NCBI RefSeq assembly: GCF_001723355.1
Contig: NZ_LPWE01000013.1
Coordinates: forward strand, 434,001 to 498,000
DNA: 64,000 bases
From: Methyloceanibacter stevinii
GTDB taxonomy: Bacteria > Pseudomonadota > Alphaproteobacteria > Rhizobiales > Methyloligellaceae
Reading direction: 5' to 3'
Below the pieces are notes generated by a model. The model did not search any database and was not told the origin of the DNA. It worked only from the letters and a program-made list of their open reading frames with translations. This document shows positions 1-64,000 of the stretch, in pieces (position 1 is the stretch's first letter; each line of letters starts with the position of its first letter). A program made the translations under genes and the position numbers.

Positions 1-1
1 C

Positions 2-1072
2 TTCATGGCCAAGGAGATTCACGAACAGCCGGAAGTCGTCGGCCATACCCTGGCGCACTATCTGGACCTTGCGTCCAATCAGGTCGCGCTGCCGGACCTT
101 CCGTTCGACTTCGCCAATATCAACCGGCTGTCCCTATCGGCGTGCGGCACGGCGTTCTATGCGTGCCTCGTCGCGAAGTACTGGTTCGAACGTTGGGCGA
201 AGCTGCCGGTCGATGTGGATATCGCCTCGGAGTTCCGTTACCGCGAGATCGCGATGGATCCAGGCGGCGCGGCGCTGTTCGTGTCCCAGTCGGGCGAGAC
301 GGCCGACACCTTGGCCTCGCTCCGCTATTGCCGGGAGCAGAACCAGCATGTCCTGTCCGTGGTCAACGTGCGCGAGTCCTCGATTGCGCGCGAATCGGAC
401 GGCGTGTTGCCGACACTCGGCGGCCCCGAGATCGGCGTGGCCTCGACGAAGGCGTTCACCTGTCAGCTCACCGTGCTGGCGTGTTTGGCGATCGCCGCGG
501 GCAAGGCGCGGGGCACGATCGGTCCCGAGCTCGAGGCCGAACTCGTGGAAGCCCTGGTGGAGGTTCCCCGGCACATGGCGGAAATTCTTCGCGATGAGTC
601 ACCCTACGAGGAACTGGCCCACAGCCTGTCGAAGGCGCGGGACGTACTCTATCTCGGCCGGGGCACGAGCTATCCGATCGCGCTCGAGGGTGCGCTCAAG
701 CTCAAAGAAATTTCCTATATCCACGCCGAAGGTTACGCCGCCGGAGAGCTCAAGCACGGCCCCATCGCCCTGATCGACGAGAGCGTGCCGGTCATCGTGA
801 TAGCCCCGCGGGACGAGCTTTTCGACAAGACCGTCTCCAACATGCAGGAAGTTGCGGCCCGGGAGGGCAAGATCGTCCTCGTCAGCGACGCCGACCCCGC
901 CAGCGTCGGCTGCGCGGTACAGACCACCTTGGCGGTCCCGACCGTTCACCCTTTCGTTTCGCCTTTGGTCTATGCTGTTCCGGTTCAGTTGATCGCTTAT
1001 TACACGGCGGTCTTCATGGGAACCGATGTGGATCAGCCTCGAAATCTCGCAAAGTCAGTTACGGTCGAGTAG
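2..1072 (+). CDS. glmS: Glutamine-fructose-6-phosphate aminotransferase (isomerizing), C-terminal part
   Basis: This cytosolic enzyme makes glucosamine-6-phosphate from fructose-6-phosphate and glutamine, the first step toward UDP-GlcNAc for peptidoglycan and lipopolysaccharide. Only the isomerase part is present; the glutaminase domain lies before the window, and the reading frame is open from base 2. Two SIS domains are visible. The first has the sugar-phosphate motif SQSGET and the motif ASTKAF. The second has LEGALKLKEISY, whose Glu/Lys/Glu match the catalytic residues of the E. coli enzyme, and LKHGP with the ring-opening histidine. The C-terminal tail NLAKSVTVE is the invariant end of GlmS and carries the catalytic lysine. 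The frame is intact to its stop. Confidence 0.97.
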   Translation, partial: FMAKEIHEQPEVVGHTLAHYLDLASNQVALPDLPFDFANINRLSLSACGTAFYACLVAKYWFERWAKLPVDVDIASEFRYREIAMDPGGAALFVSQSGETADTLASLRYCREQNQHVLSVVNVRESSIARESDGVLPTLGGPEIGVASTKAFTCQLTVLACLAIAAGKARGTIGPELEAELVEALVEVPRHMAEILRDESPYEELAHSLSKARDVLYLGRGTSYPIALEGALKLKEISYIHAEGYAAGELKHGPIALIDESVPVIVIAPRDELFDKTVSNMQEVAAREGKIVLVSDADPASVGCAVQTTLAVPTVHPFVSPLVYAVPVQLIAYYTAVFMGTDVDQPRNLAKSVTVE

Positions 1073-1116
1073 ACTCTAGCCTCGGATTTGCCTGATTTCT
1101 TTGATTGAGCAAGGGC

Positions 1117-2187
1117 ATGGCGGATATTCAGGACACCGTCCGGCCGCGGAATTTGTGCAGCGTCGGACACCTCTTGCGACTTATCTCCGGAAGGCTTGCC
1201 CCTGGGTTGGGGGTGGCGCTCGGGGTGACATGCGCTGTGGCCGTGCTGCCGGCACCCGCCTTCTCCCAGGACATCGGCTTAAGGCGCGGCGAGGCCTCGT
1301 TGACCGCAGGTCAATTCACCGACGCGGCACGGCAGCTTTCGGCGACGGTCAACGATCCGGACGCCACCATCAATCAAGTGTCCAGAGCCCTCTATCTGCG
1401 CGGCATCGCCTACCGGCGGGCCGGCTATCCGGGGCAGGCCGCAGCCGATCTCGGGGCGGCTCTGTGGCTCGGACTGCCGTCCTCCGACAAGGCGCGCGCG
1501 TACGTGAACAAAGGCCTTGCCTACCAGGCGGCCGGGATGGAGAGCCAGGGCGCGTCCGCGATGGCGCAGGCCCGGCGTTACTCCAGTGCCAGCACCGTGC
1601 AGAAGCTCATCTCCCAGGACGGCGGCGTCGGTCCCGTGGCGAGTGGGGGGGTTGCAAGCTTCATCCCCAGCGTTCCCAGCGTGCCTAGCCCAGGCGAGGT
1701 GTGGGAAAAGGTGGTCCCGAGTTTCGGCGCGCCGAAGACGGCGGCCCAGCCCGAAGGCGAAGCGGCCCCGGCTGAGAACACCAGCGTTTGGGACAAGATC
1801 GTCCCGAGCTTCGGGTCCCCCAATGCAGCAACACAGAGCGCAACGGCGCCGGCAGGCGAGGGCGCTTCGGCCGCCGCTCCCCAGGCGGCCCCGACCTCGG
1901 GCTGGGATGCCTCGGTGAGCGAAGGATCGGGCGGGAATGCCGTCTCGCGTTGGTGGGGCTCGGTGGCGGGCGGCGGTGCGCCTGCCGCGCAGACAGCGCC
2001 GGCCCCGGCGGCCCCAAGTGCGCCTGCCGCGAACACGACGACGGCCAAGCGGTCTTCAACGGCATCGTCCGCAGCGGCACAGCCTCAGGCGGCCCCGACC
2101 GCGGGCTGGGATGCCTCGGTGAGCGAAGGCGAGGGCGGAAGCGGGGTAAAGAAATGGTGGAATTCGGTCACAGGCAGCGGTCAATAG
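1117..2187 (+). CDS. Secreted TPR-like protein with Ala/Pro-rich C-terminal repeats
   Basis: No named family is recognised with certainty. Residues about 20-50 form a hydrophobic export segment ending in APAFSQD. About 120 residues of helical, TPR-like sequence follow (AGQFTDAARQL, YLRGIAYRRAGYPGQAAADL, AYVNKGLAYQAAGM). The C-terminal half is low-complexity Ala/Pro/Ser sequence holding two kinds of duplicated module: VWEKVVPSFG / VWDKIVPSFG, and GWDASVSEG followed by a WW-containing motif (RWWGSV / KWWNSV). The DNA of the second module is also nearly duplicated, so the copies are recent. The ATG at 1117 was chosen; a TTG twelve bases upstream in frame is the alternative. A cell-envelope role is inferred only from the export signal. 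Confidence 0.75.
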   Translation: MADIQDTVRPRNLCSVGHLLRLISGRLAPGLGVALGVTCAVAVLPAPAFSQDIGLRRGEASLTAGQFTDAARQLSATVNDPDATINQVSRALYLRGIAYRRAGYPGQAAADLGAALWLGLPSSDKARAYVNKGLAYQAAGMESQGASAMAQARRYSSASTVQKLISQDGGVGPVASGGVASFIPSVPSVPSPGEVWEKVVPSFGAPKTAAQPEGEAAPAENTSVWDKIVPSFGSPNAATQSATAPAGEGASAAAPQAAPTSGWDASVSEGSGGNAVSRWWGSVAGGGAPAAQTAPAPAAPSAPAANTTTAKRSSTASSAAAQPQAAPTAGWDASVSEGEGGSGVKKWWNSVTGSGQ

Positions 2188-2295
2188 ACGCGAAAGGCGC
2201 GCATTCTCTTCGATCCATAGACAGGTTATGACTTTCGTCCCACTAAGCGCCTTCAGTTCCCTCTTTTTGGATTTTTCCCGAAACCACACCCCACG

Positions 2296-3113
2296 ATGAC
2301 CAATCCCGACGACAAGAATACGGACCAAAACCCGAGCACCACGATCCCGATTTTCCGGGGCTCGACGACGAGGACGATCACAGCCTATTCGGCGCGCTCG
2401 AGCCGACCTCGTCGCATTTCCTAGCGCGGCTCCGCGGCTACTTCCTCACAGGCCTCATCATCGTCGGGCCCGTGGCGATCACCATCTATGTGGTGTGGTG
2501 GTTCATCAACCTGGTCGACGGCTGGGTGAAGCCGCTCATTCCGAACTCCTACCTGCCGGACAACTTCCTGCCCTTCAACGTGCCGGGTGTCGGCCTAGTC
2601 TTCGGCATCGTCGGGCTAATGCTCATCGGTGCGCTGGCCGCGAACCTGTTCGGCCGGACCATCGTGAGCTACGGCGTCATCCTGCTCGACCGCATGCCGG
2701 TGGTACGCGGCGTGTACCGTCTCTTGAAGCAGATCTTCACCACGGTCTTTTCGAAGCAGGGGACGTCGTTCAAGCGCGTGGGGCTCATCGAGTTTCCACG
2801 GAAGGGCCTCTATGTGATCGTTTTCGTCTCCGGCGATCCGCCGGGTGAGATCAAGGACAAGCTCGACAACGACGAGCTCATGACCGTGTTCATGCCGAAC
2901 GCGCCGAACCCCACGACGGGCTTCGTGATGTTCATGCCTGCGAAAGACGTGATCCTGCTCGACATGGCCATCGACGACGGCGCCAAGCTCGTCATCTCCG
3001 CCGGCCTTGTGGCGCCGAAGCAGAGCAAGCTGAAGCAGCTTGCCGAGCAGGCGAAGAAGAAGCAGGCGACGCCGACGGTCGTTCCGCCGAAAGAAGAAGA
3101 GCCCGCCGCGTAG
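2296..3113 (+). CDS. DUF502 family membrane protein (frameshifted here)
   Basis: This is an inner-membrane protein of unknown function, usually found between glmS and recG in Hyphomicrobiales. The ATG at 2296 opens MTNPDDKNTDQNP and then runs into another frame. Adding one C to the AAAACCC run near 2331 continues it as HHDPDFPGLDDEDDHSLFG and joins the intact remainder, giving about 272 residues. Two membrane spans are visible, one around LTGLIIVGPVAITIYVVWWF and one around VGLVFGIVGLMLIGALAA. A conserved C-terminal domain follows, and the tail is Lys- and Glu-rich. The single-base loss looks like a sequence error rather than decay, because the downstream frame is fully conserved. Confidence 0.85.
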
Positions 3114-3144
3114 GGCGAGCTCTTCACAGACGATCGTCGGGCGC

Positions 3145-4551
3145 TTATTCCGCGTCCACCTTCGTGACGGGCGGCGGGGACCACTTGCCGGTCAGCGCAG
3201 CAGACTTGGGCGCGTAAAGACGCATGGTCAGGTTGAACGGACCCTTGGGCGCCGGCAGCCAGTTCGCTTCCTTGTCTTTCCCGGGGCTCTCGTTCTGGAA
3301 ATAAAGGTCGAGCGAGCCGTCGTCGTTGTACTGGAACGGCATCCAGTTCGAGACCGCAAACCGGTTTAGCGGATTGGCCACCTGAAAACCCTGCGGATCG
3401 TAAAGCGTGATGGACCAGAACGCGTCCACCGGCGGAATCTCGTCCTTTTCGAAGTGGATTGTGTAGTTGTTCGAGCCGTCGAGAGGTTTGCCGTCCTTGT
3501 CGCCGATATTCAGCGGGTAGATCGCGTCCTCGGGCACATTCGCGCCGAGACCCTGTTGCGTGAGGATAGCGCGTTTCAGATAGTAGTTGCCGTAGACGCC
3601 GACCGTATCGGTGTTCATCGACCAATAGTTGACGACTTCGGCCAGCCTCGGCAGCTTCCACGCCATCAGCTCTTGCGCCGCCTTCGGCGCTTGCTGCACT
3701 GCCGACTTGATGGCCGGATTGGCGTTCTCGAAGTCGAAGCTCTTACCGGCCTCGAAACCAATCCGTTTCATCCGCGCGATGATCGGCTGGTCGGTGAAGT
3801 GCGGCGGTTGCAGCTTCATAAGCTCGGCCGCGTAGGTGAAGAACTTGTCACCCGGCATCGTGTCCACCTGCTCCTTGGGCGGCGTCTTCATGTCGATATC
3901 GGGATCGATCTTCGTCGGCTCAGGCTTCCAGTCGGCGTTGTCCTTCTGAGACAGGGGCCGCAGCGTGATGGCGTCTTGGATCTTGTTGACAGCCGCGTAG
4001 TCGTCCGGACCGTCCGTCTTGATGCGGCCGATGATCCACACATAGGGCGTCGACGCCTTTATTTGTGTGAGGCCCCCGGGAACCGTGCCGGTCCAGCCGG
4101 GCGGCGTGACGAGGAAGGTCTGCGCCTTTGTTCCTGTCGTGCGCCAGCCGGGCGACGCAAAGACGTCGGTCCACATGTCCAACATCGGCAGGAGGTAGTA
4201 GCGCCCGTCCGTACTCGGCATCGAAACAACCATCGGCTCCTTGGTCAGGTCGAGCCAGGCAGCTGAATACAGGGTATCGAAGTTCGGCCGCACCACCGTC
4301 TTCATCGCTGCCGTGGGGTAAGTCGGTACGTTGACGAACATGTTTTCGGGGCCCGCGAACTCGCCGACCTTGTCCACATTCGTGGATTGCCGGCGAGTCA
4401 GGTCCATCGTCACCAGCGGGTATAGATAAAGATAGGCCTCGGTCGCGATAGCGTTTGCTTCGTCCTGCGTGATCGCCTTTGCCGGCGTCGCGGCCAAAGG
4501 CGCGACGCACGCAAAGAGAAGCAGGCCCATCAGTCGAAGAATTTTTCGCAT
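3145..4551 (-). CDS. Secreted DUF1254/DUF1214 domain protein (copy 1)
   Basis: This is a 468-residue exported protein with a clear signal peptide (residues 1-26, ending ATPAKA). The N-terminal DUF1254 domain has EAYLYLYPLVTMDLTRRQ and RPNFDTLYSAAWLDLTKEP. The C-terminal DUF1214 domain has DAFWSITLYDPQGFQVANP, DGSLDLYFQNESPG and NWLPAPKGPFNLTMRLYAPK. The biochemical role of this family is not established. It is the downstream member of a same-strand pair with the gene at 4621-6056, separated by about 70 bases, and the two share the whole domain layout at moderate identity. This points to an old duplication and probable co-transcription. Confidence 0.92.
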   Translation of the reverse strand: MRKILRLMGLLLFACVAPLAATPAKAITQDEANAIATEAYLYLYPLVTMDLTRRQSTNVDKVGEFAGPENMFVNVPTYPTAAMKTVVRPNFDTLYSAAWLDLTKEPMVVSMPSTDGRYYLLPMLDMWTDVFASPGWRTTGTKAQTFLVTPPGWTGTVPGGLTQIKASTPYVWIIGRIKTDGPDDYAAVNKIQDAITLRPLSQKDNADWKPEPTKIDPDIDMKTPPKEQVDTMPGDKFFTYAAELMKLQPPHFTDQPIIARMKRIGFEAGKSFDFENANPAIKSAVQQAPKAAQELMAWKLPRLAEVVNYWSMNTDTVGVYGNYYLKRAILTQQGLGANVPEDAIYPLNIGDKDGKPLDGSNNYTIHFEKDEIPPVDAFWSITLYDPQGFQVANPLNRFAVSNWMPFQYNDDGSLDLYFQNESPGKDKEANWLPAPKGPFNLTMRLYAPKSAALTGKWSPPPVTKVDAE

Positions 4552-4620
4552 CGGGAGTCTTCCTTGGAAATGTAGAGTCGTCCGTTTCCGTGCCGAGTCC
4601 GGCCGGCACAGGCCTGCTGG

Positions 4621-6056
4621 CTATTTGCTAACGCGCGTCACGGCCGGCGGTTTCCAGGCCCCTTTGCCAGCCGGAAGGATGGAAGGGGCCTCGGTCTTCG
4701 GCCAGTAAAGCCGCATCACGAGATAGATCGGCCCATCGGGGGCAGGGAGCCAGTTGGATTCCTTGTCGGCGCCCGGAGACGTGTTCTGGATATACAGCGT
4801 CAACGAGCCGTCCTCGTTCTTCTTCAACTCAGGCAGCATCGGCGAGTTGATGAGGTAGCGGTTGATCGGGTTCTTGATCAGGAGCTGTGTCTTGCCGTCA
4901 TACATGGTCACGGACCAGAACGCATTGACCGGCGGCAGTTCTCCCTTGGGGAAGGTGAGGGTGTAGTTGGCCTCGCTGCCGTCCAGCGGTTTGCCGTCCT
5001 GGTCAACGCGCGTCAGCGGATAGGTCGCCTCGACCGAGTCGTTTCCATAGATGCCGCCTTGGGCACCCGCCGCGCGTTTCAGCCAATCGCCGTCGTAGAA
5101 GCTTGGTCGCCGAACCAGGACCCGATCTTCCAGCCGTTGATGTCCTTCGCGCCGGCTGCCAGTTCTTCGGAAACTTTCTTGGCGCCTTGCTTCATGCCGA
5201 GGCCGATCTCGATCCGGTGGCCGAGCGGCAGGTCGCTGAACTTGAATGTCTTGCCCGGACCGACGCCGATCTTGGCGAGCTTCGCGCGGATGTCCTTCTC
5301 GTTCTCCGCGGGCGGCGCGAACTGGAGCGCGAAATCGAGATACTCGAAGAAATTGCTCTTCGCGAGATCCTTGTCGATCTTCGGAAAGTCGACCTCGGGC
5401 GCAGGCGGCGGTGCGGCGGTTCCAAGAAAGGCGTGCAGCGGTTCAGCCTTGTAACCGGCCTGAACCTTCTTGACACCGTCGATATCGGCGGCGTCGAACA
5501 GCTGCGTGCGGAAGATGGCGAGCGAAAAGTCCGTCGAGGACCGGAACACCTTGTCGATGCCCTTCGGCGCTTCACCTTCCCACTTGGGGCCGACGACCAT
5601 GTAGCTGCCGGGCTGGTCGCCCGTGGCGCGGCTCCCGATGTAACCGTAATTGTAGGTGTTACCGTCGACGAGCTGGACGGAGTAGTAGCGCTTCTTCTCG
5701 ACGGCCGGCACGGACAGGACCATGGGCTCGGCCCTCAGATCCATCCAAACCATGGAGTAAGGCGTGTCGCTGTTCGGTGTGACGACCGCGGTGTCTTTGT
5801 ACGTATAGACCTGCGAGTCGTTCTTGATCTGATTGAACGGCGCCTTGAACTGGCTGGAATCCTTGTCGACCGCGTACTCGTACATCACCGAATAATTCAT
5901 CACGATGGGAAGGCCGTAGATGAAGCCTTCCTCGGCGATATTCTTGGCGTCGAGAATGCTGGGCCAATCCTCCGCTTTCGCGGGCGCTGCGGATAAGATC
6001 AGCGCGGCCCCAAACCCGATGGCGGCAAGCCTGCTCAGTGATGCTTTCTGGAACAT
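4621..6056 (-). CDS. Secreted DUF1254/DUF1214 domain protein (copy 2, frameshifted here)
   Basis: The gene starts with a signal peptide (ILSAAPAKAEDW) and DUF1254 sequence (EEGFIYGLPIVMNYSVMYEY, TPNSDTPYSMVWMDLRAEP). The frame is lost near 5095 after SWFGDQ. The shifted frame continues immediately as FYDGDWLKRAAGAQGGIYGN and then the DUF1214 part (VNAFWSVTMYDGK, LPAPDGPIYLVMRLYWPK), ending at 4621. Restoring one missing base gives about 478 residues with the same architecture as the neighbour at 3145-4551. The function is unknown; the signal peptide implies a periplasmic or outer-surface location. The break is more likely a sequence error than a real pseudogene. Confidence 0.88.
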
Positions 6057-6174
6057 GTAGAGAAGTCCTTACGGCCGTGCGATACGCAGGTCGGCCGGCT
6101 TCGAGGTTTCGGTGAGGTTCCCCGGGCAGCGTGCCCGGGGATTTTCTACTGTCTCAGGCTGGAATACGGTCAGG

Positions 6175-6591
6175 CTATTGCACAGGGATCGAGCATTTGC
6201 CGAACTGGCTGAAGCTCTTGCCAAGCTCCGAGACCGATCCAGAATAGGCGCCGGTCTGCTTGTCCACGACGGCAGTCCAGGTTTGCAGAGCCCGGCGGCC
6301 GTGGAGAATGAGCACCTTCTCGTCCTCATAAACATCGCCTGAATTCAGCAGGCCCTCTCCGCCAAACAGTCCGGAAAAGAGTTTCTTCTCTTTGACGTGG
6401 AGGCTGACGGAAGCCGGAAGGTTATGAGATCCCGCCGGGAGCTTCTTGCACGCGCCAGAGGGCGTGCACTCGAACACCTCGGTCAGACTACAGGCGAGTG
6501 GCTCCGCGTGCGCGGGGGCCGTGACGACACAAAGGACGGCGAAAACCGGCGCGGCAAAAAACGCGCCGCGGGCAAAGTTGGAAACGAGCAT
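6175..6591 (-). CDS. Small secreted hypothetical protein
   Basis: This is a 138-residue protein with a signal peptide (residues about 1-29, ending APAHA). Two pairs of cysteines follow soon after (LACSLTEVFECTPSGACKK, with another Cys in FGKCSIPVQ at the end), so disulfides are plausible. The remainder reads like a small beta-rich domain (VSLHVKEKKLF, KVLILHGRRALQTWTAVVDK). I do not recognise a named family. It lies downstream of a strong hairpin that separates it from the two small secreted-protein genes at 6748-7312. It belongs to the run of exported proteins between 3.1 and 7.9 kb. Confidence 0.75.
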   Translation of the reverse strand: MLVSNFARGAFFAAPVFAVLCVVTAPAHAEPLACSLTEVFECTPSGACKKLPAGSHNLPASVSLHVKEKKLFSGLFGGEGLLNSGDVYEDEKVLILHGRRALQTWTAVVDKQTGAYSGSVSELGKSFSQFGKCSIPVQ

Positions 6592-6612
6592 TTAATGGTC
6601 TCCTTGACGAGT

Positions 6613-6659
6613 TAACACCTCTTGAGCGCAGTCGAACGACGACGGCTCAAGAGGTGTTA
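6613..6659. terminator. Perfect 15-bp inverted repeat (possible bidirectional terminator)
   Basis: The arms are 6613-6627 (TAACACCTCTTGAGC) and 6645-6659 and are exactly complementary, with a 17-base loop. The hairpin lies between the ends of two same-strand small genes. There is no strong T-run on either side, so a Rho-independent terminator is only one reading; a regulatory or mRNA-stabilising stem is another. Confidence 0.55.
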
Positions 6660-6747
6660 TGACCTAATATTGGACGCACAAGAACCACTCCAGGTTCCAG
6701 TGGCCTTGGTCTGAGCTAATCGAGCCCAGACCCTTAAGCGAAGTCGG

Positions 6748-6999
6748 TCAATAAAGGTCGCGGCCGGCGTCTTCCGACGTTCCGATCGCGTCCGTTTCCT
6801 CATCGGTCGGCGTCGTGGTCTCTTTGAAGGTTTCCTTCAACTTGTCCATGAAGGTCTCCTCTTTGGGAGCCTCTTCCGCCGAGCCGGCGGCCGTGGCGCT
6901 GTCGCCGGCGGCCTCGTCCTGAGCGTGAACCGGCGCCGGAGCCAGTCCGAAACCGACCAGCAGAAGTCCGGCGCAAAGCCCTGCAAGCAACTTTGTCAT
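6748..6999 (-). CDS. Small secreted acidic hypothetical protein
   Basis: This is an 83-residue protein. The ATG at 6999 was chosen because GAGGA lies about nine bases upstream. The signal peptide covers residues about 1-26 (LLVGFGLAPAPVHAQDE). The mature part is short, acidic and probably disordered (GDSATAAGSAEEAPKEE), with a possible amphipathic helix (FMDKLKETFKETTTP). No family is recognised. It sits 46 bases downstream of another small secreted-protein gene on the same strand, so the two are probably co-transcribed. Confidence 0.65.
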   Translation of the reverse strand: MTKLLAGLCAGLLLVGFGLAPAPVHAQDEAAGDSATAAGSAEEAPKEETFMDKLKETFKETTTPTDEETDAIGTSEDAGRDLY

Positions 7000-7045
7000 C
7001 TGAGTGTATCCTCGAGAATTTGATCTCAATGCTGTGGCCTTACGG

Positions 7046-7312
7046 CTAGAGGCCGTGTGCCTTGGCGTCAGCTTCTTCCGACGGGGTCAACTCGCCGGCC
7101 TGCTCAAGCGCCTTGATGCAGTCAGGAGACAGCTCATGGCCGTGCTGGCGCATGCAGAGCGTCAGCAGCTCCGAGCCGATGCCGTCTTCGTTGCAGTACT
7201 TCCGATAGTCGACGTCGCAGTACTTTTCCTCCGCCGGCGTAGGCTCGGCAGCGAATGCCGGCATGGCAAAAGCGCCGGTCAGGATGGCTGCAATGGCTAG
7301 AATTTTCGTCAT
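7046..7312 (-). CDS. Small secreted Cys-rich protein (GLG1-type cysteine-rich repeat)
   Basis: This is an 88-residue protein started at the ATG preceded by GTGAGGAAAAC. The signal peptide ends MPAFAAEP. The mature protein has one cysteine-rich repeat of the GLG1/FGFR cysteine-rich type: YCDVDYRKYCNEDG, then LLTLCMRQHGHELSPDCIKA, with Cys spacing that predicts two disulfides. Proteins with this repeat are common in Hyphomicrobiales and are of unknown function. It is followed at short distance by the small gene at 6748-6999, which suggests one transcript. Confidence 0.78.
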   Translation of the reverse strand: MTKILAIAAILTGAFAMPAFAAEPTPAEEKYCDVDYRKYCNEDGIGSELLTLCMRQHGHELSPDCIKALEQAGELTPSEEADAKAHGL

Positions 7313-7364
7313 GTTTTCCTCACTAGAATACAATGGCAATGTTAGCTTCTACATCCGCGCAACA

Positions 7365-7394
7365 AGGGGCGCTAGTAAAAGGGGCGCTAGTAAA
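7365..7394. repeat. Exact 15-bp tandem duplication overlapping a stop codon
   Basis: AGGGGCGCTAGTAAA occurs at 7365-7379 and again, immediately adjacent, at 7380-7394. The stop codon of the minus-strand gene ending at 7387 lies in one copy, so the duplication re-creates a second stop just downstream. It looks like a replication-slippage event. Confidence 0.85.
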
Positions 7395-7914
7395 GAGCGG
7401 CGCGCCGGAACGAACGCCGCGCAACGCCCGCATAGGACAGCGGCGTCAAAGGCCGGCCGATAATGTCGATGAACACGGCTACCTCGGTGCCTTCGGCCGG
7501 CATCTCGCCTTCGATGATTTTGACCGTGTAGGTCAGGGTGTCGTTGTCGAGGACCGGATCCTTGAGCTCCACTACGGTCTGCTTGAGTGTCTTGCCGTCG
7601 ATAATGGAGATGTCCGCGTTCGGCGGGTCGGACTTGAAGCTGTCTTTGCCCTCGCTCCAAAACGGGATGAACTTCGTCGTCTTCATATTGCCGGCGATGC
7701 GCTCCGGACGGTCCGTGAAGAACAACGTCACGGGGCTGACATTCTCCAGTTTCAGCGTGCTGGTGTCCGGGTCGAACGCCATGCTCTTGGCGGTCTGGAC
7801 GAACAGGAAGTCGGCCATCTTCGTCTCTTCTGCGGCATTGGCAACGAAGACGCCAAGGACGAGAAGGGTCAGGGCCAGCGCGACGCCCACAGCACTGCGA
7901 GCTCGTATCGTCAT
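7387..7914 (-). CDS. Secreted hypothetical protein
   Basis: This is a 175-residue protein with a signal peptide (residues 1-28, ending FVANAAEE). The mature part begins MADFLFVQTAKSMAFDPD and includes LKLENVSPVTLFFTDRPERI, GNMKTTKFIPFWSEGKDSF and TYTVKIIEGEMPAEG. These features recur in exported proteins of unknown function in proteobacteria. The C-terminal few residues (VARRSFRRAALY) end in the 15-bp tandem duplication. The gene is divergent from the AraC-type regulator at 8008, with 93 bases between the starts, so regulation by that protein is possible but unproven. Confidence 0.75.
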   Translation of the reverse strand: MTIRARSAVGVALALTLLVLGVFVANAAEETKMADFLFVQTAKSMAFDPDTSTLKLENVSPVTLFFTDRPERIAGNMKTTKFIPFWSEGKDSFKSDPPNADISIIDGKTLKQTVVELKDPVLDNDTLTYTVKIIEGEMPAEGTEVAVFIDIIGRPLTPLSYAGVARRSFRRAALY

Positions 7915-8007
7915 TTCGGGGGTTCCCTCTAGGATTGTAAGCGCGTGACCCTATGCAGAGGCTCGGGTATAAGTCTTGCCATCTGGTGCCAAAAGGAACG
8001 GTCTCGA

Positions 8008-8973
8008 ATGCTGCAGGAGAGTTTTGCGCACAACCCGCGGACGCTGCTGCATATCGCGCCATATCTGCTGAGCCGCTCGGTTTCACCGGTCGAGATTTTC
8101 AAGCGAGTCGGTGTTTCCCCGTCCTCGCTGTTGAACGCCGAAGGCTGGGTGCCGCGCGATCTTTGCTTCGCCCTCGGCGCTGAACTCTATGCCGTCACCG
8201 GCGACCGTTTCCCCGGCGCCGATATCGGACGCAGGTTCAGACTGACCGATCTCGGCACCTGGGGCGTCGCGGTCAGCGGCGCCCGCACGGTCCGCGAAGC
8301 GTGCCAGACCGCCGCGAAGGGCATTGGTCTCGTCCACCAAGGAACCGATCTACGCTTTGATGTTGATGGGGGGCAGGGCGTTCTCAGCTTGTCGTTCGCC
8401 GGCCGCTCCGCGGCCGAGCCGCAACAGCATGTCCTCGGCGCCCTTGCCGTTCTGCGCGGTATCGCGCTGCTTGCAGGCGTGCCCGAAGCGGTCGGTGCGC
8501 AGTTCGTTCAGCCATACGAACGGGCAGGCGACCGGCTTGAGGAAACGTTCGGCTCTTCGCTGGCGTTCGGCTGCGATCGCGATGGGATCGTCATAGACCG
8601 CTCGATCCTGGACTTCCCGCTGCCTCCCTTCGATCGGGCGACCCGCACCGTCGATCCGCTGGAGACAGCCGAGCGTCTGGGCGTGTTCGTCAAGGAGCTT
8701 CTGCCTTACGGCGCGGTGACGATCGATCATGTGGCCGGCCTGTTACATCTGAGCCGGCGCACGTTGCAGCGGCGGCTTCGAGACTTCGGCTTCTCGTTCG
8801 AGGAGCTTGTCGACGACGTGCGGCGCGTCGAAGCCATCCGCCGGGTCGTCATTGGCGATGAGTCCGCGCTCGAGATCGCGTTCATGCTCGGCTATTCGGA
8901 CCAGGCGCATTTCAGCCGCGCCTTCCGCCGGTGGACGGGTCTCTCGCCGCGCGACTATGCGCGGCGTGTGTAG
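8008..8973 (+). CDS. AraC family transcriptional regulator
   Basis: This is a DNA-binding regulator of 321 residues. The ATG at 8008 follows an AAGGA about eleven bases upstream. The N-terminal two-thirds resembles the arabinose-binding-like effector domain of the AraC/OruR type (ISRSVSPVEIFKRVGV-like start, DLGTWGVAVSGARTVREA). The C-terminal ~100 residues are a canonical double helix-turn-helix: VDHVAGLL-like and LSRRTLQRRLRDFGFSFEEL, then ALEIAFMLGYSDQAHFSRAF and RRWTGLSPRDYAR. The inducer is unknown. It faces the secreted-protein run ending at 7914, which is its most obvious candidate target. Confidence 0.92.
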   Translation: MLQESFAHNPRTLLHIAPYLLSRSVSPVEIFKRVGVSPSSLLNAEGWVPRDLCFALGAELYAVTGDRFPGADIGRRFRLTDLGTWGVAVSGARTVREACQTAAKGIGLVHQGTDLRFDVDGGQGVLSLSFAGRSAAEPQQHVLGALAVLRGIALLAGVPEAVGAQFVQPYERAGDRLEETFGSSLAFGCDRDGIVIDRSILDFPLPPFDRATRTVDPLETAERLGVFVKELLPYGAVTIDHVAGLLHLSRRTLQRRLRDFGFSFEELVDDVRRVEAIRRVVIGDESALEIAFMLGYSDQAHFSRAFRRWTGLSPRDYARRV

Positions 8974-8984
8974 GCCTTGCGCCG

Positions 8985-11129
8985 CTAGCCCGCCCGCATG
9001 AGCTTCACTGCATCGTCCCGTTCGAACAGGTAGAGCAAGAGCCGTAAGCGCTCGCCGCGCTCGCCTTCCAAATGCGGCATGCGTGAAAGGCAGAGCCTGG
9101 CCTCGTCACGGGCGGCTGCGAGCAGGTCCTGATGCTCGGGGAGCTGCGCGATGCGGAAGGCAGGTAAACCACTCTGCCGCGTACCCAGCACTTCGCCCCC
9201 GCCGCGCAGGCGCAAATCCTCCTCCGCGATCACGAAGCCGTCTTCCGTGTCGCGCATGACGTTGAGCCGCTCGCGGGCGACCTCGCCAAGTGGCGCCTTG
9301 TACAGCAGCACGCAGGAGGACTGGGCGGCTCCACGGCCGACACGCCCGCGCAATTGGTGGAGCTGCGCCAGGCCGAAACGTTCCGCATGTTCGATGATCA
9401 TGATCGACGCATTGGGAACGTCGACGCCAACCTCGATTACGGTGGTGGAAACGAGCACGGACAGCTCACCGGCCGCGAAACGCGCCATGACCGCGTCTTT
9501 CTCTTTGCCCTTCAGCTTGCCGTGGACCAAGCCGACCTTGTCGCCGAAGCGGTTCTGCAGATGCGCAAAGCGTTCCTCTGCCGCGGCGAGGTCGAGCATT
9601 TCGGATTCGCCAACGAGCGGGCAGACCCAGTAGACCTGCGCGCCGGTTTCGACGGCGCGTTCGATCCCGTCCACGACCTCGTCGAGCCGCTCCAGAGGCA
9701 CCGTCCGCGTCAGCACCGGTTTGCGCCCCGGCGGCTTCTCGTCAAGCCGGGATACGTCCAGATCGCCGTAGCTGGTCAGCAGCAGAGTCCGTGGAATGGG
9801 GGTCGCCGTCATGACGAGAAGTTCGGCGCCCGCACCGACACCCTTCGCCTGAAGCGCCAGCCGTTGGTGCACACCGAAGCGATGCTGCTCGTCGATGACC
9901 GCAAGGCCGAGATCCTTGAACGCGATTGCCTCCTGAAACAGCGCGTGGGTGCCGAGCAGGATATCGATTTCACCGGCCTTCAACGCGTCGAGGATCGCGA
10001 GCCGTTCCTTGCCTCGCTCGCGGCCCGTGAGCAGCCGCACGCGAAGGCCGGCGGGTGCGGCGAACCGGGAGATGGTCTCGAAGTGCTGGCGCGCCAGGAG
10101 TTCGGTCGGGGCCATCAAGGCAGCCTGATGACCGGCCTCGACCGCTGTCGCCATGGCCAGAAGCGCGACGATCGTCTTGCCGCTGCCCACGTCGCCTTGC
10201 AGGAGGCGCAGCATGTGCAGCGGGTCGGCCATGTCCGCGTCTATCTCCGCAAGCGCGCGCGTCTGCGCGCCCGTCAGAGCGAAGGGCAGGGCATCGAGGA
10301 TCGCTTTGCGAAGCCGTCCCGGCGCCGTGATCGTCCGCCCTGCACGGCGCTTCATCGATTGGCGGAGAATGGCAAGCGCGAGCTGGTTGGCGAGAAGCTC
10401 GTCATAGGCGAGCCGCTCCCGCACCGGGTTGCTCGGCAGGAAGTCTTGGTCGGTCGTTGGGGCGTGAAGCGCCTTGATGCTCTTAGCGAACGAGTCCCAA
10501 TCGTTCTTCTTCAGAAATGCGTCGTCGATCCACTCGGGCAGATCGGGCAGCGCCTGCAGCGCGCCGTGGACGGCTTTGCGCAGGCTCGTATTGGAGAGGC
10601 CGGCCGTCAGAGGGTAGACCGGTTCGAGCTCCGGCACGCCGGCCGCCTTCCACAGGGGCCACATGGTCCGGGTGGGGCATTTGCAGGCGGCCGTCGTAGG
10701 ATTCGAGCGGCCCGATATGATCCTGGTCTCGCCCACGGGAAGCAGGCGTTCCAGATAGCGCTGATCGGCCTTGAAATAGACGAGGTCGAGCGCGCTGGTT
10801 TCGTCCTCAACGAGGATGCGATAGGGCGCCCGGCGTCCCTTCCGCCCGCCGCCGGGACGATGCTCGGCCACACGGACGGTCAGGGTCACGATCTGCCCCA
10901 GCGGGCTCTCGGCGATCGAGGGCGTGTGCGCCCGGTCGATGAGCCCGACCGGAAAATGCCACAGAAGGTCGATCAGGCGGGCATGGCTGCCAACGGCCGT
11001 TTCGCCCGTACCCTTGGGCCCGACACCTTTGGGCGCTAAAAGTTTGTCTAGGAGCCCTTCGATTCGCGGGCCGACACCTTTCAGCGTGCGTACGGGTGTG
11101 AAGAGCGGATTGAGCCGGGCGGGGCGCAT
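8985..11129 (-). CDS. recG: ATP-dependent DNA helicase RecG
   Basis: RecG reverses stalled replication forks and unwinds branched DNA. The 714-residue protein has the N-terminal wedge/OB region, Walker A (LLQGDVGSGKTIVALL), the DEQH-type box (VIDEQHRFGVHQR), TATPIPRTL and the C-terminal QLRGRVGRG helicase motif. Residues about 140-165 read abnormally (SNPTTAACKCPTRTMWPLWK). The neighbouring frame there encodes ESYDGRLQMPHPDHVAPVE, the expected wedge-domain sequence. So compensating indels near 10708 and 10645 have shifted about 20 residues without ending the frame. The gene is divergent from sdhE. The local error is likely in the sequence, not in the organism. Confidence 0.96.
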   Translation of the reverse strand: MRPARLNPLFTPVRTLKGVGPRIEGLLDKLLAPKGVGPKGTGETAVGSHARLIDLLWHFPVGLIDRAHTPSIAESPLGQIVTLTVRVAEHRPGGGRKGRRAPYRILVEDETSALDLVYFKADQRYLERLLPVGETRIISGRSNPTTAACKCPTRTMWPLWKAAGVPELEPVYPLTAGLSNTSLRKAVHGALQALPDLPEWIDDAFLKKNDWDSFAKSIKALHAPTTDQDFLPSNPVRERLAYDELLANQLALAILRQSMKRRAGRTITAPGRLRKAILDALPFALTGAQTRALAEIDADMADPLHMLRLLQGDVGSGKTIVALLAMATAVEAGHQAALMAPTELLARQHFETISRFAAPAGLRVRLLTGRERGKERLAILDALKAGEIDILLGTHALFQEAIAFKDLGLAVIDEQHRFGVHQRLALQAKGVGAGAELLVMTATPIPRTLLLTSYGDLDVSRLDEKPPGRKPVLTRTVPLERLDEVVDGIERAVETGAQVYWVCPLVGESEMLDLAAAEERFAHLQNRFGDKVGLVHGKLKGKEKDAVMARFAAGELSVLVSTTVIEVGVDVPNASIMIIEHAERFGLAQLHQLRGRVGRGAAQSSCVLLYKAPLGEVARERLNVMRDTEDGFVIAEEDLRLRGGGEVLGTRQSGLPAFRIAQLPEHQDLLAAARDEARLCLSRMPHLEGERGERLRLLLYLFERDDAVKLMRAG

Positions 11130-11281
11130 GGGCCTAGTCTATCAGGCGATTCGGGACGGACCTGGTATCCCAAAGCGCGGCCTTTGTATCGCAGGGCTCG
11201 GGCTCTGTGCGGCGCGGCGCGGCCTTGACATCGAAAGGGCCGCTCTGTCTAACGCAGCAACGAGGATTGGAAGCTTGGATC

Positions 11282-11557
11282 ATGACGAGTGATCTTGGAA
11301 TGCGGCGTCGCCGGGCCGTCTGGCGGGCTTCTCACAGAGGCACGAAGGAAATGGACTATCTGCTTGGCCGCTTCGCCGAGCAAGCCGTCGACAGCATGAA
11401 TTCCGACGAGATCGCCGTCCTGGAGCGCCTGATCGAGATGCAAGACCCGGAAATCGAGTTGTCCGTCTATGAAGGATACTCGCTGGGCGACAAGGATCTG
11501 GACACGCTGATCGTCCTGATCCGCCAGTTCCACAATTTTCCGGGAACCCGGCAATAG
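11282..11557 (+). CDS. sdhE: FAD assembly factor SdhE
   Basis: SdhE is a small soluble factor that helps attach FAD covalently to the succinate dehydrogenase flavoprotein. The 91-residue protein has the signature RGTKEMD (RGxxE motif), then LLGRFAEQ, LERLIEMQDPEIELSVYEGY and the C-terminal DTLIVLIRQFH. The ATG at 11282 was chosen because it gives the usual family length. It lies 28 bases before mfd and divergent from recG, the standard arrangement in Hyphomicrobiales. Confidence 0.94.
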   Translation: MTSDLGMRRRRAVWRASHRGTKEMDYLLGRFAEQAVDSMNSDEIAVLERLIEMQDPEIELSVYEGYSLGDKDLDTLIVLIRQFHNFPGTRQ

Positions 11558-11585
11558 CCGCGCCCGCCGAGCAAGCCGTAGCGTC

Positions 11586-14500
11586 ATGAGTTCTCAAGTT
11601 CCTCTGCCATCCCTGCCTGTGGACCGCCTTCTGGCGGGTCAGCGCGCCATCGCGAGCGGCGTGCCCGAAGGGCTGGACGCCTTGCTGCTCGGGGAGCTTG
11701 CGCGCCATGCGGGTACGCCCATCCTGCATGTGGCACGGGACGGACAGCGCGCGGCGACGCTCGAAGAGGCCATTCGCTTTTTCGCGCCCGATGTCCGCGT
11801 CCTGAACTTCCCCGCCTGGGACAGCGTTCCCTACGACAGGGTCGGGCCCAATGCGGAGATCGTTGCCGACCGGATCGAGGCCCTGTCGGCCCTCGCTGCC
11901 CGGGAGGAGGGAGACGCATCCCCGCTCGTGTTGCTGACCTCCGTGAATGCGGTTCTTCAGCGGGTCCCGCCGCGCGCTTTTATCGAGCTTCCAGCCTGAA
12001 CCTTCGCGCCGGCAATGTCCTGAATATGGGCAAGCTCGTGGAGCGCCTCGAGTCCGCGGGCTACGTGCGAACCGGCACCGTAACCGATGCGGGCCAGTAC
12101 GCGGTGCGGGGCGGCATCCTAGATCTATTTCCGCCCGGCGGGCAGCCGGTCCGTCTCGATTTCTTCGGAGACACGCTGGAATCCATCCGCGCCTCAATCC
12201 GGAAACCCAGCGCACGGAATCGCGCATCGAGGCGATCGATTTCCTGCCCATGAGCGAAGTGGCGCTGACGCCCGAAGTGCGCAGCGGGTTCCGCCAGCGC
12301 TACGTGGAACTGTTCGGGACCGTGAAGGGCGACGATCCGCTCTACGAGGCTATCTCGGCGGGGCAGCAGCATCAGGGCATGGAGCATTGGCTGCCGCTGT
12401 TCCATGAGCGGCTCGATACGCTGTTCGATTATCTGCCGGGCGCCGTCGTTACACTCGATCCGTTGTCGGACGATGCGCGCGAGAGCCGGCTGGAACAGGT
12501 GGTAGACCATCATGATGCCCGCGCGGAGGCGCTGGAGCGCAAGGCATTCGGCGCGCCGCCTTATCATCCGGTCCCCGCCGACAGCATGTTCCTGACGGAG
12601 GCCGAGTGGCAGGGGTTCTTGGGCGCCGCGCCGCATGTGATCGCTTTCGATACGTTCGAGCGCCCGGAAGCGGACGGCGCAGCCATCGTATCCTTCGGCG
12701 GCAGGCAGGGGCGGTCGTTTGCGCCGGAGCGCCAAACGGAAGGCGCCAATGTCTTCGATGCGGTCGTGGCTCACACAAAGAAGCTGATCGCCGCGAAGAA
12801 GGTCGTCGTCGTTGCCTGCTGGAGTACGGGTGCGCGGGAGAGGCTTGCGGCGCTGCTCGCGGAACACGGGCTGGACGGCACGGTTCGCGTGGAGACATTC
12901 CCGGAAGCTGTTGCCGCGCCGCATGACCTGGTTACCGTCGCCGTGCTGCCGCTCGAAACCGGGTTCGAGTCGCCCGCCTTGCCGTCATCGGCGAGCAGGA
13001 CATTCTGGGCGACCGGCTGGTGCGGAAACAGCGCAAGCCCAAGGCGTCCGATGCGCTGACGGAAGCATCCAGCCTCACGGTCGGCGATCTCGTCGTTCAC
13101 GCGGACCACGGCATCGGGCGCTTCGTCGGTCTCAGCACCATCGAGGCGGCGGGTGAGCCGCACGATTGTCTGGAGCTTCACTACCAGGGCAACGACAAGC
13201 TCTATCTTCCCGTCGAGAATATCGAGCTTCTGACGCGCTACGGCTCAGACGAGACCAATGTTGTCCTCGATAAGCTCGGCGGCGTTGCCTGGCAATCGCG
13301 CAAGGCGAAGCTGAAGCAGCGTATCCGCGATATGGCCGAGAAGCTCATCAAGGTGGCCGCCATGCGCGAGTTGCGCACCGCGCCGTCTCTCGCGCCGCCC
13401 GACGGCACCTATGAAGAGTTTGCCGCGCGCTTCCCGTATGAGGAGACCGAAGACCAGATGACCAGCATCAACGCGGTGCTGGACGATCTGGCGAGCGGAC
13501 GCCCCATGGACCGTCTCGTCTGCGGCGACGTTGGCTTCGGCAAGACTGAAGTGGCCCTTCGCGCCAGCCTCGTGGCGGTGCTCGCGGGCAAGCAAGTGGC
13601 CGTCGTCGTGCCCACCACACTCCTGGCGCGGCAGCACTACAACACCTTCGTCGAGCGGTTCCGGGGATTTCCCGTGCGCGTCGCGCAGGCCTCCCGTCTT
13701 GTCTCCGGCAAAGAGCTGAGCGCGACCAAGGAGGGGCTGAAGAAGGGCGATATCGACATCGTCATCGGCACCCACGCGCTGCTCGGAAAGTCGATCGACT
13801 TTGCCGATCTCGGCCTCCTCATCATCGACGAGGAGCAGCATTTCGGCGTGAAGCACAAGGAACGCCTGAAAGAGCTGCGCGAGGACGTACATGTGTTGAC
13901 GCTGAGCGCCACGCCGATCCCGCGCACGCTGCAACTCGCCATGTCCGGCGTGCGGGAGATGTCGCTGATCGCGACCCCGCCCGTGGACCGGCTTGCAGTG
14001 CGCACCTACGTGTCGCCGTTCGATCCCATGACACTGCGCGAGGCTTTGTTGCGCGAGCGCTTCCGGGGCGGCCAGACCTTCTTCGTCGTGCCGCGCATTT
14101 CCGATCTCGACGAAGCCGGAGCCTTTCTCCAGGAGCACGCCCCGGAGCTGCGGGTCGCGCGGGCCCACGGCCAAATGAGCTCGACCGAACTCGACGACGT
14201 GATGAACGCCTTCTACGACCGGCAATACGATGTGCTGCTGTCCACGACCATCGTGGAGAGCGGACTCGACATCCCGTCGGCCAACACGCTGATCGTATAT
14301 CGCGCGGACCGGTTCGGTCTCGCCCAGCTCTATCAGCTGCGCGGTCGCGTCGGCCGCTCCAAGATCCGCGCCTATGCCTATTTCACGATCCCCGCCGATG
14401 CGCGCATCACCCCGGGGGCGCAGAAGCGCCTCAAGGTGCTGCAGTCGCTCGACACGCTGGGCGCCGGCTTCATTCTTGCGAGCCACGATCTCGACTTGCG

Positions 14501-15098
14501 CGGGGCTGGCAACCTTCTCGGCGAGGAACAGTCCGGCCACATCCGCGAAGTCGGTTTCGAGCTTTACCAGTCCATGCTCGAGGAAGCCGTTGCCGCGTTG
14601 CGGGAGGGCGAGGGCGGCACGATCGAGGATCAGTGGAGCCCACGCATCAATCTCGGCACATCGGTCCTCATCCCCGACGCGTATGTTCCCGACCTACAGG
14701 TTCGTCTCGGCCTCTACCGGCGTCTGTCGGGTGTCGAGACCCAAGAGGCCATCGAGGCCTTCGCGGCGGAGTTGATCGACCGTTTCGGTCCGTTGCCGGA
14801 CGAAGTGCGCCATCTCCTGGATGTGGTCGAGATCAAGGGGCTCTGCCGTCAGGCCAATGTCGAGCAGATCGATGCGGGACCCAAGGGGCTCGTTGTGGCG
14901 TTCCGGAATAACGAGTTCGCCAATCCCGAAGGGCTCATGCGCATGATCAGCAAGTATGCGCGCAAGACCAAGGTGCAGCCCGATCAGAAGCTGGTCTTCT
15001 ACGGCAATTGGCCGAGTGCGGAAGATCGCCTGATCGGCGCGCGGGACTTCCTCAAAGAGCTTGCCAAGATCGCCGGCGCGGCCAAGGCGGCAGCTTAG
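11586..15098 (+). CDS. mfd: Transcription-repair coupling factor Mfd (three frameshifts here)
   Basis: Mfd removes RNA polymerase stalled at lesions and recruits UvrA. All parts are present in order: the UvrB-homology region (LNFPAWDSVPYDRV, YAVRGGILDLFPPGGQPVRLD), the RNA-polymerase interaction domain (GDLVVHADHGIGRFVGL), Walker A (CGDVGFGKTEVALRA), the DEEQ box (LLIIDEEQHFGVKHKERLK), SATPIPRTLQLAMSG, QLRGRVGRS and a C-terminal TRCF domain. The frame changes near 11985, 12194 and 12977. Each change equals loss of one base, for example SIRAFNPETQRT is restored by one T. Correcting all three gives about 1171 residues, the normal length. The clean conservation on both sides argues for sequence errors. 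Confidence 0.93.
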
Positions 15099-15108
15099 CT
15101 GAATCGCA

Positions 15109-15996
15109 ATGTCCAATGAAAAAGAGCTGCTGAAATTGGATGACTACCGGCGGGTGTTCTGCGGGCTCTTGTCACGACAGGTGAGACTGATCGACGTCGC
15201 TATTCATTCAATCTTGAAGCGCGACGAGTTCGAAGGTGATCAGCAAGTGGAGGTTCAAACCATACTACTCATGCTGCAGGGCATGGGAGTGTCGGCCCAC
15301 TCAATCCTAAATCTGAGTCAGACGATCAATATGGGCGTAAGAGACTGCTACGGAATTGCCCGCACAGTAGTCGAAACTGGAATCAATATTGCCTACATCG
15401 TTGCTGGCGGAAGCGACACAGTCCAGAAAGCACGGCGTCACGCAGAGCAGAAGACATTCAGGGATCTGAACCGTACGGCGGTGATCGGGCCCTTTATGTT
15501 CAAAGCGGCACGACTAGGTCCTCTCCCGGATGCAAGTGCCATTCCGGGCCTCAAAGAGGCTCTGGACGAATTCACCAACAAAAAAGGTCGTGAGATTCGC
15601 AGCTGGACTAACGACAACATAGACGATCGTTTGCACCAGATTGAAGAGCGTTTCCCAGGGGGCACCCTGCTTTTCGCGGGAGCACTAGCTCAGGTTTATC
15701 GATATTCATCAGAAATCCTTCACGGCACGTATTTCGGTTCGATCTATTTCTGGACGGGAGGAAGCAAGCGGCCCTCCAATCGTGCCGAAACAGAGTGGGT
15801 CCTATTCTCTACGCATCTAGTGTCTGTTATCTCTGCCTGCCTCTTTGCAATCAGGGCAGTGATTGAGATCCTGGAGCGGCACTATGGAATGGTGGAAACA
15901 AAAGAAGAAAATGCTCGGATACTTGAGCTTCTGGTGGAAACCGTCGAAGAGCATCTAGTTCACCTATCTCCGGAGGATTTCTTCGGGCCAGCCTAG
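15109..15996 (+). CDS. Accessory DUF5677-like helical protein
   Basis: This is a 295-residue soluble protein of unknown function. It resembles the DUF5677 type: a helical core with RTVVETGINIAYI (Arg85, Glu89) and later RYSSEILHGTYFG (His205-Gly206), a pattern reminiscent of HEPN-like helical bundles. The codon use and base composition are visibly more AT-rich than in mfd and the following ligase, which suggests horizontal acquisition. It starts ten bases after the mfd stop and its last bases overlap the stop of the convergent ligase gene, so it is wedged tightly into the site. No toxin partner or repeat is seen at its edges. The family call is moderate and no function is claimed. Confidence 0.7.
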   Translation: MSNEKELLKLDDYRRVFCGLLSRQVRLIDVAIHSILKRDEFEGDQQVEVQTILLMLQGMGVSAHSILNLSQTINMGVRDCYGIARTVVETGINIAYIVAGGSDTVQKARRHAEQKTFRDLNRTAVIGPFMFKAARLGPLPDASAIPGLKEALDEFTNKKGREIRSWTNDNIDDRLHQIEERFPGGTLLFAGALAQVYRYSSEILHGTYFGSIYFWTGGSKRPSNRAETEWVLFSTHLVSVISACLFAIRAVIEILERHYGMVETKEENARILELLVETVEEHLVHLSPEDFFGPA

Positions 15997-17602
15997 ATCT
16001 GCTTCAGGATTTGGTCGCGCAGAATGCGGCCCCCGGCGTCGCGCGGGATCGTGCGAACGATCAGCAGCTTGTCGGGCAGTTTGTAGGACGCGACGCTCCG
16101 TTCGTTCAGAAAGTCCCGAAGCGCTGCCAGGGAGACCGGCATGGACGGATCGGGGACGACCGCGGCGAAGATCCGATCTCCCATGACAGGGTCGGGCAGA
16201 ACGAAACAGGCCGCATCGAGAAACCGCGGGAACGCTTGATAGAGCCCGTCCAGTTCCGAGGCCGCAATCGTGAACCCCCCATGGTAGACGAGGTCGGGAT
16301 CGCGAATGACGGCAAGGCGGCCGTTTCGCATTTCGCCACGCAAGCCTGTTGCAATGAAGTTTCGAGCATCGCGGGCGCCAGTATCGCGCGTCGCATCCTC
16401 GGCTGCGCGCACTTTCGGGATCAGCGGACCACGGACGGCGATATCCTTCGTATCAGGTTCCGGTCCGGCAACGAGCGCCGTCTCCAGAAACGCGGTGACC
16501 TCTCCGTGGTCGGCGATCTGGAACACGCCCGACGGCAGTGTTCCTCTTCCTAGCCTCTTGCTGTCGCCCTCGATCAGGCAAGCCAGGTCGCCCAATGGAT
16601 AGAGTTCGAAGCCGCCGCGATCCGCCGGCGCTTCCACAGCCAGCCGATCGCCGAGGTTCGGTGCGGCGCAGACCCGGCCGACATGCCGAAGTGCGCATTG
16701 CGGATCGGTCACGATGCCGTCTTCGAGAAGCCGGTCCAGAACCGTGCCGGGCAGGGCGGTCACGGTCGCGCCTGTGGTCAAAATCTGCTGGACGAACACG
16801 GCGTGGTCGAACGGGTCGTGCAGCGCCAGGGCTGTCCCGCCAATCAGCCATGGCGCAAGCCCCAAGGTGATGCCGATGGGCCCCGTGAGCGGATAGGGAT
16901 TGAGGATCACGTCGTGGCGGTCGAGCGACAAGGCCATCACGGTCATGGCCCCTTGCAGCAGCAGGTCCTTCTGCTCCCGGACGAGGGGGACGACAGGCTC
17001 GCCGGCGCGGGCCGTGAAGGTGATCAGGCCGGGCCAGGGTTCGCGCGCGGCACGAAGCCCGGGGCGGGGCCATCCAGGATTGCATCGTCGAGGGACGCGA
17101 CGCCGTCGGGAAGGTCGGGGCCGAAGCCCATGACAAAGCGGATCGACAGGCGCGTGGCGGCGACATCGCGTAGGAGGTTGGCGGGGCGTTCTCCGGCGCA
17201 ACTCGACATGCCGATGAGCGCTGCGGGCTCGAGCAAGTCACAGACCTTTGCAAGTTCGGTCGCGCGCCACAGCATCGGAACGGCGGCGACGGTGAGGCCG
17301 GCGCGCCAGGCCGCCAGCAAGGTGAGCGGAGATTCGACGAGGTTCGGCAGCTGAACGGCGACGCAGTCGCCAGGCTCAAGTCCCACATGCGCGAAATACG
17401 CGGCCAGCGCCTCGACGGCGATGTCGGCCTCGCCGAAGGACAGACGCCGGGGAGCGGACGGCGCCAGAATGCGGCGGTTCGGCGGATCGAGCAGTGCCAG
17501 AGCCTCGGGTGTTTGCTCCGCGTGGCGGCGCAACAGGCCGGCCGGCGTGATGCGGGCACTGTCTTGCGGTCGGTCGGGCTGTGGCGCTGCTAGGGTCGTC
17601 AT
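15993..17602 (-). CDS. AMP-binding (acyl-CoA synthetase-like) enzyme (frameshifted here)
   Basis: This is a cytosolic ANL-superfamily ligase that should activate a carboxylic acid as an acyl-adenylate. The N-terminal part (LLRRHAEQTPEALALLDPP, GLEPGDCVAVQLPNLVESPL) ends in a stop after RANPGPA. One missing G near 17028 restores GPGLITFTARAGEPV and the rest of the enzyme. The C-terminal lid is clear (LLIVRTIPRDAGGRILRDQI), with the catalytic Lys replaced at its usual GK position by GR. The adenylation loop ITFTARAGEP departs from the usual TSGTTG, so substrate and even activity are uncertain. The restored length is about 536. The gene ends in a 4-bp stop-to-stop overlap with the accessory gene. 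Confidence 0.8.
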
Positions 17603-17660
17603 CGTCTCAGAGTTGGTGGCGGCTCAAGATCGTTATCGACTCACGGTCATTCATCGGGCT

Positions 17661-19478
17661 TTACGGCTTCCGGGTTTCGCGGCGTGGATCCCGGTCTTGG
17701 TCGTACCACCACGTATCGATTTGATAGCCATAGAGTGGCGTTTCGTCCGGCCGTTGCAGCTTAGTCCAGCGGGCGACCCATTGATCCGGTAGATAGAACA
17801 ATGGCACCACATAGTCACCGGACAAGAGAACCCGGTCCAAGGCCCTTACCGCCGACACGAAGTCCTCGCGTGTCTTGGCTTCGAGCATAGCGGCGATCAT
17901 TGCATCCACCGCCTCGTTCTCGACCCCGGCCAAATTGAACGAGCCTTCCGTCTTGGCCGCCTTGCTGCCCCAACGGAACGACTGTTCGTTGCCGGGCGAC
18001 AGCGAGGCCCCCCAATAGTTCGGGATCATATCGAATTCGAAGGTCTGCTTGCGGCGCTCATACTGCGCCGAGTCGACCTGGCGGATGCGAACATCGATAC
18101 CGATTCTTTTGAGCGCATCCGCATAGGTGAGGAGCAGGCGTTCTTGTGAGCGGGTGCGCGCCAGGATCTCGAAGGTGAACGGCTCGCCCGTCTCGGCGTT
18201 CACGAGCGTACCGTTCCGCAACACGTAGCCCGCCTCGCTCAACAGCTTCAGCGCGGCAATGCGGCCTTCTCGGTTCTGGCCGGCCCCTTCGCTCGCCGTG
18301 AACGAAAACGTCCCGTCCATGATCTCCGGCTTCACGGCATCGGGGAAGGGAGCCAGGAGCGCGCGCTCGGTCTCGTCCGCCGGGCGCCCGTGCGACGACA
18401 GCTCCGAACGGGCGAAATAGCTTTGCGAGTAGGCGAAGAGGTCGTGATAGAGCGTCCGGTCGATCCAGGTGTAGTCGAACATACGGATCAACGCCTGCCG
18501 CACGCGCGGATCGGAGAAGATCGGGCGGCGCGTGTTGAAGACGAGGGCCGACATGCCTGCCGGCGTCTCGATCGGCAGGGCTTCGGTTACGACCTTGCCC
18601 TGCCGCAAGGCGGGGAAGTCATACCCTTGCGCCCAAAGGTTGGGCGAGAGTTCGTCCCGAAGGTCGACGAGCCCGGACTTGAATGCCTCGAACATCGAAC
18701 TGGCGTCCCGGAAATAATCGACGCGGATCTCATCGAAATTGTAGCGGCCGCGATTGACCGGCAGGTCGCGCCCCCAATAGTCGGGATCGCGCTTGAAGGT
18801 GAGGCTCTTGCCCGGATCGACGGCCTCCACGACGTAGGGGCCGCTGCCGAGCGGCGGCTCGAGCGTGGTCTGCTCGAAGCTCTCTGGCGTCAGGGCATGG
18901 CTCGGGAGTATGGGCATCAGCCCCATGATCAGCGGCATTTCCCGGTCCCCGGAGTCGTCGAAAGTGAAGCGGACGGAGCGCTCGCCCGTCTTTTCGACCT
19001 TCGCGACTTTCTTGTAGTAGGAGCGGTGGTTGGGACGCCCGTGGTCGCGGAGGAGCGCATGGGAGAAGATGACGTCATCCACGGTGATCGGGGTGCCGTC
19101 CGAGAACTTGGCCGCAGGGTTAAGCGTGAACTCGACCCAAGACCGGTCCGGTGGCGTTTCGATGGTTTCGGCGATCAGGCCGTAAAGCGTGAAGGGCTCG
19201 TCATAGGCCCGGGCGGTCAGGGTCTCGTAGACGTACTCGCGCACGCCGTCGCCCGAAACACCCTTCACAATGAACGGATTGAGGTTGTCATAACTGCCTT
19301 GTTTGCCGAAACGGGCCCGGCCGCCCTTGGGCGCGTTGGGGTTGGCGTAGGAAAAGTTTGAGAAATCGGCACGCTCGAGCGGCTCGCCATGCATGGCGAT
19401 TCCGCCTTTGGGGTCCGCCAGGGCTCCTGCAGGGCAGAGCAGGAGTCCCGCGGACAGGAGCAAAATAGGGGCTTTCAA
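17661..19478 (-). CDS. ABC transporter extracellular solute-binding protein (family 5, YejA-like)
   Basis: This is a 605-residue periplasmic receptor of an ABC importer for peptides or similar solutes. It has a signal peptide (residues 1-21, ending AGALADP) and then the SBP_bac_5 layout: GKQGSYDNLNPFIVKGVSGD, WVEFTLNPAAKFSDGTPITV, GSGPYVVEAVDPGKSLTFKR, FNTRRPIFSDPRVRQALIRM and a C-terminal FYLPDQWVARW. The long N-terminal domain and the opening GGIAMHGEP are like YejA rather than DppA. No permease or ATPase genes are adjacent, so the transporter partners must lie elsewhere. Confidence 0.92.
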   Translation of the reverse strand: MKAPILLLSAGLLLCPAGALADPKGGIAMHGEPLERADFSNFSYANPNAPKGGRARFGKQGSYDNLNPFIVKGVSGDGVREYVYETLTARAYDEPFTLYGLIAETIETPPDRSWVEFTLNPAAKFSDGTPITVDDVIFSHALLRDHGRPNHRSYYKKVAKVEKTGERSVRFTFDDSGDREMPLIMGLMPILPSHALTPESFEQTTLEPPLGSGPYVVEAVDPGKSLTFKRDPDYWGRDLPVNRGRYNFDEIRVDYFRDASSMFEAFKSGLVDLRDELSPNLWAQGYDFPALRQGKVVTEALPIETPAGMSALVFNTRRPIFSDPRVRQALIRMFDYTWIDRTLYHDLFAYSQSYFARSELSSHGRPADETERALLAPFPDAVKPEIMDGTFSFTASEGAGQNREGRIAALKLLSEAGYVLRNGTLVNAETGEPFTFEILARTRSQERLLLTYADALKRIGIDVRIRQVDSAQYERRKQTFEFDMIPNYWGASLSPGNEQSFRWGSKAAKTEGSFNLAGVENEAVDAMIAAMLEAKTREDFVSAVRALDRVLLSGDYVVPLFYLPDQWVARWTKLQRPDETPLYGYQIDTWWYDQDRDPRRETRKP

Positions 19479-19741
19479 CGATGACCTTGGATGGCTATAG
19501 ATGCCAGCGCGTTACGCTATCGAGCTAAAGGTAACATTCCTAACTAACAAATCTTACGTCGTACCGAATCCTTCCCCAAACTAGATCACCGGAAGGCTGA
19601 GACTACGGCAAGCCCGAGACAGCGGTTATAAAGCCACGCCCGCGCCGCATTTCGGGTATTGACCCTAGTTAGGGAGAATGGGCACCGGTAGGGCCGGCGG
19701 ATCATTGCCAGTCCAAATATAGAGAGAGGAAAGGTCGTTTA

Positions 19742-20496
19742 ATGATCTGGTCCAAGGATCGCTGGAATAGTATTGGCCGCACTGCGCGCGTCATGTGCTG
19801 GGCGCAAGTCTTCTGGTGCTCGGCATCACTTCCGCCAGCGTGCTCGCGATGGCCCAGCAACCCAATTCCTCCGCCGCACCGAAGCGCGCCCCGGCTGGCG
19901 GTGCAGCAGCGCCGGCGGCGGCCGGGCAACCCTCTTGGGTCAAGCTGTGCGTGAAGAACGAGCAAACCGGCAACAAACAGATCTGTCTGATCCAGCACGA
20001 GACCTTCGATCCCAACATGGGCATCGTGATGGTCTACGCGGCCATCCGTACCGTGGAAGGCGATCCCGCGAAGCAGTTCATCGTCCGCATGCCGACCGTG
20101 TATTCGTTGGTGATGCCGACTGGCGCACAGGTTGTCGTCGACAAAGAGCAGCCGACCCCGATGCCGTTCTCGGTCTGCTTCCCGGCGAGCTGCCAAGCAG
20201 ACATGGAACTCACGGACGATCTCCTGGCCAAGATGCGGGCAGGGCAGCAGATGGTCGTCGCGGCGATGAACGTGCAGAAGAAGACCATGGCTTTCCCGGT
20301 GCCGCTGACCGGCTTTTCCTCGGCGTTCGATGGCCCGCCCACGGACACCGCAGCCTACGAGCAGCAGCGCCGCCAGACGATCGAGATGTATCGGAAGCGT
20401 CAGCAGGAACTCGCCGCCAAGGCCCGCCAGGGCCAAGCCGGTGGCGCCCAGCAGCCTGGTGCAGCTCCGCAGCCCGGCGCAGCGCCGCAGCAATAA
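19742..20496 (+). CDS. Invasion-associated locus B (IalB) family secreted protein (N-terminus frameshifted here)
   Basis: This is a periplasmic or secreted protein of the IalB family, common in Hyphomicrobiales and not limited to pathogens. The ATG at 19742 has a strong ribosome site (GAGAGGAAAGG) and encodes MIWSKDRWNSIGRTARV. The conserved part is one frame over, beginning VLGASLLVLGITSASVLAM, so one base is missing near 19790. The mature protein has PSWVKLCVKNEQTGNKQICL, MPFSVCFPASCQADMEL (paired cysteines) and MVVAAMNVQKKTMAFPVPL. The tail is Ala/Gln/Pro-rich. The corrected length is about 251. A GC-rich terminator follows at 20536. Confidence 0.88.
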
Positions 20497-20535
20497 GATC
20501 AGCGGGCGCTCGAGCCCGCGCAACAGAATTTGTTG

Positions 20536-20565
20536 GGCCGCGTAGGATCACCTGCGCGGCCTTTT
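20536..20565 (+). terminator. Rho-independent terminator after the IalB gene
   Basis: Arms GGCCGCGTAGG (20536-20546) and CCTGCGCGGCC (20551-20561) pair with one G-T, the loop is ATCA, and TTTT follows. It lies between the convergent IalB and hspQ genes and serves the plus strand. Confidence 0.85.
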
Positions 20566-20647
20566 CTGTGGCAGTTGAGCACCTTAGGCGCTTCGAGCGT
20601 CTAATGACGTGAGGAGATGGGCCAACGGAAAACCGCCGTGGACCGGC

Positions 20648-20980
20648 TCAATGCTCCTGGACGAAGCGGAAGCGGAACACGCCGTCCCTCAGGTCCTCGA
20701 AGAATTCCGGGATCTGCGGGTGCCGCAATGGCTCGTCGGATTCGTCCGGCAGCAGGTTCTGCTCCGAGACATAGGCCACGTATTCGGTGTCGGCGTTCTC
20801 GGCGAGCAGATGGTAGTAGGGCTGGTCCTTTGCCGGCCGAACATCCTGCGGAATGGACGCATACCACTCTTCCGTATTGGAGAAGGTCGGGTCCACGTCG
20901 AACACGACTCCGCGGAAGGGATAGACCCGATGGCGGACCACTTGACCGATCTGGAATCGTGCGTTTCGAACCGTGGACAT
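20648..20980 (-). CDS. hspQ: Heat shock protein HspQ
   Basis: HspQ is a small hemimethylated-DNA-binding/YccV-type protein that, in enterobacteria, acts as a specificity enhancer of the Lon protease. The ~110-residue sequence has the family core: ARFQIGQVVRHRVYPFRGVV, FDVDPTFSNTEEWYASIP, QPYYHLLAENADTEYVAYVS and EQNLLPDESDEPLRHP. Two ATGs are adjacent (20983 and 20980); the second has better spacing from GTAGG. It is transcribed in the same direction as the upstream acyltransferase gene, 57 bases away. Confidence 0.93.
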   Translation of the reverse strand: MSTVRNARFQIGQVVRHRVYPFRGVVFDVDPTFSNTEEWYASIPQDVRPAKDQPYYHLLAENADTEYVAYVSEQNLLPDESDEPLRHPQIPEFFEDLRDGVFRFRFVQEH

Positions 20981-21036
20981 CATCCTACAGATAAGATCGC
21001 GGGCACGGCACAGTGTCAACGCGGGACCACAAGACC

Positions 21037-21954
21037 TTAGGACCAGCGGCGATTTGACCACATGAACTGTTCCGGGTTCTCGCGAATCCACACTTCGAAG
21101 TAGCGCTGGATCGCGGCCGTGATGGCGCGAATGTCCTCGGCCTGATTCTTGGTGCGGGGGATCCTGAGTTCGTTGACATTGACGTCGAAAACCGAGCGGT
21201 TCCCGATCCGGATGCAACGGCCGATCCAGATGCGGGCGCCCACGCGGCGCGCGATCATGGCGGCAATCGGCATGCTCTTGGCGAGATGGCCGAAGAACGG
21301 GACTTCGATGCCGTTGCGGTCGTACAGATCCGAGATGAACCCGAGCCGGCCGCCCTGGCGGACATAGTCCATGATCAGCCTGGCCGTCTTCTGGGTTTCG
21401 TCGTCGCCGGCGGTCCGGCCGCGGCCGAAAAGTCCGCCCGGATAAAGGGCTTGGCGCTGCTCGCGCAGATAACGGTCGACATACGGGTTCTTCACGGACC
21501 GATAGACGCCGGCCGGCCGGACGCCGGCGAGGGTCACGGGCCACATGCCGATTTCCCAGTTGCCCATGTGCATGGTCACGATCAGGGCCGGGCCCATCTT
21601 GTCCTTGTAGCGCCCGATCCAGTGCCCGTTGGTGACGTGGAGCCGGCTGGGGTCCTTGATGATGCGGTCGATGTTCATCGTTTCCACCATCACCCGGCCG
21701 AGATTGTCCCAGGCGGCAACGGCGATGCGCTCGCGCTCTTCGGGCGACTTCTCGGGAAAGGCGCGCTCCAGATTGGCCAAGGCACGCTTGTGGCGGCGGT
21801 TGCGCTTGCCCAGGACCCGCCAGAATAAGGCGGAGATATCGCAGGCGGTATCGAGCGGCACGAGGCGGACGAGGCCGATCAAGAAACGGAGGCCCGCGTA
21901 CTCAAGCCGATATTTGAGGTCGGTTGTGAAGGAGGTGTCGAGTGAGTTGGCCAA
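21037..21954 (-). CDS. HtrB/LpxL-family lipid A acyltransferase
   Basis: This is a 305-residue inner-membrane-associated acyltransferase of the HtrB/LpxL/LpxM family, which adds secondary acyl chains to lipid A precursors. The catalytic HX4E-type motif is MHMGNWE (His and Glu). Further family landmarks are KRALANLERAFPEKSPEER, GVYRSVKNPYVDRYLREQR, DQ-type second motif replaced by ISDLYDRNGIEVPFFGHLAK, and the C-terminal YFEVWIRENPEQFMWSNRRW. The first ~30 residues supply the hydrophobic membrane anchor. The exact acceptor position and acyl preference cannot be told from sequence. It is followed by hspQ. Confidence 0.93.
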   Translation of the reverse strand: MANSLDTSFTTDLKYRLEYAGLRFLIGLVRLVPLDTACDISALFWRVLGKRNRRHKRALANLERAFPEKSPEERERIAVAAWDNLGRVMVETMNIDRIIKDPSRLHVTNGHWIGRYKDKMGPALIVTMHMGNWEIGMWPVTLAGVRPAGVYRSVKNPYVDRYLREQRQALYPGGLFGRGRTAGDDETQKTARLIMDYVRQGGRLGFISDLYDRNGIEVPFFGHLAKSMPIAAMIARRVGARIWIGRCIRIGNRSVFDVNVNELRIPRTKNQAEDIRAITAAIQRYFEVWIRENPEQFMWSNRRWS

Positions 21955-22052
21955 GTGTCAGCCTTCAGTCTTTCGATTGATGCGAGAAGCGCCGGGATGG
22001 TTTCGGGGCGGCGTCGAGAAGCGCAACGTCTTGAAGACTCTGCGAACCGACG

Positions 22053-23294
22053 TCAAGCAGGCAGACTGTCGACGGGGCGCATGAGACGGGGCAGATCGGC
22101 GGGCGGTGCCAGTCCGGCCTGCATCACCATCCGCTTCAGGGGGGCGAAGGCGTTGAGCCCGGTCAGAACCGCGCTGCGCGCCAGTTGCACGGGCAGGAGT
22201 TTGGTCAGCAGGGAGCGCCCCAAGAGATCGACCCCGACAGTACGCGACAACACATCGAGCTGGCGGCCTTGGCGTATTGGGTGAGGACCGGGCCCCGCCA
22301 GGATCGCGGTCATGGCGCAAGGCATCGGCGACACAATCTGCCAGGGCCGCCGCATCCCGAGGCCGAGATTGAGCCCCTGAGCGCCGATCGGCGCCATGAT
22401 ATGAGCAGCTTCTCCCACGAGCGCGGTACGGTTCGCCGCCATTTGCTTGGCGGTGAGCCCCGCGACGGGAAAGCTGGCGCGCGGCCCGACGTCCGAGATG
22501 ACGCCGAGTGTCTCGTCGAAGCGTTCTTGCAGGCGGCCTGCGAAGCTTGCCTCATCGAGAGCCATCAACTCTTCGGCTTCCTTCCTGCTGGTCACCCAAA
22601 CGAGGCTCGACGTGTGTTGATCGGGTGTCGGCACGCTCGTCACCGAGCCGCCCTCCCTATGGAGCTCGGTCGCGACCCCCCGATGGGGCAGGCTGTGGCG
22701 AAAGCCGGAGGCGATGGCCGCCTGCTCATAGCGCACGTCCCGCGTCTCGATCTGCGCCGCCTCACGGCAGATCGAACGGCGTCCGTCGGCCCCCGCGATG
22801 AGACGGCACGAGAGCTGCTCTCCGGACTGGAACGTCAGCGTGGCCCCATCGGGGCCGAGGTCTATCGTTTCGACGGGCTCGGGCGCGAGACGGGGCAGGA
22901 CAGCGCGCGCGCGCTCGTAGAGGACCGTGTTCAAGGCGGCGTTCGCAATGTTGAAGCCGAAGCTGTCGAGGCCCAGTTCCCGGGCTTCGAAGGCGATATC
23001 GGGCGAACGAAGCAAGCTCCGGGAGGCATCGACGATCCGGATGGCCGTGAGCGGCGCGGCATCCGGCGCCAATCGCTCCCACACGCCGAGACGTCTCAGG
23101 AAGTCGACCGAACTCGTCAGCAAGGCCGCCGTGCGGGTCTCGGGTCTGGCCGGGGCAGTCGCCGGGGGCGGCGGGCCGGCAAGGGCCACTGTCGCGCCCA
23201 CGTGGTGGAGCGCTAGGGCGGTCGCGATGCCTGCGGGGCCGGCTCCGACCACGACTACATCGAACATCGGCGTATCCGGCGTCTGCGCACTCAT
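22053..23294 (-). CDS. UbiH/UbiF/VisC-family FAD-dependent monooxygenase
   Basis: This is an aromatic-ring hydroxylase-type flavoprotein, probably in ubiquinone biosynthesis. The ATG at 23294 follows AGGAAGGATTG. The FAD dinucleotide fold is VVVVGAGPAGIATALALHHV. The second motif is LIAGADGRRS, and the third is RTALVGEAAHIMAPIGAQGL followed by NLGL. After this the sequence reads GMRRPWQIVSPMPC up to DVLSRTVGVDLLGRSLL. Other frames in between encode RDAAALADCVADALRHDRDP and VLTQYAKA, the expected UbiH sequence. Three single-base losses (about 22358, 22300 and 22270) therefore cancel out and garble roughly 30 residues. The precise hydroxylation position is not assignable. Confidence 0.88.
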   Translation of the reverse strand: MSAQTPDTPMFDVVVVGAGPAGIATALALHHVGATVALAGPPPPATAPARPETRTAALLTSSVDFLRRLGVWERLAPDAAPLTAIRIVDASRSLLRSPDIAFEARELGLDSFGFNIANAALNTVLYERARAVLPRLAPEPVETIDLGPDGATLTFQSGEQLSCRLIAGADGRRSICREAAQIETRDVRYEQAAIASGFRHSLPHRGVATELHREGGSVTSVPTPDQHTSSLVWVTSRKEAEELMALDEASFAGRLQERFDETLGVISDVGPRASFPVAGLTAKQMAANRTALVGEAAHIMAPIGAQGLNLGLGMRRPWQIVSPMPCAMTAILAGPGPHPIRQGRQLDVLSRTVGVDLLGRSLLTKLLPVQLARSAVLTGLNAFAPLKRMVMQAGLAPPADLPRLMRPVDSLPA

Positions 23295-23896
23295 CGTCAA
23301 TCCTTCCTGTTTCCTGATAACGCAGCGGGGGCCGGAACGCACGGATCAACATCACAGTGTCGCCGATGCCAGAGCACCTCTGGCGCCCTCCCGGAGGGAG
23401 GTCACGGCGCCGGAATCGCGAAGTTGCGATTCCACATCCTGAAGAGCCACCTAAGTCCTTGTCCACGGACAAGATTTTCCCGATCTGGCATCGGCGGGCC
23501 CATTTCCCCGGCGCCGAAGGGCTATTGCACCGCAACAGGGCAGAAAGATCACTGACATCGTGGACTTGACGAGGCCTGCGACCGGCCGCCGCGGCACATC
23601 GCCCGGAACATAAAAACACAATCTAAAACAGCGTGTTAAGGCGCTCCCGTTCAGAGGGTCGGAAGCTGCTATTCTGTGGCCCGAGAGACCCCCGTGGCCA
23701 ATGTGCAACAGCCCTGAGTGAAATCCTGGATGTCGCCGGAGTGTCACACACCCGTCATGGCTCGGGAAATAGAACGTTAACCGAGGTTCGCAGGACGCGG
23801 GCTTGCTGAATTGCTGGGTTCAAGAGGGACGAAGACACCTCAGCCTAGTGACGAGGCCAGATCGAAAATTTAACTCTATCAGAGTGGAGAGGGGTC
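23295..23896. other. 600-bp intergenic region upstream of the porin gene
   Basis: The region separates the divergent monooxygenase and porin genes. No credible coding sequence is visible; short open frames lack homology-like composition and ribosome sites. It contains the Pho-box-like site at 23741-23758 and an A/T-rich patch near 23610-23635. The porin ribosome site (GAGAGGGG) is at its right end. The length and position suggest a regulated porin promoter with a long 5' leader. Confidence 0.6.
23741..23758 (+). promoter_or_regulatory. Pho-box-like direct repeat upstream of porin
   Basis: GTGTCAC-ACAC-CCGTCAT has the 7-4-7 layout of the PhoB box consensus CTGTCAT-N4-CTGTCAT, matching 11 of 14 repeat positions. 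It is about 140 bases before the start of a porin of the phosphate-selective OprO/OprP type. The match is by eye only. Confidence 0.4.
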
Positions 23897-25246
23897 ATGA
23901 TCGGGGGACTTAAGAAAGTCGGTCTTACGTTGTTTGCGAGCGCCAGCGCGTTTGCAATTCTTGCTTCGGCAGCGCCGGTTGCCAAAGCGCAGTACATCAC
24001 CCGGGCGGAGTTCGAGGAATACAAGAAGTCTCAGCCCGTCGTGAAGTGGAAGGGCGCACCGCAGATTTCCAGCGCGGACGGCAAGTTCAGCTTCAAGGTT
24101 CGCGGCCGTTTGCAGGTCGATTACAACTCCATCGACCAGGATGAGCCAATCACCGGTGATCCGGACATCAACGATTGGGAAGCGCGCCGCGCGCGTCTCG
24201 GCGTTGAAGGCAAGATCTGGTACGACTGGAAGTACAAGTTCGAAATCGACTTCGCCGGTAACGAGGTCGACATCAAGGATGCCTACATCGCCTACGCTGG
24301 CTTCAGCGACTGGAACAACCTCCAGATCCTGTTCGGTCAGTTCAAGATCGCCAACTCGCTCGAAGGTATGACCAGCTCGCGCTACATCACCTTCATGGAG
24401 CGGGCCTTCTTCATCGAGGCCTTCGAGGCTGAGCCTCGCGCTCTCGGTGTTGGCCTCCATGCCGGTAGCGACGACGACTTCGGTTGGTCGTTCCAGACGA
24501 GCTACAACGGTCCGAACATCGGCGACGACGGTGTTTGGGACGACGGCCCGTCGATCTGGGCTGTCCGCGGTACGGTTGCGCCCGTCAATACCGACGATGC
24601 GATCGTCCACTTGGGCGCCAGCTACCGGAGCCGCAACAACGGCACCGAGGAAGGCGTTTCGGCTCTCTACAACTACGAAGCCCGTCCGGGTCTCCATCTC
24701 GCGGACAAGTTCGTCGAGACTGAGCCGCTCGGCGAATCCGACCAGTACTGGGGTCTTGAAGGTGCCGCCGTGTATCGTCGCTTCTCGGTACAGGGTGAAT
24801 ATGCCGAGCTGTCGACCGACGTGCCGCAGTACTACAAGAGCATGTCGCCCCGCAGCATCAACCCCGACTACAACGGTTGGTACGTCTTCGGCAGCATGTT
24901 CCTGACCGACGATATGCGGAACTACGAAGCCGACAAGGGCGAGTTCGGCCGCGTCAAGCCCAACAACCCGTTCGACATCAAGAACGGTGGCTGGGGCGCC
25001 TGGGAAATCGCAGGCCGCTGGCAGCAGGTTGACGTGGGTGCCGATGCTTCGGCTCTCCTCGCTGCCGGTCATGACTGCGACAAGTGCGGTGACGAAGAAG
25101 GCTGGACCATCGCTCTGAACTGGTACCCGACCGCTTATACGCGGCTGATGTTCAACGTCATCGGCACCGACATCGGTGGCGAGTTCGACGAGAACGACGG
25201 TGCCGATATCAGCGGCTTCGGACTGCGCGGTCAGATCGACTGGTAG
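23897..25246 (+). CDS. OprO/OprP-type outer membrane porin
   Basis: This is a 449-residue outer-membrane channel protein. A signal peptide (residues 1-32, ending APVAKAQ) is followed by a short helical stretch (YITRAEFEEYKKSQ). The beta-barrel then follows with the family start FSFKVRGRLQVDYNS, the motif WEARRARLGVEGKIWYDW, FEIDFAGNEVDIKDAYIAY, LQILFGQFKIANSLEG and a C-terminal strand ending in GLRGQIDW, with a terminal aromatic residue for BAM recognition. Members of this family (Porin_O_P) include phosphate- and polyphosphate-selective channels, but specificity cannot be read from sequence. The frame is intact. Strong codon bias and two tandem terminators suggest high expression. Confidence 0.93.
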   Translation: MIGGLKKVGLTLFASASAFAILASAAPVAKAQYITRAEFEEYKKSQPVVKWKGAPQISSADGKFSFKVRGRLQVDYNSIDQDEPITGDPDINDWEARRARLGVEGKIWYDWKYKFEIDFAGNEVDIKDAYIAYAGFSDWNNLQILFGQFKIANSLEGMTSSRYITFMERAFFIEAFEAEPRALGVGLHAGSDDDFGWSFQTSYNGPNIGDDGVWDDGPSIWAVRGTVAPVNTDDAIVHLGASYRSRNNGTEEGVSALYNYEARPGLHLADKFVETEPLGESDQYWGLEGAAVYRRFSVQGEYAELSTDVPQYYKSMSPRSINPDYNGWYVFGSMFLTDDMRNYEADKGEFGRVKPNNPFDIKNGGWGAWEIAGRWQQVDVGADASALLAAGHDCDKCGDEEGWTIALNWYPTAYTRLMFNVIGTDIGGEFDENDGADISGFGLRGQIDW

Positions 25247-25289
25247 GTCGAGACCACCTGAACGCGAAGATATCCCCTTTCGCCAAACT

Positions 25290-25321
25290 GCCGCCGCCCC
25301 TGTCCCGGGCGGCGGCCTTTT
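25290..25321 (+). terminator. First Rho-independent terminator after the porin gene
   Basis: GCCGCCGCCC (25290-25299) pairs perfectly with GGGCGGCGGC (25307-25316), followed by CTTTT. It lies 44 bases after the porin stop. Confidence 0.88.
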
Positions 25322-25346
25322 ACTCGGGGAAAGGCTGATAGAGCCA

Positions 25347-25376
25347 GGCCCGCCGGTTTGACCGGCGGGCCTTTTT
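25347..25376 (+). terminator. Second Rho-independent terminator after the porin gene
   Basis: An 11-bp perfect stem, GGCCCGCCGGT (25347-25357) with ACCGGCGGGCC (25361-25371), has a 3-base loop and is followed by TTTTT. It forms a tandem pair with the terminator at 25290, an arrangement usual behind very highly expressed genes. Confidence 0.92.
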
Positions 25377-25498
25377 CGTTCGGCCGTGTTCAAGGCAGTC
25401 CCAAGGCCCGGCGCCCGAAACGGGCGATAGACCGACTACGGTAATCTGAGTTATTCAGGAGACCGGGGTGCAACGGACTCGACGCAAGCCAGACCTTC

Positions 25499-26262
25499 AT
25501 GACGCTTGTCGAATTTCTCACTGATCCGCATGTCTGGGCGAGCTTCTTGGCCTTGAGTGCGATGGAGATCGTGCTCGGCATCGACAATGTCGTGTTCATC
25601 TCGGTGATGGTGCAGCGGCTCCCGCCGGAGCAACAGCTCACCGCACGCCGTATCGGCTGATGCTGGCGCTGGTGTTCCGCGTCATCATGCTCGGCTTCCT
25701 CACCTGGTTCATTCACATGACCACGCCGATCTTCACGTTGGGGGAGTACGACTTTTCATGGCGTGATCTCATCCTTCTCGCAGGCGGGTTGTTCCTCCTG
25801 GTGAAGGGTACCCGCGAGATACATGAAGGGATCGAGGGGAGCGGCGACGAGAACGGATCGGGACCCATCGCGGCCTCGATGACCGCGGCGGTCGTGCAGA
25901 TCGCCGTGATCGATCTCGTCTTCTCGGTGGATTCGATCATCACGGCCGTGGGCATGGCGGACCATATCGAGGTGATGGTCGCGGCCGTGGTCGTGGCCAT
26001 CGCCGTCATGTATGTCGCCTCGGGACCGGTGGCCGCTTTCATCGAGCGCCATCCGACGACCAAGATGCTGGCCTTGTCCTTCCTGCTGCTCATCGGCGCC
26101 GCACTCGTGGCCGATGCCTTCCACTTCCACATTCCGCGCGGCTACATCTACTTCGCGATGGCGTTTTCCGCAGGCGTCGAGTTCATCAACGTGCTGGCGA
26201 GCAAGAAGCGGCGGACGATCGGGGGCGAGAACGACTCGCCGAAGCCGCCGCCGGAGGCCTGA
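25499..26262 (+). CDS. TerC-family membrane protein (frameshifted here)
   Basis: This is an integral membrane protein of the TerC family; members are linked to tellurite resistance, manganese export or metalation of secreted proteins. The start MTLVEFLTDPHVWASFLAL leads into the signature MEIVLGIDNVVFISVMVQRL, then a TGA after TARRIG. One missing C near 25657 restores IGLMLALVFRVIMLGFLTWF and the remaining spans, including AVVQIAVIDLVFSVDSIITA with the second conserved acidic motif. The corrected length is about 254. Seven or so hydrophobic segments are visible. The Lys/Arg-rich tail is cytoplasmic. The break is probably a sequence error. Confidence 0.9.
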
Positions 26263-26515
26263 CGCGTGGCGTCGTTTGAGGCGCGGCGTTGCCGCAAAGC
26301 CACGCCGTTGCGGTGGCGGGCGAGGGCGATCGGCAGTACAATCGGCCTCAGCCCGGTGGGTATTGTGGACAAGCAGAGCGCTGCTAGGAAACTGTTACAT
26401 CCGCCCGGTACGCCATTCGGACACGCATATTGGTTGCACTGCGCATTTTTTAGTCGCACCGCACAAAATATCGCGTTGAGCCGATTGCCTTTCCCGTAGT
26501 ACGCAGAGTCGCGAA

Positions 26516-27436
26516 ATGACAATTCCGGAGCACATAGAGATTCTGCGTCGCGGCCCCCGCGTTTGGAACGCGTGGCGTGCCGAGAACCCGTCGATCGTGC
26601 CCGACCTCGAGGGCATCGCCTTGAGCATCGGCGACCGCCAGTTGGGCCCGATGAACGGCGGCCCGATCAATCTGTCGAGGGCGCTACTGGCCGACGCGAC
26701 ACTCTATTTCGCCACCCTGACCGGGGCGGATCTGCGCGGCACGGACCTGACGAATGCGGACCTGCGCGGGGCGCGGCTCGAGGGCGTCGACCTGACCGGC
26801 GCGGACTTGGCAGGGGCGAATCTCGATGGGGCGAATTTGTCCGGCGCCGTTCTCAAAGCCGCCAATCTCAGCGGGGCCAGCCTTGCCGACGTCCGCGATT
26901 TGACGACTGATCAGATCGGCGAGGCCGAGGGAAACCTCGGCACAGTTCTTCCCCAGGAACTGCAGCGTCCGGCACTGTGGAGCGTCGGCCAAGGCATCCT
27001 CCACATCGAGACGGCGCGCGACGCGGTGGAGGAGGAGGCGTACGAGGCCCCCGCTGCCGAGGCGCCTGCCGAGCCGGCGCGCATGTCGTTCCGCGCGGTA
27101 GCGGAACCGGAAGAGGCGTACCAGCCGGAAGAGACCCCTGAACCGGAACCGGCCGCTTACGTCGAGCCCGAACCGGAGCCGGAGTCAGAGCCCGTTCAAG
27201 CGTCGCCCGTCGAGACGCCGGTGTTCTCACCGGCGCCTGCGCTGCCCAAGGTGGAAGTCTCTCGGCCCCAGCCTGCGCCGGAGCGTTTCGAGCCGCAACG
27301 AGTTGTGATGCGGTCGAACGGCCACGACACGCAGCGTGATGAGCAGGGTGACAACGAGAACAAGCACGTCTCATGGCTCGTGGGTGGTCCTCGCCGCGCC
27401 GGCAGACCTGCGCGCAACTGGCGCGATCGCGCCTAG
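26516..27436 (+). CDS. Pentapeptide-repeat protein with acidic Pro/Glu-rich linker
   Basis: This is a 306-residue protein, probably cytosolic. Residues about 1-50 begin IPEHIEILRRGPRVWNAWR, a cap common before pentapeptide repeats in effectors and stress proteins. Residues about 55-125 are A(D/N)LXX repeats (TLTGADLRGTDLTNADLRGA, DLAGANLDGANLSGAVL), which fold as a right-handed beta-helix. From residue about 165 the chain becomes a low-complexity Glu/Pro/Ala linker (PEPEPAAYVEPEPEPESEP), and it ends in a short basic tail. No signal peptide or membrane span is evident. Function is unknown; DNA mimicry is a known role of some relatives but there is no specific support here. Confidence 0.85.
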   Translation: MTIPEHIEILRRGPRVWNAWRAENPSIVPDLEGIALSIGDRQLGPMNGGPINLSRALLADATLYFATLTGADLRGTDLTNADLRGARLEGVDLTGADLAGANLDGANLSGAVLKAANLSGASLADVRDLTTDQIGEAEGNLGTVLPQELQRPALWSVGQGILHIETARDAVEEEAYEAPAAEAPAEPARMSFRAVAEPEEAYQPEETPEPEPAAYVEPEPEPESEPVQASPVETPVFSPAPALPKVEVSRPQPAPERFEPQRVVMRSNGHDTQRDEQGDNENKHVSWLVGGPRRAGRPARNWRDRA

Positions 27437-27449
27437 CGACGCCCGCCGC

Positions 27450-28479
27450 GTGGCACCTTTCCATTTCATCTCATTGGTTTTCGCGGCGCTCGTCCCGCTC
27501 TGGTTTGCGTCAATGCCCGCGCACGCCGAAGAGCCCGTTGTTGAGGCAGAGCCTGCCTTCGCGCGCGCCTGTCCGGCTACGCATATCCCTTCGACGTCCA
27601 GACTCTGGCGCTGAAGAACCAGCGCCAAGACCTTGAAATGGCGTACATGTACCTGCCGGCGAAAGGGGATGCGCCGACCGTGGTCTTGCTCCACGGCAAG
27701 AACTTCAACGGGGCCTACTGGGGCCGGACGGCCGAGTTTCTCGCGGCCCGCGGCTACGGCGTGCTGATGCCCGATCAGATCGGCTTCGGGAAATCCTCCA
27801 AGCCGACAGCCTATCAATTCAGCTTCAATCAGCTTGCCGCGAACACCGCTGCTCTGATGGACGATCTCGGAATTGAGAAGGCCGTCATTGTCGGCCATTC
27901 CATGGGCGGCATGCTCGCCGCGCGTTTCGCACTCGCTTATCCCGAGCGGACGGAACGCCTCGTGCTCGTCAATCCGATCGGGCTCGAGGACTATCTCGAC
28001 TACACGACCTATCCGGACATCGTCGCCGCTTTCGAGCGCGAGAAGGGCCTGACCGGTGCCGATATCGTCGCGTACCAGCGCAAGAACTATTACGACGGCG
28101 CCTGGAGCGATGCGTACGACGCGCTGACGATACCGTTGCGCGGTTGGATCAACGGGCCCGATTCCGAGCAGCTCGCCTATGTCTCGGCGCTGACTTACGA
28201 CATGATCCTCACCCAGCCCGTAATCGATGATGTCGAACTGCTTGCGGTTCCGACCACGCTGATCATCGGCACACGGGACCGCACGGGCCCGAACAGGGCC
28301 AACAAGCGGCCGGGCGCACGCGTGAACTGGGCCGCTACGACCGGCTCGGCAAGGAAGCCGCGTCACGCATCCCGAACGCTCAACTGATCGAACTCGACGG
28401 GCTCGGTCACCTCCCGCAGATCGAGGACTTCGATCGTTTCAAGGATGCGCTGCTGCAAGCGCTCGGTACGGATCAGTAG
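27450..28479 (+). CDS. Secreted alpha/beta hydrolase (two frameshifts here)
   Basis: This is an esterase- or lipase-like hydrolase. The N-terminal segment is an export signal (FISLVFAALVPLWFASMPAH). The frame changes near 27570, after which LSGYAYPFDVQTLALKNQRQ leads into the hydrolase core: VVLLHGKNFNGAYWG (oxyanion HG), GHSMGGMLAARFAL (nucleophile Ser) and LVNPIGLEDYLDY. It changes again near 28318, after which ELGRYDRLGKEAASRIPNAQ and IELDGLGHLPQIEDFDRF carry the catalytic His, ending at 28479. Both shifts equal one lost base; correction gives about 343 residues. The GTG start is tentative because no strong ribosome site is seen. The substrate is unknown. Confidence 0.8.
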
Positions 28480-28600
28480 CGCATTCCGGCCCGGAGAAGG
28501 GGTTTCCCGCTCCAGTTGTCGTCCCTCCGCTGCAGAACCTCTGCGTCGTCGATTTGTCATGAGCCGGTGCCACGTTTAGATTTTGTCTAAAGGGGCAACG

Positions 28601-29896
28601 ATGATGACAAAGTCGGCAGCAAAGAACTTGTTCGCCTTCTTTGAAGGCGATCCTGAGCAGGCTGATCGCGCCGTATTTGGCCGTGAGTCGTATCCCGACC
28701 GGCGCGGGTTCCTAGGCGGCGCGGGACTTGCGGCCATGGGTGCCATGCTTGGCGCCGCGATCCCCTTCCACCGAAACATGCCAGCCGGGTTTGTTCCGGC
28801 AGCCTTGGCAGACACCGATGTTCTGCAAGGCAAGGATGGTCTCGTCCTGTTGAACGACCGGCCCATCAATGCCGAGACCCCGCCCCATCTTCTGGACTCG
28901 CCCATCACCTCCAACGAACATTTCTTCGTGCGGAACAATGGGAACGTGCCGCCCGACACCAGCGCCAATGGTTGGGAACTCACGATTGACGGTCTGGTGG
29001 ACACTCCCCTGAAGCTCACGATCGCGGACCTCAAGGAGCAATTCGAGGTGGTGAAGCTCGCGCTCGTGATCGAGTGCGGGGGCAACGGCCGGTTCTTCTT
29101 CAGCCCGCCGGCCGGCGGGAACCAATGGACGTACGGGGCGGTGGGGTGCGCTTACTTCACGGGCGTGCGGCTGCGCGACGTGCTGAAGAAAGCCGGCGTG
29201 AAGGAGGGCGTCATCTACACGGCCCATGAAGGGGCCGATCCGCATCTTTCAGGGGATCCGGCAAGGCTGCCGATCTCCCGCGGGCTGACAATCGAAAAGG
29301 CGATGGCGGACGATGTTCTCATCGCCTTCGAGATGAACGATACGGAAATTCCGGTACTGAACGGGCGTCCCTTGCGTCTGGTCGTGTCCGGCTGGCCGGG
29401 CTCGTGTTCGCAGAAATGGCTCACCCGCATCTGGCTACGCGACGTGGTGCACGACGGGCCGAAGATGGGGGGCACGTCCTACCGCGTGCCGCGCTATCCC
29501 GTGGCGCCCGGTCAAGATGTGCCCGAGGAGGATTTCGACATCATCATGCGGATGCCCGTCAAATCGCTCATCACGAATCCCGCCACCAAGTCCGATGTCT
29601 CGGGTAAAGCCGTCGACGTGCGCGGCCATGCCTGGTCCGGCGATCGCACCATCGAAAAGGTGGACGTGTCGATCGACTTTGGCGCGAGTTGGATGCCGAC
29701 GGATCTCGCCCCGCCGGTCAATTTCGGCGCCTGGCAGAATTGGAAGAAGACCGTCACCTTCCCGCAAGCGGGTTATTACGAGATCTGGTCGCGCGCCACT
29801 GATAGCGCGGGCGCCACGCAGCCCTACGCCGTGGGATGGAATCCGAAAGGCTACCTCAACAATTCAATGCACCGCGTGGCCGTCAATGTCGCTTAG
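28601..29896 (+). CDS. Sulfite dehydrogenase-like molybdopterin enzyme (SorA type)
   Basis: This is a periplasmic sulfite oxidase-fold oxidoreductase. The ATG at 28601 follows AAAGGGG. It has a twin-arginine signal ([17 protein letters not shown]), as expected for export with the folded cofactor. The molybdenum ligand is Cys159 in [12 protein letters not shown], the expected (L/E)CxGNxR position. Other family landmarks are [38 protein letters not shown] and WLTRIWL, then the C-terminal dimerisation domain ([20 protein letters not shown]). It overlaps the cytochrome gene that follows by 11 bases, so the two form an operon like sorAB. Sulfite as substrate is inferred from the family and this pairing. 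Confidence 0.92.
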
Positions 29897-30627
29897 CCCG
29901 ATGGCGCCATCCCGAGCTCTGGCTGCGCTCGTCTGCTGGGGCGTTCTGTTCGTAGGGCTGGGGAGTGGCGGCTCGAAGGCCCAGACCTTGGATGACCGTC
30001 TTGCCAAGGCGAACCCAGCGAAGGGGAAAGAGATCTTCGTGCGTTGCGGGACTTGCCACACGGTCGAAGAGGGCGGCCCTACGAAGATTGGGCCCAATCT
30101 GTGGAGCGTCATCAACCGGCCTGTGGCGAGCGTAGACGGTTTCGCCTACAGCGAGCCTTGAAGGATTTCGGCGGCAACTGGGAACTGGAACGGCTCGACA
30201 GCTTTCTTGCCGATCCCGCCGGCACGATTTCCGGGACCCGCATGATGGTTCCCGGCGTTACGGACGCCGCCGACCGCGCCGACCTGATCGCCTATCTCAA
30301 CCAGAACAGCGCCAACCCGCTGCCGATCGGCGTGGACCCGGAACTTGCCGAGGCGGAAACCGCGGCCTCGGACGCCGACAAGAAGCGGGACTTCGGATTG
30401 ATGGTCGATGCGCCCGGTGTCGAAACGACCTACGCGGTGTGTACGGCGTGTCATTCGGAGATGATCATCGTGCAGCAGGGCAAGTCACGCGCGCACTGGG
30501 ACAAGGCCATCACGTGATGATTGAAAAACAGGGCATGCCGACCCCATCCGATGAGGATCGCACGGTGATCCTCGATTACCTGGCGGCCAACTACAACGTG
30601 GACAGGCCGAACTTTCCGCAGCGGTAG
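29886..30627 (+). CDS. Diheme c-type cytochrome, SorB-like partner (two frameshifts here)
   Basis: This is the probable electron acceptor for the molybdoenzyme encoded just upstream. A signal sequence ([20 protein letters not shown]) is followed by heme motif 1, CGTCH, in a class I cytochrome c context ([20 protein letters not shown]). The frame is lost after GFAYSE near 30160 and resumes as [20 protein letters not shown] and FSG-like methionine-loop sequence ([11 protein letters not shown]). Heme motif 2, CTACH, lies in the second domain, and the frame changes again near 30517 before [20 protein letters not shown]. Each change is one lost base; correction gives about 247 residues. The start overlaps the upstream gene. 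Confidence 0.85.
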
Positions 30628-30642
30628 CAGCAGGGGTTGCCG

Positions 30643-31142
30643 TTACCCCGCCAGATCGAACGCGGGCGCGTAGTGGATCTCGCCGCTCGGCGCGCCTCCA
30701 GCGAAAACGATCCGCTGAATGTAGCGCGTCGGCAGATCGCCATAGCGCAGCGCGCCGTCGCTCATGAAACCGAACCGGCCATAGAAGCGGGGATCGCCAA
30801 GCACCACACAGCCGGCGGCGCCGTTCGTGTGCAGATCGGCAAGGCCGTGGCTGACCAGCGCCGAGCCGGCGCCTTGACCCTGATAAACCGGATCAACCGC
30901 GAGCGGCCCAAGGCCGAACCAATCTCCATGCGCGCATCGATGGCGACCGGCGAAAAAGGCGATATGGCCGACGACGGTGCCGGCAATTTCGGCGACCAGG
31001 GAGAGTGTCATGTCTCCGCTGGCCCGTAACGCGCGCACGATCGCCGCCTCGGTATGATTGGCGTGGGAACTGGACGCAAAGGCGCCATCCACGACGTGAT
31101 CGATCGCGCTTCGTCCGAAGGGACTTCGGGGCGAATCTTCAT
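30643..31142 (-). CDS. GNAT-family N-acetyltransferase (frameshifted here)
   Basis: This is a predicted acetyl-CoA-dependent acetyltransferase of the YhbS type. The likely start encodes MKIRPEVPSDEAR. After one missing base near 31105 the frame continues IDHVVDGAFASSSHANHTEA, then GTVVGHIAFFAG and the acetyl-CoA loop GLGPLAVDPVYQGQGAGSAL (R/QxxGxG/A). GDPRFYGRFGFMSDGALRYG and the C-terminal FAGGAPSGEIHYAPAF are typical of this subfamily. The corrected length is about 166. The substrate is unknown. It is convergent with the cytochrome gene, 15 bases apart. Confidence 0.88.
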
Positions 31143-31194
31143 GACGGATGTAGAATAAGGGCAGAGGCCCCGGAGTCCGAGGTTTCGCGCTGCC

Positions 31195-31383
31195 CTATCG
31201 CTTCTTGGACTGCTCGTCTTCCTCGGCGATCCGTCGAATCCGCTCCTCTTCGACGAGGCGCTCCAGATCCTTTTCGACGGCTTTGGACGATTCGCTCAAG
31301 GAGGAGGCCCGTTTGCGTCGTGCGCTTTCCCGGGCGAGAAAGGCCTCTAGCTTCAAGTCTCTGTTTTTCTTGTCATTTTCCAT
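31195..31383 (-). CDS. Small charged hypothetical protein
   Basis: This is a 62-residue, highly charged, helix-prone protein (EAFLARESARRKRASSLSES, VEKDLERLVEEERIRRIAEE). It has no signal peptide, membrane span or recognised domain. Proteins of this look are common in Hyphomicrobiales and are uncharacterised. The start and coding status are moderately supported by composition only. Confidence 0.5.
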   Translation of the reverse strand: MENDKKNRDLKLEAFLARESARRKRASSLSESSKAVEKDLERLVEEERIRRIAEEDEQSKKR

Positions 31384-31545
31384 AAGTCGTCCTTGGGCCG
31401 TCAGGCGCTCGAAAACACGCCCGGCGGATTGTCGTCGAGAAAGATGACAGTTGGATGCAAGTCGCCTTCGCTTGAGGGTTTGCGTTGATCCGTGTTCGGA
31501 GCCTGTGCGTATCAGGGTGGGGGCAGATCAACACCGGAGCAAGCC

Positions 31546-32085
31546 ATGTTGAGATCGGTTTGTCTTGTTGGCGCGGTGCTCGGCGCCGCCATGTTCGGAA
31601 TGGCGGCCAGCGCCTCGGCGCAGTCGCTCGAGCGCGCCATGGCCACCTATTATCGAGGGGACTACCCGGAGGCCATGCAGGCCATGACGCCGTTTGCGGA
31701 AGACGGCGACAGGCATGCGCAATATCTGATCGGGTACATGCACGAACGGGGGCAGGGCGTTCCGCAGGACTATGCGGAAGCCGCGAAATGGTACGCGCAG
31801 GCCGCCGAGCTCGGTCACCCGTTCGCGCAGAACAATCTCGGGGTCCTCTACAAGCACGGACGCGGCGTGCCGAAGGATGTCGTCGCCGCCTACGCCTGGT
31901 TCGGGCTGGCCGCCGACGGCTATCAGGCTGCCGAGTTCGGGCATCGCGAGCGTGCACTGACGAACCAGCATGACGTCGCCGCCCAGATGTCCGGAGAACA
32001 ACTCACCGAGGCGAAGCAGCGCATCCAGGACCATCGCGCCAACGACCCCGGACTTCCCGAATATCGCCCGCCGAATGTCCGCTGA
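31546..32085 (+). CDS. Secreted Sel1-repeat protein
   Basis: This is a 179-residue protein. The ATG at 31546 follows a GGAG. It has a signal peptide (residues 1-25, ending SASAQS). Two to three Sel1-like (TPR-related) repeats are clear: HAQYLIGYMHERGQGVPQDY, AEAAKWYAQAAELGHPFAQN and NLGVLYKHGRGVPKDVVAAY. A final charged helix follows (QMSGEQLTEAKQRIQDHRAN). Sel1 proteins usually mediate protein-protein contacts in the envelope. No partner is indicated by the neighbours. Confidence 0.9.
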   Translation: MLRSVCLVGAVLGAAMFGMAASASAQSLERAMATYYRGDYPEAMQAMTPFAEDGDRHAQYLIGYMHERGQGVPQDYAEAAKWYAQAAELGHPFAQNNLGVLYKHGRGVPKDVVAAYAWFGLAADGYQAAEFGHRERALTNQHDVAAQMSGEQLTEAKQRIQDHRANDPGLPEYRPPNVR

Positions 32086-32172
32086 GACGGTGCGGCCCCC
32101 GCGCCGCAGCCGGGCCATAGTTCGTACTTAGGTCTCGGCCGCCTTTGAATAGGTGGCCCGAGGTCCTTGGAT

Positions 32173-32683
32173 ATGACTGTGAACAATGAGCCGTCCTGCA
32201 TTTCTTCGTCGGGAAGATCGGCGCGGGCAAGTCGACGCTTGCGGCGGCGCTGGGCCGGGAGCCCAAAACGGTAGTCGTGAGCGAAGACGATTGGCTCTCC
32301 GTCCTGTATGGCGAGGAGATCGCCTCCATCGAGGATTACCTCAAATACTCATACCGGTTACGTGCTGTCCTGGCCCCACATCTGATCGCGCTGCTGCGCG
32401 CCGGCCTCGACGTCGTGGCGGACTTCCAGGCCAACACGATCGAGGCGCGCCTGTGGATGCGGGAGATTTTCAAGACGCGGGCTGCGCCCATCGTCTGCAT
32501 TTTCTCGATGTTCCGGACGACGTATGCCGCGCGCGTCTGCGCCGGCGCAACGCCGAAGGGGCGCACCCGTTCGCCGCAAGCGACGAACAGTTCGACAGGA
32601 TCACGCGCCACTTCGTAGCGCCGTCCAAGGACGAGCAGTTCGAGGTGATCGTGCACCGGCAGAGGGAAGGCAATACGCAGTAG
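32173..32683 (+). CDS. P-loop ATPase/kinase of the AAA_33 type (two frameshifts here)
   Basis: This is a small nucleotide kinase-like protein, family AAA_33 (zeta-toxin/polynucleotide-kinase-like). The start MTVNNEP is followed, after one lost base near 32193, by LHFFVGKIGAGKSTLAAALG, a perfect Walker A. VVSEDDWLSVLYGEEIASIE and LLRAGLDVVADFQANTIEAR follow. After another lost base near 32494 the frame resumes LHFLDVPDDVCRARLRRRNA and EGAHPFAASDEQFDRITRHF, the characteristic C-terminal half. The corrected length is about 170. The substrate is unknown. The stop codon is inside a strong hairpin. Confidence 0.85.
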
Positions 32684-32705
32684 GCGACTCGCAGTCGCCT
32701 ACTGC
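32677..32705. terminator. Perfect 13-bp hairpin between convergent genes
   Basis: GCAGTAGGCGACT (32677-32689) is exactly complementary to AGTCGCCTACTGC (32693-32705), with a 3-base loop. The stop codon of the upstream gene is within the left arm. It can terminate or protect both convergent transcripts; no T-run follows on either side. Confidence 0.75.
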
Positions 32706-32729
32706 AGCTGTCGATCGGGACGCTGCGGC

Positions 32730-33233
32730 TTAGACCGGCTCGGTCGCCTTCACGTCCTTCTCGTAGGTCTCGTAAACGATGACGGGAATGCCGAGGTCGC
32801 CCAGATGGCTCGCGATCAGCGGCTCCACCTCTTCCCAGGTCAGACCGCCGACGCCCGTCGCGAGCTTGGGCAGGGCCACGGAGGAGATGTTCTCCTTCTC
32901 GAGAATGGCGCACAGCTCTTTCAGAGCGTGATTGACGTTGTGCGCGGTCGCCTTGCCTGGATGAGCCTTTTCGTCGGGCGCGGGCTCCTGCGTCATCAGG
33001 TTGATGACGACTCGCTCGGGGCCGGCCCAGAGCCAGGCATGTCCGGGCTTCGGGTTCTCCTGGTGGCAGTAGTGGCGAAAATCCTTGGCCATGGCCGGAT
33101 GCCGCTCGCGGAGTGCCAAGGCCAGGCCCTGGTTGAAATGATCGTGGGGGGCGACGCCGTGGGCAATGGCCTGGGCATCGCTCAAAAGGATGTCGCCGCG
33201 AACTTTCGTGATCAATTTGGTACCTCGTGACAT
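32730..33233 (-). CDS. Macro-domain (ADP-ribose-binding) protein
   Basis: This is a 167-residue cytosolic protein consisting of one macro domain. Visible landmarks are GDILLSDAQAIAHGVAPHDH (N-terminal strand and ligand loop), NQGLALALRERHPAM, VINLMTQEP and the second loop LPKLATGVGGLTWEEVEPLI, which binds the distal phosphates. Members remove or bind ADP-ribose or its derivatives. The absence of the usual Asn-Asn catalytic pair in the first loop (here AHGVAPHDHFNQG) means binding or de-ADP-ribosylation cannot be distinguished. It is convergent with the AAA_33 gene across a strong hairpin. Confidence 0.88.
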   Translation of the reverse strand: MSRGTKLITKVRGDILLSDAQAIAHGVAPHDHFNQGLALALRERHPAMAKDFRHYCHQENPKPGHAWLWAGPERVVINLMTQEPAPDEKAHPGKATAHNVNHALKELCAILEKENISSVALPKLATGVGGLTWEEVEPLIASHLGDLGIPVIVYETYEKDVKATEPV

Positions 33234-33464
33234 GGGGAGATCGGGCGAACCGCCCGAGAGCGTTAAAGTAGGAGTTGCGGCTCGGCCGAACTTTGCGCCT
33301 GATCAATGAGGCCTGGCGGGGCAACAGTCAATCGGGTGGCGGACGCGCGCCAGACCTTCAGATGCGGTTTACCCATCACCGATTCGTAACTTGAATCCGC
33401 CCAGAGCCGTCCAATAATCGCGTGTGTTCCTGGCTCCCGTCAGGAACCACACATTGGGAGGAGT

Positions 33465-33766
33465 ATGATGAAAACTCTAGTGATCCTATCTGGCGTCGCT
33501 GTGTTGATGTCGACCGGCTACGCAACGGCGGCAACCATGTCCTCCGGACGCCCCTCGGCGGTCCTGAGCCGCGACGACTGCAAGGCGGTCTGGAAGGCTG
33601 CGGTGCCGTCCGGCCGGTACCTCGACAGGGCCGATGCAGCCCCTGGATCGTCAATTTCAAGCTCGCGGACGGTCCCGATCAAGACGGTCAGATATCGAAA
33701 CGCGAGTTCAAGAAGGCCTGCTCGAAGGGCCTTGTCAAAGGCACCGTGCTACGGGACGCCAACTAG
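33465..33766 (+). CDS. Secreted EF-hand-like small protein (frameshifted here)
   Basis: The ribosome site GGGAGGAGT precedes the ATG pair at 33465/33468. A signal peptide (LVILSGVAVLMSTGYATAAT) leads to LSRDDCKAVWKAAVPSGRYL, an EF-hand-like entry. One lost C in the run near 33646 restores AAPWIVNFKLADGPDQDGQI and SKREFKKACSKGLVKGTVLR, an EF-hand loop (DPDxDGxI type, here DGPDQDGQISKREF). The corrected length is about 100. It probably binds calcium in the periplasm, but the first loop residue differs from the ideal Asp. A hairpin terminator follows. Confidence 0.75.
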
Positions 33767-33805
33767 CGCGCGATTCCGTCGAACGTCGTTAGCCTAGAAC
33801 ATCGG

Positions 33806-33834
33806 CGGGCCAGGGAGTGGCGTTCCCCGGCCCG
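33806..33834 (+). terminator. Putative terminator after the EF-hand gene
   Basis: CGGGCCAGGGA (33806-33816) pairs with TCCCCGGCCCG (33824-33834) with one mismatch and a 7-base loop. Only TT follows, so the terminator call is tentative. Confidence 0.55.
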
Positions 33835-33934
33835 TTGCATTGCCGAGGTAGGCGCCCCGATGTCGGCAGAGACTTGTGCTGAGCGCCCGCCTCGCGACGA
33901 CGACCTCAAGACAGATGGTGAGCCGGGTGCATGG

Positions 33935-34018
33935 CGGAGGGGGTGGGATTCGAACCCACGAGACGGTCGCCCGCCTGCCGGTTCAAGACGGTGCCTTCAA
34001 CCACTCGGCCACCCCTCC
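33935..34018 (-). tRNA. tRNA-Ser (anticodon TGA), anticodon arm three bases short
   Basis: Read on the minus strand, the acceptor stem GGAGGGG pairs with CCCCTCC. The D-arm GGCCGAGTGGTTGAAGGC, a long variable arm and the T-arm GTGGGTTCGAATCCCAC are all those of a class II serine tRNA. The anticodon arm reads CACCGTCTTGAACCGGC, whereas a normal tRNA-Ser(TGA) has CACCGGTCTTGAAAACCGGC; one G and two A are missing. The gene is 84 bases without an encoded CCA. The loss has the same homopolymer character as the frameshifts nearby, so the real gene is probably normal. Confidence 0.85.
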
Positions 34019-34102
34019 GGAAAGTCCGCCCGCTGCATCTTGCGCTCGAGACCGAAGCACGGTCTCCTTGCGAGTCGGAGGCACACATTCCTTCATGACG
34101 TC

Positions 34103-35092
34103 ATGAACCGCAAGTCCAGCGAAACCGGCGAAGCCGCGCCAGCCGACAACGGCAGCTCGAGCACGCCGGAGCCTGCCCCCGAGCGCCACGGCGAGCACAA
34201 ATACCGCCGGACCAGAGCATTCGGGCGGATCGTCAAGGATGTCGGGATCAGCACCGGCCGCGATCACTTGTCCGTGGTCTCGGCGGGGTGTGCGTATTAC
34301 GCGCTGTTCGCGATCTTTCCGGCGCTGACAGCCTCGATCTCACTCTACGGGCTAACGGCCAATCCCGAGAATGTGGAGCGGCAGTTCGACATCTTCCAGA
34401 CTGTGCTGCCGCCCGAGGCCTATGCGATCGTGCTCGATCAGATCAAACGCATCGCCGAGACGTCCGGTCAGACACTGGGATGGGGTTTCGCGGCGGGACT
34501 TTTCGTCGCGCTCTGGAGTGCGAACCACGCCACGCAAGCAATGTTCTCGGCACTGAACATCGCCTATGGCCAGCCGGAACGGCGCGGCATCGTGCACTTC
34601 TATCTCGCGGCCGTCGGCTACACGTTCATCGCCATTGTCGGCGTCACGGCCATGCTCTTCGCCATCATCTCCGTACCGCTGCTGTTCGAGAACTCGGGGC
34701 ACCCGCACGCATTCCAGACGGCCGTCACCTATTTGCGTTGGCCGGTCTTCTTCCTGCTGACGTTGTTCTTACTGGCGCTGGTCTACCGCTTCGGCCCCGA
34801 GCATGAAGACCCGCAGTGGCACTGGGTGACGCCGGGTTCCATCTTCGCGACGGCGGTCTGGCTGCTCGCGTCGTTGGGCTTCTCGTATTACGTCTCGAAC
34901 TTCGCCAACTACGGCAAGATGTATGGATCGCTCGGCGCCGTGATCATCCTGCTTTTCTGGCTCTATATCTCGTTTTACATCGTCCTGATCGGGGCGGAGA
35001 TCAACGCGGCCGTCGAGCGGGAAGCAGGCGCGCGGCCCGCGAGCGCCAATTCAGGTTCGGACAGAAAAAGTGTTTCGAAGCATGGTGCCTGA
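34103..35092 (+). CDS. YihY/UPF0761-family inner membrane protein
   Basis: This is a 329-residue integral membrane protein of the YihY (once called RNase BN) family. A charged, Pro-rich N-terminal tail (about 45 residues) precedes the family core DHLSVVSAGCAYYALFAIFP. Six membrane segments follow, including LGWGFAAGLFVALWSANHAT, FYLAAVGYTFIAIVGVTAML and GSLGAVIILLFWLYISFYIV followed by LIGAEINAA. The molecular function is not established; the old nuclease assignment was wrong. The ATG at 34103 is just after the tRNA gene. The frame is intact. Confidence 0.9.
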   Translation: MNRKSSETGEAAPADNGSSSTPEPAPERHGEHKYRRTRAFGRIVKDVGISTGRDHLSVVSAGCAYYALFAIFPALTASISLYGLTANPENVERQFDIFQTVLPPEAYAIVLDQIKRIAETSGQTLGWGFAAGLFVALWSANHATQAMFSALNIAYGQPERRGIVHFYLAAVGYTFIAIVGVTAMLFAIISVPLLFENSGHPHAFQTAVTYLRWPVFFLLTLFLLALVYRFGPEHEDPQWHWVTPGSIFATAVWLLASLGFSYYVSNFANYGKMYGSLGAVIILLFWLYISFYIVLIGAEINAAVEREAGARPASANSGSDRKSVSKHGA

Positions 35093-35235
35093 TCGGGTTT
35101 AGACGAAACAGTCCACAGAATTTCTTTGCGGGATCTCTATCGTTCCTCCGGGGACAATCGGCGGTCGATCGCTTATGCTTGGCCCACCGGACGTCGCGCA
35201 AATGCGCTTAATTGGGGGAGGTCAGACTAAGAGCC

Positions 35236-35376
35236 ATGGATCCTGTACTTCTGAATCCGTTGATTGCACTAGTCGCGGGTGTTCTCATTTTGCTGATGCC
35301 CAGAATTCTCAACTATGTCGTTGCGATCTACCTGATCGCGATTGGCATCATCGGTCTTGCACAGCACCTGCAATAG
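35236..35376 (+). CDS. DUF3096 small membrane protein
   Basis: This is a 46-residue protein consisting of two short hydrophobic segments: NPLIALVAGVLILLMPRILN and YVVAIYLIAIGIIGLAQHL. This matches the DUF3096 family pattern (PIIALIAGILIL / LNYIVAIYLI). A GGGGGAG-type ribosome site lies about twenty bases upstream and the start is ATG. The function is unknown. A terminator-like hairpin follows at 35409. Confidence 0.82.
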   Translation: MDPVLLNPLIALVAGVLILLMPRILNYVVAIYLIAIGIIGLAQHLQ

Positions 35377-35408
35377 TTTAGCTGCAGTAACGACAGATTG
35401 AAGAGGCG

Positions 35409-35437
35409 AAAAGCATCCTTATTGCTAGGGTGCTTTT
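35409..35437 (+). terminator. Terminator after the DUF3096 gene
   Basis: AAAAGCATCC (35409-35418) pairs with GGGTGCTTTT (35428-35437), one G-T included, with a 9-base loop; the right arm supplies the T-run. It is 32 bases after the stop codon. Confidence 0.75.
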
Positions 35438-35551
35438 CCACTCTTTGAGACTCGGACAGACGAACTGCGCTCTGGAACCGGCTGTCGGCATCGCCTATAT
35501 TTTTCGTTCAACCGAATCTGAGGCCGAGTAGGGTACCGGCCAGGATCGGCT

Positions 35552-35572
35552 GGACGTTACTCAGGACGTTAC
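35552..35572. repeat. Short direct repeat upstream of BON-like gene
   Basis: GGACGTTAC occurs at 35552-35560 and 35564-35572, spaced by TCA (12-bp period), about 90 bases before the ATG at 35664. It could be an operator, but two 9-mers alone are weak evidence. Confidence 0.35.
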
Positions 35573-35663
35573 ACAGTCTGTTCGAGGGCGACGGGCGCTC
35601 AGCGCGCCAAGCTGCGCGCGAGTACGTGAGTATCTGACGAGAGCTCGTTGTGATGATGAGGAT

Positions 35664-36800
35664 ATGAAGCGAGTGATGGGTCGAGCGAGTCGAGTTTGCC
35701 CGAGGCACGGGCGCGGTGCGCGTAGACACGCCGCGGTCCTATCCATGACTGTCGTGCTGGGCGCGTTGCTCGGGCTCCTCGTGGTTTCGTCGGCAGATAC
35801 ATTCGCAGCGGCCGACGCAGACAGCCGCGACGAGGCCGCGCACAAGGCCACGCCGAAGGCGGATGGCAAGGCGGCAAACAAGAATGCCGCCGACACTTCC
35901 GCCGAGGAGAGCTGGTTCGCCAATCTGAACCAATCCAAGATCACGCTCCGCGGCAGCGCGCCGTCCGAAGAGGACCGGCAGACATCGCTCGGCATGGTCA
36001 AGGCACATTTCCCGAACCTCACAATCGAGGACAAGGTTGCGGTCGCGCAGACCGATCAGCCGCGCGAGCAGTGGCTTGCGGCGGTCAGCTTCGGTCTGCA
36101 GCAACTCTCGCTCATGTCGAGGGGCAAGGTACAGGTCGACGGGGGCGCACTGACCGTGAGTGGCGAAGCCGCCGATGCCCAACAGTACGGAAAGCTCAAA
36201 AAGGCTTTGTCCGGGACATTGCCTGCCGGCCTGACCGTCAAGGCAAATGCCGTGCGTCCGCCGATCGCCGATCCGTTCGTCTTTCAGGCGGACCTGGGTC
36301 CCAATGCTTTGAGTCTGGCGGGGAGCGTACCGAGCGAGGGCGCGCGCAAGGACGTGCGCGATCTCTCGCGGCAGCTGTTCGAGCGGCCCGGTCTGGACGA
36401 TCGACTGGAAGTGGCCTCCGGCGCGCCGAAGAACTGGGACAAGGCGGTTGCTGCCGCCTTGCGGGCCCTCTCGCGGCTCGAGACCGGGAAGGTCGCCCTG
36501 ACCGGCGTGGCGGTGAGTATCGAGGGCATCGCACCCGATCACGGTACGGCCGTGGCGGTGTCGTCTCAGCTCCGGCGTGATCTGCCTGACCGCTTCTCGA
36601 CATCCGAAAGCATCAAGTGGAAGGAAGCCGCCTCGCACCTGAATCTGGGGTTGGATCCGAGGACGGCACAGGACGTCGCGGCCACGATCATTCCACGGAT
36701 CAAAGTGCCGTCGAGAGGGCAGCCGCTGGCGGAGCGGCTCGCTGCCACCGCTGATACCGCTCAGCGAGGGACGCTGACAGGGGGGCTCAAGCGCCCCTAA
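35664..36800 (+). CDS. Secreted protein with three BON-like repeats
   Basis: This is a 378-residue exported protein; ATG 35664 has GAGG six bases upstream. The N-terminal export segment is MTVVLGALLGLLVVSSADTF. The mature part contains three copies of a ~100-residue module that begins with a strand (ITLRGSAPSEEDRQTSLGMV; ALSLAGSVPSEGARKDVRDL; VALTGVAVSIEG) followed by a helix and a hydrophobic strand. This is the BON-like arrangement seen in the N-terminal regions of rhizobial OmpA-family proteins. There is no OmpA peptidoglycan-binding domain here. The envelope role is inferred. It ends in a 4-bp overlap with the convergent hydrolase gene. Confidence 0.75.
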   Translation: MKRVMGRASRVCPRHGRGARRHAAVLSMTVVLGALLGLLVVSSADTFAAADADSRDEAAHKATPKADGKAANKNAADTSAEESWFANLNQSKITLRGSAPSEEDRQTSLGMVKAHFPNLTIEDKVAVAQTDQPREQWLAAVSFGLQQLSLMSRGKVQVDGGALTVSGEAADAQQYGKLKKALSGTLPAGLTVKANAVRPPIADPFVFQADLGPNALSLAGSVPSEGARKDVRDLSRQLFERPGLDDRLEVASGAPKNWDKAVAAALRALSRLETGKVALTGVAVSIEGIAPDHGTAVAVSSQLRRDLPDRFSTSESIKWKEAASHLNLGLDPRTAQDVAATIIPRIKVPSRGQPLAERLAATADTAQRGTLTGGLKRP

Positions 36801-37683
36801 TCGTTCACAGCGAAAAACGACGCGATGGCCTCGATCTGATCGCGCTCGGCCAGCGTCGGCGCATGTCCCTGTTCGGGAATTGTCATGGAGCGCAAGTTCG
36901 GGTGGCGCTCGACCATCTCGTTCAGCGTATCGGCGCTGAGAATATCCGAATACTCACCGCGAATGACAAAGGTGGGCATTTTGCTCAGGGCAATGAATTC
37001 CGGCCAAAGGGGCGGGAAGGGACGGCTGAGATCGGTCGTGCTCATCGCCTTGGCAAGCTTGCGGTCGTAAGACAGAACGAGCCGCCCTTTGCGCTCTTCG
37101 AAAACGCTGCGGGCCATCTGGTCCCACTGGGCGTCGGTGTTGCCCGGGAACCCGCGCTCATTGATATCCCGCATGATCTGCATGGCGTCCGCCCAGGTCT
37201 TGGGCGTGGGCATGCGCCGGACATAGTTCATGATCCGCGCAAGGCCTCTCGTCTCGATGACCGGGCCGATGTCGTTGAGGACGACGGGCCCCATGACGGT
37301 CGGCCGCGCGGCTGCCATCAGCATGGTGACGATTCCGCCCCGGGATGTCCCGACGATTCCGACCTGGTGCAGGCCCTGAATGGTCAGGAAGTCGAGGACG
37401 TCGTCCAACTCCACGTTGGGCATGTAGTTGCGCCAGTTCGGATCGAACTCCGACTGACCGCGCCCGCGATAGTCGAGACAATAGACATTCCGGGGCGTTT
37501 CGGGATGAGTGGACAGATAAGTCGCCAGGGCATGGAAGTCGCGGGAATTGCGCGTCAGCCCTGCGAGGCAGATGACACTGCGATAGCTCTCGTCCGGAGC
37601 CGGGTAGTGGCGCGCGTACAGCCTCAAGTCGTCCGACGAGGCATAGTAGATGTCGTGCCAAGGTTGGTCTGAAGATCAAGCAT
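36797..37683 (-). CDS. Alpha/beta hydrolase (N-terminus frameshifted here)
   Basis: This is a cytosolic alpha/beta hydrolase. The likely start is the ATG at 37683, encoding MLDLQTN. One lost C near 37657 restores PWHDIYYASSDDLRLYARHY and the intact core: CLAGLTRNSRDFHALATYLS, VYCLDYRGRGQSEFDPNW, VGIVGTSRGGIVTMLMAAAR (nucleophile Ser in GTSRGG), VVLNDIGPVIETRGLARI, FVIRGEYSDILSADTLNEM (acid) and IPEQGHAPTLAE (His). The corrected length is about 295. The GTSRGG elbow and the DIGP sequence mark a hydrolase subfamily common in rhizobia whose substrate is unknown. Confidence 0.88.
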
Positions 37684-37816
37684 AGTCCATCGCCAATTTG
37701 GGAAGCACCCTCAGTGTAACCCGTACAATGCGTACCGGAAGGCATCGCACCCTTTCGGTACCTTGATGGCGGATCAATGCTTAAGAAGTCAACTGCGCAA
37801 ACGGCTTGGCGGTCCC

Positions 37817-40508
37817 TTAAGGGGTTTTTGCCGTGGTTGAGACGGGCTGGACCGAAGCGGTCTCGGAGGGAGGCACGCGTCTACCTCTGTTGAGATCCTG
37901 GACCAGGTGAAGGGCGTTTTCAGGACCGGCCAGACGGGAGCGATAGAGCTGCAGCGTCTCCATGATCTTGATCACGTAGCGCCGCGTCTCCGTGAACGGG
38001 ATGCGCTCGATCCAGTCGACCGGGTCCACATCGGGATCCCGGGGGTCGCCGTAGATCCCAACCCACTCCTTCACGCGCCGGGACCGGCGTTGTAGGCCGC
38101 GAGGGCCATGAAGTACGAACCGTCGTAATTCGTGATCAGGTCGTTGAGGAACGCTTCGCCGAGCTGCGTATTGTAAGCCGGGTTGGTGAGCTTGGACTTG
38201 GAGTAGGTGACATTGTAGCGGCGCGCGACGCCGCGTGCCGTGGCCGGCATGAGCTGCATCAGCCGCTGGCGCCGACCGGACTTTGCGCAGCGGCGTTGAA
38301 CTCGCTCTCCTGCCGGGACAAGGCATGGACCAAAGCCGGGTCCACCCGCTCGTCGAGCAGGCTCTTGTACGTGGGCATGACTCCGACGGGAAGGGCATAG
38401 TCGCCCATGGGAAGATCGCGGTTGAAGGCGATCTTGGACAGGCGCAGGGCCATTTGCTTATGGCCGACAGACTTCGCGTATTCGGCCAGCAGGACGACTT
38501 CGGGTGCGGTCTCGAGCGTACGGGACAGTGACAGCAGGAATTGCGGCGTCACCCAGCTCACACCGACGGCCCGGGCCACGCCGAGGGCGCGGACCGCATT
38601 GTTCGACATGAACTTGTCGATGTCTTGCGGGGTCGGCACCGGCGTCGCCGTCACATCGAGCCGGGCAGGGCGCGGGTCGAGCGCCTGACGGCCGAGCTGG
38701 CCGTAGAAATATTGCGGGTACTTAGCGGCAACGTGGAAGTGAACGGCGGCAGACCCGCGATCACCCAACACGAGGGCCGTGCGCCCGAGCCAATACTCGG
38801 AGCGGGAGATGTCCCGTGAATCCGTCGCGGCGCGGCGCATGGAGATGAAATGCCGTAGGGCTGTTTGCGGCTCGTCCAAATACCGAAGCGCCACCCAGCC
38901 CGCCAGGAACTCGGCCTCCACAAACTGGTCGGGAAGCTTATGCTGCAGGGCCGCCAGGCCGTGCTTGGCGGCGATCTCGTAAGCGGTGCGGGGCTGCCCG
39001 TCGTTCAGCGCGGCCCGGACGTTGACCCGGCGCTCGATCCACCACTCCTTCATGTCGAGAAGGAGATCCGGTTCCAGCGGAACATCCAGCAAGAGCTTCC
39101 AGGCGGTGAGCCGCTGCTCCTTGTCCATCGTACGGCGGAGCCACTGGATATTGTTGAAGCGCAGCCCGAGATCGGATTTGAGCGCATCGGCCGGTAGCGC
39201 CTTGAGCAGTTTACCGGCGTTGTCGTTGCGCTTGACCACGGCGACGCGCGCCTGGACCTTCTTCTGCTCTGCTTCCGACAGGTTCTTCGCAACACGCAAG
39301 GCGGCGCTGCACATCTTCGACTTGTCCGGGTAGAGCAGGACGTCGATGCGGGCGCGGTGGTCCTCGGCGTCGAGCATGCTCCCGAACTCGCTGAGGATCT
39401 TCTTCTCGGTGTCCTCGCTGAGATCGTCCTCACGCCAAGCCGCATCCACGGCCACTTCGGCGCGCTCTTTGTCGCCTTCCTTCAGATACACGCCGGCCAG
39501 AGCCGCGCGGCCCGCGCCGGTCTCAGGCTCGGAGTCCTTGAAGAACGCCTTGATGCGTTCTGGGGAGGCATCGGCAAGGAACAGAGACGCTTCGGCCTTC
39601 TCGCGAAGCGTTTCGAGGCGTGGCCACATCGGATGGGACTTGCGATAAGCCTCGACCGCCTCGGCCTTGAGATAGGTGCTCTTCGTGTGGGCGAAGCGGT
39701 ACCAGAGCGCAAAGTCGCGCGCGGCCGGGTCTTCTATCTTTGCCAGCGTATCGTCGATCGTTCCCTTGTGGCGCATCACGAAGCGGACGCGGCTCTCGTC
39801 TGCGCTGCTGAGCTCGTAGTCGAGCAGCGGCTCGAGGATCGAGACATAGTCGAGCGCGGGTTCCGGTTCCGGTGGAAACATCTTGTCGCGGCGTGGATGA
39901 ATGTCGGGCTCGGGCACGGTGTCCGGCATGAACGACGCGGGCGCCGCGGCCATCTTGTCGGCGTCGTCGCTCTTGTCGTCGGCTTTTTCCGCAGTGTCCG
40001 CCTTGTCCTCCGCAGGCTCGTCTGGAGACTCGCTTGCCGTCTCGGCGGGTTCCGCGCCGTCCGCGGCAGGCTCGTCGGCTTCCTGAGACTCCGGCTGTTC
40101 CGCAACGCGCTCGGGATTGGCGGACGGTTGCGGCATCGCGGCGATCGTTGTGGTCCCGCCGGTGTCGGGGAGGGCCTTTGTCGCCGTGGTCTGCTTCTGA
40201 ACTGTGGTGCCGGGCGTCGCTGGAACCGGTTGTGCCGCAGACGACTTCGTAAGCGGCGCGCCCGCCGTGGCTTCGATCGGACCTCTGAGCTTCGGCTCAG
40301 GCGCCGCAGCTGCCTCCGGCATCTGTTCTTGAGTGGCCGCCGTGTTGGCGGCGGCATCTGCCGATTCCGTGCCGCTTGGAACCGTTTCCGGCCGATCGGG
40401 GTTACGCTCCGGCAGCGCAACGGCTTCCGGTTTGGCGACAGCGCACGTTGGAACGGCCCAAGCAAAGGCCATGATCAGCGCAATATTGTACGCGTTTGTG
40501 CGTTTCAT
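37817..40508 (-). CDS. Soluble lytic murein transglycosylase, Slt70 type (two frameshifts here)
   Basis: This periplasmic enzyme cleaves peptidoglycan to 1,6-anhydromuropeptides. A signal peptide (ALIMAFAWAVPTCAVAKPE) is followed by a long disordered Ala/Glu/Pro region (about residues 25-210), then the helical superhelical U/L-domain and the catalytic SLT domain. The catalytic Glu is in ALVHALSRQESEFNAAAQSP. The frame is lost near 38262 (GASG, then LMQLMPATARGVARRYNVTY) and near 38073 (AYNAGPG, then RVKEWVGIYGDPRDPDVDPV). Both are single C losses within classic SLT motifs. Correction gives about 897 residues. It is divergent from dapA. Confidence 0.93.
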
Positions 40509-40887
40509 GATCGGCGATTGTTACCGGCTACGACCCGCGCCCAGCGCTTAAACGTCCCCCACTACCCAGGAGCCGCGACGGGTAAAGTCCGCGCAGTTTA
40601 ACGAAAGTCTACACTGTCTCAAAGATTTCGGCGGAAAGATGACTGAGCTGCGCCAGGAAAGGTAAGCTTCCTTGCCAAGAAGGCGTGTTAGCACCCGACC
40701 TCACGGCACTTATTTCGTGCGGCGCGCCGTATGCTCCCAAGCGCTGGATCGTGCGCTGCCGGTCACGCGATATCCGCAATGGGCCGCTTGCCCGGCCACC
40801 CCCGAAATCCTATTGTCCCGGCCCACCGAGCGATAACAGACGAAATGATCGCCTCCGCGCCTCCGATCGCGCCAAGGAGTTTGAGTT
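40509..40887. other. 379-bp intergenic region between the transglycosylase gene and dapA
   Basis: It separates two divergent genes and must hold both promoters. No coding sequence, RNA gene or clear hairpin is seen. The dapA ribosome site AAGGAG is at 40872. Confidence 0.5.
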
Positions 40888-41778
40888 GTGACTAAGCCGA
40901 TGTTTCAGGGTTCGATTACGGCCCTCATCACGCCCTTCAAGGACGGTTCCGTGGACGAGGCCGCCTTCCGCAAACTTGTGGAATGGCAGATCGACCAGGG
41001 CACGCACGGGCTCGTGCCGTGCGGAACGACCGGTGAGTCGCCGACCCTCGATCATGACGAACATCGCCGCGTCATCGAGCTGTGCATCGAAGCCGCCGCG
41101 GGCAGGGTGCCCGTGATTGCCGGAACCGGCTCCAACTCGACGGCCGAAGCGGTTGAGCTGACGCGCCATGCCAAGGATGCCGGCGCCGACGGCGCTCTCG
41201 TCGTCACGCCGTATTACAACAAGCCGACTCAAGAGGGCCTCTATCTGCACTACGAGGCCGTCAACGCGGCCGCCGATATCCCGATCGTCATCTACAACAT
41301 CCCGGGCCGCAGCATCGTCGACATGTCGGTGGAGACCATGGCGCGGCTGTTCAAGCTGAAGAACATCGTGGGCGTGAAGGACGCCACCGCCAATCTCGCG
41401 CGCGTCAGCCAGCAGCGGGCGGCAATGGGCCACGAGTTCATCCAGCTCTCCGGCGAAGACGCCACCGCGCTCGGCTTTATGGCCCATGGCGGGGTCGGCT
41501 GCATCTCGGTGACCTCCAATATCGCACCGGCGCTCTGCTCGGAATTTCAGCTCGCCTGCCTTGCTGGAAATTTCAAGCGGGCACTGGAGTTGCAGGACCG
41601 GCTTATGCCAATACATGAAGCCTTGTTCGTGGAGTCGAACCCCGGTCCGGTGAAGTATGCCGCCGAAAGACTGGGGGTGTGCGGAAGCTCGACCCGCCTG
41701 CCGCTCGCACCCATCACCGATGCGACGCGCAAGACTGTCGATGCGGCCATCGAGGCCGCCGGCTTGAAGCCCGTCTAG
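40888..41778 (+). CDS. dapA: 4-hydroxy-tetrahydrodipicolinate synthase
   Basis: DapA condenses pyruvate with aspartate semialdehyde in the lysine and diaminopimelate pathway. The 296-residue TIM-barrel protein has [38 protein letters not shown] (the TT motif of the active site), [20 protein letters not shown] (active-site Tyr), IYNIPGRS and the Schiff-base lysine in [14 protein letters not shown]. The GTG at 40888 was chosen because AAGGAG lies ten bases upstream; an ATG four codons downstream is the alternative. It is followed after 21 bases by smpB. Confidence 0.96.
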
Positions 41779-41799
41779 GATCTTGGAAGGGCCCGAATC

Positions 41800-42270
41800 A
41801 TGGCGCCGAAACGCGAGAGCGGAAAGCTCATCGCCGAGAACCGGCGGGCCCGCTACAATTACGAGATTGAAGACACGATCGAGGCCGGCATCGTCCTGAC
41901 CGGGTCCGAGGTGAAATCCTTGCGGACCGGCAAAGCCAACATTGCCGAGTCCTACGCCTCCAACGAGAACGGTGAGATCTACCTGATCAACTCCCGTATC
42001 GATGAGTACAAGGGCGCGGCCCGTTTCGGGCACGAGCGACGCGGCCATCGCAAGCTTCTCCTGCATAAGAAGGAGATGGCGCGGCTGCTCGAGGCTATTC
42101 AGCGTCAGGGCATGACGCTCGTACCCTTGCGGCTCTATTTCAACGCGCGGGGCATCGCCAAGCTCTTGCTGGGCCTCGGGCGCGGCAAGAAGGTCCACGA
42201 CAAGCGCGAGACCGAGAAGAAGCGAGACTGGAACCGGCAGAAGAGCCGGCTGATGCGCGAGAAGGGCTAA
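41800..42270 (+). CDS. smpB: SsrA-binding protein SmpB
   Basis: SmpB delivers tmRNA to stalled ribosomes in trans-translation. The 156-residue OB-fold protein has the conserved [60 protein letters not shown] and [20 protein letters not shown], with the usual basic C-terminal tail ([16 protein letters not shown]) that enters the mRNA channel. The dapA-smpB order is common in alphaproteobacteria. The partner ssrA RNA is not seen in this window. Confidence 0.97.
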
Positions 42271-42305
42271 ACGCCGGAGGTTAGGTCGTGGAGGAACGAG
42301 GACCA

Positions 42306-42806
42306 ATGCAACTGACGCCGGGCCTGCCGCTTCCTGCCGTGACGCTGCCGGCGACGGATGGATCCCACATTACCCTCGCGACGCTACCCGGACGCAACAT
42401 CGTCGCCGTCTATCCCTGGACCGGCTGCCCCGGCGTCCCAAATCCGCCGGGCTGGGACGATATCCCCGGAGCCCACGGGTCGACGCCGGAGCTGGAAGGC
42501 TTCCGGGAGGTGTTCGACCTCGTCTCTCATGCCGGCGCGCGCCTCTTCGCGGTCAGCGGACAGACGACGGCGTTCCAGCGCGAAATGGCGCTGCGGCTCG
42601 AACTGCCGTTTCCGATTCTGAGCGATGCGGAGGGGGCGTTACGGCGCGCGCTGCACTTACCCACTTTCGAAGCCGGCCCGGAGAGCTATCTGAAACGACT
42701 CACCTTCGTGGTCCGGGACGGGCAGATCGAGCACGTCTTCTTCCCGGTCGAGGATCCGGAAGCGCACGCGGCCGAAGTGGTCGATTGGCTGAAAGATCAG
42801 GCTTGA
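42306..42806 (+). CDS. Peroxiredoxin-like (AhpC/TSA family) protein
   Basis: This is a 166-residue thioredoxin-fold protein. It has the start LTPGLPLPAVTLPATDGSHI, a conserved core VAVYPWTGCPGVPNPPGWDD with the peroxidatic Cys candidate in WTGCPG, GARLFAVSGQTTAFQREMA, LPFPILSDAEGALRRAL and FVVRDGQIEHVFFPVEDPEA. It probably reduces peroxides with a thiol partner. The CPG context differs from the usual (P/T)xxCT, so this is an atypical subfamily. The ATG at 42306 follows GAGGAACGAGGA. Confidence 0.88.
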   Translation: MQLTPGLPLPAVTLPATDGSHITLATLPGRNIVAVYPWTGCPGVPNPPGWDDIPGAHGSTPELEGFREVFDLVSHAGARLFAVSGQTTAFQREMALRLELPFPILSDAEGALRRALHLPTFEAGPESYLKRLTFVVRDGQIEHVFFPVEDPEAHAAEVVDWLKDQA

Positions 42807-42845
42807 GGGAAGAGACTTCGTGACGCGTCGGGAGTTTCTGAGAAC

Positions 42846-43253
42846 TCAGTCTCCCAGGGCGTCGTCCTCGGCGTCCTCGACCGAGTAGCCCAAGGCGCTG
42901 AGACCCTCTTCGAGATAGTCCGAGAGCAGCGGCATGCCCAAGAGGTACTCGGCGGTGCGCTTGTTGTGCTCGGAGCGGGCGGTCTCGATCGCGTCCTCGA
43001 GTTCGTCTGCCGCGAACGAGCCGCGGCCGATCCAGGCCAACGCGACCAGGCTGACTTGCTCGTCGATATTCAGCTCCCGAATGAAGCCCCGCAATTCGAC
43101 GACGGTGGAATCGTCCTTGAAATCTTCGAGGATGGATTCGGCGTCGCGGTCGGTCGTGTCGCCGTCGTCCCAGGCACCGACTTTCGCGTCGTATTCGCGC
43201 GCCTTCACGATGACGAATCCGACCTTCGTCGGTGATATTTCCAAGCCTGCCAT
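42846..43253 (-). CDS. DUF3775 protein
   Basis: This is a 135-residue acidic protein with the DUF3775 pattern: EISPTKVGFVIVKAREYDAK, then ESILEDFKDDSTVVELRGFI, RELNIDEQVSLVALAWIGRG and NKRTAEYLLGMPLLSDYLEE. The family is almost confined to alphaproteobacteria and uncharacterised. It has no signal peptide and is predicted cytosolic and helical. It is convergent with the peroxiredoxin-like gene. Confidence 0.9.
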   Translation of the reverse strand: MAGLEISPTKVGFVIVKAREYDAKVGAWDDGDTTDRDAESILEDFKDDSTVVELRGFIRELNIDEQVSLVALAWIGRGSFAADELEDAIETARSEHNKRTAEYLLGMPLLSDYLEEGLSALGYSVEDAEDDALGD

Positions 43254-43337
43254 TGGATCTGCGCCGAAGAACGGCTCCCTGTCTTTGGACGTCGCGCCTA
43301 CACCGAAACCATGCCTGAGTTAGCCCATCCCAGCAAC

Positions 43338-43988
43338 TCAGTCACGCACACTCGCCGCCGCATCCGCGACAACACGTTCGAACATCTCCGGAGTCAGCCG
43401 GCCCGTATTGGTGTTAAGGCGGGAGCAGTGGAACGTGTCGAACAGAAGCAGGCCGCCGGGCAGCTTGTGCCGGGCCCCGTGGGCGAACGGATAATCCCGT
43501 TTTTTGACCGCGTAGCTCGACAAGATGCTGTCATGGGCCACCCGGCCGATGGCCAACAGCGCGCGCAAGTTCGGCAGCGCCGCCTTGCGCCCATCGAGAA
43601 ACTGGCGGCAGCACTTGATCTCGCCGCCGGTCGGCTTGTTTTGCGGTGGTACGCAGCGCACGGCGTTGGTGATCATGCAGTCGACGAGGCTGAGCGCTTC
43701 CGGTCTCAGGACGTCGTGCTCGCCCTGGGCGAGGCCCGTTTTCAGGAGCGTGGGATAGAGAAGGTCGCCGGCAAAGTCGCCCCAGAAGGGCCGGCCCGTG
43801 CGGTTCGCGCCTCTCAAGCCCGGCGCAAGCCCCACGATCAGCAACCGGGCCGTCTCCGGGCCGAAGGACGGGACCGCGCCGTTGTACCAATCGGGATGGG
43901 CCACGGCGTTATCGTGGCGGAAGGCGACCAGGCGCTCGCACAAGACACAATCCGTCTTTGGCTCGGCAATAATGTTGGTGGCCACCAT
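43338..43988 (-). CDS. udgB: Uracil-DNA glycosylase, family 5 (UdgB)
   Basis: This enzyme excises uracil from DNA. The 216-residue protein starts with Cys-containing iron-sulfur-cluster sequence (DCVLCERLVAFR), then motif A LAPGLRGANRTGRPFWGDFA, LVDCMITNAVRCVPPQNKPT with further Cys ligands, LLAIGRVAHDSILSSYAVKK and motif B DTFHCSRLNTNTGRLTPEMF. The order and the CSRLNTNTGRLTP motif are those of family 5 rather than families 1 or 4. The frame is intact. Confidence 0.9.
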   Translation of the reverse strand: MVATNIIAEPKTDCVLCERLVAFRHDNAVAHPDWYNGAVPSFGPETARLLIVGLAPGLRGANRTGRPFWGDFAGDLLYPTLLKTGLAQGEHDVLRPEALSLVDCMITNAVRCVPPQNKPTGGEIKCCRQFLDGRKAALPNLRALLAIGRVAHDSILSSYAVKKRDYPFAHGARHKLPGGLLLFDTFHCSRLNTNTGRLTPEMFERVVADAAASVRD

Positions 43989-44114
43989 GCTGGACGAAGC
44001 ACCTTGAAGACACAGGAGACCCCATGGGTAGCCTTCAGGCCGCGAGAGAGCAACGTGTGAGGGAGCAGGGCGAAGCCCGGCAGTAGAAGTCAGGGCAAGG
44101 TGCGTGCACCCGGC

Positions 44115-44729
44115 TCAGGTCTCGACGAGATCGGACGGGTCGTAGGCTTCCGTGGATTCCGACTCGTTGTCCGGCCGGCGCCGCTGCGAGCGATCGTTTG
44201 ATGTGCGGCCAATGTCGTGCTGCAGGTCGACAAGGTCGATGAATTGATCCGCCTGACGGCGCAACTCATCCGCGACCATGGGTGGATTGGTCGAGAGCGA
44301 CGAGATCACACTGACGCGCTTGCCCTTGTGCTGAAGCGATTCGACGAGCGAGCGAAAGTCGCCGTCGCCCGAGAAGATCACCAGGTGGTCCAGATGCTCG
44401 GCGAGCTCCATGGCATCGACGGCAAGCTCGATGTCCATATTGCCTTTGACCTTGCGCCGCCCCGTGGCGTCGACGAACTCCTTGGTCGGTTTCGTGACCA
44501 TGGTGTAGCCGTTGTAGTCGAGCCAATCGATCAGCGGACGTATCGAGGAATACTCCTGATCTTCGGCCAGGGCCGTGTAGTACAGCGCGCGCACAAGCTG
44601 TCCTTTGGAGCGGAACAGCGCCAGCAGCCGCTTGTAATCGATATCGAACGAAAGGGTCTTTGAAGCGGCGTACAGATTCGCGCCGTCGATAAACAAAGCA
44701 ATCCGTTCCGTTGGATAGAAGTGCATCAC
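44115..44729 (-). CDS. NYN-domain (LabA-like) nuclease
   Basis: This is a 204-residue cytosolic protein of the NYN (PIN-like) nuclease superfamily. Metal-binding acidic residues appear in RIALFIDGANLYAASKTLSF, GNMDIELAVDAMELAEHLDH and DHLVIFSGDGDFRSLVESL, the three canonical motifs. The conserved tail STNPPMVADELRRQADQFID is typical of LabA/DUF88. The C-terminal 35 residues are disordered and charged. RNA processing is inferred from the superfamily. It is divergent from folK. Confidence 0.92.
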   Translation of the reverse strand: MMHFYPTERIALFIDGANLYAASKTLSFDIDYKRLLALFRSKGQLVRALYYTALAEDQEYSSIRPLIDWLDYNGYTMVTKPTKEFVDATGRRKVKGNMDIELAVDAMELAEHLDHLVIFSGDGDFRSLVESLQHKGKRVSVISSLSTNPPMVADELRRQADQFIDLVDLQHDIGRTSNDRSQRRRPDNESESTEAYDPSDLVET

Positions 44730-44824
44730 CGGTCCTAACGATCAAATTTCGTGTTGGTGCGGGAAAACAAACGCGTACAACGAGTTACTTTCGGTTAGGC
44801 GCAGGGGCTCCGCAATTGGTCGCA

Positions 44825-45391
44825 ATGTCTCAGATACTGGTAGGAATGGGGGCAAACTATCCCGGCCCGTGGGGTCCGCCGTCCGAGACGATCAATCGGG
44901 CGCTGCGCGCACTCGACGAGAAGGGGGTTTCGCTCCTGAAGGTCTCGAACTTCTACGAGACGGCGGCCGTGGGCCGCGCGGGCCAGCCGCCCTATGTGAA
45001 CGCGGTCGCGCTGATCGAGACGGCGATGCCCCCGGAGGCCTTGCTCCGCCGCCTGAAGCAGATCGAGCGCGCCGCCGGCCGCAGAGGCGGAAGCCCTTGG
45101 GGTCCTCGGAGCCTCGATCTGGATATTCTGGACTTCAAGGGTCGCGTCCGGAACTGGCAGGGGGCCGCGCCGCGATTCGCCCGGGCGGGGCCGCGCCCCT
45201 TGGTTTTGCCCCATCCTTGGATTGAAAAGAGGCCGTTCGTCCTGCGGCCGCTCCTGGATGTGGCGCCGAATTGGCGCCATCCGGTGACTAAGAAGTCGGC
45301 TCAGGAACTGTGGCGCCGTGTCGCGCAAGGCTGGGAAGGGCAGGTTCTGAGGACCTTGGCTCCCGAGACACGACTTGCCACGGGCGCCTGA
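44825..45391 (+). CDS. folK: 2-amino-4-hydroxy-6-hydroxymethyldihydropteridine diphosphokinase
   Basis: FolK transfers pyrophosphate from ATP to 6-hydroxymethyl-7,8-dihydropterin in folate synthesis. The 188-residue protein has the start ILVGMGANYPGP, SNFYETAAVGRAGQPPYVNA, LLRRLKQIERAAGRRGGSPW, the pterin/ATP-binding GPRSLDLDILDF and LVLPHPWIEKRPFVLRPLLD. The ATG at 44825 was chosen as the only start consistent with the family N-terminus. It is followed after 48 bases by rpoZ. Confidence 0.94.
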   Translation: MSQILVGMGANYPGPWGPPSETINRALRALDEKGVSLLKVSNFYETAAVGRAGQPPYVNAVALIETAMPPEALLRRLKQIERAAGRRGGSPWGPRSLDLDILDFKGRVRNWQGAAPRFARAGPRPLVLPHPWIEKRPFVLRPLLDVAPNWRHPVTKKSAQELWRRVAQGWEGQVLRTLAPETRLATGA

Positions 45392-45439
45392 TTTGCATAC
45401 ATAAGGTCTAAATTCCGCCCATTCTAAAAGGACTTTCAG

Positions 45440-45946
45440 ATGGCTCGCGTCACCGTCGAGGACTGCGTCGACAAGATTGAAAACCGTTTCGAGCTCGTAC
45501 TTCTGGCCAGCCACCGCGCCCGGACGATCTCGGCCGGTGCTCAGCTGACCGTGCCGCGCGACAACGACAAGAACCCTGTCGTTGCCCTGCGTGAGATCGC
45601 CGAGAAGAAGTTCACCCCGGACGACCTCAAGGAAGATTTTATCCACTCCATGCAGAAATACGTGGAAGTGGACGAGCCCGAGGCCGAAGCCGTTCCCGCT
45701 CTCACGCAGGACGCGCGGATGCCGGTTCTCGGTCAGGACGATCAGTCCACCGACACGCAGATCGACCGGATGACCGAAGAGGAGCTTCTGCGCCGCATGG
45801 CGACCCAGGCGCTCGGATGGTTCCAATGCGGGCCCGCGCGCGCGCTAACGGACGGACAAGAGACCGGCGAGAACGCGAACCGCAACCCTCGCCGGCCTTT
45901 CACTTCACACGCGACATTAGATTTACGGCAACCCTGGTTCTCCTAG
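45440..45946 (+). CDS. rpoZ: RNA polymerase omega subunit
   Basis: Omega assists assembly of RNA polymerase beta-prime. The conserved N-terminus is unmistakable: [40 protein letters not shown] and [20 protein letters not shown]. The C-terminus after [10 protein letters not shown] is not family-like ([19 protein letters not shown]) and makes the protein 168 residues, some 30-40 longer than relatives. A hairpin at 45864-45895 lies inside this extension. The true stop is therefore probably earlier, for instance the TAA at 45846 in another frame. The start has AAAGGACTTTCAG upstream. The gene precedes the rsh gene, the usual arrangement. Confidence 0.9.
45864..45895 (+). terminator. Hairpin inside the apparent 3' end of rpoZ
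   Basis: CCGGCGAG (45864-45871) pairs exactly with CTCGCCGG (45888-45895) with a 16-base loop, followed by CCTTTC. Its place inside the atypical rpoZ extension suggests that the coding region really ends before it. Confidence 0.5.
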
Positions 45947-45991
45947 GGCCTTGTGCTGCCATGGTCTGGCGCGCCATTCTGGCGGGCTGAG

Positions 45992-48217
45992 ATGACCCGC
46001 CAATACGAACTCGTCGAACGCATCCTGAGCTATCAGCCCTCGGCCAACGAGGCCTTGCTGAATCGCGCCTATGTCTATGCGATGAAGGCGCATGGCAATC
46101 AGAAGCGCGCGTCGGGAGCCCCGTATTTCTCGCACCCGCTCGAAGTGGCGGCGATTTTGGCCGACATGCGCCTGGACGATGCGACCATCGCCACGGCGCT
46201 GCTCCATGACACGATCGAGGATACCGAGGCGACGCGCAGCGAGATCGATGCGCTGTTCGGTGCGGAAATCGGCACGCTCGTCGACGGGCTAACCAAGATC
46301 AAGAAGCTCGACCTCGTCACCAAAAAGGCCGAGCAGGCGGAGAACTTCCGCAAACTTCTCCTCGCCATCTCCAGCGACATCCGGGTCCTCCTCGTTAAGC
46401 TCGCCGACCGTCTGCACAACATGCGGACGCTTGAGCACATGAAGCCGGCCAAGCGCCGGACCATCGCCGAAGAGACGATGGATATTTACGCGCCGCTTGC
46501 GGGCCGCATGGGCATGCAATGGCTGCGCGAAGAGCTCGAGGATCTGTCGTTCCGTTGGCTCAACCCCGAGGCCTACGCCACCGTGTCGGAGCGGCTGCGG
46601 GTCTTGCGCCAGGACAATCAGGGGCTCATCGACGAAATTCACGGCGCGTTGACGTCGAAGCTCAAGGCCGCGCGGGTGAAGGCCATCGTCGCCGGGCGGG
46701 AGAAGAAGCCCTACGCCATCTGGAGCAAGATGGAGCGGAAGCAGATCTCCCTTGAACAACTGTCGGATATCTATGCGTTTCGCATCGTCGTTCCGAAGAT
46801 GCCGGACTGCTACCGGGCGCTCGCCGTGGTTCATACGAGCTGGCATACCGTGCCGGGACGCTTCAAGGATTACATCTCCAATCCCAAGCAGAACGACTAT
46901 CAGTCCATCCACACGACGATCGTCGGCCCCAAGCATCAGCGTGTGGAGTTGCAGATCCGCACCGAGGAGATGCACTCGATCGCCGAGTATGGCGTCGCCG
47001 CCCACGCGCTCTACAAAGAGGGGGGCAGCGGCAAGCGGGTTCCGGCACAAGACTCAAGCGCATACAGATGGTTGACCCATCTGGTTGGGATTTTGCTCGA
47101 AGGCGACAATCCGGAAGAGTTCCTGGAGCACACGAAACTCGAGCTCTTCCACGACCAGGTCTTCTGCTTCACGCCCAAGGGGCGGCTGATCGCACTGCCG
47201 CGCGGCGCCAATTGCATCGATTTCGCCTACGCGGTCCACACGCAGGTGGGTAACACCGCCGTGGGCGCAAAGATCAACGGACGTCCCATGCCCCTCGCCA
47301 CGACGCTGCGGAATGGCGACGAGGTCGAAATCGTCTGCTCGGACGCCCAGTCGCCGCCCGTGGCCTGGGAGCGCTTGGCGGTCACCGGCAAGGCGCGCTC
47401 GGCCATCCGGCGGGCGTCGCGCGATGCCGTGCGGCTCCAATACGACAAGCTCGGCCGGGAGATCCTCGATCGCGCCTTCCGCCGCCACGGTCAGTCATTC
47501 AGCGAGGATGCCATCGCCAAGGCGCTGCCGCGCTTGTCACAAAAGACGGCCGAAGATGTCGTGACCGCCGTGGGCCGTGGCGAGCTGACGTCGACCGATG
47601 TGTTTCGCGCGGCTTTTCCGGAGGAAATCGCCGGCCCCATGCCCAAGCGCCGCCGGCAGGTGAAACGCAGCGACGAAGGCTGGTTCGGCCTCGGCAAGGT
47701 CATGGGACTGAAATTCCGCTGGCCTGGCTCGGGGAGCAAGGGCCGCGTCGAAGGTCCTGCGGGCCCGGAAGGCATCCCCATTCGCGGTCTGAAGAGCGGA
47801 CTTCCGGTGCATTTCGCCGAAGGCGGCGCCATACCGGGCGACCGGATCGTCGGGATTCTCTCGCCGGGACACGGGATCACGATTTATCCGATCCACGCGG
47901 CCGCGCTGAAGGCGTTCGACGACGAGCCGGAACGGTGGATCGACGTCACCTGGGACATCGACGAGGACAATCCGCAGCGTTTTCCGGCGAAGATTGCGGT
48001 GACGGCCATGAACGAGCCAGGCAGTCTCGCCCAGATTGCGACGGTGATCGGCGAGGTCGACGGCAACATCCAGAATATCAAGATGACCAACCAGGTTGCC
48101 GACTACACGGAGATGCTGATCGACCTGGACGTGTGGGACCTGCAGCATCTCAACGAGATTTTGACCGGTTTGCGCGCGCGCGACGTTGTCAGCAGCGCCA
48201 CCCGGTCCGAAGACTAA
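45992..48217 (+). CDS. Bifunctional (p)ppGpp synthetase/hydrolase (Rsh, RelA/SpoT family)
   Basis: This controls the stringent response by making and degrading (p)ppGpp. The 741-residue protein has the HD hydrolase domain (HPLEVAAILADM, ATALLHDTIEDTEAT), the synthetase domain (GREKKPYAIWSKMERKQISL, YISNPKQNDYQSIHTTIVGP), a TGS domain (DQVFCFTPKGRLIALPRGAN) and a C-terminal ACT domain (AVTAMNEPGSLAQIATVIGE). Intact hydrolase motifs and the single-copy context mark it as a Rel/Rsh enzyme. The ATG at 45992 fits the family N-terminus TRQYELVERILSYQP. It follows rpoZ. Confidence 0.95.
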   Translation: MTRQYELVERILSYQPSANEALLNRAYVYAMKAHGNQKRASGAPYFSHPLEVAAILADMRLDDATIATALLHDTIEDTEATRSEIDALFGAEIGTLVDGLTKIKKLDLVTKKAEQAENFRKLLLAISSDIRVLLVKLADRLHNMRTLEHMKPAKRRTIAEETMDIYAPLAGRMGMQWLREELEDLSFRWLNPEAYATVSERLRVLRQDNQGLIDEIHGALTSKLKAARVKAIVAGREKKPYAIWSKMERKQISLEQLSDIYAFRIVVPKMPDCYRALAVVHTSWHTVPGRFKDYISNPKQNDYQSIHTTIVGPKHQRVELQIRTEEMHSIAEYGVAAHALYKEGGSGKRVPAQDSSAYRWLTHLVGILLEGDNPEEFLEHTKLELFHDQVFCFTPKGRLIALPRGANCIDFAYAVHTQVGNTAVGAKINGRPMPLATTLRNGDEVEIVCSDAQSPPVAWERLAVTGKARSAIRRASRDAVRLQYDKLGREILDRAFRRHGQSFSEDAIAKALPRLSQKTAEDVVTAVGRGELTSTDVFRAAFPEEIAGPMPKRRRQVKRSDEGWFGLGKVMGLKFRWPGSGSKGRVEGPAGPEGIPIRGLKSGLPVHFAEGGAIPGDRIVGILSPGHGITIYPIHAAALKAFDDEPERWIDVTWDIDEDNPQRFPAKIAVTAMNEPGSLAQIATVIGEVDGNIQNIKMTNQVADYTEMLIDLDVWDLQHLNEILTGLRARDVVSSATRSED

Positions 48218-48318
48218 CGGCCTGCAAGATACTGGCACAAAGCGAAAAATAACCCCAAATATGTTAGGGCACGCGCCCGTAAGCGCGAATGCGGGAATTC
48301 GCCTGCAACGAGGTAGAG

Positions 48319-48855
48319 ATGCTGTTCAAGCGCCGCGAGGCGGAAAGTTGGCTGAACCGGGTACGGGTGTCGCTGTGGCCGCGCCGCAGTTGGGGCCGCT
48401 CAACGCGCTACGTGGTGCACCGGGTGCGCCGCTTGAGCGCGACGCGCACGGCCGTCGCCTTGGGCTTCGCCGCGGGCGTCTTTATCTCGGCCACGCCGTT
48501 TATCGGTTTTCACATGATCCTGTCGGCCACGCTCGCGTGGATCGTCGGCGGCAGTATCGTCGCCGCGCTTCTCGGCACCTTCATCGGCAATCCGCTGACC
48601 TATCCGCTGTTCTGGGTCAGCAGCTACGAAGTGGGCTCGCTCATGTTGGGTCGGGGCGAGAACAAGGTCGAACTCGATCTTTCCGCCGGCATCTTTCAGA
48701 CCGAGCAGATCTGGACGCTTCTGAAACCGATGACCCTCGGCTCGATTCCCATCGGCATTGTGCTTGGCCTCCTAAGCTATGCCTTGGTGAGGCCGGCCGT
48801 GAACGCCTACCAGCATCGGCGCCGCGATCTTCGCTCCGCAAACGAAGTCGTGTGA
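48319..48855 (+). CDS. DUF2062 membrane protein
   Basis: This is a 178-residue inner-membrane protein. The ATG at 48319 has a GAGGTAGAG ribosome site. DUF2062 features are [40 protein letters not shown] and [20 protein letters not shown], plus a final membrane segment ([18 protein letters not shown]). The function is unknown. It lies between rsh and pdxJ with a 22-base gap to the latter, so it probably belongs to the pdxJ-acpS-lepB transcript. Confidence 0.88.
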
Positions 48856-48877
48856 ACGCGCCGGAAGGAGAGGTGAG

Positions 48878-49672
48878 GTGCAGAAGGTGACACGCGTCCC
48901 GAAGATCCGGCTGGGGATCAATATCGACCATGTGGCGACGTTGCGAAACGCGCGCGGCGGCACGCTGCCGGACCCAATTCGGGCGGCGCAACTTGCCGCG
49001 GATGCGGGTGCCGACAACATCACCGCTCATCTGCGTGAAGACCGCCGGCACATCCGCGACGACGATATTGCCCGGTTGCTCGCCGAGGTCGACTGCCCGC
49101 TCAACATGGAGATGGCCGCGACCGACGAGATGACCGGCATCGCGCTCGAGGCGAAACCGCCCTGGACCTGTCTGGTGCCCGAGCGGCGCGAGGAGCGGAC
49201 GACCGAAGGCGGTCTCGACGTGGTCGCGCAGCACAATGCGCTGGCGCCCGTTGTTGCGGCGTTGGCAGAGGCGGGCATCGAGGTATCGCTCTTCATCGGG
49301 GCGGAGCGCCCCCAGATCGAGGCGGCCGCGCGGCTGGCCGTGCCCGCGATCGAGATCCACACCGGAGGCTGGTGTGACGCGATTGCCGACGGCCGCGAGG
49401 ACGATGCCGAGAAGGAATGGCAGGCCATTGTCGACGGGGCCGCATACGCACATGGCCTGGGCCTCGAAGTTCATGCCGGCCACGGGCTCAACTATGCGAC
49501 CGCCGAGAAGATCTCGACGATTCCCGAAATCGTCGAGCTCAATATCGGCCACTTCCTGGTCGGCGAATCGGTCTTTGTCGGCCTCGGCGAATCCGTCCGG
49601 CGGATACGCGCGGCGATGGACCGGGGACGGGAAGCGCTGCGTCTCGGTGAGGGGGGCCGCATTGCATCATGA
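48878..49672 (+). CDS. pdxJ: Pyridoxine 5'-phosphate synthase
   Basis: PdxJ forms pyridoxine 5'-phosphate in the DXP-dependent vitamin B6 pathway. The 264-residue TIM barrel has [71 protein letters not shown] and [20 protein letters not shown], with the catalytic His/Glu and phosphate-binding residues. The start is GTG, preceded by GGAAGGAGAGG. The stop overlaps the acpS start by four bases (ATGA), which implies translational coupling. Confidence 0.96.
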
Positions 49673-50073
49673 TCATCGGCCTGGGCAACGACATCATCGA
49701 TATCAGGCGCATCGAGAAGACCATCGAGCGCTACGGCGAACGTTTTCTCACGCGCGTCTTCACCGAGACCGAACGGGTGAAATCCGACCGGCGCAAGCTT
49801 AGAGCCGCCTCCTATGCCAAGCGCTTCGCGGCCAAGGAGGCCTGCGCCAAGGCGCTCGGGACCGGCTTCAGCCGCGGCGTCTTCTGGCATGACCTTGGCG
49901 TGGTCAATTTGCCGTCGGGGCGTCCCACCATGGCGCTCACGGGCGGTGCCGCGCGCATCCTGGACGAACTGCTCCCGGACGGCCACGAAGCCCAGATCGA
50001 TCTGACCATCACCGACGACTTCCCCACGGCCCAGGCGATTGTGATCATCTCCGCAATCCGCCGGTCGCCATAA
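49669..50073 (+). CDS. acpS: Holo-[acyl-carrier-protein] synthase
   Basis: AcpS attaches the phosphopantetheine arm of CoA to acyl carrier protein. The 134-residue protein has the metal-binding [30 protein letters not shown] and [17 protein letters not shown] with the second acidic ligand. The start overlaps the pdxJ stop. The frame is intact. It is followed by lepB after about 125 bases. Confidence 0.96.
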
Positions 50074-50197
50074 AATTGCGCCAGTATCCGCGTCCTTGGT
50101 TTGCTCAGGACCTGGGGAGGGGCTATAGGGGCTCCAACAACACTTGCTGAGAGGGTCGGCCTGCTGCGCGGGCCTTGTACCCTGAGGAGAGCGCCGT

Positions 50198-50953
50198 ATG
50201 AGCGTGGACGCGGAAAAGACGGCATCGAAGGGCGGTAACTGGGAGACGGTTCGCGTCGTCATTCACGCACTGATCCTGGCGCTGATCGTGCGCGTGTTCC
50301 TGTTTCAGCCGTTCAATATCCCGTCGGGTTCGATGATTCCGACCCTGCTCATCGGCGATTACCTGTTCGTCTCGAAATACAGCTACGGCTACAGCCGCTA
50401 TTCCTTTCCGTTCGGTCTGAACCTGTTCTCGGGACGCGTCTGGGCGGCGGAGCCCAAGCGCGGCGATGTGGTGGTATTCAAGCTGCCCCGCGACAACGAG
50501 ACCGACTACATCAAGCGTGTCATCGGCTTGCCCGGCGACGAGATCCAGATGATCCACGGCGTGCTCAACATCAACGGCAAGGCCGTGGACAAGGTGAAGG
50601 TCGACGATTTCGTCACGGAAGCCGTGGGCGGGCGCGACCGTCATTTCACCCGCTACATGGAAACCCTCCCCAATGGGGTCACCTATCCGGTGCTGGACCT
50701 CGTCAATGAGGGCGCCGGCGACAACACCGACGTCTACAAGGTGCCCGAAGGGCATTTCTTCATGATGGGCGACAATCGCGACAACTCCACGGACAGCCGC
50801 TTCTTGTCCGAGGTCGGTTTCGTGCCCTTCGAGAACCTCGTCGGCAAAGCGCAGGTCATCTTCTTCTCCATCGATGAGGACTCCAGCTTCTGGCAGGTCT
50901 GGCGGTGGCCGACAGATGTCCGGTGGGACCGCATCTTCAAGACGGTGAACTAG
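50198..50953 (+). CDS. lepB: Signal peptidase I
   Basis: LepB is the inner-membrane peptidase that cleaves signal peptides. The 251-residue protein has one N-terminal membrane segment (IHALILALIVRVFLFQPFN), box B with the nucleophile (IPSGSMIPTLLIGDYLFVSK), the general-base lysine (TDYIKRVIGLPGDEIQM) and box E (MMGDNRDNSTDSRFLSEVGF). The start is ATG with CTGAGGAGAG upstream. It is four bases before rnc, so the two are co-translated. Confidence 0.96.
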   Translation: MSVDAEKTASKGGNWETVRVVIHALILALIVRVFLFQPFNIPSGSMIPTLLIGDYLFVSKYSYGYSRYSFPFGLNLFSGRVWAAEPKRGDVVVFKLPRDNETDYIKRVIGLPGDEIQMIHGVLNINGKAVDKVKVDDFVTEAVGGRDRHFTRYMETLPNGVTYPVLDLVNEGAGDNTDVYKVPEGHFFMMGDNRDNSTDSRFLSEVGFVPFENLVGKAQVIFFSIDEDSSFWQVWRWPTDVRWDRIFKTVN

Positions 50954-50957
50954 GCTC

Positions 50958-51671
50958 GTGGCCAAGCGGCGCATCTCGGATGTCGGTGTCCTAGCCGAGC
51001 GCATCGGACACAGTTTCAACAAGCCCGCGCTGCTGACCTTGGCGCTGACTCATGCAAGTGCGCGCCCCGGCTCCAAGCCCAACGAAGACAACGAGCGTCT
51101 CGAGTTTCTCGGCGACCGCGTGCTGGGCCTGTCGATCGCGCAGTTGCTGTCGGAACGCTATCCGGAAGCCAGCGAAGGCGAATTGGCGCGATGGTTCAAC
51201 CATCTCGTCCGGACGGAGACCTGCGCCGAAGCAGGCCAAAGCTGGCAGTTGGGCGATTTCATCTTGATGAGCGGCGGCGAAGCGGGTTCCGGCGGACGGC
51301 GCAAGAAGACGATCCTCGCCAATGCGTGCGAGGCGGTTCTGGGTGCGGTGTTCTCCGACGCGGGCTATGACGCGGCGCGCGAGCTTGTCTGGCGCACCTG
51401 GGCGCCGTATCTCGCCGAACTGAAGGAGGCCGCGCCGGACGCAAAGTCGGTCCTGCAGGAATGGGCGCAAGGGCGTCAGCTGCCGCTTCCGAACTATATC
51501 GAGGTCTCGCGCGAAGGCCCCGACCATGCGCCGCTCTTCACGGCGGAGGTCCACGTGGAGGGGGTGGCGCCCGAACGCGGCGAAGGCTTGAACAAGCGCG
51601 CGGCGGAGCAAGCCGCGGCGCTGGCGATGCTCCTGCGGGAAGGTGTCTGGCAGGCTTCCGCCAATGACTGA
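50958..51671 (+). CDS. rnc: Ribonuclease III
   Basis: This double-strand-specific RNase processes rRNA and mRNA. The 237-residue protein has the signature NERLEFLGDRVLGLSIAQLL with the catalytic acidic pair, LARWFNHLVRTETCAEAGQS, ILANACEAVLGAVFSDAGYD (second acidic site) and a C-terminal dsRNA-binding domain (SVLQEWAQGRQLPLPNYIEV, KRAAEQAAALAML). The start is GTG. Its end overlaps the era start by eight bases. Confidence 0.96.
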   Translation: MAKRRISDVGVLAERIGHSFNKPALLTLALTHASARPGSKPNEDNERLEFLGDRVLGLSIAQLLSERYPEASEGELARWFNHLVRTETCAEAGQSWQLGDFILMSGGEAGSGGRRKKTILANACEAVLGAVFSDAGYDAARELVWRTWAPYLAELKEAAPDAKSVLQEWAQGRQLPLPNYIEVSREGPDHAPLFTAEVHVEGVAPERGEGLNKRAAEQAAALAMLLREGVWQASAND

Positions 51672-52578
51672 CACCACAGACACCCCAACGCGCTGCGGCT
51701 TCGTCGCCCTGATCGGCGCGCCCAATAGCGGCAAGTCCACACTGACCAACGCGCTTGTCGGCGCGAAGGTGTCGATCGTCACCCACAAGGCGCAGACGAC
51801 GCGCGGCCCCGTACGCGGCATCGTGCTCGCAGGCGATGCGCAAGTCATTCTGGTGGATACGCCCGGTATCTTTCAGCCCAAGCGCCGGCTCGATCGCGCT
51901 ATGGCGCAAGCGGCCTGGGAACGGGCAGGGGATGCGGACATCGTTGCCCTCGTGGTGGATGCGGCGCGCGGACTGGACGAGAAGCTGGAACCCATTGTCG
52001 AGCAGCTCCCTGAGCTGAACCGTCCCGTGATCGCGGTGCTCAACAAGATCGATCTCGTGAAGAAGCCGGACCTCTTGAAGCTGACATCCGAGCTTCTGGG
52101 TCTCAAGGCGTTTGCGGAGATCTTCATGGTGTCGGCGCTGACGGGCGATGGCGTCGACGACCTTCGGGCCTACCTGGCGGGCGCCGTTCCCGAAGGACCG
52201 TGGCTGTTCCCGGAAGACCAGCTTTCCGATGCCTCGCTCCGGCAGACCGCCGCCGAGATTACGCGCGAGAAGCTGTTCCTGCGCCTCCACGAAGAACTGC
52301 CTTATGCGCTGACGGTCGAAACGACGGACTGGAAGGTGCTCAAGGATGAGAGCGTGCGCATCGAGCAGACCATCTTCGTCGAGCGCGAAAGCCAGCGCCG
52401 CATCGTACTCGGCGCCAAGGGACAGATGATCAAGGAAATCGGCCAGGCCTCGCGCGAGGACATTGCCGAGATCGCCGGCGTGCCCGTGCATCTGTTCCTG
52501 TTCGTGAAGGTACGCGAGCGCTGGGGCGAAGATCCCGAGCGCTTCCGCGAGATGGGTCTCGACTATCCCAAGAAATAG
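51664..52578 (+). CDS. era: GTPase Era
   Basis: Era is a GTPase that binds 16S rRNA and is needed for 30S assembly. The 304-residue protein has G1 ALIGAPNSGKSTLTNALVGA, G2 with TRGPVRGI, G3 LVDTPGIF, G4 VLNKIDLVKKPDLLKLTSEL and a KH domain (RESQRRIVLGAKGQMIKEIG). The start overlaps the rnc stop, giving the classic rnc-era coupling. The recO gene follows after 61 bases. Confidence 0.97.
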   Translation: MTDTTDTPTRCGFVALIGAPNSGKSTLTNALVGAKVSIVTHKAQTTRGPVRGIVLAGDAQVILVDTPGIFQPKRRLDRAMAQAAWERAGDADIVALVVDAARGLDEKLEPIVEQLPELNRPVIAVLNKIDLVKKPDLLKLTSELLGLKAFAEIFMVSALTGDGVDDLRAYLAGAVPEGPWLFPEDQLSDASLRQTAAEITREKLFLRLHEELPYALTVETTDWKVLKDESVRIEQTIFVERESQRRIVLGAKGQMIKEIGQASREDIAEIAGVPVHLFLFVKVRERWGEDPERFREMGLDYPKK

Positions 52579-52639
52579 TCCGCCTGGCGCCGTCACGCCG
52601 GACTAGGCAAAGCCGCGAAAGTTAGGCCAAGCTGCCGCT

Positions 52640-53371
52640 ATGGACTGGAGCGACGAAGGCATCTTCCTGAGCGGCAAGCCACTTGGCGAGGCCAACCTCA
52701 TCGCCGAGGTGTTGACGCTCGAGCATGGCCGCCATCTCGGCCTGGTGCGCGGAGGGCGCTCCCGCCGCATTCGCCCGACGCTCCAACCCGGCAACCTCGT
52801 CCGCGTCACTTGGCGCGCGCGTCTTGCCGAGCATCTCGGCGGTTATAATGTCGAACTGATGGAGGCCCACGGGGCACGCGCGCTCGACGACCCGCGCGCG
52901 CTTGCGGCGATCGGCATGCTCGGTGAGTTCGTGAAGCTCCTGCCCGAACGGGACCCGCACCCGGAGCTCTACGCCACGACGCTGCATGTGCTGCGGTCCT
53001 TCGCCGAGCCCGATATCTGGCCGGCGCTGCTCGTGTACTGGGAGATGCAGCTGCTCCAGGAGATCGGTTTCGGTCTCGACCTCACGTCCTGTGCCGCGAC
53101 GGGGAGCACGGAGGAGCTTATCTACGTGTCGCCGAAATCGGGGCGGGCGGTCAGCCGCGAGGCCGGCACTCCCTACGCGGACAAGATGCTGCCGCTGCCG
53201 CAATTTCTGATCGACAGTTCCGCCTCGCTCGCCCCCACCGACGTCGTCGCGGGCTTCGGGCTCACCGGCTTCTTTCTGGAGAGGGACGCGCTCGCGCCGC
53301 ACGGCCTCAAATTCCCCGATGCGCGCAACCGCCTGCTCGATCTCCTACGGCGGGAGCCTCACGCCGCTTGA
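52640..53371 (+). CDS. recO: DNA repair protein RecO
   Basis: RecO helps load RecA onto SSB-coated DNA in the RecFOR pathway. The 243-residue protein has an OB-fold N-terminus (WSDEGIFLSGKPLGEANLIA, VLTLEHGRHLGLVRGGRSRR), the middle helical domain (DDPRALAAIGMLGEFVKLLP, PALLVYWEMQLLQEIGFGLD) and a C-terminus LLDLLRREPHAA. The last ~20 bases of the gene are repeated at 54556-54584 behind the next gene. The frame is intact, so an insertion at this place would leave RecO unchanged. Confidence 0.95.
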   Translation: MDWSDEGIFLSGKPLGEANLIAEVLTLEHGRHLGLVRGGRSRRIRPTLQPGNLVRVTWRARLAEHLGGYNVELMEAHGARALDDPRALAAIGMLGEFVKLLPERDPHPELYATTLHVLRSFAEPDIWPALLVYWEMQLLQEIGFGLDLTSCAATGSTEELIYVSPKSGRAVSREAGTPYADKMLPLPQFLIDSSASLAPTDVVAGFGLTGFFLERDALAPHGLKFPDARNRLLDLLRREPHAA

Positions 53372-53379
53372 GGCGACTC
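53351..53379. repeat. 29-bp direct repeat, left copy (3' end of recO)
   Basis: This is a perfect match, over 29 bases, to 54556-54584; the flanking bases differ on both sides. It spans the last seven codons of recO and eight bases beyond the stop. It contains an imperfect palindrome, GCCTCA-N7-TGAGGC (53356-53361 and 53369-53374). Confidence 0.95.
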
Positions 53380-53399
53380 CCACTGCTATTGAGGGACAG

Positions 53400-54551
53400 A
53401 TGACGCTGTTTCCTGAAGGTCCAAGAGCACGCAGAGAATACAAGGTGCGTGGTGAACGTCCCTTTGACTTCTACAACTCGTGCGGCCGTGCAGGTTACGA
53501 CGAGTTTCGGGCATTGGTGAACGCGTGGCTCTCCGCGTTGCCTGCGCCAGATCAGCAGGAACTCATCGCGAGGATGCGGCGTGGAAGCGACCGAGAGTTC
53601 GACAGTGGAATTGTGGAGCTTGTTGTCCACACATTACTCGTGCGGTTGGGATTTGAGGTCGAGGTCCATCCGCAACTCTCCCATACGAGCCGCCGACCCG
53701 ATTTCCTTGCAAAACTAGCCGACACCGATCAGCACATTTTCGTTGAAGTAACAACGATGAACCCGCCCGAAAGGACAACTGCGGAAAGAAACAGGGAGGA
53801 CATGCTGTTCGAAACAATAAACCGGGCAAGACTCCCTGCTGGCTGCTACCTGGGATACGAACTCATCGAAGGATCTCCCCGAAGTCCGGCATTGCGCAGA
53901 GTCGCTTCCACTGTGGAGCAGTGGGCACAAAGGAACAACCAACTTGCAAGAAAAGCCATCGTCTCCGAAGTCTTCGACTTCGATGGTTGGACTGTAGAAC
54001 TCCAGTTGATTGCTGGAGAAAGCAAAAAGGTGGCTTCTAGAGCGATCGGATTGATGGGTACTGAAGCCAGGTGGATCGCTCCACACCTGGACCTTCGCTC
54101 CGCTCTTGAACGTAAGGCGCGCCGGTACGGTGAATTGAATGCGCCATATCTCATCGTTGCAGCCGAAGCCAGGGAGGACATGTGGAACACAGGAAGTTCC
54201 TCGGAGACGATGCTTGACGCGTTGCTCGGAGATAGGGTCTTTCGCGTGGTCAAGGGACGTAGACCGACGCCTGGACGTGCAAGGAATGGGTTCTGGTTCG
54301 CCCGGGGTGCACCATGCAATCAAAACGTCAGCGGGGTGCTCACAATTCCGACGAGCCAACTATGGGCTTTGCGCAGCACTCATCATCAAGCGCTTTTGGC
54401 GATCAACCCATGGGCACAACATCTACTGCCAGATGAGTTTCGCAGGTTGCGCAACATCGGAAGAACCGACGATGGCTGGAGTGTGCAGGAAAACAATCTG
54501 TTGGCCGACCTGCTTGACGTGCCCGAGCCGTGGCCTCCCGAAGAGCAATAA
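53400..54551 (+). CDS. Accessory protein with PD-(D/E)XK nuclease-like motif
   Basis: This is a 383-residue cytosolic protein with no named relative recognised. The ATG at 53400 follows GAGGGAC. Residues about 66-120 have the layout of a PD-(D/E)XK nuclease core: Glu73 in a helix (GIVELVVHTLL), a PD pair (SHTSRRPDFLAKL, Asp101) and a strand HIFVEVTTM (Glu116-Val-Thr, where Lys would be classical). The remainder is mixed alpha/beta with no clear second domain. Codon use is more AT-rich than in recO and parC. It is the only gene between the two copies of the 29-bp repeat. A defence or restriction role is a hypothesis. Confidence 0.72.
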   Translation: MTLFPEGPRARREYKVRGERPFDFYNSCGRAGYDEFRALVNAWLSALPAPDQQELIARMRRGSDREFDSGIVELVVHTLLVRLGFEVEVHPQLSHTSRRPDFLAKLADTDQHIFVEVTTMNPPERTTAERNREDMLFETINRARLPAGCYLGYELIEGSPRSPALRRVASTVEQWAQRNNQLARKAIVSEVFDFDGWTVELQLIAGESKKVASRAIGLMGTEARWIAPHLDLRSALERKARRYGELNAPYLIVAAEAREDMWNTGSSSETMLDALLGDRVFRVVKGRRPTPGRARNGFWFARGAPCNQNVSGVLTIPTSQLWALRSTHHQALLAINPWAQHLLPDEFRRLRNIGRTDDGWSVQENNLLADLLDVPEPWPPEEQ

Positions 54552-54555
54552 TTGC

Positions 54556-54584
54556 CGGGAGCCTCACGCCGCTTGAGGCGACTC
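54556..54584. repeat. 29-bp direct repeat, right copy
   Basis: This is identical to 53351-53379. It lies five bases after the stop of the accessory gene and 23 bases before the parC start. Together with the left copy it brackets a 1.2-kb segment that contains only one gene. Confidence 0.95.
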
Positions 54585-54607
54585 ACGCGATGGGTTAGCC
54601 AAACGAT

Positions 54608-56860
54608 ATGGGAAAACGCGCGACGCCCCCCGAGCAGGGGCCTATTGAGCCGATCAATCTGAAAGAGGCGCTGGAAGAGCGCTATCTCGCCTACGCGCTG
54701 TCCACGATTACCCACCGGGCGCTCCCGGACGTGCGCGACGGGCTGAAGCCGGTCCACCGGCGGCTGCTCTACGCCATGCAGCAATTGCGCCTGCAGCCGC
54801 AGGGCGAGTTCCGCAAATGCGCGAAGATCGTCGGCGACACGATGGGCAACTTCCATCCCCACGGCAATCAGGCGATCTACGACGCGCTGGCGCGGCTGGC
54901 GCAGGATTTCGCCGTGCGTTATCCGCTGATCGACGGGCAGGGGAACTTCGGCAATATAGACGGGGATAACCCCGCCGCCGACCGCTACACCGAAGCGCGG
55001 CTGACGGACATTGCCGCCCGGCTTCTGGAAGGCATCGACGAGGACACGGTCGACTTCCGCCCGAACTACGACGGGCGCGAAATGGAGCCATCCGTGCTGC
55101 CGGCGAACTTCCCGAACCTGCTCGCCAACGGTGCGTCCGGCATCGCCGTCGGCATGGCGACGAATATCCCGCCCCACAATGTGGGCGAGCTGTGCGACGC
55201 CGCGCTCCATCTCATCAAGTTCCCGAATGCCACGGCCGACAAGCTTGTCTCGTTTGTGCCGGGGCCGGATTTGCCCACGGGCGGCATCATTGTCGAGCCG
55301 CGCGAGCAGATCCTCGAAGCGTACAAGACGGGGCGGGGATCTTTCCGCTTGCGCGCACGCTGGGAGAAGGAAGACGCGGGCCGCGGCACCTACCAGGTCG
55401 TCGTCACAGAGATTCCCTACCAGGTTCCGAAGGCCCGGCTCGTGGCGCGCATTGCCGAACTGCTTCAGGCCAAGAAGTTGCCGCTTCTGGCCGATGTACG
55501 CGACGAGTCGGCCGAGGACGTGCGGCTGGTGCTGGAGCCGAAGAGCCGCAGCGTCGATCCCTCACTTCTGATGGAGTCGCTGTTCAAGCTGACCGAGCTC
55601 GAGACCCGCGTCTCGCTCAACATGAACGTGCTGAGCGAGGGCAAGATCCCGAACGTGCTCGGTCTGCGCCAGGTTCTGCTGGAATGGCTCGATCACCGGC
55701 AGGAAGTATTGGTCCGGCGCTCCAACTTCCGGCTGTCGAAGATCGACCACCGGCTGGAGGTGCTTGAAGGCTACCTGATCGTCTATCTGAACCTCGATCG
55801 GGTCATCCAGATCGTGCGCGAAGAGGACGAGCCAAAACCCGTCCTGATGAAGGAGTTCAAGCTCACCGACGTTCAGGCCGAGGCCATCCTCAATATGCGG
55901 CTCCGCGCCTTGCGGAGACTGGAGGAGATGGAGATCCGGCGCGAACACGACGATCTCACCAAGGAGCGGAAAGAGCTGAAGGCGCTCCTCAAATCCGAAG
56001 ACCAGCAGTGGAAGCGGATCGGCGACGAGATCAAGGAGATCAAAGACGCCTTCGGGCCGAAGACCGGGCTCGGACGCCGTCGCACCACCTTCGACGAAGC
56101 GCCCGAAGACGTCGCCGACGTTCTTGCCGAAGCGATGATCGAGAAGGAGCCTGTCACCGTCGTCTTGTCGGATAAAGGATGGATACGGACGATTAAGGGG
56201 CACAATACCGACACCTCGAAACTGTCGTTCAAGGATGGCGACAGGTTGCGGCAGCTCCTGCACGCCCAGACGACGGACACGCTGTTGCTGTTCGCCACAA
56301 ACGGCCGCTTCTATTCGCTCAGCGCCGACAAGCTGCCGGGCGGGCGCGGACACGGCGAGCCCTTCCGGCTGATGATCGACATCGAGGACGCAGGCGACTG
56401 CGTCGAGCTGATCGTGCACGAGGCGGGCCGGAAGCTGATGGTCGCCTCCACGGCCGGATACGGTTTCGTGGTTGCCGAGGACGATGTGATCGCCATGACC
56501 CGCAAGGGCAAGCAGGTGCTGAATGTGAAGGGGGACGACGAGGCCGCCGTCTTGGCGCCGGTCTCGGGCGACAGCGTTGCCGTCATCGGTGACAACAGAA
56601 AGCTGCTGCTGTTTCCCCTTTCGGAACTGCCTGAGATGCCGCGGGGCAAGGGCGTGCGATTGCAGCGCTATCGCGACGGCGGGCTGGCGGACGCCAAGAC
56701 CTTCTCGAAGAAGGAAGGGCTCGTCTATATCGACGCGGCGGGCCGGAGCTTCACCCTGTCGTCGGCGGATTTGCGCGATTGGTGGGGTGCTCGCGCCGCA
56801 GCGGGCCGGCTGCCGCCGCGCGGTTTCCCCAAGTCGGGCAAGTTCGGCGAAAAGTTCTAG
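54608..56860 (+). CDS. parC: DNA topoisomerase IV subunit A
   Basis: ParC cuts and rejoins DNA in topoisomerase IV to unlink daughter chromosomes. The 750-residue protein has [40 protein letters not shown] (quinolone-resistance region), the catalytic Tyr in [20 protein letters not shown], the tower and coiled-coil domain ([20 protein letters not shown]) and a C-terminal beta-pinwheel ([32 protein letters not shown]). The quinolone-region residues are Asn-Gln where E. coli has Asp-Ser. The length is normal and the frame intact. It is convergent with bpt. Confidence 0.95.
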
Positions 56861-57612
56861 CGCTTTAGGGCGTCCGTGGCCGAGCCCCGCACCCATCCCC
56901 TGGACGTCAGCCGTTCCTGAGGCTGGAAGCGCTCCTTGTAGCGCATCTTCCGGGATCCCTCGATCCAGTAACCGAGATAGACATACGGGTAGCCGACCGT
57001 GCGGGCGTACTCCACATGCTCGAGGATCATGTACGTGCCGAGGCTGCGCTGGGCGAAAGCCGGATCGAAGAAGCTGTAGACCATCGAGATCCCGTCGCTC
57101 AGCCGGTCGCAGAGCGCGGCCGCGATCAGCGGGGCTTCGCCGGTGATCGGGTCCGGCTTCTGCCGGTACTCGGTGATGAAGGTCTCCACCACGCTGTCCT
57201 CGACCATGAGCGAGAAGTCGAGGACGCTCATTTCGGCCATGCCGCCGTCCCCGTGCCGTGCCTCGATATAGTCGCGGAAGAGGGCGTATTGCTCTGAGCT
57301 GGGCGTCGCAGCCTGGCGCGTCACAACGAGATCGGCGTTGGCGCGCGCGATCCGCTTGAGCGACCGCTTCGGCTCGAATTCGTTCACCAGCAGGCGCACG
57401 GGAACGCAGGCCGAGCAGGAGTCGCAATAGGGCATGTAGGCGATGTTCTGGCTGCGCCGGAAACCGCCCTTGAGCAGATTGTCGATGAGAAAGCCGGGCT
57501 TGTCGCGCGTCAGGTGCGTGAAGAGTTTCCGCTCCATCCGGCCCGCCAGGTACGGGCAGGGCTGGGGGGCGGTGATGTAGAACTCCGGAAAATTGTTCTT
57601 GTGTTCTGTCAC
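56857..57612 (-). CDS. bpt: Aspartate/glutamate leucyltransferase
   Basis: Bpt adds leucine from tRNA to N-terminal Asp or Glu, feeding proteins to the N-end-rule pathway through ClpS/ClpAP. The 251-residue protein has the N-terminal [20 protein letters not shown], the Cys-rich [40 protein letters not shown] and [20 protein letters not shown] followed by [12 protein letters not shown]. This subset (Bpt, ATE1-like) is typical of alphaproteobacteria. It shares a 4-bp stop overlap with parC. Confidence 0.93.
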
Positions 57613-57655
57613 GGGTACCAGACCGGAAGCGAATCCACGTCAATCCTCCGACAGC

Positions 57656-58225
57656 TTATGCGAGGATCGGCGGCGGGCGCAATCGGCGCCGCGCCCGCTC
57701 CGCACAGGGTTTGGATAACCCGCGGAGGGTCTCAGACGACCCCGGCCGGTTGATCACCACGACCCCGGCCAGGATGTCGTGCAGGCAGCGCTTCCAGGAA
57801 TCGAAGAAGCACCACAGCAGGATCGGGAAGAACAGCGTCAGCGAGAACCAGAACAGGAGCGCGTGGAACGCGGCGATCAGCGGTGTCACCTTGCCGCCAT
57901 ACCACATGGGCACCGCGAGCCCCATCATGCGCTGACCCGGCGTGGACGACTTCGGGCCGCCGATCGTGAAGGCGTTGTAGGCAAGGCCCACGAACGGAAA
58001 GATGAGCCCGAACAGGAGCCAGCCCAGCCCTAATGTCAGAACGCCGAGCACGGCCACGACCACGAATGCGATAACCGTGAGGATGGCGATCATGACGGCG
58101 TCGATGAGGAACGCGACACAACGCTTACGGATGACGGCGCTGAAGAGCTGCGGTTCCGTCACCGGGTTGTAGACATTCATTTGCGCGGGGAAGGTCGCGG
58201 TGCTGGGTGTCATAGGGTCCGGCAT
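57656..58225 (-). CDS. RDD-family membrane protein
   Basis: This is a 189-residue inner-membrane protein. The ATG at 58225 was chosen because GGAGACCCA is upstream. The RDD domain opens with IRKRCVAFLIDAVMIAILTV (the Arg-Asp pattern). Two more membrane spans follow (VLGVLTLGLGWLLFGLIFPF, FHALLFWFSLTLFFPILLWC), the conserved SSTPGQRMMGLAVPM, and WCFFDSWKRCLHDILAGVVV. The function is unknown; transport is often suggested. The basic C-terminus (CAERARRRLRPPP) is cytoplasmic. Confidence 0.88.
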   Translation of the reverse strand: MPDPMTPSTATFPAQMNVYNPVTEPQLFSAVIRKRCVAFLIDAVMIAILTVIAFVVVAVLGVLTLGLGWLLFGLIFPFVGLAYNAFTIGGPKSSTPGQRMMGLAVPMWYGGKVTPLIAAFHALLFWFSLTLFFPILLWCFFDSWKRCLHDILAGVVVINRPGSSETLRGLSKPCAERARRRLRPPPILA

Positions 58226-58393
58226 TGGGTCTCCAAATTGATGCATAGCTAGTGCTCATATGGGAATTGCGCCCCATTTCCGCAACGTAAGCCCCTGTCC
58301 GCGGGGGCCTCGGTTGCCGTCCGTCAGGTGACGTCCTAGGCTCCACGCAACACAGATTCGTCTCTGATGCCCGAAGATTGGAGGGAGGCACGC

Positions 58394-59032
58394 ATGCGGA
58401 GAACGGTTTTTGCAGTCGCGGTTGCGGGTCTTCTCGCAAGCGCCGGTCAAGGCCTGGCATGCGAAGGCGGCGACGTCATTTTCGAAGACACGTTCCAGGA
58501 TAACGGAGGCGGCTGGTCGCAGAAGAAGACGGTCGCGATCGGTGACGGCGCGCTGACATTCACGCTGCCGGCCGACGACATGCAGTCCAATCTCAACGTC
58601 ATGTTTTCCGTCGAGGACGCCGATGTCTGCGTCGAAGCCGTTTGGCCGCACGGCGTCGGAAACGGCGAGAACAACGGCCGCATCCTCGGGGCAGGGCTGT
58701 TGTTCTGGGGCGAGAACAACCGGACCTATTATCAGTTCGGCATTCTCAGCAATGGCCGCTATTGGATCGCGCGCAAGCAAGACGGCGCATGGGTCGGCAC
58801 GATCGCGGCGAATATCGACAGTCCCGCTATCAAGACGGCGCCCGGCGCGGCCAACACCTTGCGCGTCGATGCCAAAGGCAGCCAGCTCGCCTTCTTCATC
58901 AACGGCACGAAGGTGCGCGAGCTCAGGGGCCAGGCCCCCAAGGGGAGTTGGCGCTTCGGCGTATCAGGCGACAATTTCGACAAGTCGAACGAAGCGACCG
59001 TGCTCTTCACGAACATGAAGGTCACGGACTAA
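58394..59032 (+). CDS. Secreted jelly-roll (concanavalin-like) hypothetical protein
   Basis: This is a 212-residue exported protein; the ATG at 58394 follows GGAGGCACGC. The signal peptide is residues 1-22 (AVAVAGLLASAGQGLACEGG). The rest looks like a single laminin-G or concanavalin-like beta-sandwich: FEDTFQDNGGGWSQKKTVAI, GAGLLFWGENNRTYYQFGIL, NTLRVDAKGSQLAFFINGTK and WRFGVSGDNFDKSNEATVLF. Relatives are described only as hypothetical. The ligand is unknown; glycan or polymer binding is inferred from the fold. Confidence 0.82.
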   Translation: MRRTVFAVAVAGLLASAGQGLACEGGDVIFEDTFQDNGGGWSQKKTVAIGDGALTFTLPADDMQSNLNVMFSVEDADVCVEAVWPHGVGNGENNGRILGAGLLFWGENNRTYYQFGILSNGRYWIARKQDGAWVGTIAANIDSPAIKTAPGAANTLRVDAKGSQLAFFINGTKVRELRGQAPKGSWRFGVSGDNFDKSNEATVLFTNMKVTD

Positions 59033-59047
59033 GGACTCGTTCCGCCG

Positions 59048-60250
<1,203 letters not shown>

Positions 60251-60263
60251 CTAAGTCCAGCGC

Positions 60264-61636
60264 CTACTGGCAAATTCTCACATAGCGCCGCTTGCGCATA
60301 TCGAGATGGAAGTGATCGCGGTGCGCGGCGTTCGCTTCGGGACCGAGAACCGTCCAGAAGACCTTGCACGCATCCCCATGGATCGTCCGTAAGAAGCTCT
60401 TCGCCTCATCGCGGCTGAGATTGCCTCCGGGACTGGCCCCTCGGGCTCCTCGTCTTCGAGATCGGGCAATTCAGCAGGCGCGGCGAACACCGGCTTGAAG
60501 AACGGGTGCGTCGCCATTTCCCCGAACTCGTCCGCCTCCTTGGTGAACTCCTTGTACTCGATATCCTCGTTCAGGACGCTGATGCCAGGCGTGCGGCTTC
60601 GCGGCGGCAAGGTGGAGTGATCGCGCAGCGGGTTCGGCCAAGGGGCTTGCGCCAGCTGCGGGCGGGTGGGCCGATAGCCGTAGGGCCAATTCCCGAGCAC
60701 GGGGATCGTCTGACCCGACGCCATCACGAACGCCTTGATGTCCAGGGCGTTCGCCTTCGCATGTTCGCTGAGCTTGGTGTCGGGCCGCCCATACTGGTTC
60801 CGGCACATGTACGACGCCGCGTTCTTGATCTTCACGACGCTGCTTCCCAGCGCTTCGGCGGTCGGCTGTACGGAAGTCGCGAACCAATTGTGGAGCGTCG
60901 CGGCAACGGTGCAGTTGACGGTCGCCGGGGGCGACACGGCGATCTTCGGATGGTCGCCGATCGATTTCAGTTTGATTGGCGCCAACGACCCGCAAGCGCC
61001 TCTGCGGATCGGATCCAGATGCTCATACTCCAAGTCGAGCCCGTCCAGCAGCTTGACGCATTGATCGAGCGCCGCTGCGACCTTGGGATCCACCGCGGCG
61101 TCCGGATCCTCACCGGTGCGCACCGGATTGCGAGGAGGTTGCGGCGCCGGTTCGCCTGCAGTCTCCGACGCTGAAGCCTCTGCGGAGTCCTCGGGTGCTT
61201 CGGCAGTTTCCTCGGGGGCTTCAGCTGTTTCTTCTGCGCTTTCGACCTCCTCGGCATCTTCTGTCGGGGGCGCTTGCGTCGCCGCGGTGTCGGTTTCCGC
61301 CGGAGCAGCGGGAACCTCTGCTGGAGCGGTGGGAACGTCTGCTGCCTCGACCGGAGTCTCTTCGGGCGCGGCCTCGGCTTCAGCCGAAGGGACGGGGGGG
61401 GCCGGCTTCCGTAAGGGCAGACCCGGTTGCACCGGAGCGGACCGCTGTGGCGCGGCGCGGCGTTTGGGGCGGAGGTCCGGAACCGACAGGCCAAGGGTCT
61501 GGAAGGGGTTGAGGGGCCGTGCGATGACCGGCTCCGCGATCGCGACGGCAACGTATAGGCCCGCCAGGAGCGGCGCCCACAGGATCGTTCCCCGGCGACG
61601 CGCACGCCGCCACCCCCGGTCCCTCCGTCCCGTCAT
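60264..61636 (-). CDS. Extensin-family secreted protein (frameshifted here)
   Basis: This is an envelope protein of the extensin-like family of Hyphomicrobiales. A short cytoplasmic arginine-rich tail precedes a membrane segment (ILWAPLLAGLYVAVAIAE). A long low-complexity Ala/Glu/Pro/Thr linker (residues about 65-195) follows. The C-terminal domain begins VDPKVAAALDQCVKLLDGLD and has GACGSLAPIKLKSI, ASYMCRNQYGRPDTKLSEHA and KANALDIKAFVMASGQTIPV, which resembles a peptidase-like domain. One lost base near 60432 hides the real end: NLSRDEAKSFLRTIHGDACK, VFWTVLGPEANAAHRDHFHL and DMRKRRYVRICQ with a conserved HxDHxHxD-type motif. The corrected length is about 457. Confidence 0.88.
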
Positions 61637-61755
61637 AGCGGTCCTCGTCCGAAGTTGCCGCATGCGGATGGCTTGTGGTTTGCGTCTTGGAATGCTAGCT
61701 GCGCCGGACGAGCCAACCCCGCATCTTTTGCAGTCATTCTTGAGGGCTTACGCGT

Positions 61756-62832
61756 TTGTCCGAACCGCTTGGGATCACTTTCGAGGAACACGACCGCGCC
61801 GGCGTCGTGACGCTCGACCGGCCCGCAAGGCTTAACGCGCTGACGCGCGAAATGTTCGAGGCCTTGAGCGCCAACTACCGGCGCTGGGAGCCCGCTGCGC
61901 AGATTTACGGCGTGGTGATGGAGTCGACCCACCCCAAAGTCTTCTGCAGCGGCGGCGATCTGAAAGTCCTGAACCAACTCAACCATGACGGTGCCGTAGA
62001 CGAGATACGCGAATTCTACCGTTCTGCTTATACCCATGTCTGGGTCCTTGAGAAATTCATCCGGCCCAACGTCCCGCTGATCAACGGTCTCGCCTTTGGC
62101 GGCGGCATCGGAATTTCCCTGTTGGGGACACATTGCATCGCCGGCGAGGGCTACCGGTTCGCGATGCCGCAAGTCGGGATCGGATTTCTGCCCGACATCG
62201 GAGGAACCTACTTCCTCCCACGCCTCGACGGCTGGGTCGGTACGTATCTGGCTCTTACGGGAGCTGAGATCGGCCCTGCGGATGCACATCGTCTACGCCT
62301 CGTAACTCACTATATTCCATCGCCTTATTTCGATGTGATCAAGACCTCGCTGGCCGACAACCATCCCATCGACCGCCTTCTCGACGGGCTGCACCAAGAT
62401 CCCGGCGAAGGCGAGCTCGTGCGGCTGACCCCCGCCCTCAATCGCATCTTCTCGGCCTCCACGGTTGAAGAAATCCTGGAGCGGCTCGATGCGGAGCCGG
62501 AAGGGCCCTATGAGACCTGGGCCAAGGAGACGGCCGCCACGCTGCGCCAGAAGTCGCCCACCTCGCTCAAGATCGCACTTCAGCAGATGCTGCGCGGCAA
62601 GGCGTTGAGCCTGGCGGAAGCCCTCCAGCTCGAGTTCCGTCTTGCATCCCACCTTGTCACGACGCCGGACTTCAAGGAGGGCATCGACGCTAAGATCGCC
62701 GGCAAAGGGCGAGCCCCCAAATGGACGCCGGAGACGGTGGCCGACGTTGACGACTCCCGCATTGCAAGCCTGTTCGAAACACCAGTGGATGGTGAACTCG
62801 AACTTAACGAGCCAAAGCAGATTTTCCAATAA
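61756..62832 (+). CDS. 3-hydroxyisobutyryl-CoA hydrolase-like enzyme (enoyl-CoA hydratase/isomerase family)
   Basis: This is a crotonase-fold CoA enzyme of 358 residues in the HIBYL-CoA hydrolase subgroup, which acts in valine breakdown. Landmarks are GVVTLDRPARLNALTREMFE, STHPKVFCSGGDLKVLNQLN (acyl-CoA oxyanion loop), VPLINGLAFGGGIGISLLGT, the catalytic region RFAMPQVGIGFLPDIGGTYF and LPRLDGWVGTYLALTG. The C-terminal half (SPTSLKIALQQMLRGKALSL, FRLASHLVTTPDFKEGIDAK) is typical of ECH_2. The TTG start has GAGGG nine bases upstream. Confidence 0.9.
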   Translation: MSEPLGITFEEHDRAGVVTLDRPARLNALTREMFEALSANYRRWEPAAQIYGVVMESTHPKVFCSGGDLKVLNQLNHDGAVDEIREFYRSAYTHVWVLEKFIRPNVPLINGLAFGGGIGISLLGTHCIAGEGYRFAMPQVGIGFLPDIGGTYFLPRLDGWVGTYLALTGAEIGPADAHRLRLVTHYIPSPYFDVIKTSLADNHPIDRLLDGLHQDPGEGELVRLTPALNRIFSASTVEEILERLDAEPEGPYETWAKETAATLRQKSPTSLKIALQQMLRGKALSLAEALQLEFRLASHLVTTPDFKEGIDAKIAGKGRAPKWTPETVADVDDSRIASLFETPVDGELELNEPKQIFQ

Positions 62833-62872
62833 TTGTTGGAATCAAACGAGGTCGCGCAAACATCAACAAGAA

Positions 62873-62942
62873 TTAAGCTTAGAATTTTATCGACTCTTAA
62901 GCGTTCCAATTAAGCGCATCTTAGTCGGGAGGCTTTTATACT
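62873..62942 (+). promoter_or_regulatory. AT-rich promoter with repeated TTAAGC motif upstream of ldtR
   Basis: TTAAGC appears at 62873, 62897 and 62910; the last two copies extend to TTAAGCG. TATACT at 62937-62942 is a good -10 box. The block is strikingly AT-rich for this genome. The repeats may be binding sites for an autoregulating MarR-type protein, but this is inferred from position only. Confidence 0.4.
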
Positions 62943-62985
62943 CATCGCCAAGTTGGGGATAAACAACAACTAAATGGGGTTGGCG

Positions 62986-63495
62986 ATGAATGTAGCTCTG
63001 AAAATTGGAGCCGATGAAAGTGCTGTTGAGGAAAATGACCTCAAGTCTTCTTACATTGGCTCGTTGAAATTGATCGAGCAACTGCACCGGTTGCTTTTGG
63101 ATGTCATCAAGGATGAGTTCGAGCGTCTTGGCCGCACGGACGTCAATAGTATCCAGGCACTGCTACTTTACAATATCGGCGATGACGAAGTCACGGCCGG
63201 AGAATTGACGGGCCGCGGCTACTATCTCGGCTCGAATGTATCCTACAATCTCAAGAAGCTTGTTCAGGCCGGCTTCGTGAATCATCAGCGTTCGACCACT
63301 GATCGACGTTCGGTACGTGTGAGTCTGACTGAAAAAGGCCGTGAAGTATCCGACGTGGTCAACCGCTTGTTTGAGCGTCAACTCGGCTCGCTGGAGCAGG
63401 TCGGCGGCGTGGCACAAGACGATCTCGAGAGCCTGAACAAGTCGATGTTCCGCCTGCAGCGTTTTTGGTCCGACCAGATCCGCTATCAGCTCTAG
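62986..63495 (+). CDS. ldtR: LdtR-like MarR-family transcriptional regulator
   Basis: This is a 169-residue winged-helix regulator. It matches the LdtR type of Hyphomicrobiales, which in Liberibacter and Sinorhizobium is linked to cell-wall remodelling (L,D-transpeptidase) and osmotic tolerance. The core has YIGSLKLIEQLHRLLLDVIK, TDVNSIQALLLYNIGDDEVT, the recognition helix LTGRGYYLGSNVSYNLKKLV and the wing QRSTTDRRSVRVSLTEKGRE. The ATG at 62986 was preferred over the ATG four codons upstream because GGGG lies seven bases ahead. A GC-rich terminator follows at 63527. The call rests on overall similarity. Confidence 0.88.
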   Translation: MNVALKIGADESAVEENDLKSSYIGSLKLIEQLHRLLLDVIKDEFERLGRTDVNSIQALLLYNIGDDEVTAGELTGRGYYLGSNVSYNLKKLVQAGFVNHQRSTTDRRSVRVSLTEKGREVSDVVNRLFERQLGSLEQVGGVAQDDLESLNKSMFRLQRFWSDQIRYQL

Positions 63496-63526
63496 AAAAT
63501 TCGCCCTGGAAAAGAGTGTGGCTGGC

Positions 63527-63548
63527 CCGGGAGCCTGACGGCTCCCGG
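63527..63548 (+). terminator. Terminator-like hairpin after ldtR
   Basis: CCGGGAGCC (63527-63535) pairs perfectly with GGCTCCCGG (63540-63548), with a TGAC loop. Only a weak T-run (TGTTTG) follows about eight bases later. Confidence 0.7.
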
Positions 63549-63809
63549 CGGGCCTGTTTGGCCTTGCCATATGCCTTCGCGGCGCAGCACTCAAATTCGC
63601 CTGATTTTTCCGTCATCTTACCCAAATGACACGTGGGCCGTGCTTCGGCGCGGCAGTGAGGGACAATCGAGTCCAAGGGGCTGCAGATAGATCCGGCGGA
63701 CCGGAGCAGGGCTCACCTTGCGCTGGTTAATGGTTTGTAAGGTTTCAGCCGGATTCAATGGCGCCCGAAACGGGTAGAGCTACGGCAGCATTCAGCTATA
63801 CTAAAGCGA

Positions 63810-64000
63810 ATGGAGTTGCCGCAGCTGACGGGAGCGGCGCATGCCCAAATTGAATGTGGTTTTAAGTACGGGTCACGCCTGACGATCGGTGGACTCGCGG
63901 TGACGCTGCTGTGCGTCAGCGCGCAGCCTCTGAGCGCCGGTCCATTCAACATGTTCAAGTCCCGGGACACCCAGACCGAAGCGGCGACGCAAGGGAGCGC
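63810..64000 (+). CDS. N-terminus of a secreted protein (cut by window end)
   Basis: An open frame from the ATG at 63810 runs off the window with at least 63 codons. It has a late, signal-like hydrophobic segment (LTIGGLAVTLLCVSAQPLSA) followed by GPFNMFKSRDTQTEAATQGS. Its position just after the LdtR-like regulator is where an L,D-transpeptidase gene lies in related bacteria, so this may be the start of one, but no catalytic sequence is in view. The start codon and coding status are provisional; no strong ribosome site is seen. Confidence 0.45.
   Translation, partial: MELPQLTGAAHAQIECGFKYGSRLTIGGLAVTLLCVSAQPLSAGPFNMFKSRDTQTEAATQGS

What the first reader, a model, noticed from the sequence alone, without database searches (positions are those of the whole stretch)
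53351..54584. One-gene accessory cassette between recO and parC, bracketed by a perfect 29-bp repeat of the recO 3' end
A gene absent from the usual recO-parC junction is flanked by identical 29-bp sequences. The left copy is the real end of recO (last seven codons, stop and eight bases); the right copy stands alone before parC. The repeat carries a partial palindrome. This is what site-specific insertion into a conserved gene end would leave, with the target gene kept intact, but the segment is only 1.2 kb and has no recombinase. It may be a non-autonomous mobile unit moved in trans, or a product of repeat-mediated recombination. A reusable insertion hotspot that keeps recO functional would be a new system.
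Basis: seen in the sequence. Interest (0 to 1): 0.72.

Follow-up and report, generated by a model that had tools for sequence, protein, structure and literature searches.

The report
Defence gene slotted between recO and parC
A foreign gene that looks like a phage-defence nuclease sits between two housekeeping genes of a methylotroph, and the short repeat around it is an extra copy of a stretch that ends one gene and also starts the other's likely promoter, so both neighbours can keep working.

Summary
In detail: a perfect 29-bp direct repeat (53351-53379, 54556-54584) brackets one foreign gene (53400-54551), and no third copy was found in the genome. The genus is Methyloceanibacter. Of 17 genus genomes, 16 have a readable recO-parC junction: 5 bare, 2 sharing a 17-bp longer form with a partial second copy, 5 with a CAP-domain gene, 2 with other short spacers, and 2 with lone defence-type genes. 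Those two are the window's nuclease-like gene and, in G004, a DRT4/6-type reverse transcriptase flanked by a 15-bp repeat of the same core.

CTTGAG lies 36 bases (35 in one) before the parC start in 15 of the 16. At bare junctions the recO stop codon lies inside that hexamer, so recO's end and parC's likely promoter overlap. Cargo spares both genes only if the overlap is duplicated. Of 23 simple insertions compared among three genomes, the only border repeats above random are these two and one tRNA-linked island.

The only tyrosine recombinases found in this genome are XerC- and XerD-like; the repeat is not dif-like. How the duplication arose is inferred: local duplication or template switching. 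A recombinase in trans, or recombinase-free cassette exchange, is not excluded. New variant of a known kind.

The parts
52640..53371 (+). recO, intact; ends ...RREPHAA*
   Evidence: ORF and tblastn across relatives
53351..53379 (+). left copy of the 29-bp repeat: last six recO codons, stop codon and 8 bases
   Evidence: only two copies in the genome
53367..53372 (+). CTTGAG with the recO stop (53369-53371) inside it; at bare junctions this hexamer is also the inferred parC -35 box
   Evidence: sequence; bare junctions of 5 genus genomes
53391..53395 (+). GAGGG, probable ribosome-binding site of the cargo gene
   Evidence: read from sequence; inference
53400..54551 (+). cargo gene, 383 aa; motif E..RPDF..FVEVT; defence-associated family, probably a PD-(D/E)XK-type nuclease
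   Evidence: 1 of 17 genus genomes; homologues beside DISARM, CBASS and methylase genes; motif in 7 of 7; weak PADLOC hits PD-T7-1 1.9e-4 and PD-T7-5 4.2e-4
54556..54584 (+). right copy of the 29-bp repeat
54572..54577 (+). CTTGAG, inferred -35 box of the parC promoter, supplied by the right repeat copy
   Evidence: 19 of 23 genus-plus-family junctions have it at -36 (one of them at -35); 0.01 expected from shuffles
54595..54600 (+). TTAGCC, inferred -10 box of parC, 17 bases after CTTGAG and 7 before the ATG
   Evidence: same position in relatives, where it often reads CTAAGC or TTAAGC; function inferred
54608..56860 (+). parC
   Evidence: ORF and tblastn

Best explanation
This is a variable junction between two conserved genes that has received a lone defence-type gene with no promoter of its own seen. 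At bare junctions the recO stop codon lies inside the likely -35 box of the parC promoter, so the two genes overlap functionally. Foreign DNA can settle there without harm only if the overlap is duplicated: the left copy then ends recO and the right copy starts the parC promoter. In this genome the duplicated stretch is 29 bp and the cargo is a nuclease-like gene, probably transcribed by read-through from recO. In G004 the stretch is 15 bp and the cargo is a DRT4/6-type reverse transcriptase. Shown: the insertion, the empty sites, the second cargo with an overlapping repeat, and the conserved hexamer at fixed distance. Inferred: that the hexamer is a promoter element; that the duplication arose by local duplication or replication template switching, either before the cargo (as the 17-bp duplication without cargo shared by G009 and G013 suggests) or with it; and the defence role.
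For: Bare junction with a single copy in G014, G003, G006, G005 and G002; in 5 of 5 the recO stop lies inside CTTGAG. CTTGAG at -36 (one at -35) from parC in 15 of 16 genus and 19 of 23 genus-plus-family junctions, 0.01 expected (0.04 with a looser pattern). G004 carries a 15-bp repeat with the same core around a reverse transcriptase scoring Drt6 413.7 and Drt4 309.2 bits in PADLOC. Each cargo occurs in 1 of 17 genus genomes. Of 23 distinct simple insertions of 300 bp or more, only these two and a tRNA-linked 9.8-kb island have border words above 12; the other 20 have 5-9. G009 and G013 share a 17-bp longer junction holding a partial second copy and no cargo. Cargo G+C is 53-56% in the four windows fully inside it, against 60-68% outside. 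No jump in divergence at the flanks against G014. Homologues lie beside DrmA/DrmB, a CBASS cyclase with NucC, and a DNA methylase.
Against: Keeping both genes needs only about 6 duplicated bases, yet 29 and 15 are duplicated, so selection alone does not explain the length. No promoter was measured, and a sigma-70 pattern scan of 53000-54700 found none, the parC one included (its consensus is not the alphaproteobacterial one). G015 in the genus and G024, G022 and G027 in the family lack CTTGAG at that place. The duplication in G009 and G013 aligns as one shared event, not two, and may be a scar of lost cargo rather than a first step. Only one genome per species is held, so within-species gain and loss was not seen. 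The nuclease fold is unproven: no Pfam family above cut-off, no solved-structure match, no profile match to NucC or to a neighbour in L160, and a useless single-sequence model (pLDDT 35).
Confidence: 0.53

Rival explanations
1. Site-specific integration: a recombinase acting in trans recognises the recO end (att-like core CTTGAGGCGACTC) and inserts small non-autonomous units, as integrases do at tRNA ends.
For: Two different cargoes share the core in two species, and these are the only above-chance border repeats besides a tRNA-linked island. Resolvase-type genes in long frames (about 600-650 aa) are present in all three genomes compared.
Against: Repeat ends differ (29 against 15 bp). This genome shows only two tyrosine-recombinase matches, one above the XerD cut-off and one best scored as XerC though below its cut-off. 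The repeat is not dif-like (12 of 28 identities; 11.9% of shuffles do as well). No exact copy of the core was found in viral contigs as a possible attP. Large serine integrases would leave only a few identical bases (recalled).
Confidence: 0.12
2. Minimal mobile element: whole-gene cassettes are swapped between strains by ordinary homologous recombination in recO and parC, after one insertion elsewhere; the repeat came along.
For: Different whole genes between the same two conserved genes in relatives fit the definition quoted in PMC3082526 (passages seen).
Against: Flank identity to G014 shows no foreign tract: 93.1% just left and 96.2% just right, against 94.1% overall. Exchange does not create the duplication in the first place.
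Confidence: 0.15
3. Recombinase-free cassette: recombination between the repeats releases a 1,205-bp circle with one repeat copy, which can re-enter any bare recO end by a single crossover, so the repeat acts as a homology address.
For: Exact 29/29 identity of the copies, and G014's single copy carries the same 29 letters, so a circle could pair with a bare site.
Against: No circle was looked for or seen, no second genome with the same cargo was found in the genus, and 15 bp in G004 is short for homologous recombination.
Confidence: 0.12
4. Insertion by non-homologous end joining of a staggered break, whose filled ends give the repeat.
For: Variable repeat length and clean joins; Ku gene in G004.
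Against: No Ku match in this 99.6%-complete genome nor in G014 (9 of 17 genus genomes have one).
Confidence: 0.06

Closest known systems
Minimal mobile elements of Neisseria (Saunders and Snyder 2002; Snyder 2007, both seen only as references in PMC3082526)
   Same: Two conserved genes with different whole-gene cassettes between them in different relatives, and no recombinase in the cassette.
   Different: Here the cassette is bracketed by a duplicated gene end that doubles as a likely promoter element. Exchange by flanking homology is not shown, and comparison is between species, not strains.
Core defence hotspots (Johnson 2023, PMC10250203, passages seen)
   Same: Defence genes between fixed core genes, not tied to one class of mobile element.
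   Different: Those are large regions (cDHS1 1-224 kb) beside RNA genes in many isolates; here a single gene in each of 2 of 16 junctions.
Integrative elements at gene 3' ends (tRNA islands; recalled kind)
   Same: Direct repeat of a gene's 3' end, gene kept whole; G004's 9.8-kb island looks like a true example.
   Different: No integrase ORF in the 1.2-kb segment, and repeat ends differ between cargoes.
Defence-associated reverse transcriptases DRT4/DRT6 (PMC13213688, passages seen)
   Same: G004's cargo is a lone RT gene, as DRT4 and DRT6 are described.
   Different: It concerns the second cargo, not the window's gene.

Membership tests
Minimal mobile element | two conserved genes with different whole-gene cassettes in different relatives | tested here: met
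   16 of 17 genus genomes readable; nuclease-like gene, RT gene, CAP gene, or nothing; species, not strains, were compared
Minimal mobile element | cassette brought in by homologous recombination in the flanking genes | tested here: inconclusive
   no foreign tract in the flanks against G014; same-species donors cannot be seen
Integrase-borne island at a gene end | its own or a resident integrase using the repeat as attachment core | tested here: not met
   no recombinase ORF in the segment; only XerC/XerD-like tyrosine recombinases found in the genome; activity not testable here
Xer/dif-type module | flanking sites resemble dif (28 bp) | tested here: not met
   12 of 28 identities, reached by 11.9% of shuffles (dif letters recalled)
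Integron gene cassette | attC site with GTTRRRY-type cores | tested here: not met
   no GTT or AAC in the 29 bp; consensus recalled; no dedicated attC search was run
Transposon with target-site duplication | fixed short duplication plus terminal inverted repeats | tested here: not met
   duplications of 29 and 15 bp; no inverted repeat of 12 nt or more pairs the two borders
PD-(D/E)XK nuclease | E...PD...(D/E)xK motif | tested here: inconclusive
   PDF and an E 14-16 residues after its D in 7 of 7, but the lysine position is T, V, I or K (K in 1 of 7); no profile support
PD-(D/E)XK nuclease | restriction-endonuclease-like fold | tested here: inconclusive
   single-sequence model pLDDT 35, unusable
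Core defence hotspot | recurrent occupation by varied defence systems | tested here: inconclusive
   2 of 16 genus junctions hold defence-type genes; of 9 ORFs from other families' junctions 1 has weak PADLOC hits (best 2.8e-5)

The most novel reading that the evidence does not exclude
A recombinase-free gene cassette system: because recO's end and parC's promoter overlap, every tolerated cargo is framed by the same address sequence. Framed cargoes can then leave as circles and re-enter bare recO ends by plain recombination, giving a reusable slot for single defence genes that never harms its essential neighbours.
Probability: 0.12. Interest if true: 0.75.

Novelty: new variant of a known kind. 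Interest (0 to 1): 0.42.

Why it matters
Many lone defence genes sit between core genes with no visible vehicle. This case suggests a simple rule for where they can land: at overlaps of a gene end and a promoter, cargo survives only with a duplicated overlap, which looks like an attachment site but may be a mark of selection. The rule can be tested across genomes. It also warns against reading every gene-end repeat as the work of an integrase. The cargo family itself, found beside DISARM and CBASS genes and without a Pfam family above cut-off, is a fair candidate for a phage-defence assay.

Tried and rejected
Hairpin in the repeat as a recombination or fork-stalling site: folds no better than shuffles. 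Xer/dif module: rejected. Phage carrier of the cargo or the site: no match in phage records. In viral contigs the window protein and two homologues gave no relative, a third homologue matched no pattern, and one homologue was found on a viral contig at 100% identity; no exact copy of the core was found there. Cargo relatives in genome contigs by the pattern method: none, though whole-genome search found five others in the order, one of them marginal at 4.5e-4. Known RNA at the junction: none at gathering threshold. Structure of the cargo: single-sequence model unusable, so no fold search was run. Repeat at the gyrB-linked homologue: none I judged above chance, and relatives were too distant to show the empty site. 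I lowered the best explanation from 0.55 to 0.53 for the first of these. Paper searches for recO-parC insertions, repeat-flanked lone genes and integrase-free defence hotspots listed nothing on this junction (listings only, open-licence library only). The cDHS, Vassallo, meningococcal and DRT papers were seen as abstract or passages; 'PD-T7-5' does not occur in the Vassallo main text.

Full report
OBSERVATION. The repeat is as described: 29 identical bases at 53351-53379 and 54556-54584. The left copy holds six sense codons, the stop and 8 bases of the recO end, not seven codons. The 26-bp core has only these two places in the genome at up to 3 mismatches. Between them is one ORF of 383 codons (ATG 53400, stop ending 54551), 20 bp after the left copy and 4 bp before the right. 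The segment has lower G+C (53-56% in the four windows fully inside the insert, 60-68% in windows outside it). It stands in a 519-kb contig of a 99.6%-complete assembly.

WHICH ORGANISM. The genus is Methyloceanibacter: recO relatives fetched with titles include M. marginalis (L091), whose contig length equals that of G007's, and five Methyloceanibacter MAGs whose contig lengths equal those of G006, G009, G005, G015 and G002.

JUNCTION SURVEY. A search with recO-cargo-parC DNA matched 54 of 61 genomes. The 17 genus genomes held were all included; G010 gave no match, so 16 junctions were read. Bare, 34 bp with the stop codon: G014, G003, G006, G005, G002. A form 17 bp longer, with a partial second copy of GCTTGAG and no cargo: G009 and G013; the two inserts align at the same place (55 of 68 bases alike over the last 68 before parC), so I count one shared event. 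In G013 the recO end is also shifted by one base relative to the others, which may be an assembly error. CAP-domain gene: G007, G012, G011, G001, G008 (Pfam CAP 1.7e-13 for G001's; relatives at the junction of the other four; G006 has a distant relative elsewhere). Other short spacers: G015, G016. Window cargo: G000. Reverse transcriptase: G004. The cargo gene is in 1 of 17 genus genomes and the RT in 1 of 17. On a recO+parC tree the CAP-bearing species mostly branch deeper and G000, G014 and G004 fall in a younger group; several supports are low, so I do not count events on it. Family neighbours carry other genes: a cupin in G023, a GYF-domain gene in G018. In other families, 9 ORFs from five junctions (L217, L218, L219, L066, L069) gave Pfam matches to proline dehydrogenase, ROK, flavin monooxygenase, GNAT acetyltransferase, alanine dehydrogenase, TetR and NmrA families in 7 and none in 2; one of the unmatched, in L218, has weak PADLOC hits (LmuB 2.8e-5). 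L220, L221 and L222 have no extra gene there.

THE SECOND CARGO. G004 has 1,808 bp between recO's last sense codon and parC. Its single large ORF, of 560 aa and in reverse orientation, is a reverse transcriptase (Pfam RVT_1 3.9e-9). NCBIfam's best model is Drt4 (193 bits, below its cut-off of 450); PADLOC's best is Drt6 (413.7 bits), then Drt4 (309.2). Its flanks share exactly CTTGAGGCGACTCAC. The window's repeat contains the first 13 of these 15 bases; the two repeats have different ends.

THE OVERLAP. In 19 of 23 genus-plus-family junctions CTTGAG stands 36 bases (35 in G016) before the parC start, against 0.01 expected from shuffles; in the genus 15 of 16, G015 lacking it; in the family G024, G022 and G027 lack it there. 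Seventeen bases later comes TTAGCC, CTAAGC, TTAAGC or similar, 7 bases before ATG. I read this as the parC promoter, perhaps giving a leaderless message; both are inference. In the 5 bare junctions the recO stop TGA lies inside CTTGAG. In the two genomes with defence-type cargo the hexamer stays with parC, and recO keeps a stop of its own. A duplication spanning the hexamer is therefore what an insertion needs in order to spare both genes.

IS THE REPEAT SPECIAL? I compared about 400 kb of G000 with 800 kb each of G014 and G004 (336-618 kb aligned per pair). There were 32 rows, which I merged by position and length into 23 distinct insertions of 300 bp or more whose counterpart gap is at most 80 bp. 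Border words: 29 (recO, G000), 15 (recO, G004) and 52 (9.8-kb island at a tRNA-like sequence in G004, with a tyrosine recombinase at its end); the other 20 have 5-9. Random flanks gave at most 12 in 400 draws. So both recO-parC insertions stand out. Selection for the overlap explains why a repeat is there, but not why it exceeds the few bases needed.

HOW THE REPEAT AROSE. The shared 17-bp duplication of G009 and G013 shows that the overlap can be duplicated without cargo. It is either a first step of the same kind or a scar of lost cargo; I cannot tell which. Against a dedicated recombinase: G000 has two tyrosine-recombinase matches, one above the XerD cut-off (330.3 bits) and one best scored as XerC (304.7, cut-off 335.15); the repeat is not dif-like; and the hairpin is not significant. 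G000 also has two resolvase-type matches, one of which scored far below the cut-offs of its best models; the other ORF was not recovered in the stretch I fetched. Ku is absent from G000 and G014 and present in G004, so end joining does not serve both. Flank divergence from G014 shows no foreign tract.

THE CARGO. No Pfam family passes its cut-off in any of 7 family members. PADLOC gives weak local hits to PD-T7-1 (1.9e-4) and PD-T7-5 (4.2e-4), and three of four homologues tested there also touch PD-T7-5 weakly. Relatives are scattered: 6 of 397 order genomes including its own and 21 plasmid records. The contexts I read: beside DrmA and DrmB (L160); after a CBASS cyclase with NucC (L158); next to a DNA methylase (L163, by PADLOC; L162, by eye, whose homologue also lies on a viral contig); among unnamed genes near IS elements (L159); among unnamed genes on a Bradyrhizobium plasmid (L157); and alone directly behind gyrB (L161), where 28 of 28 family genomes were matched but only its own over the cargo. 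The alignment holds PDF and a later E in 7 of 7, with lysine at the last motif position in 1 of 7. I take it as a degenerate PD-(D/E)XK-type nuclease used in phage defence, as an inference without fold support. A simple scan shows no promoter of its own, and it is probably read from the recO side.

KNOWN SYSTEMS. The closest concept is the minimal mobile element: conserved gene pairs with different whole-gene cassettes, incorporated by homologous recombination (passage in PMC3082526). The first half is met, the second inconclusive. Core defence hotspots (PMC10250203, passages) are larger. Island integration at gene ends needs an integrase, which was not found here.

VERDICT. A real insertion, absent from the closest relatives held, in a junction that relatives use for other cargo. 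The repeat is a duplicated overlap of the recO stop and the likely parC promoter. It is not an ancient fixed structure and not a generic repeat. The claim of a new site-specific system is not supported, while a recombinase-free cassette remains open.

Noticed in passing
window 15098-15989: A second lone-gene insertion absent from G014 and G004: a 295-aa ORF (15109-15996) directly behind an Mfd-like helicase ORF (named by eye); the host stop region (CAGC[CT]TAG) recurs at the far end, about 8 bp, within chance by the border-word test. Weak Pfam match DUF5677 below cut-off; no PADLOC match to the stretch tested.
   Followed up: partly
G004:C1:2070177-2079979 (L155, L156): A 9.8-kb island with a 52-bp exact border repeat in a tRNA-like sequence and a tyrosine recombinase at its end, about 28 kb from recO; site empty in G000 and G014.
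   Followed up: partly
L161:6967-8139: A homologue of the cargo starts directly behind the gyrB stop in G183; none of the other 27 family genomes matched over the cargo.
   Followed up: partly
L158:2846-7164: On an Acinetobacter plasmid a cargo homologue follows a CBASS cyclase, an AAA ATPase and a NucC nuclease gene, as if a last gene of that operon.
   Followed up: partly
L041, L043, L046, L047, L040 (recO-parC junction): A CAP-domain protein gene sits between recO and parC in five Methyloceanibacter genomes and was not found at that junction in the other 11 read.
   Followed up: partly
L218:1183-2730: A 515-aa ORF without Pfam match between recO and parC of another family has weak PADLOC hits to LmuB and other long defence proteins.
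   Followed up: no
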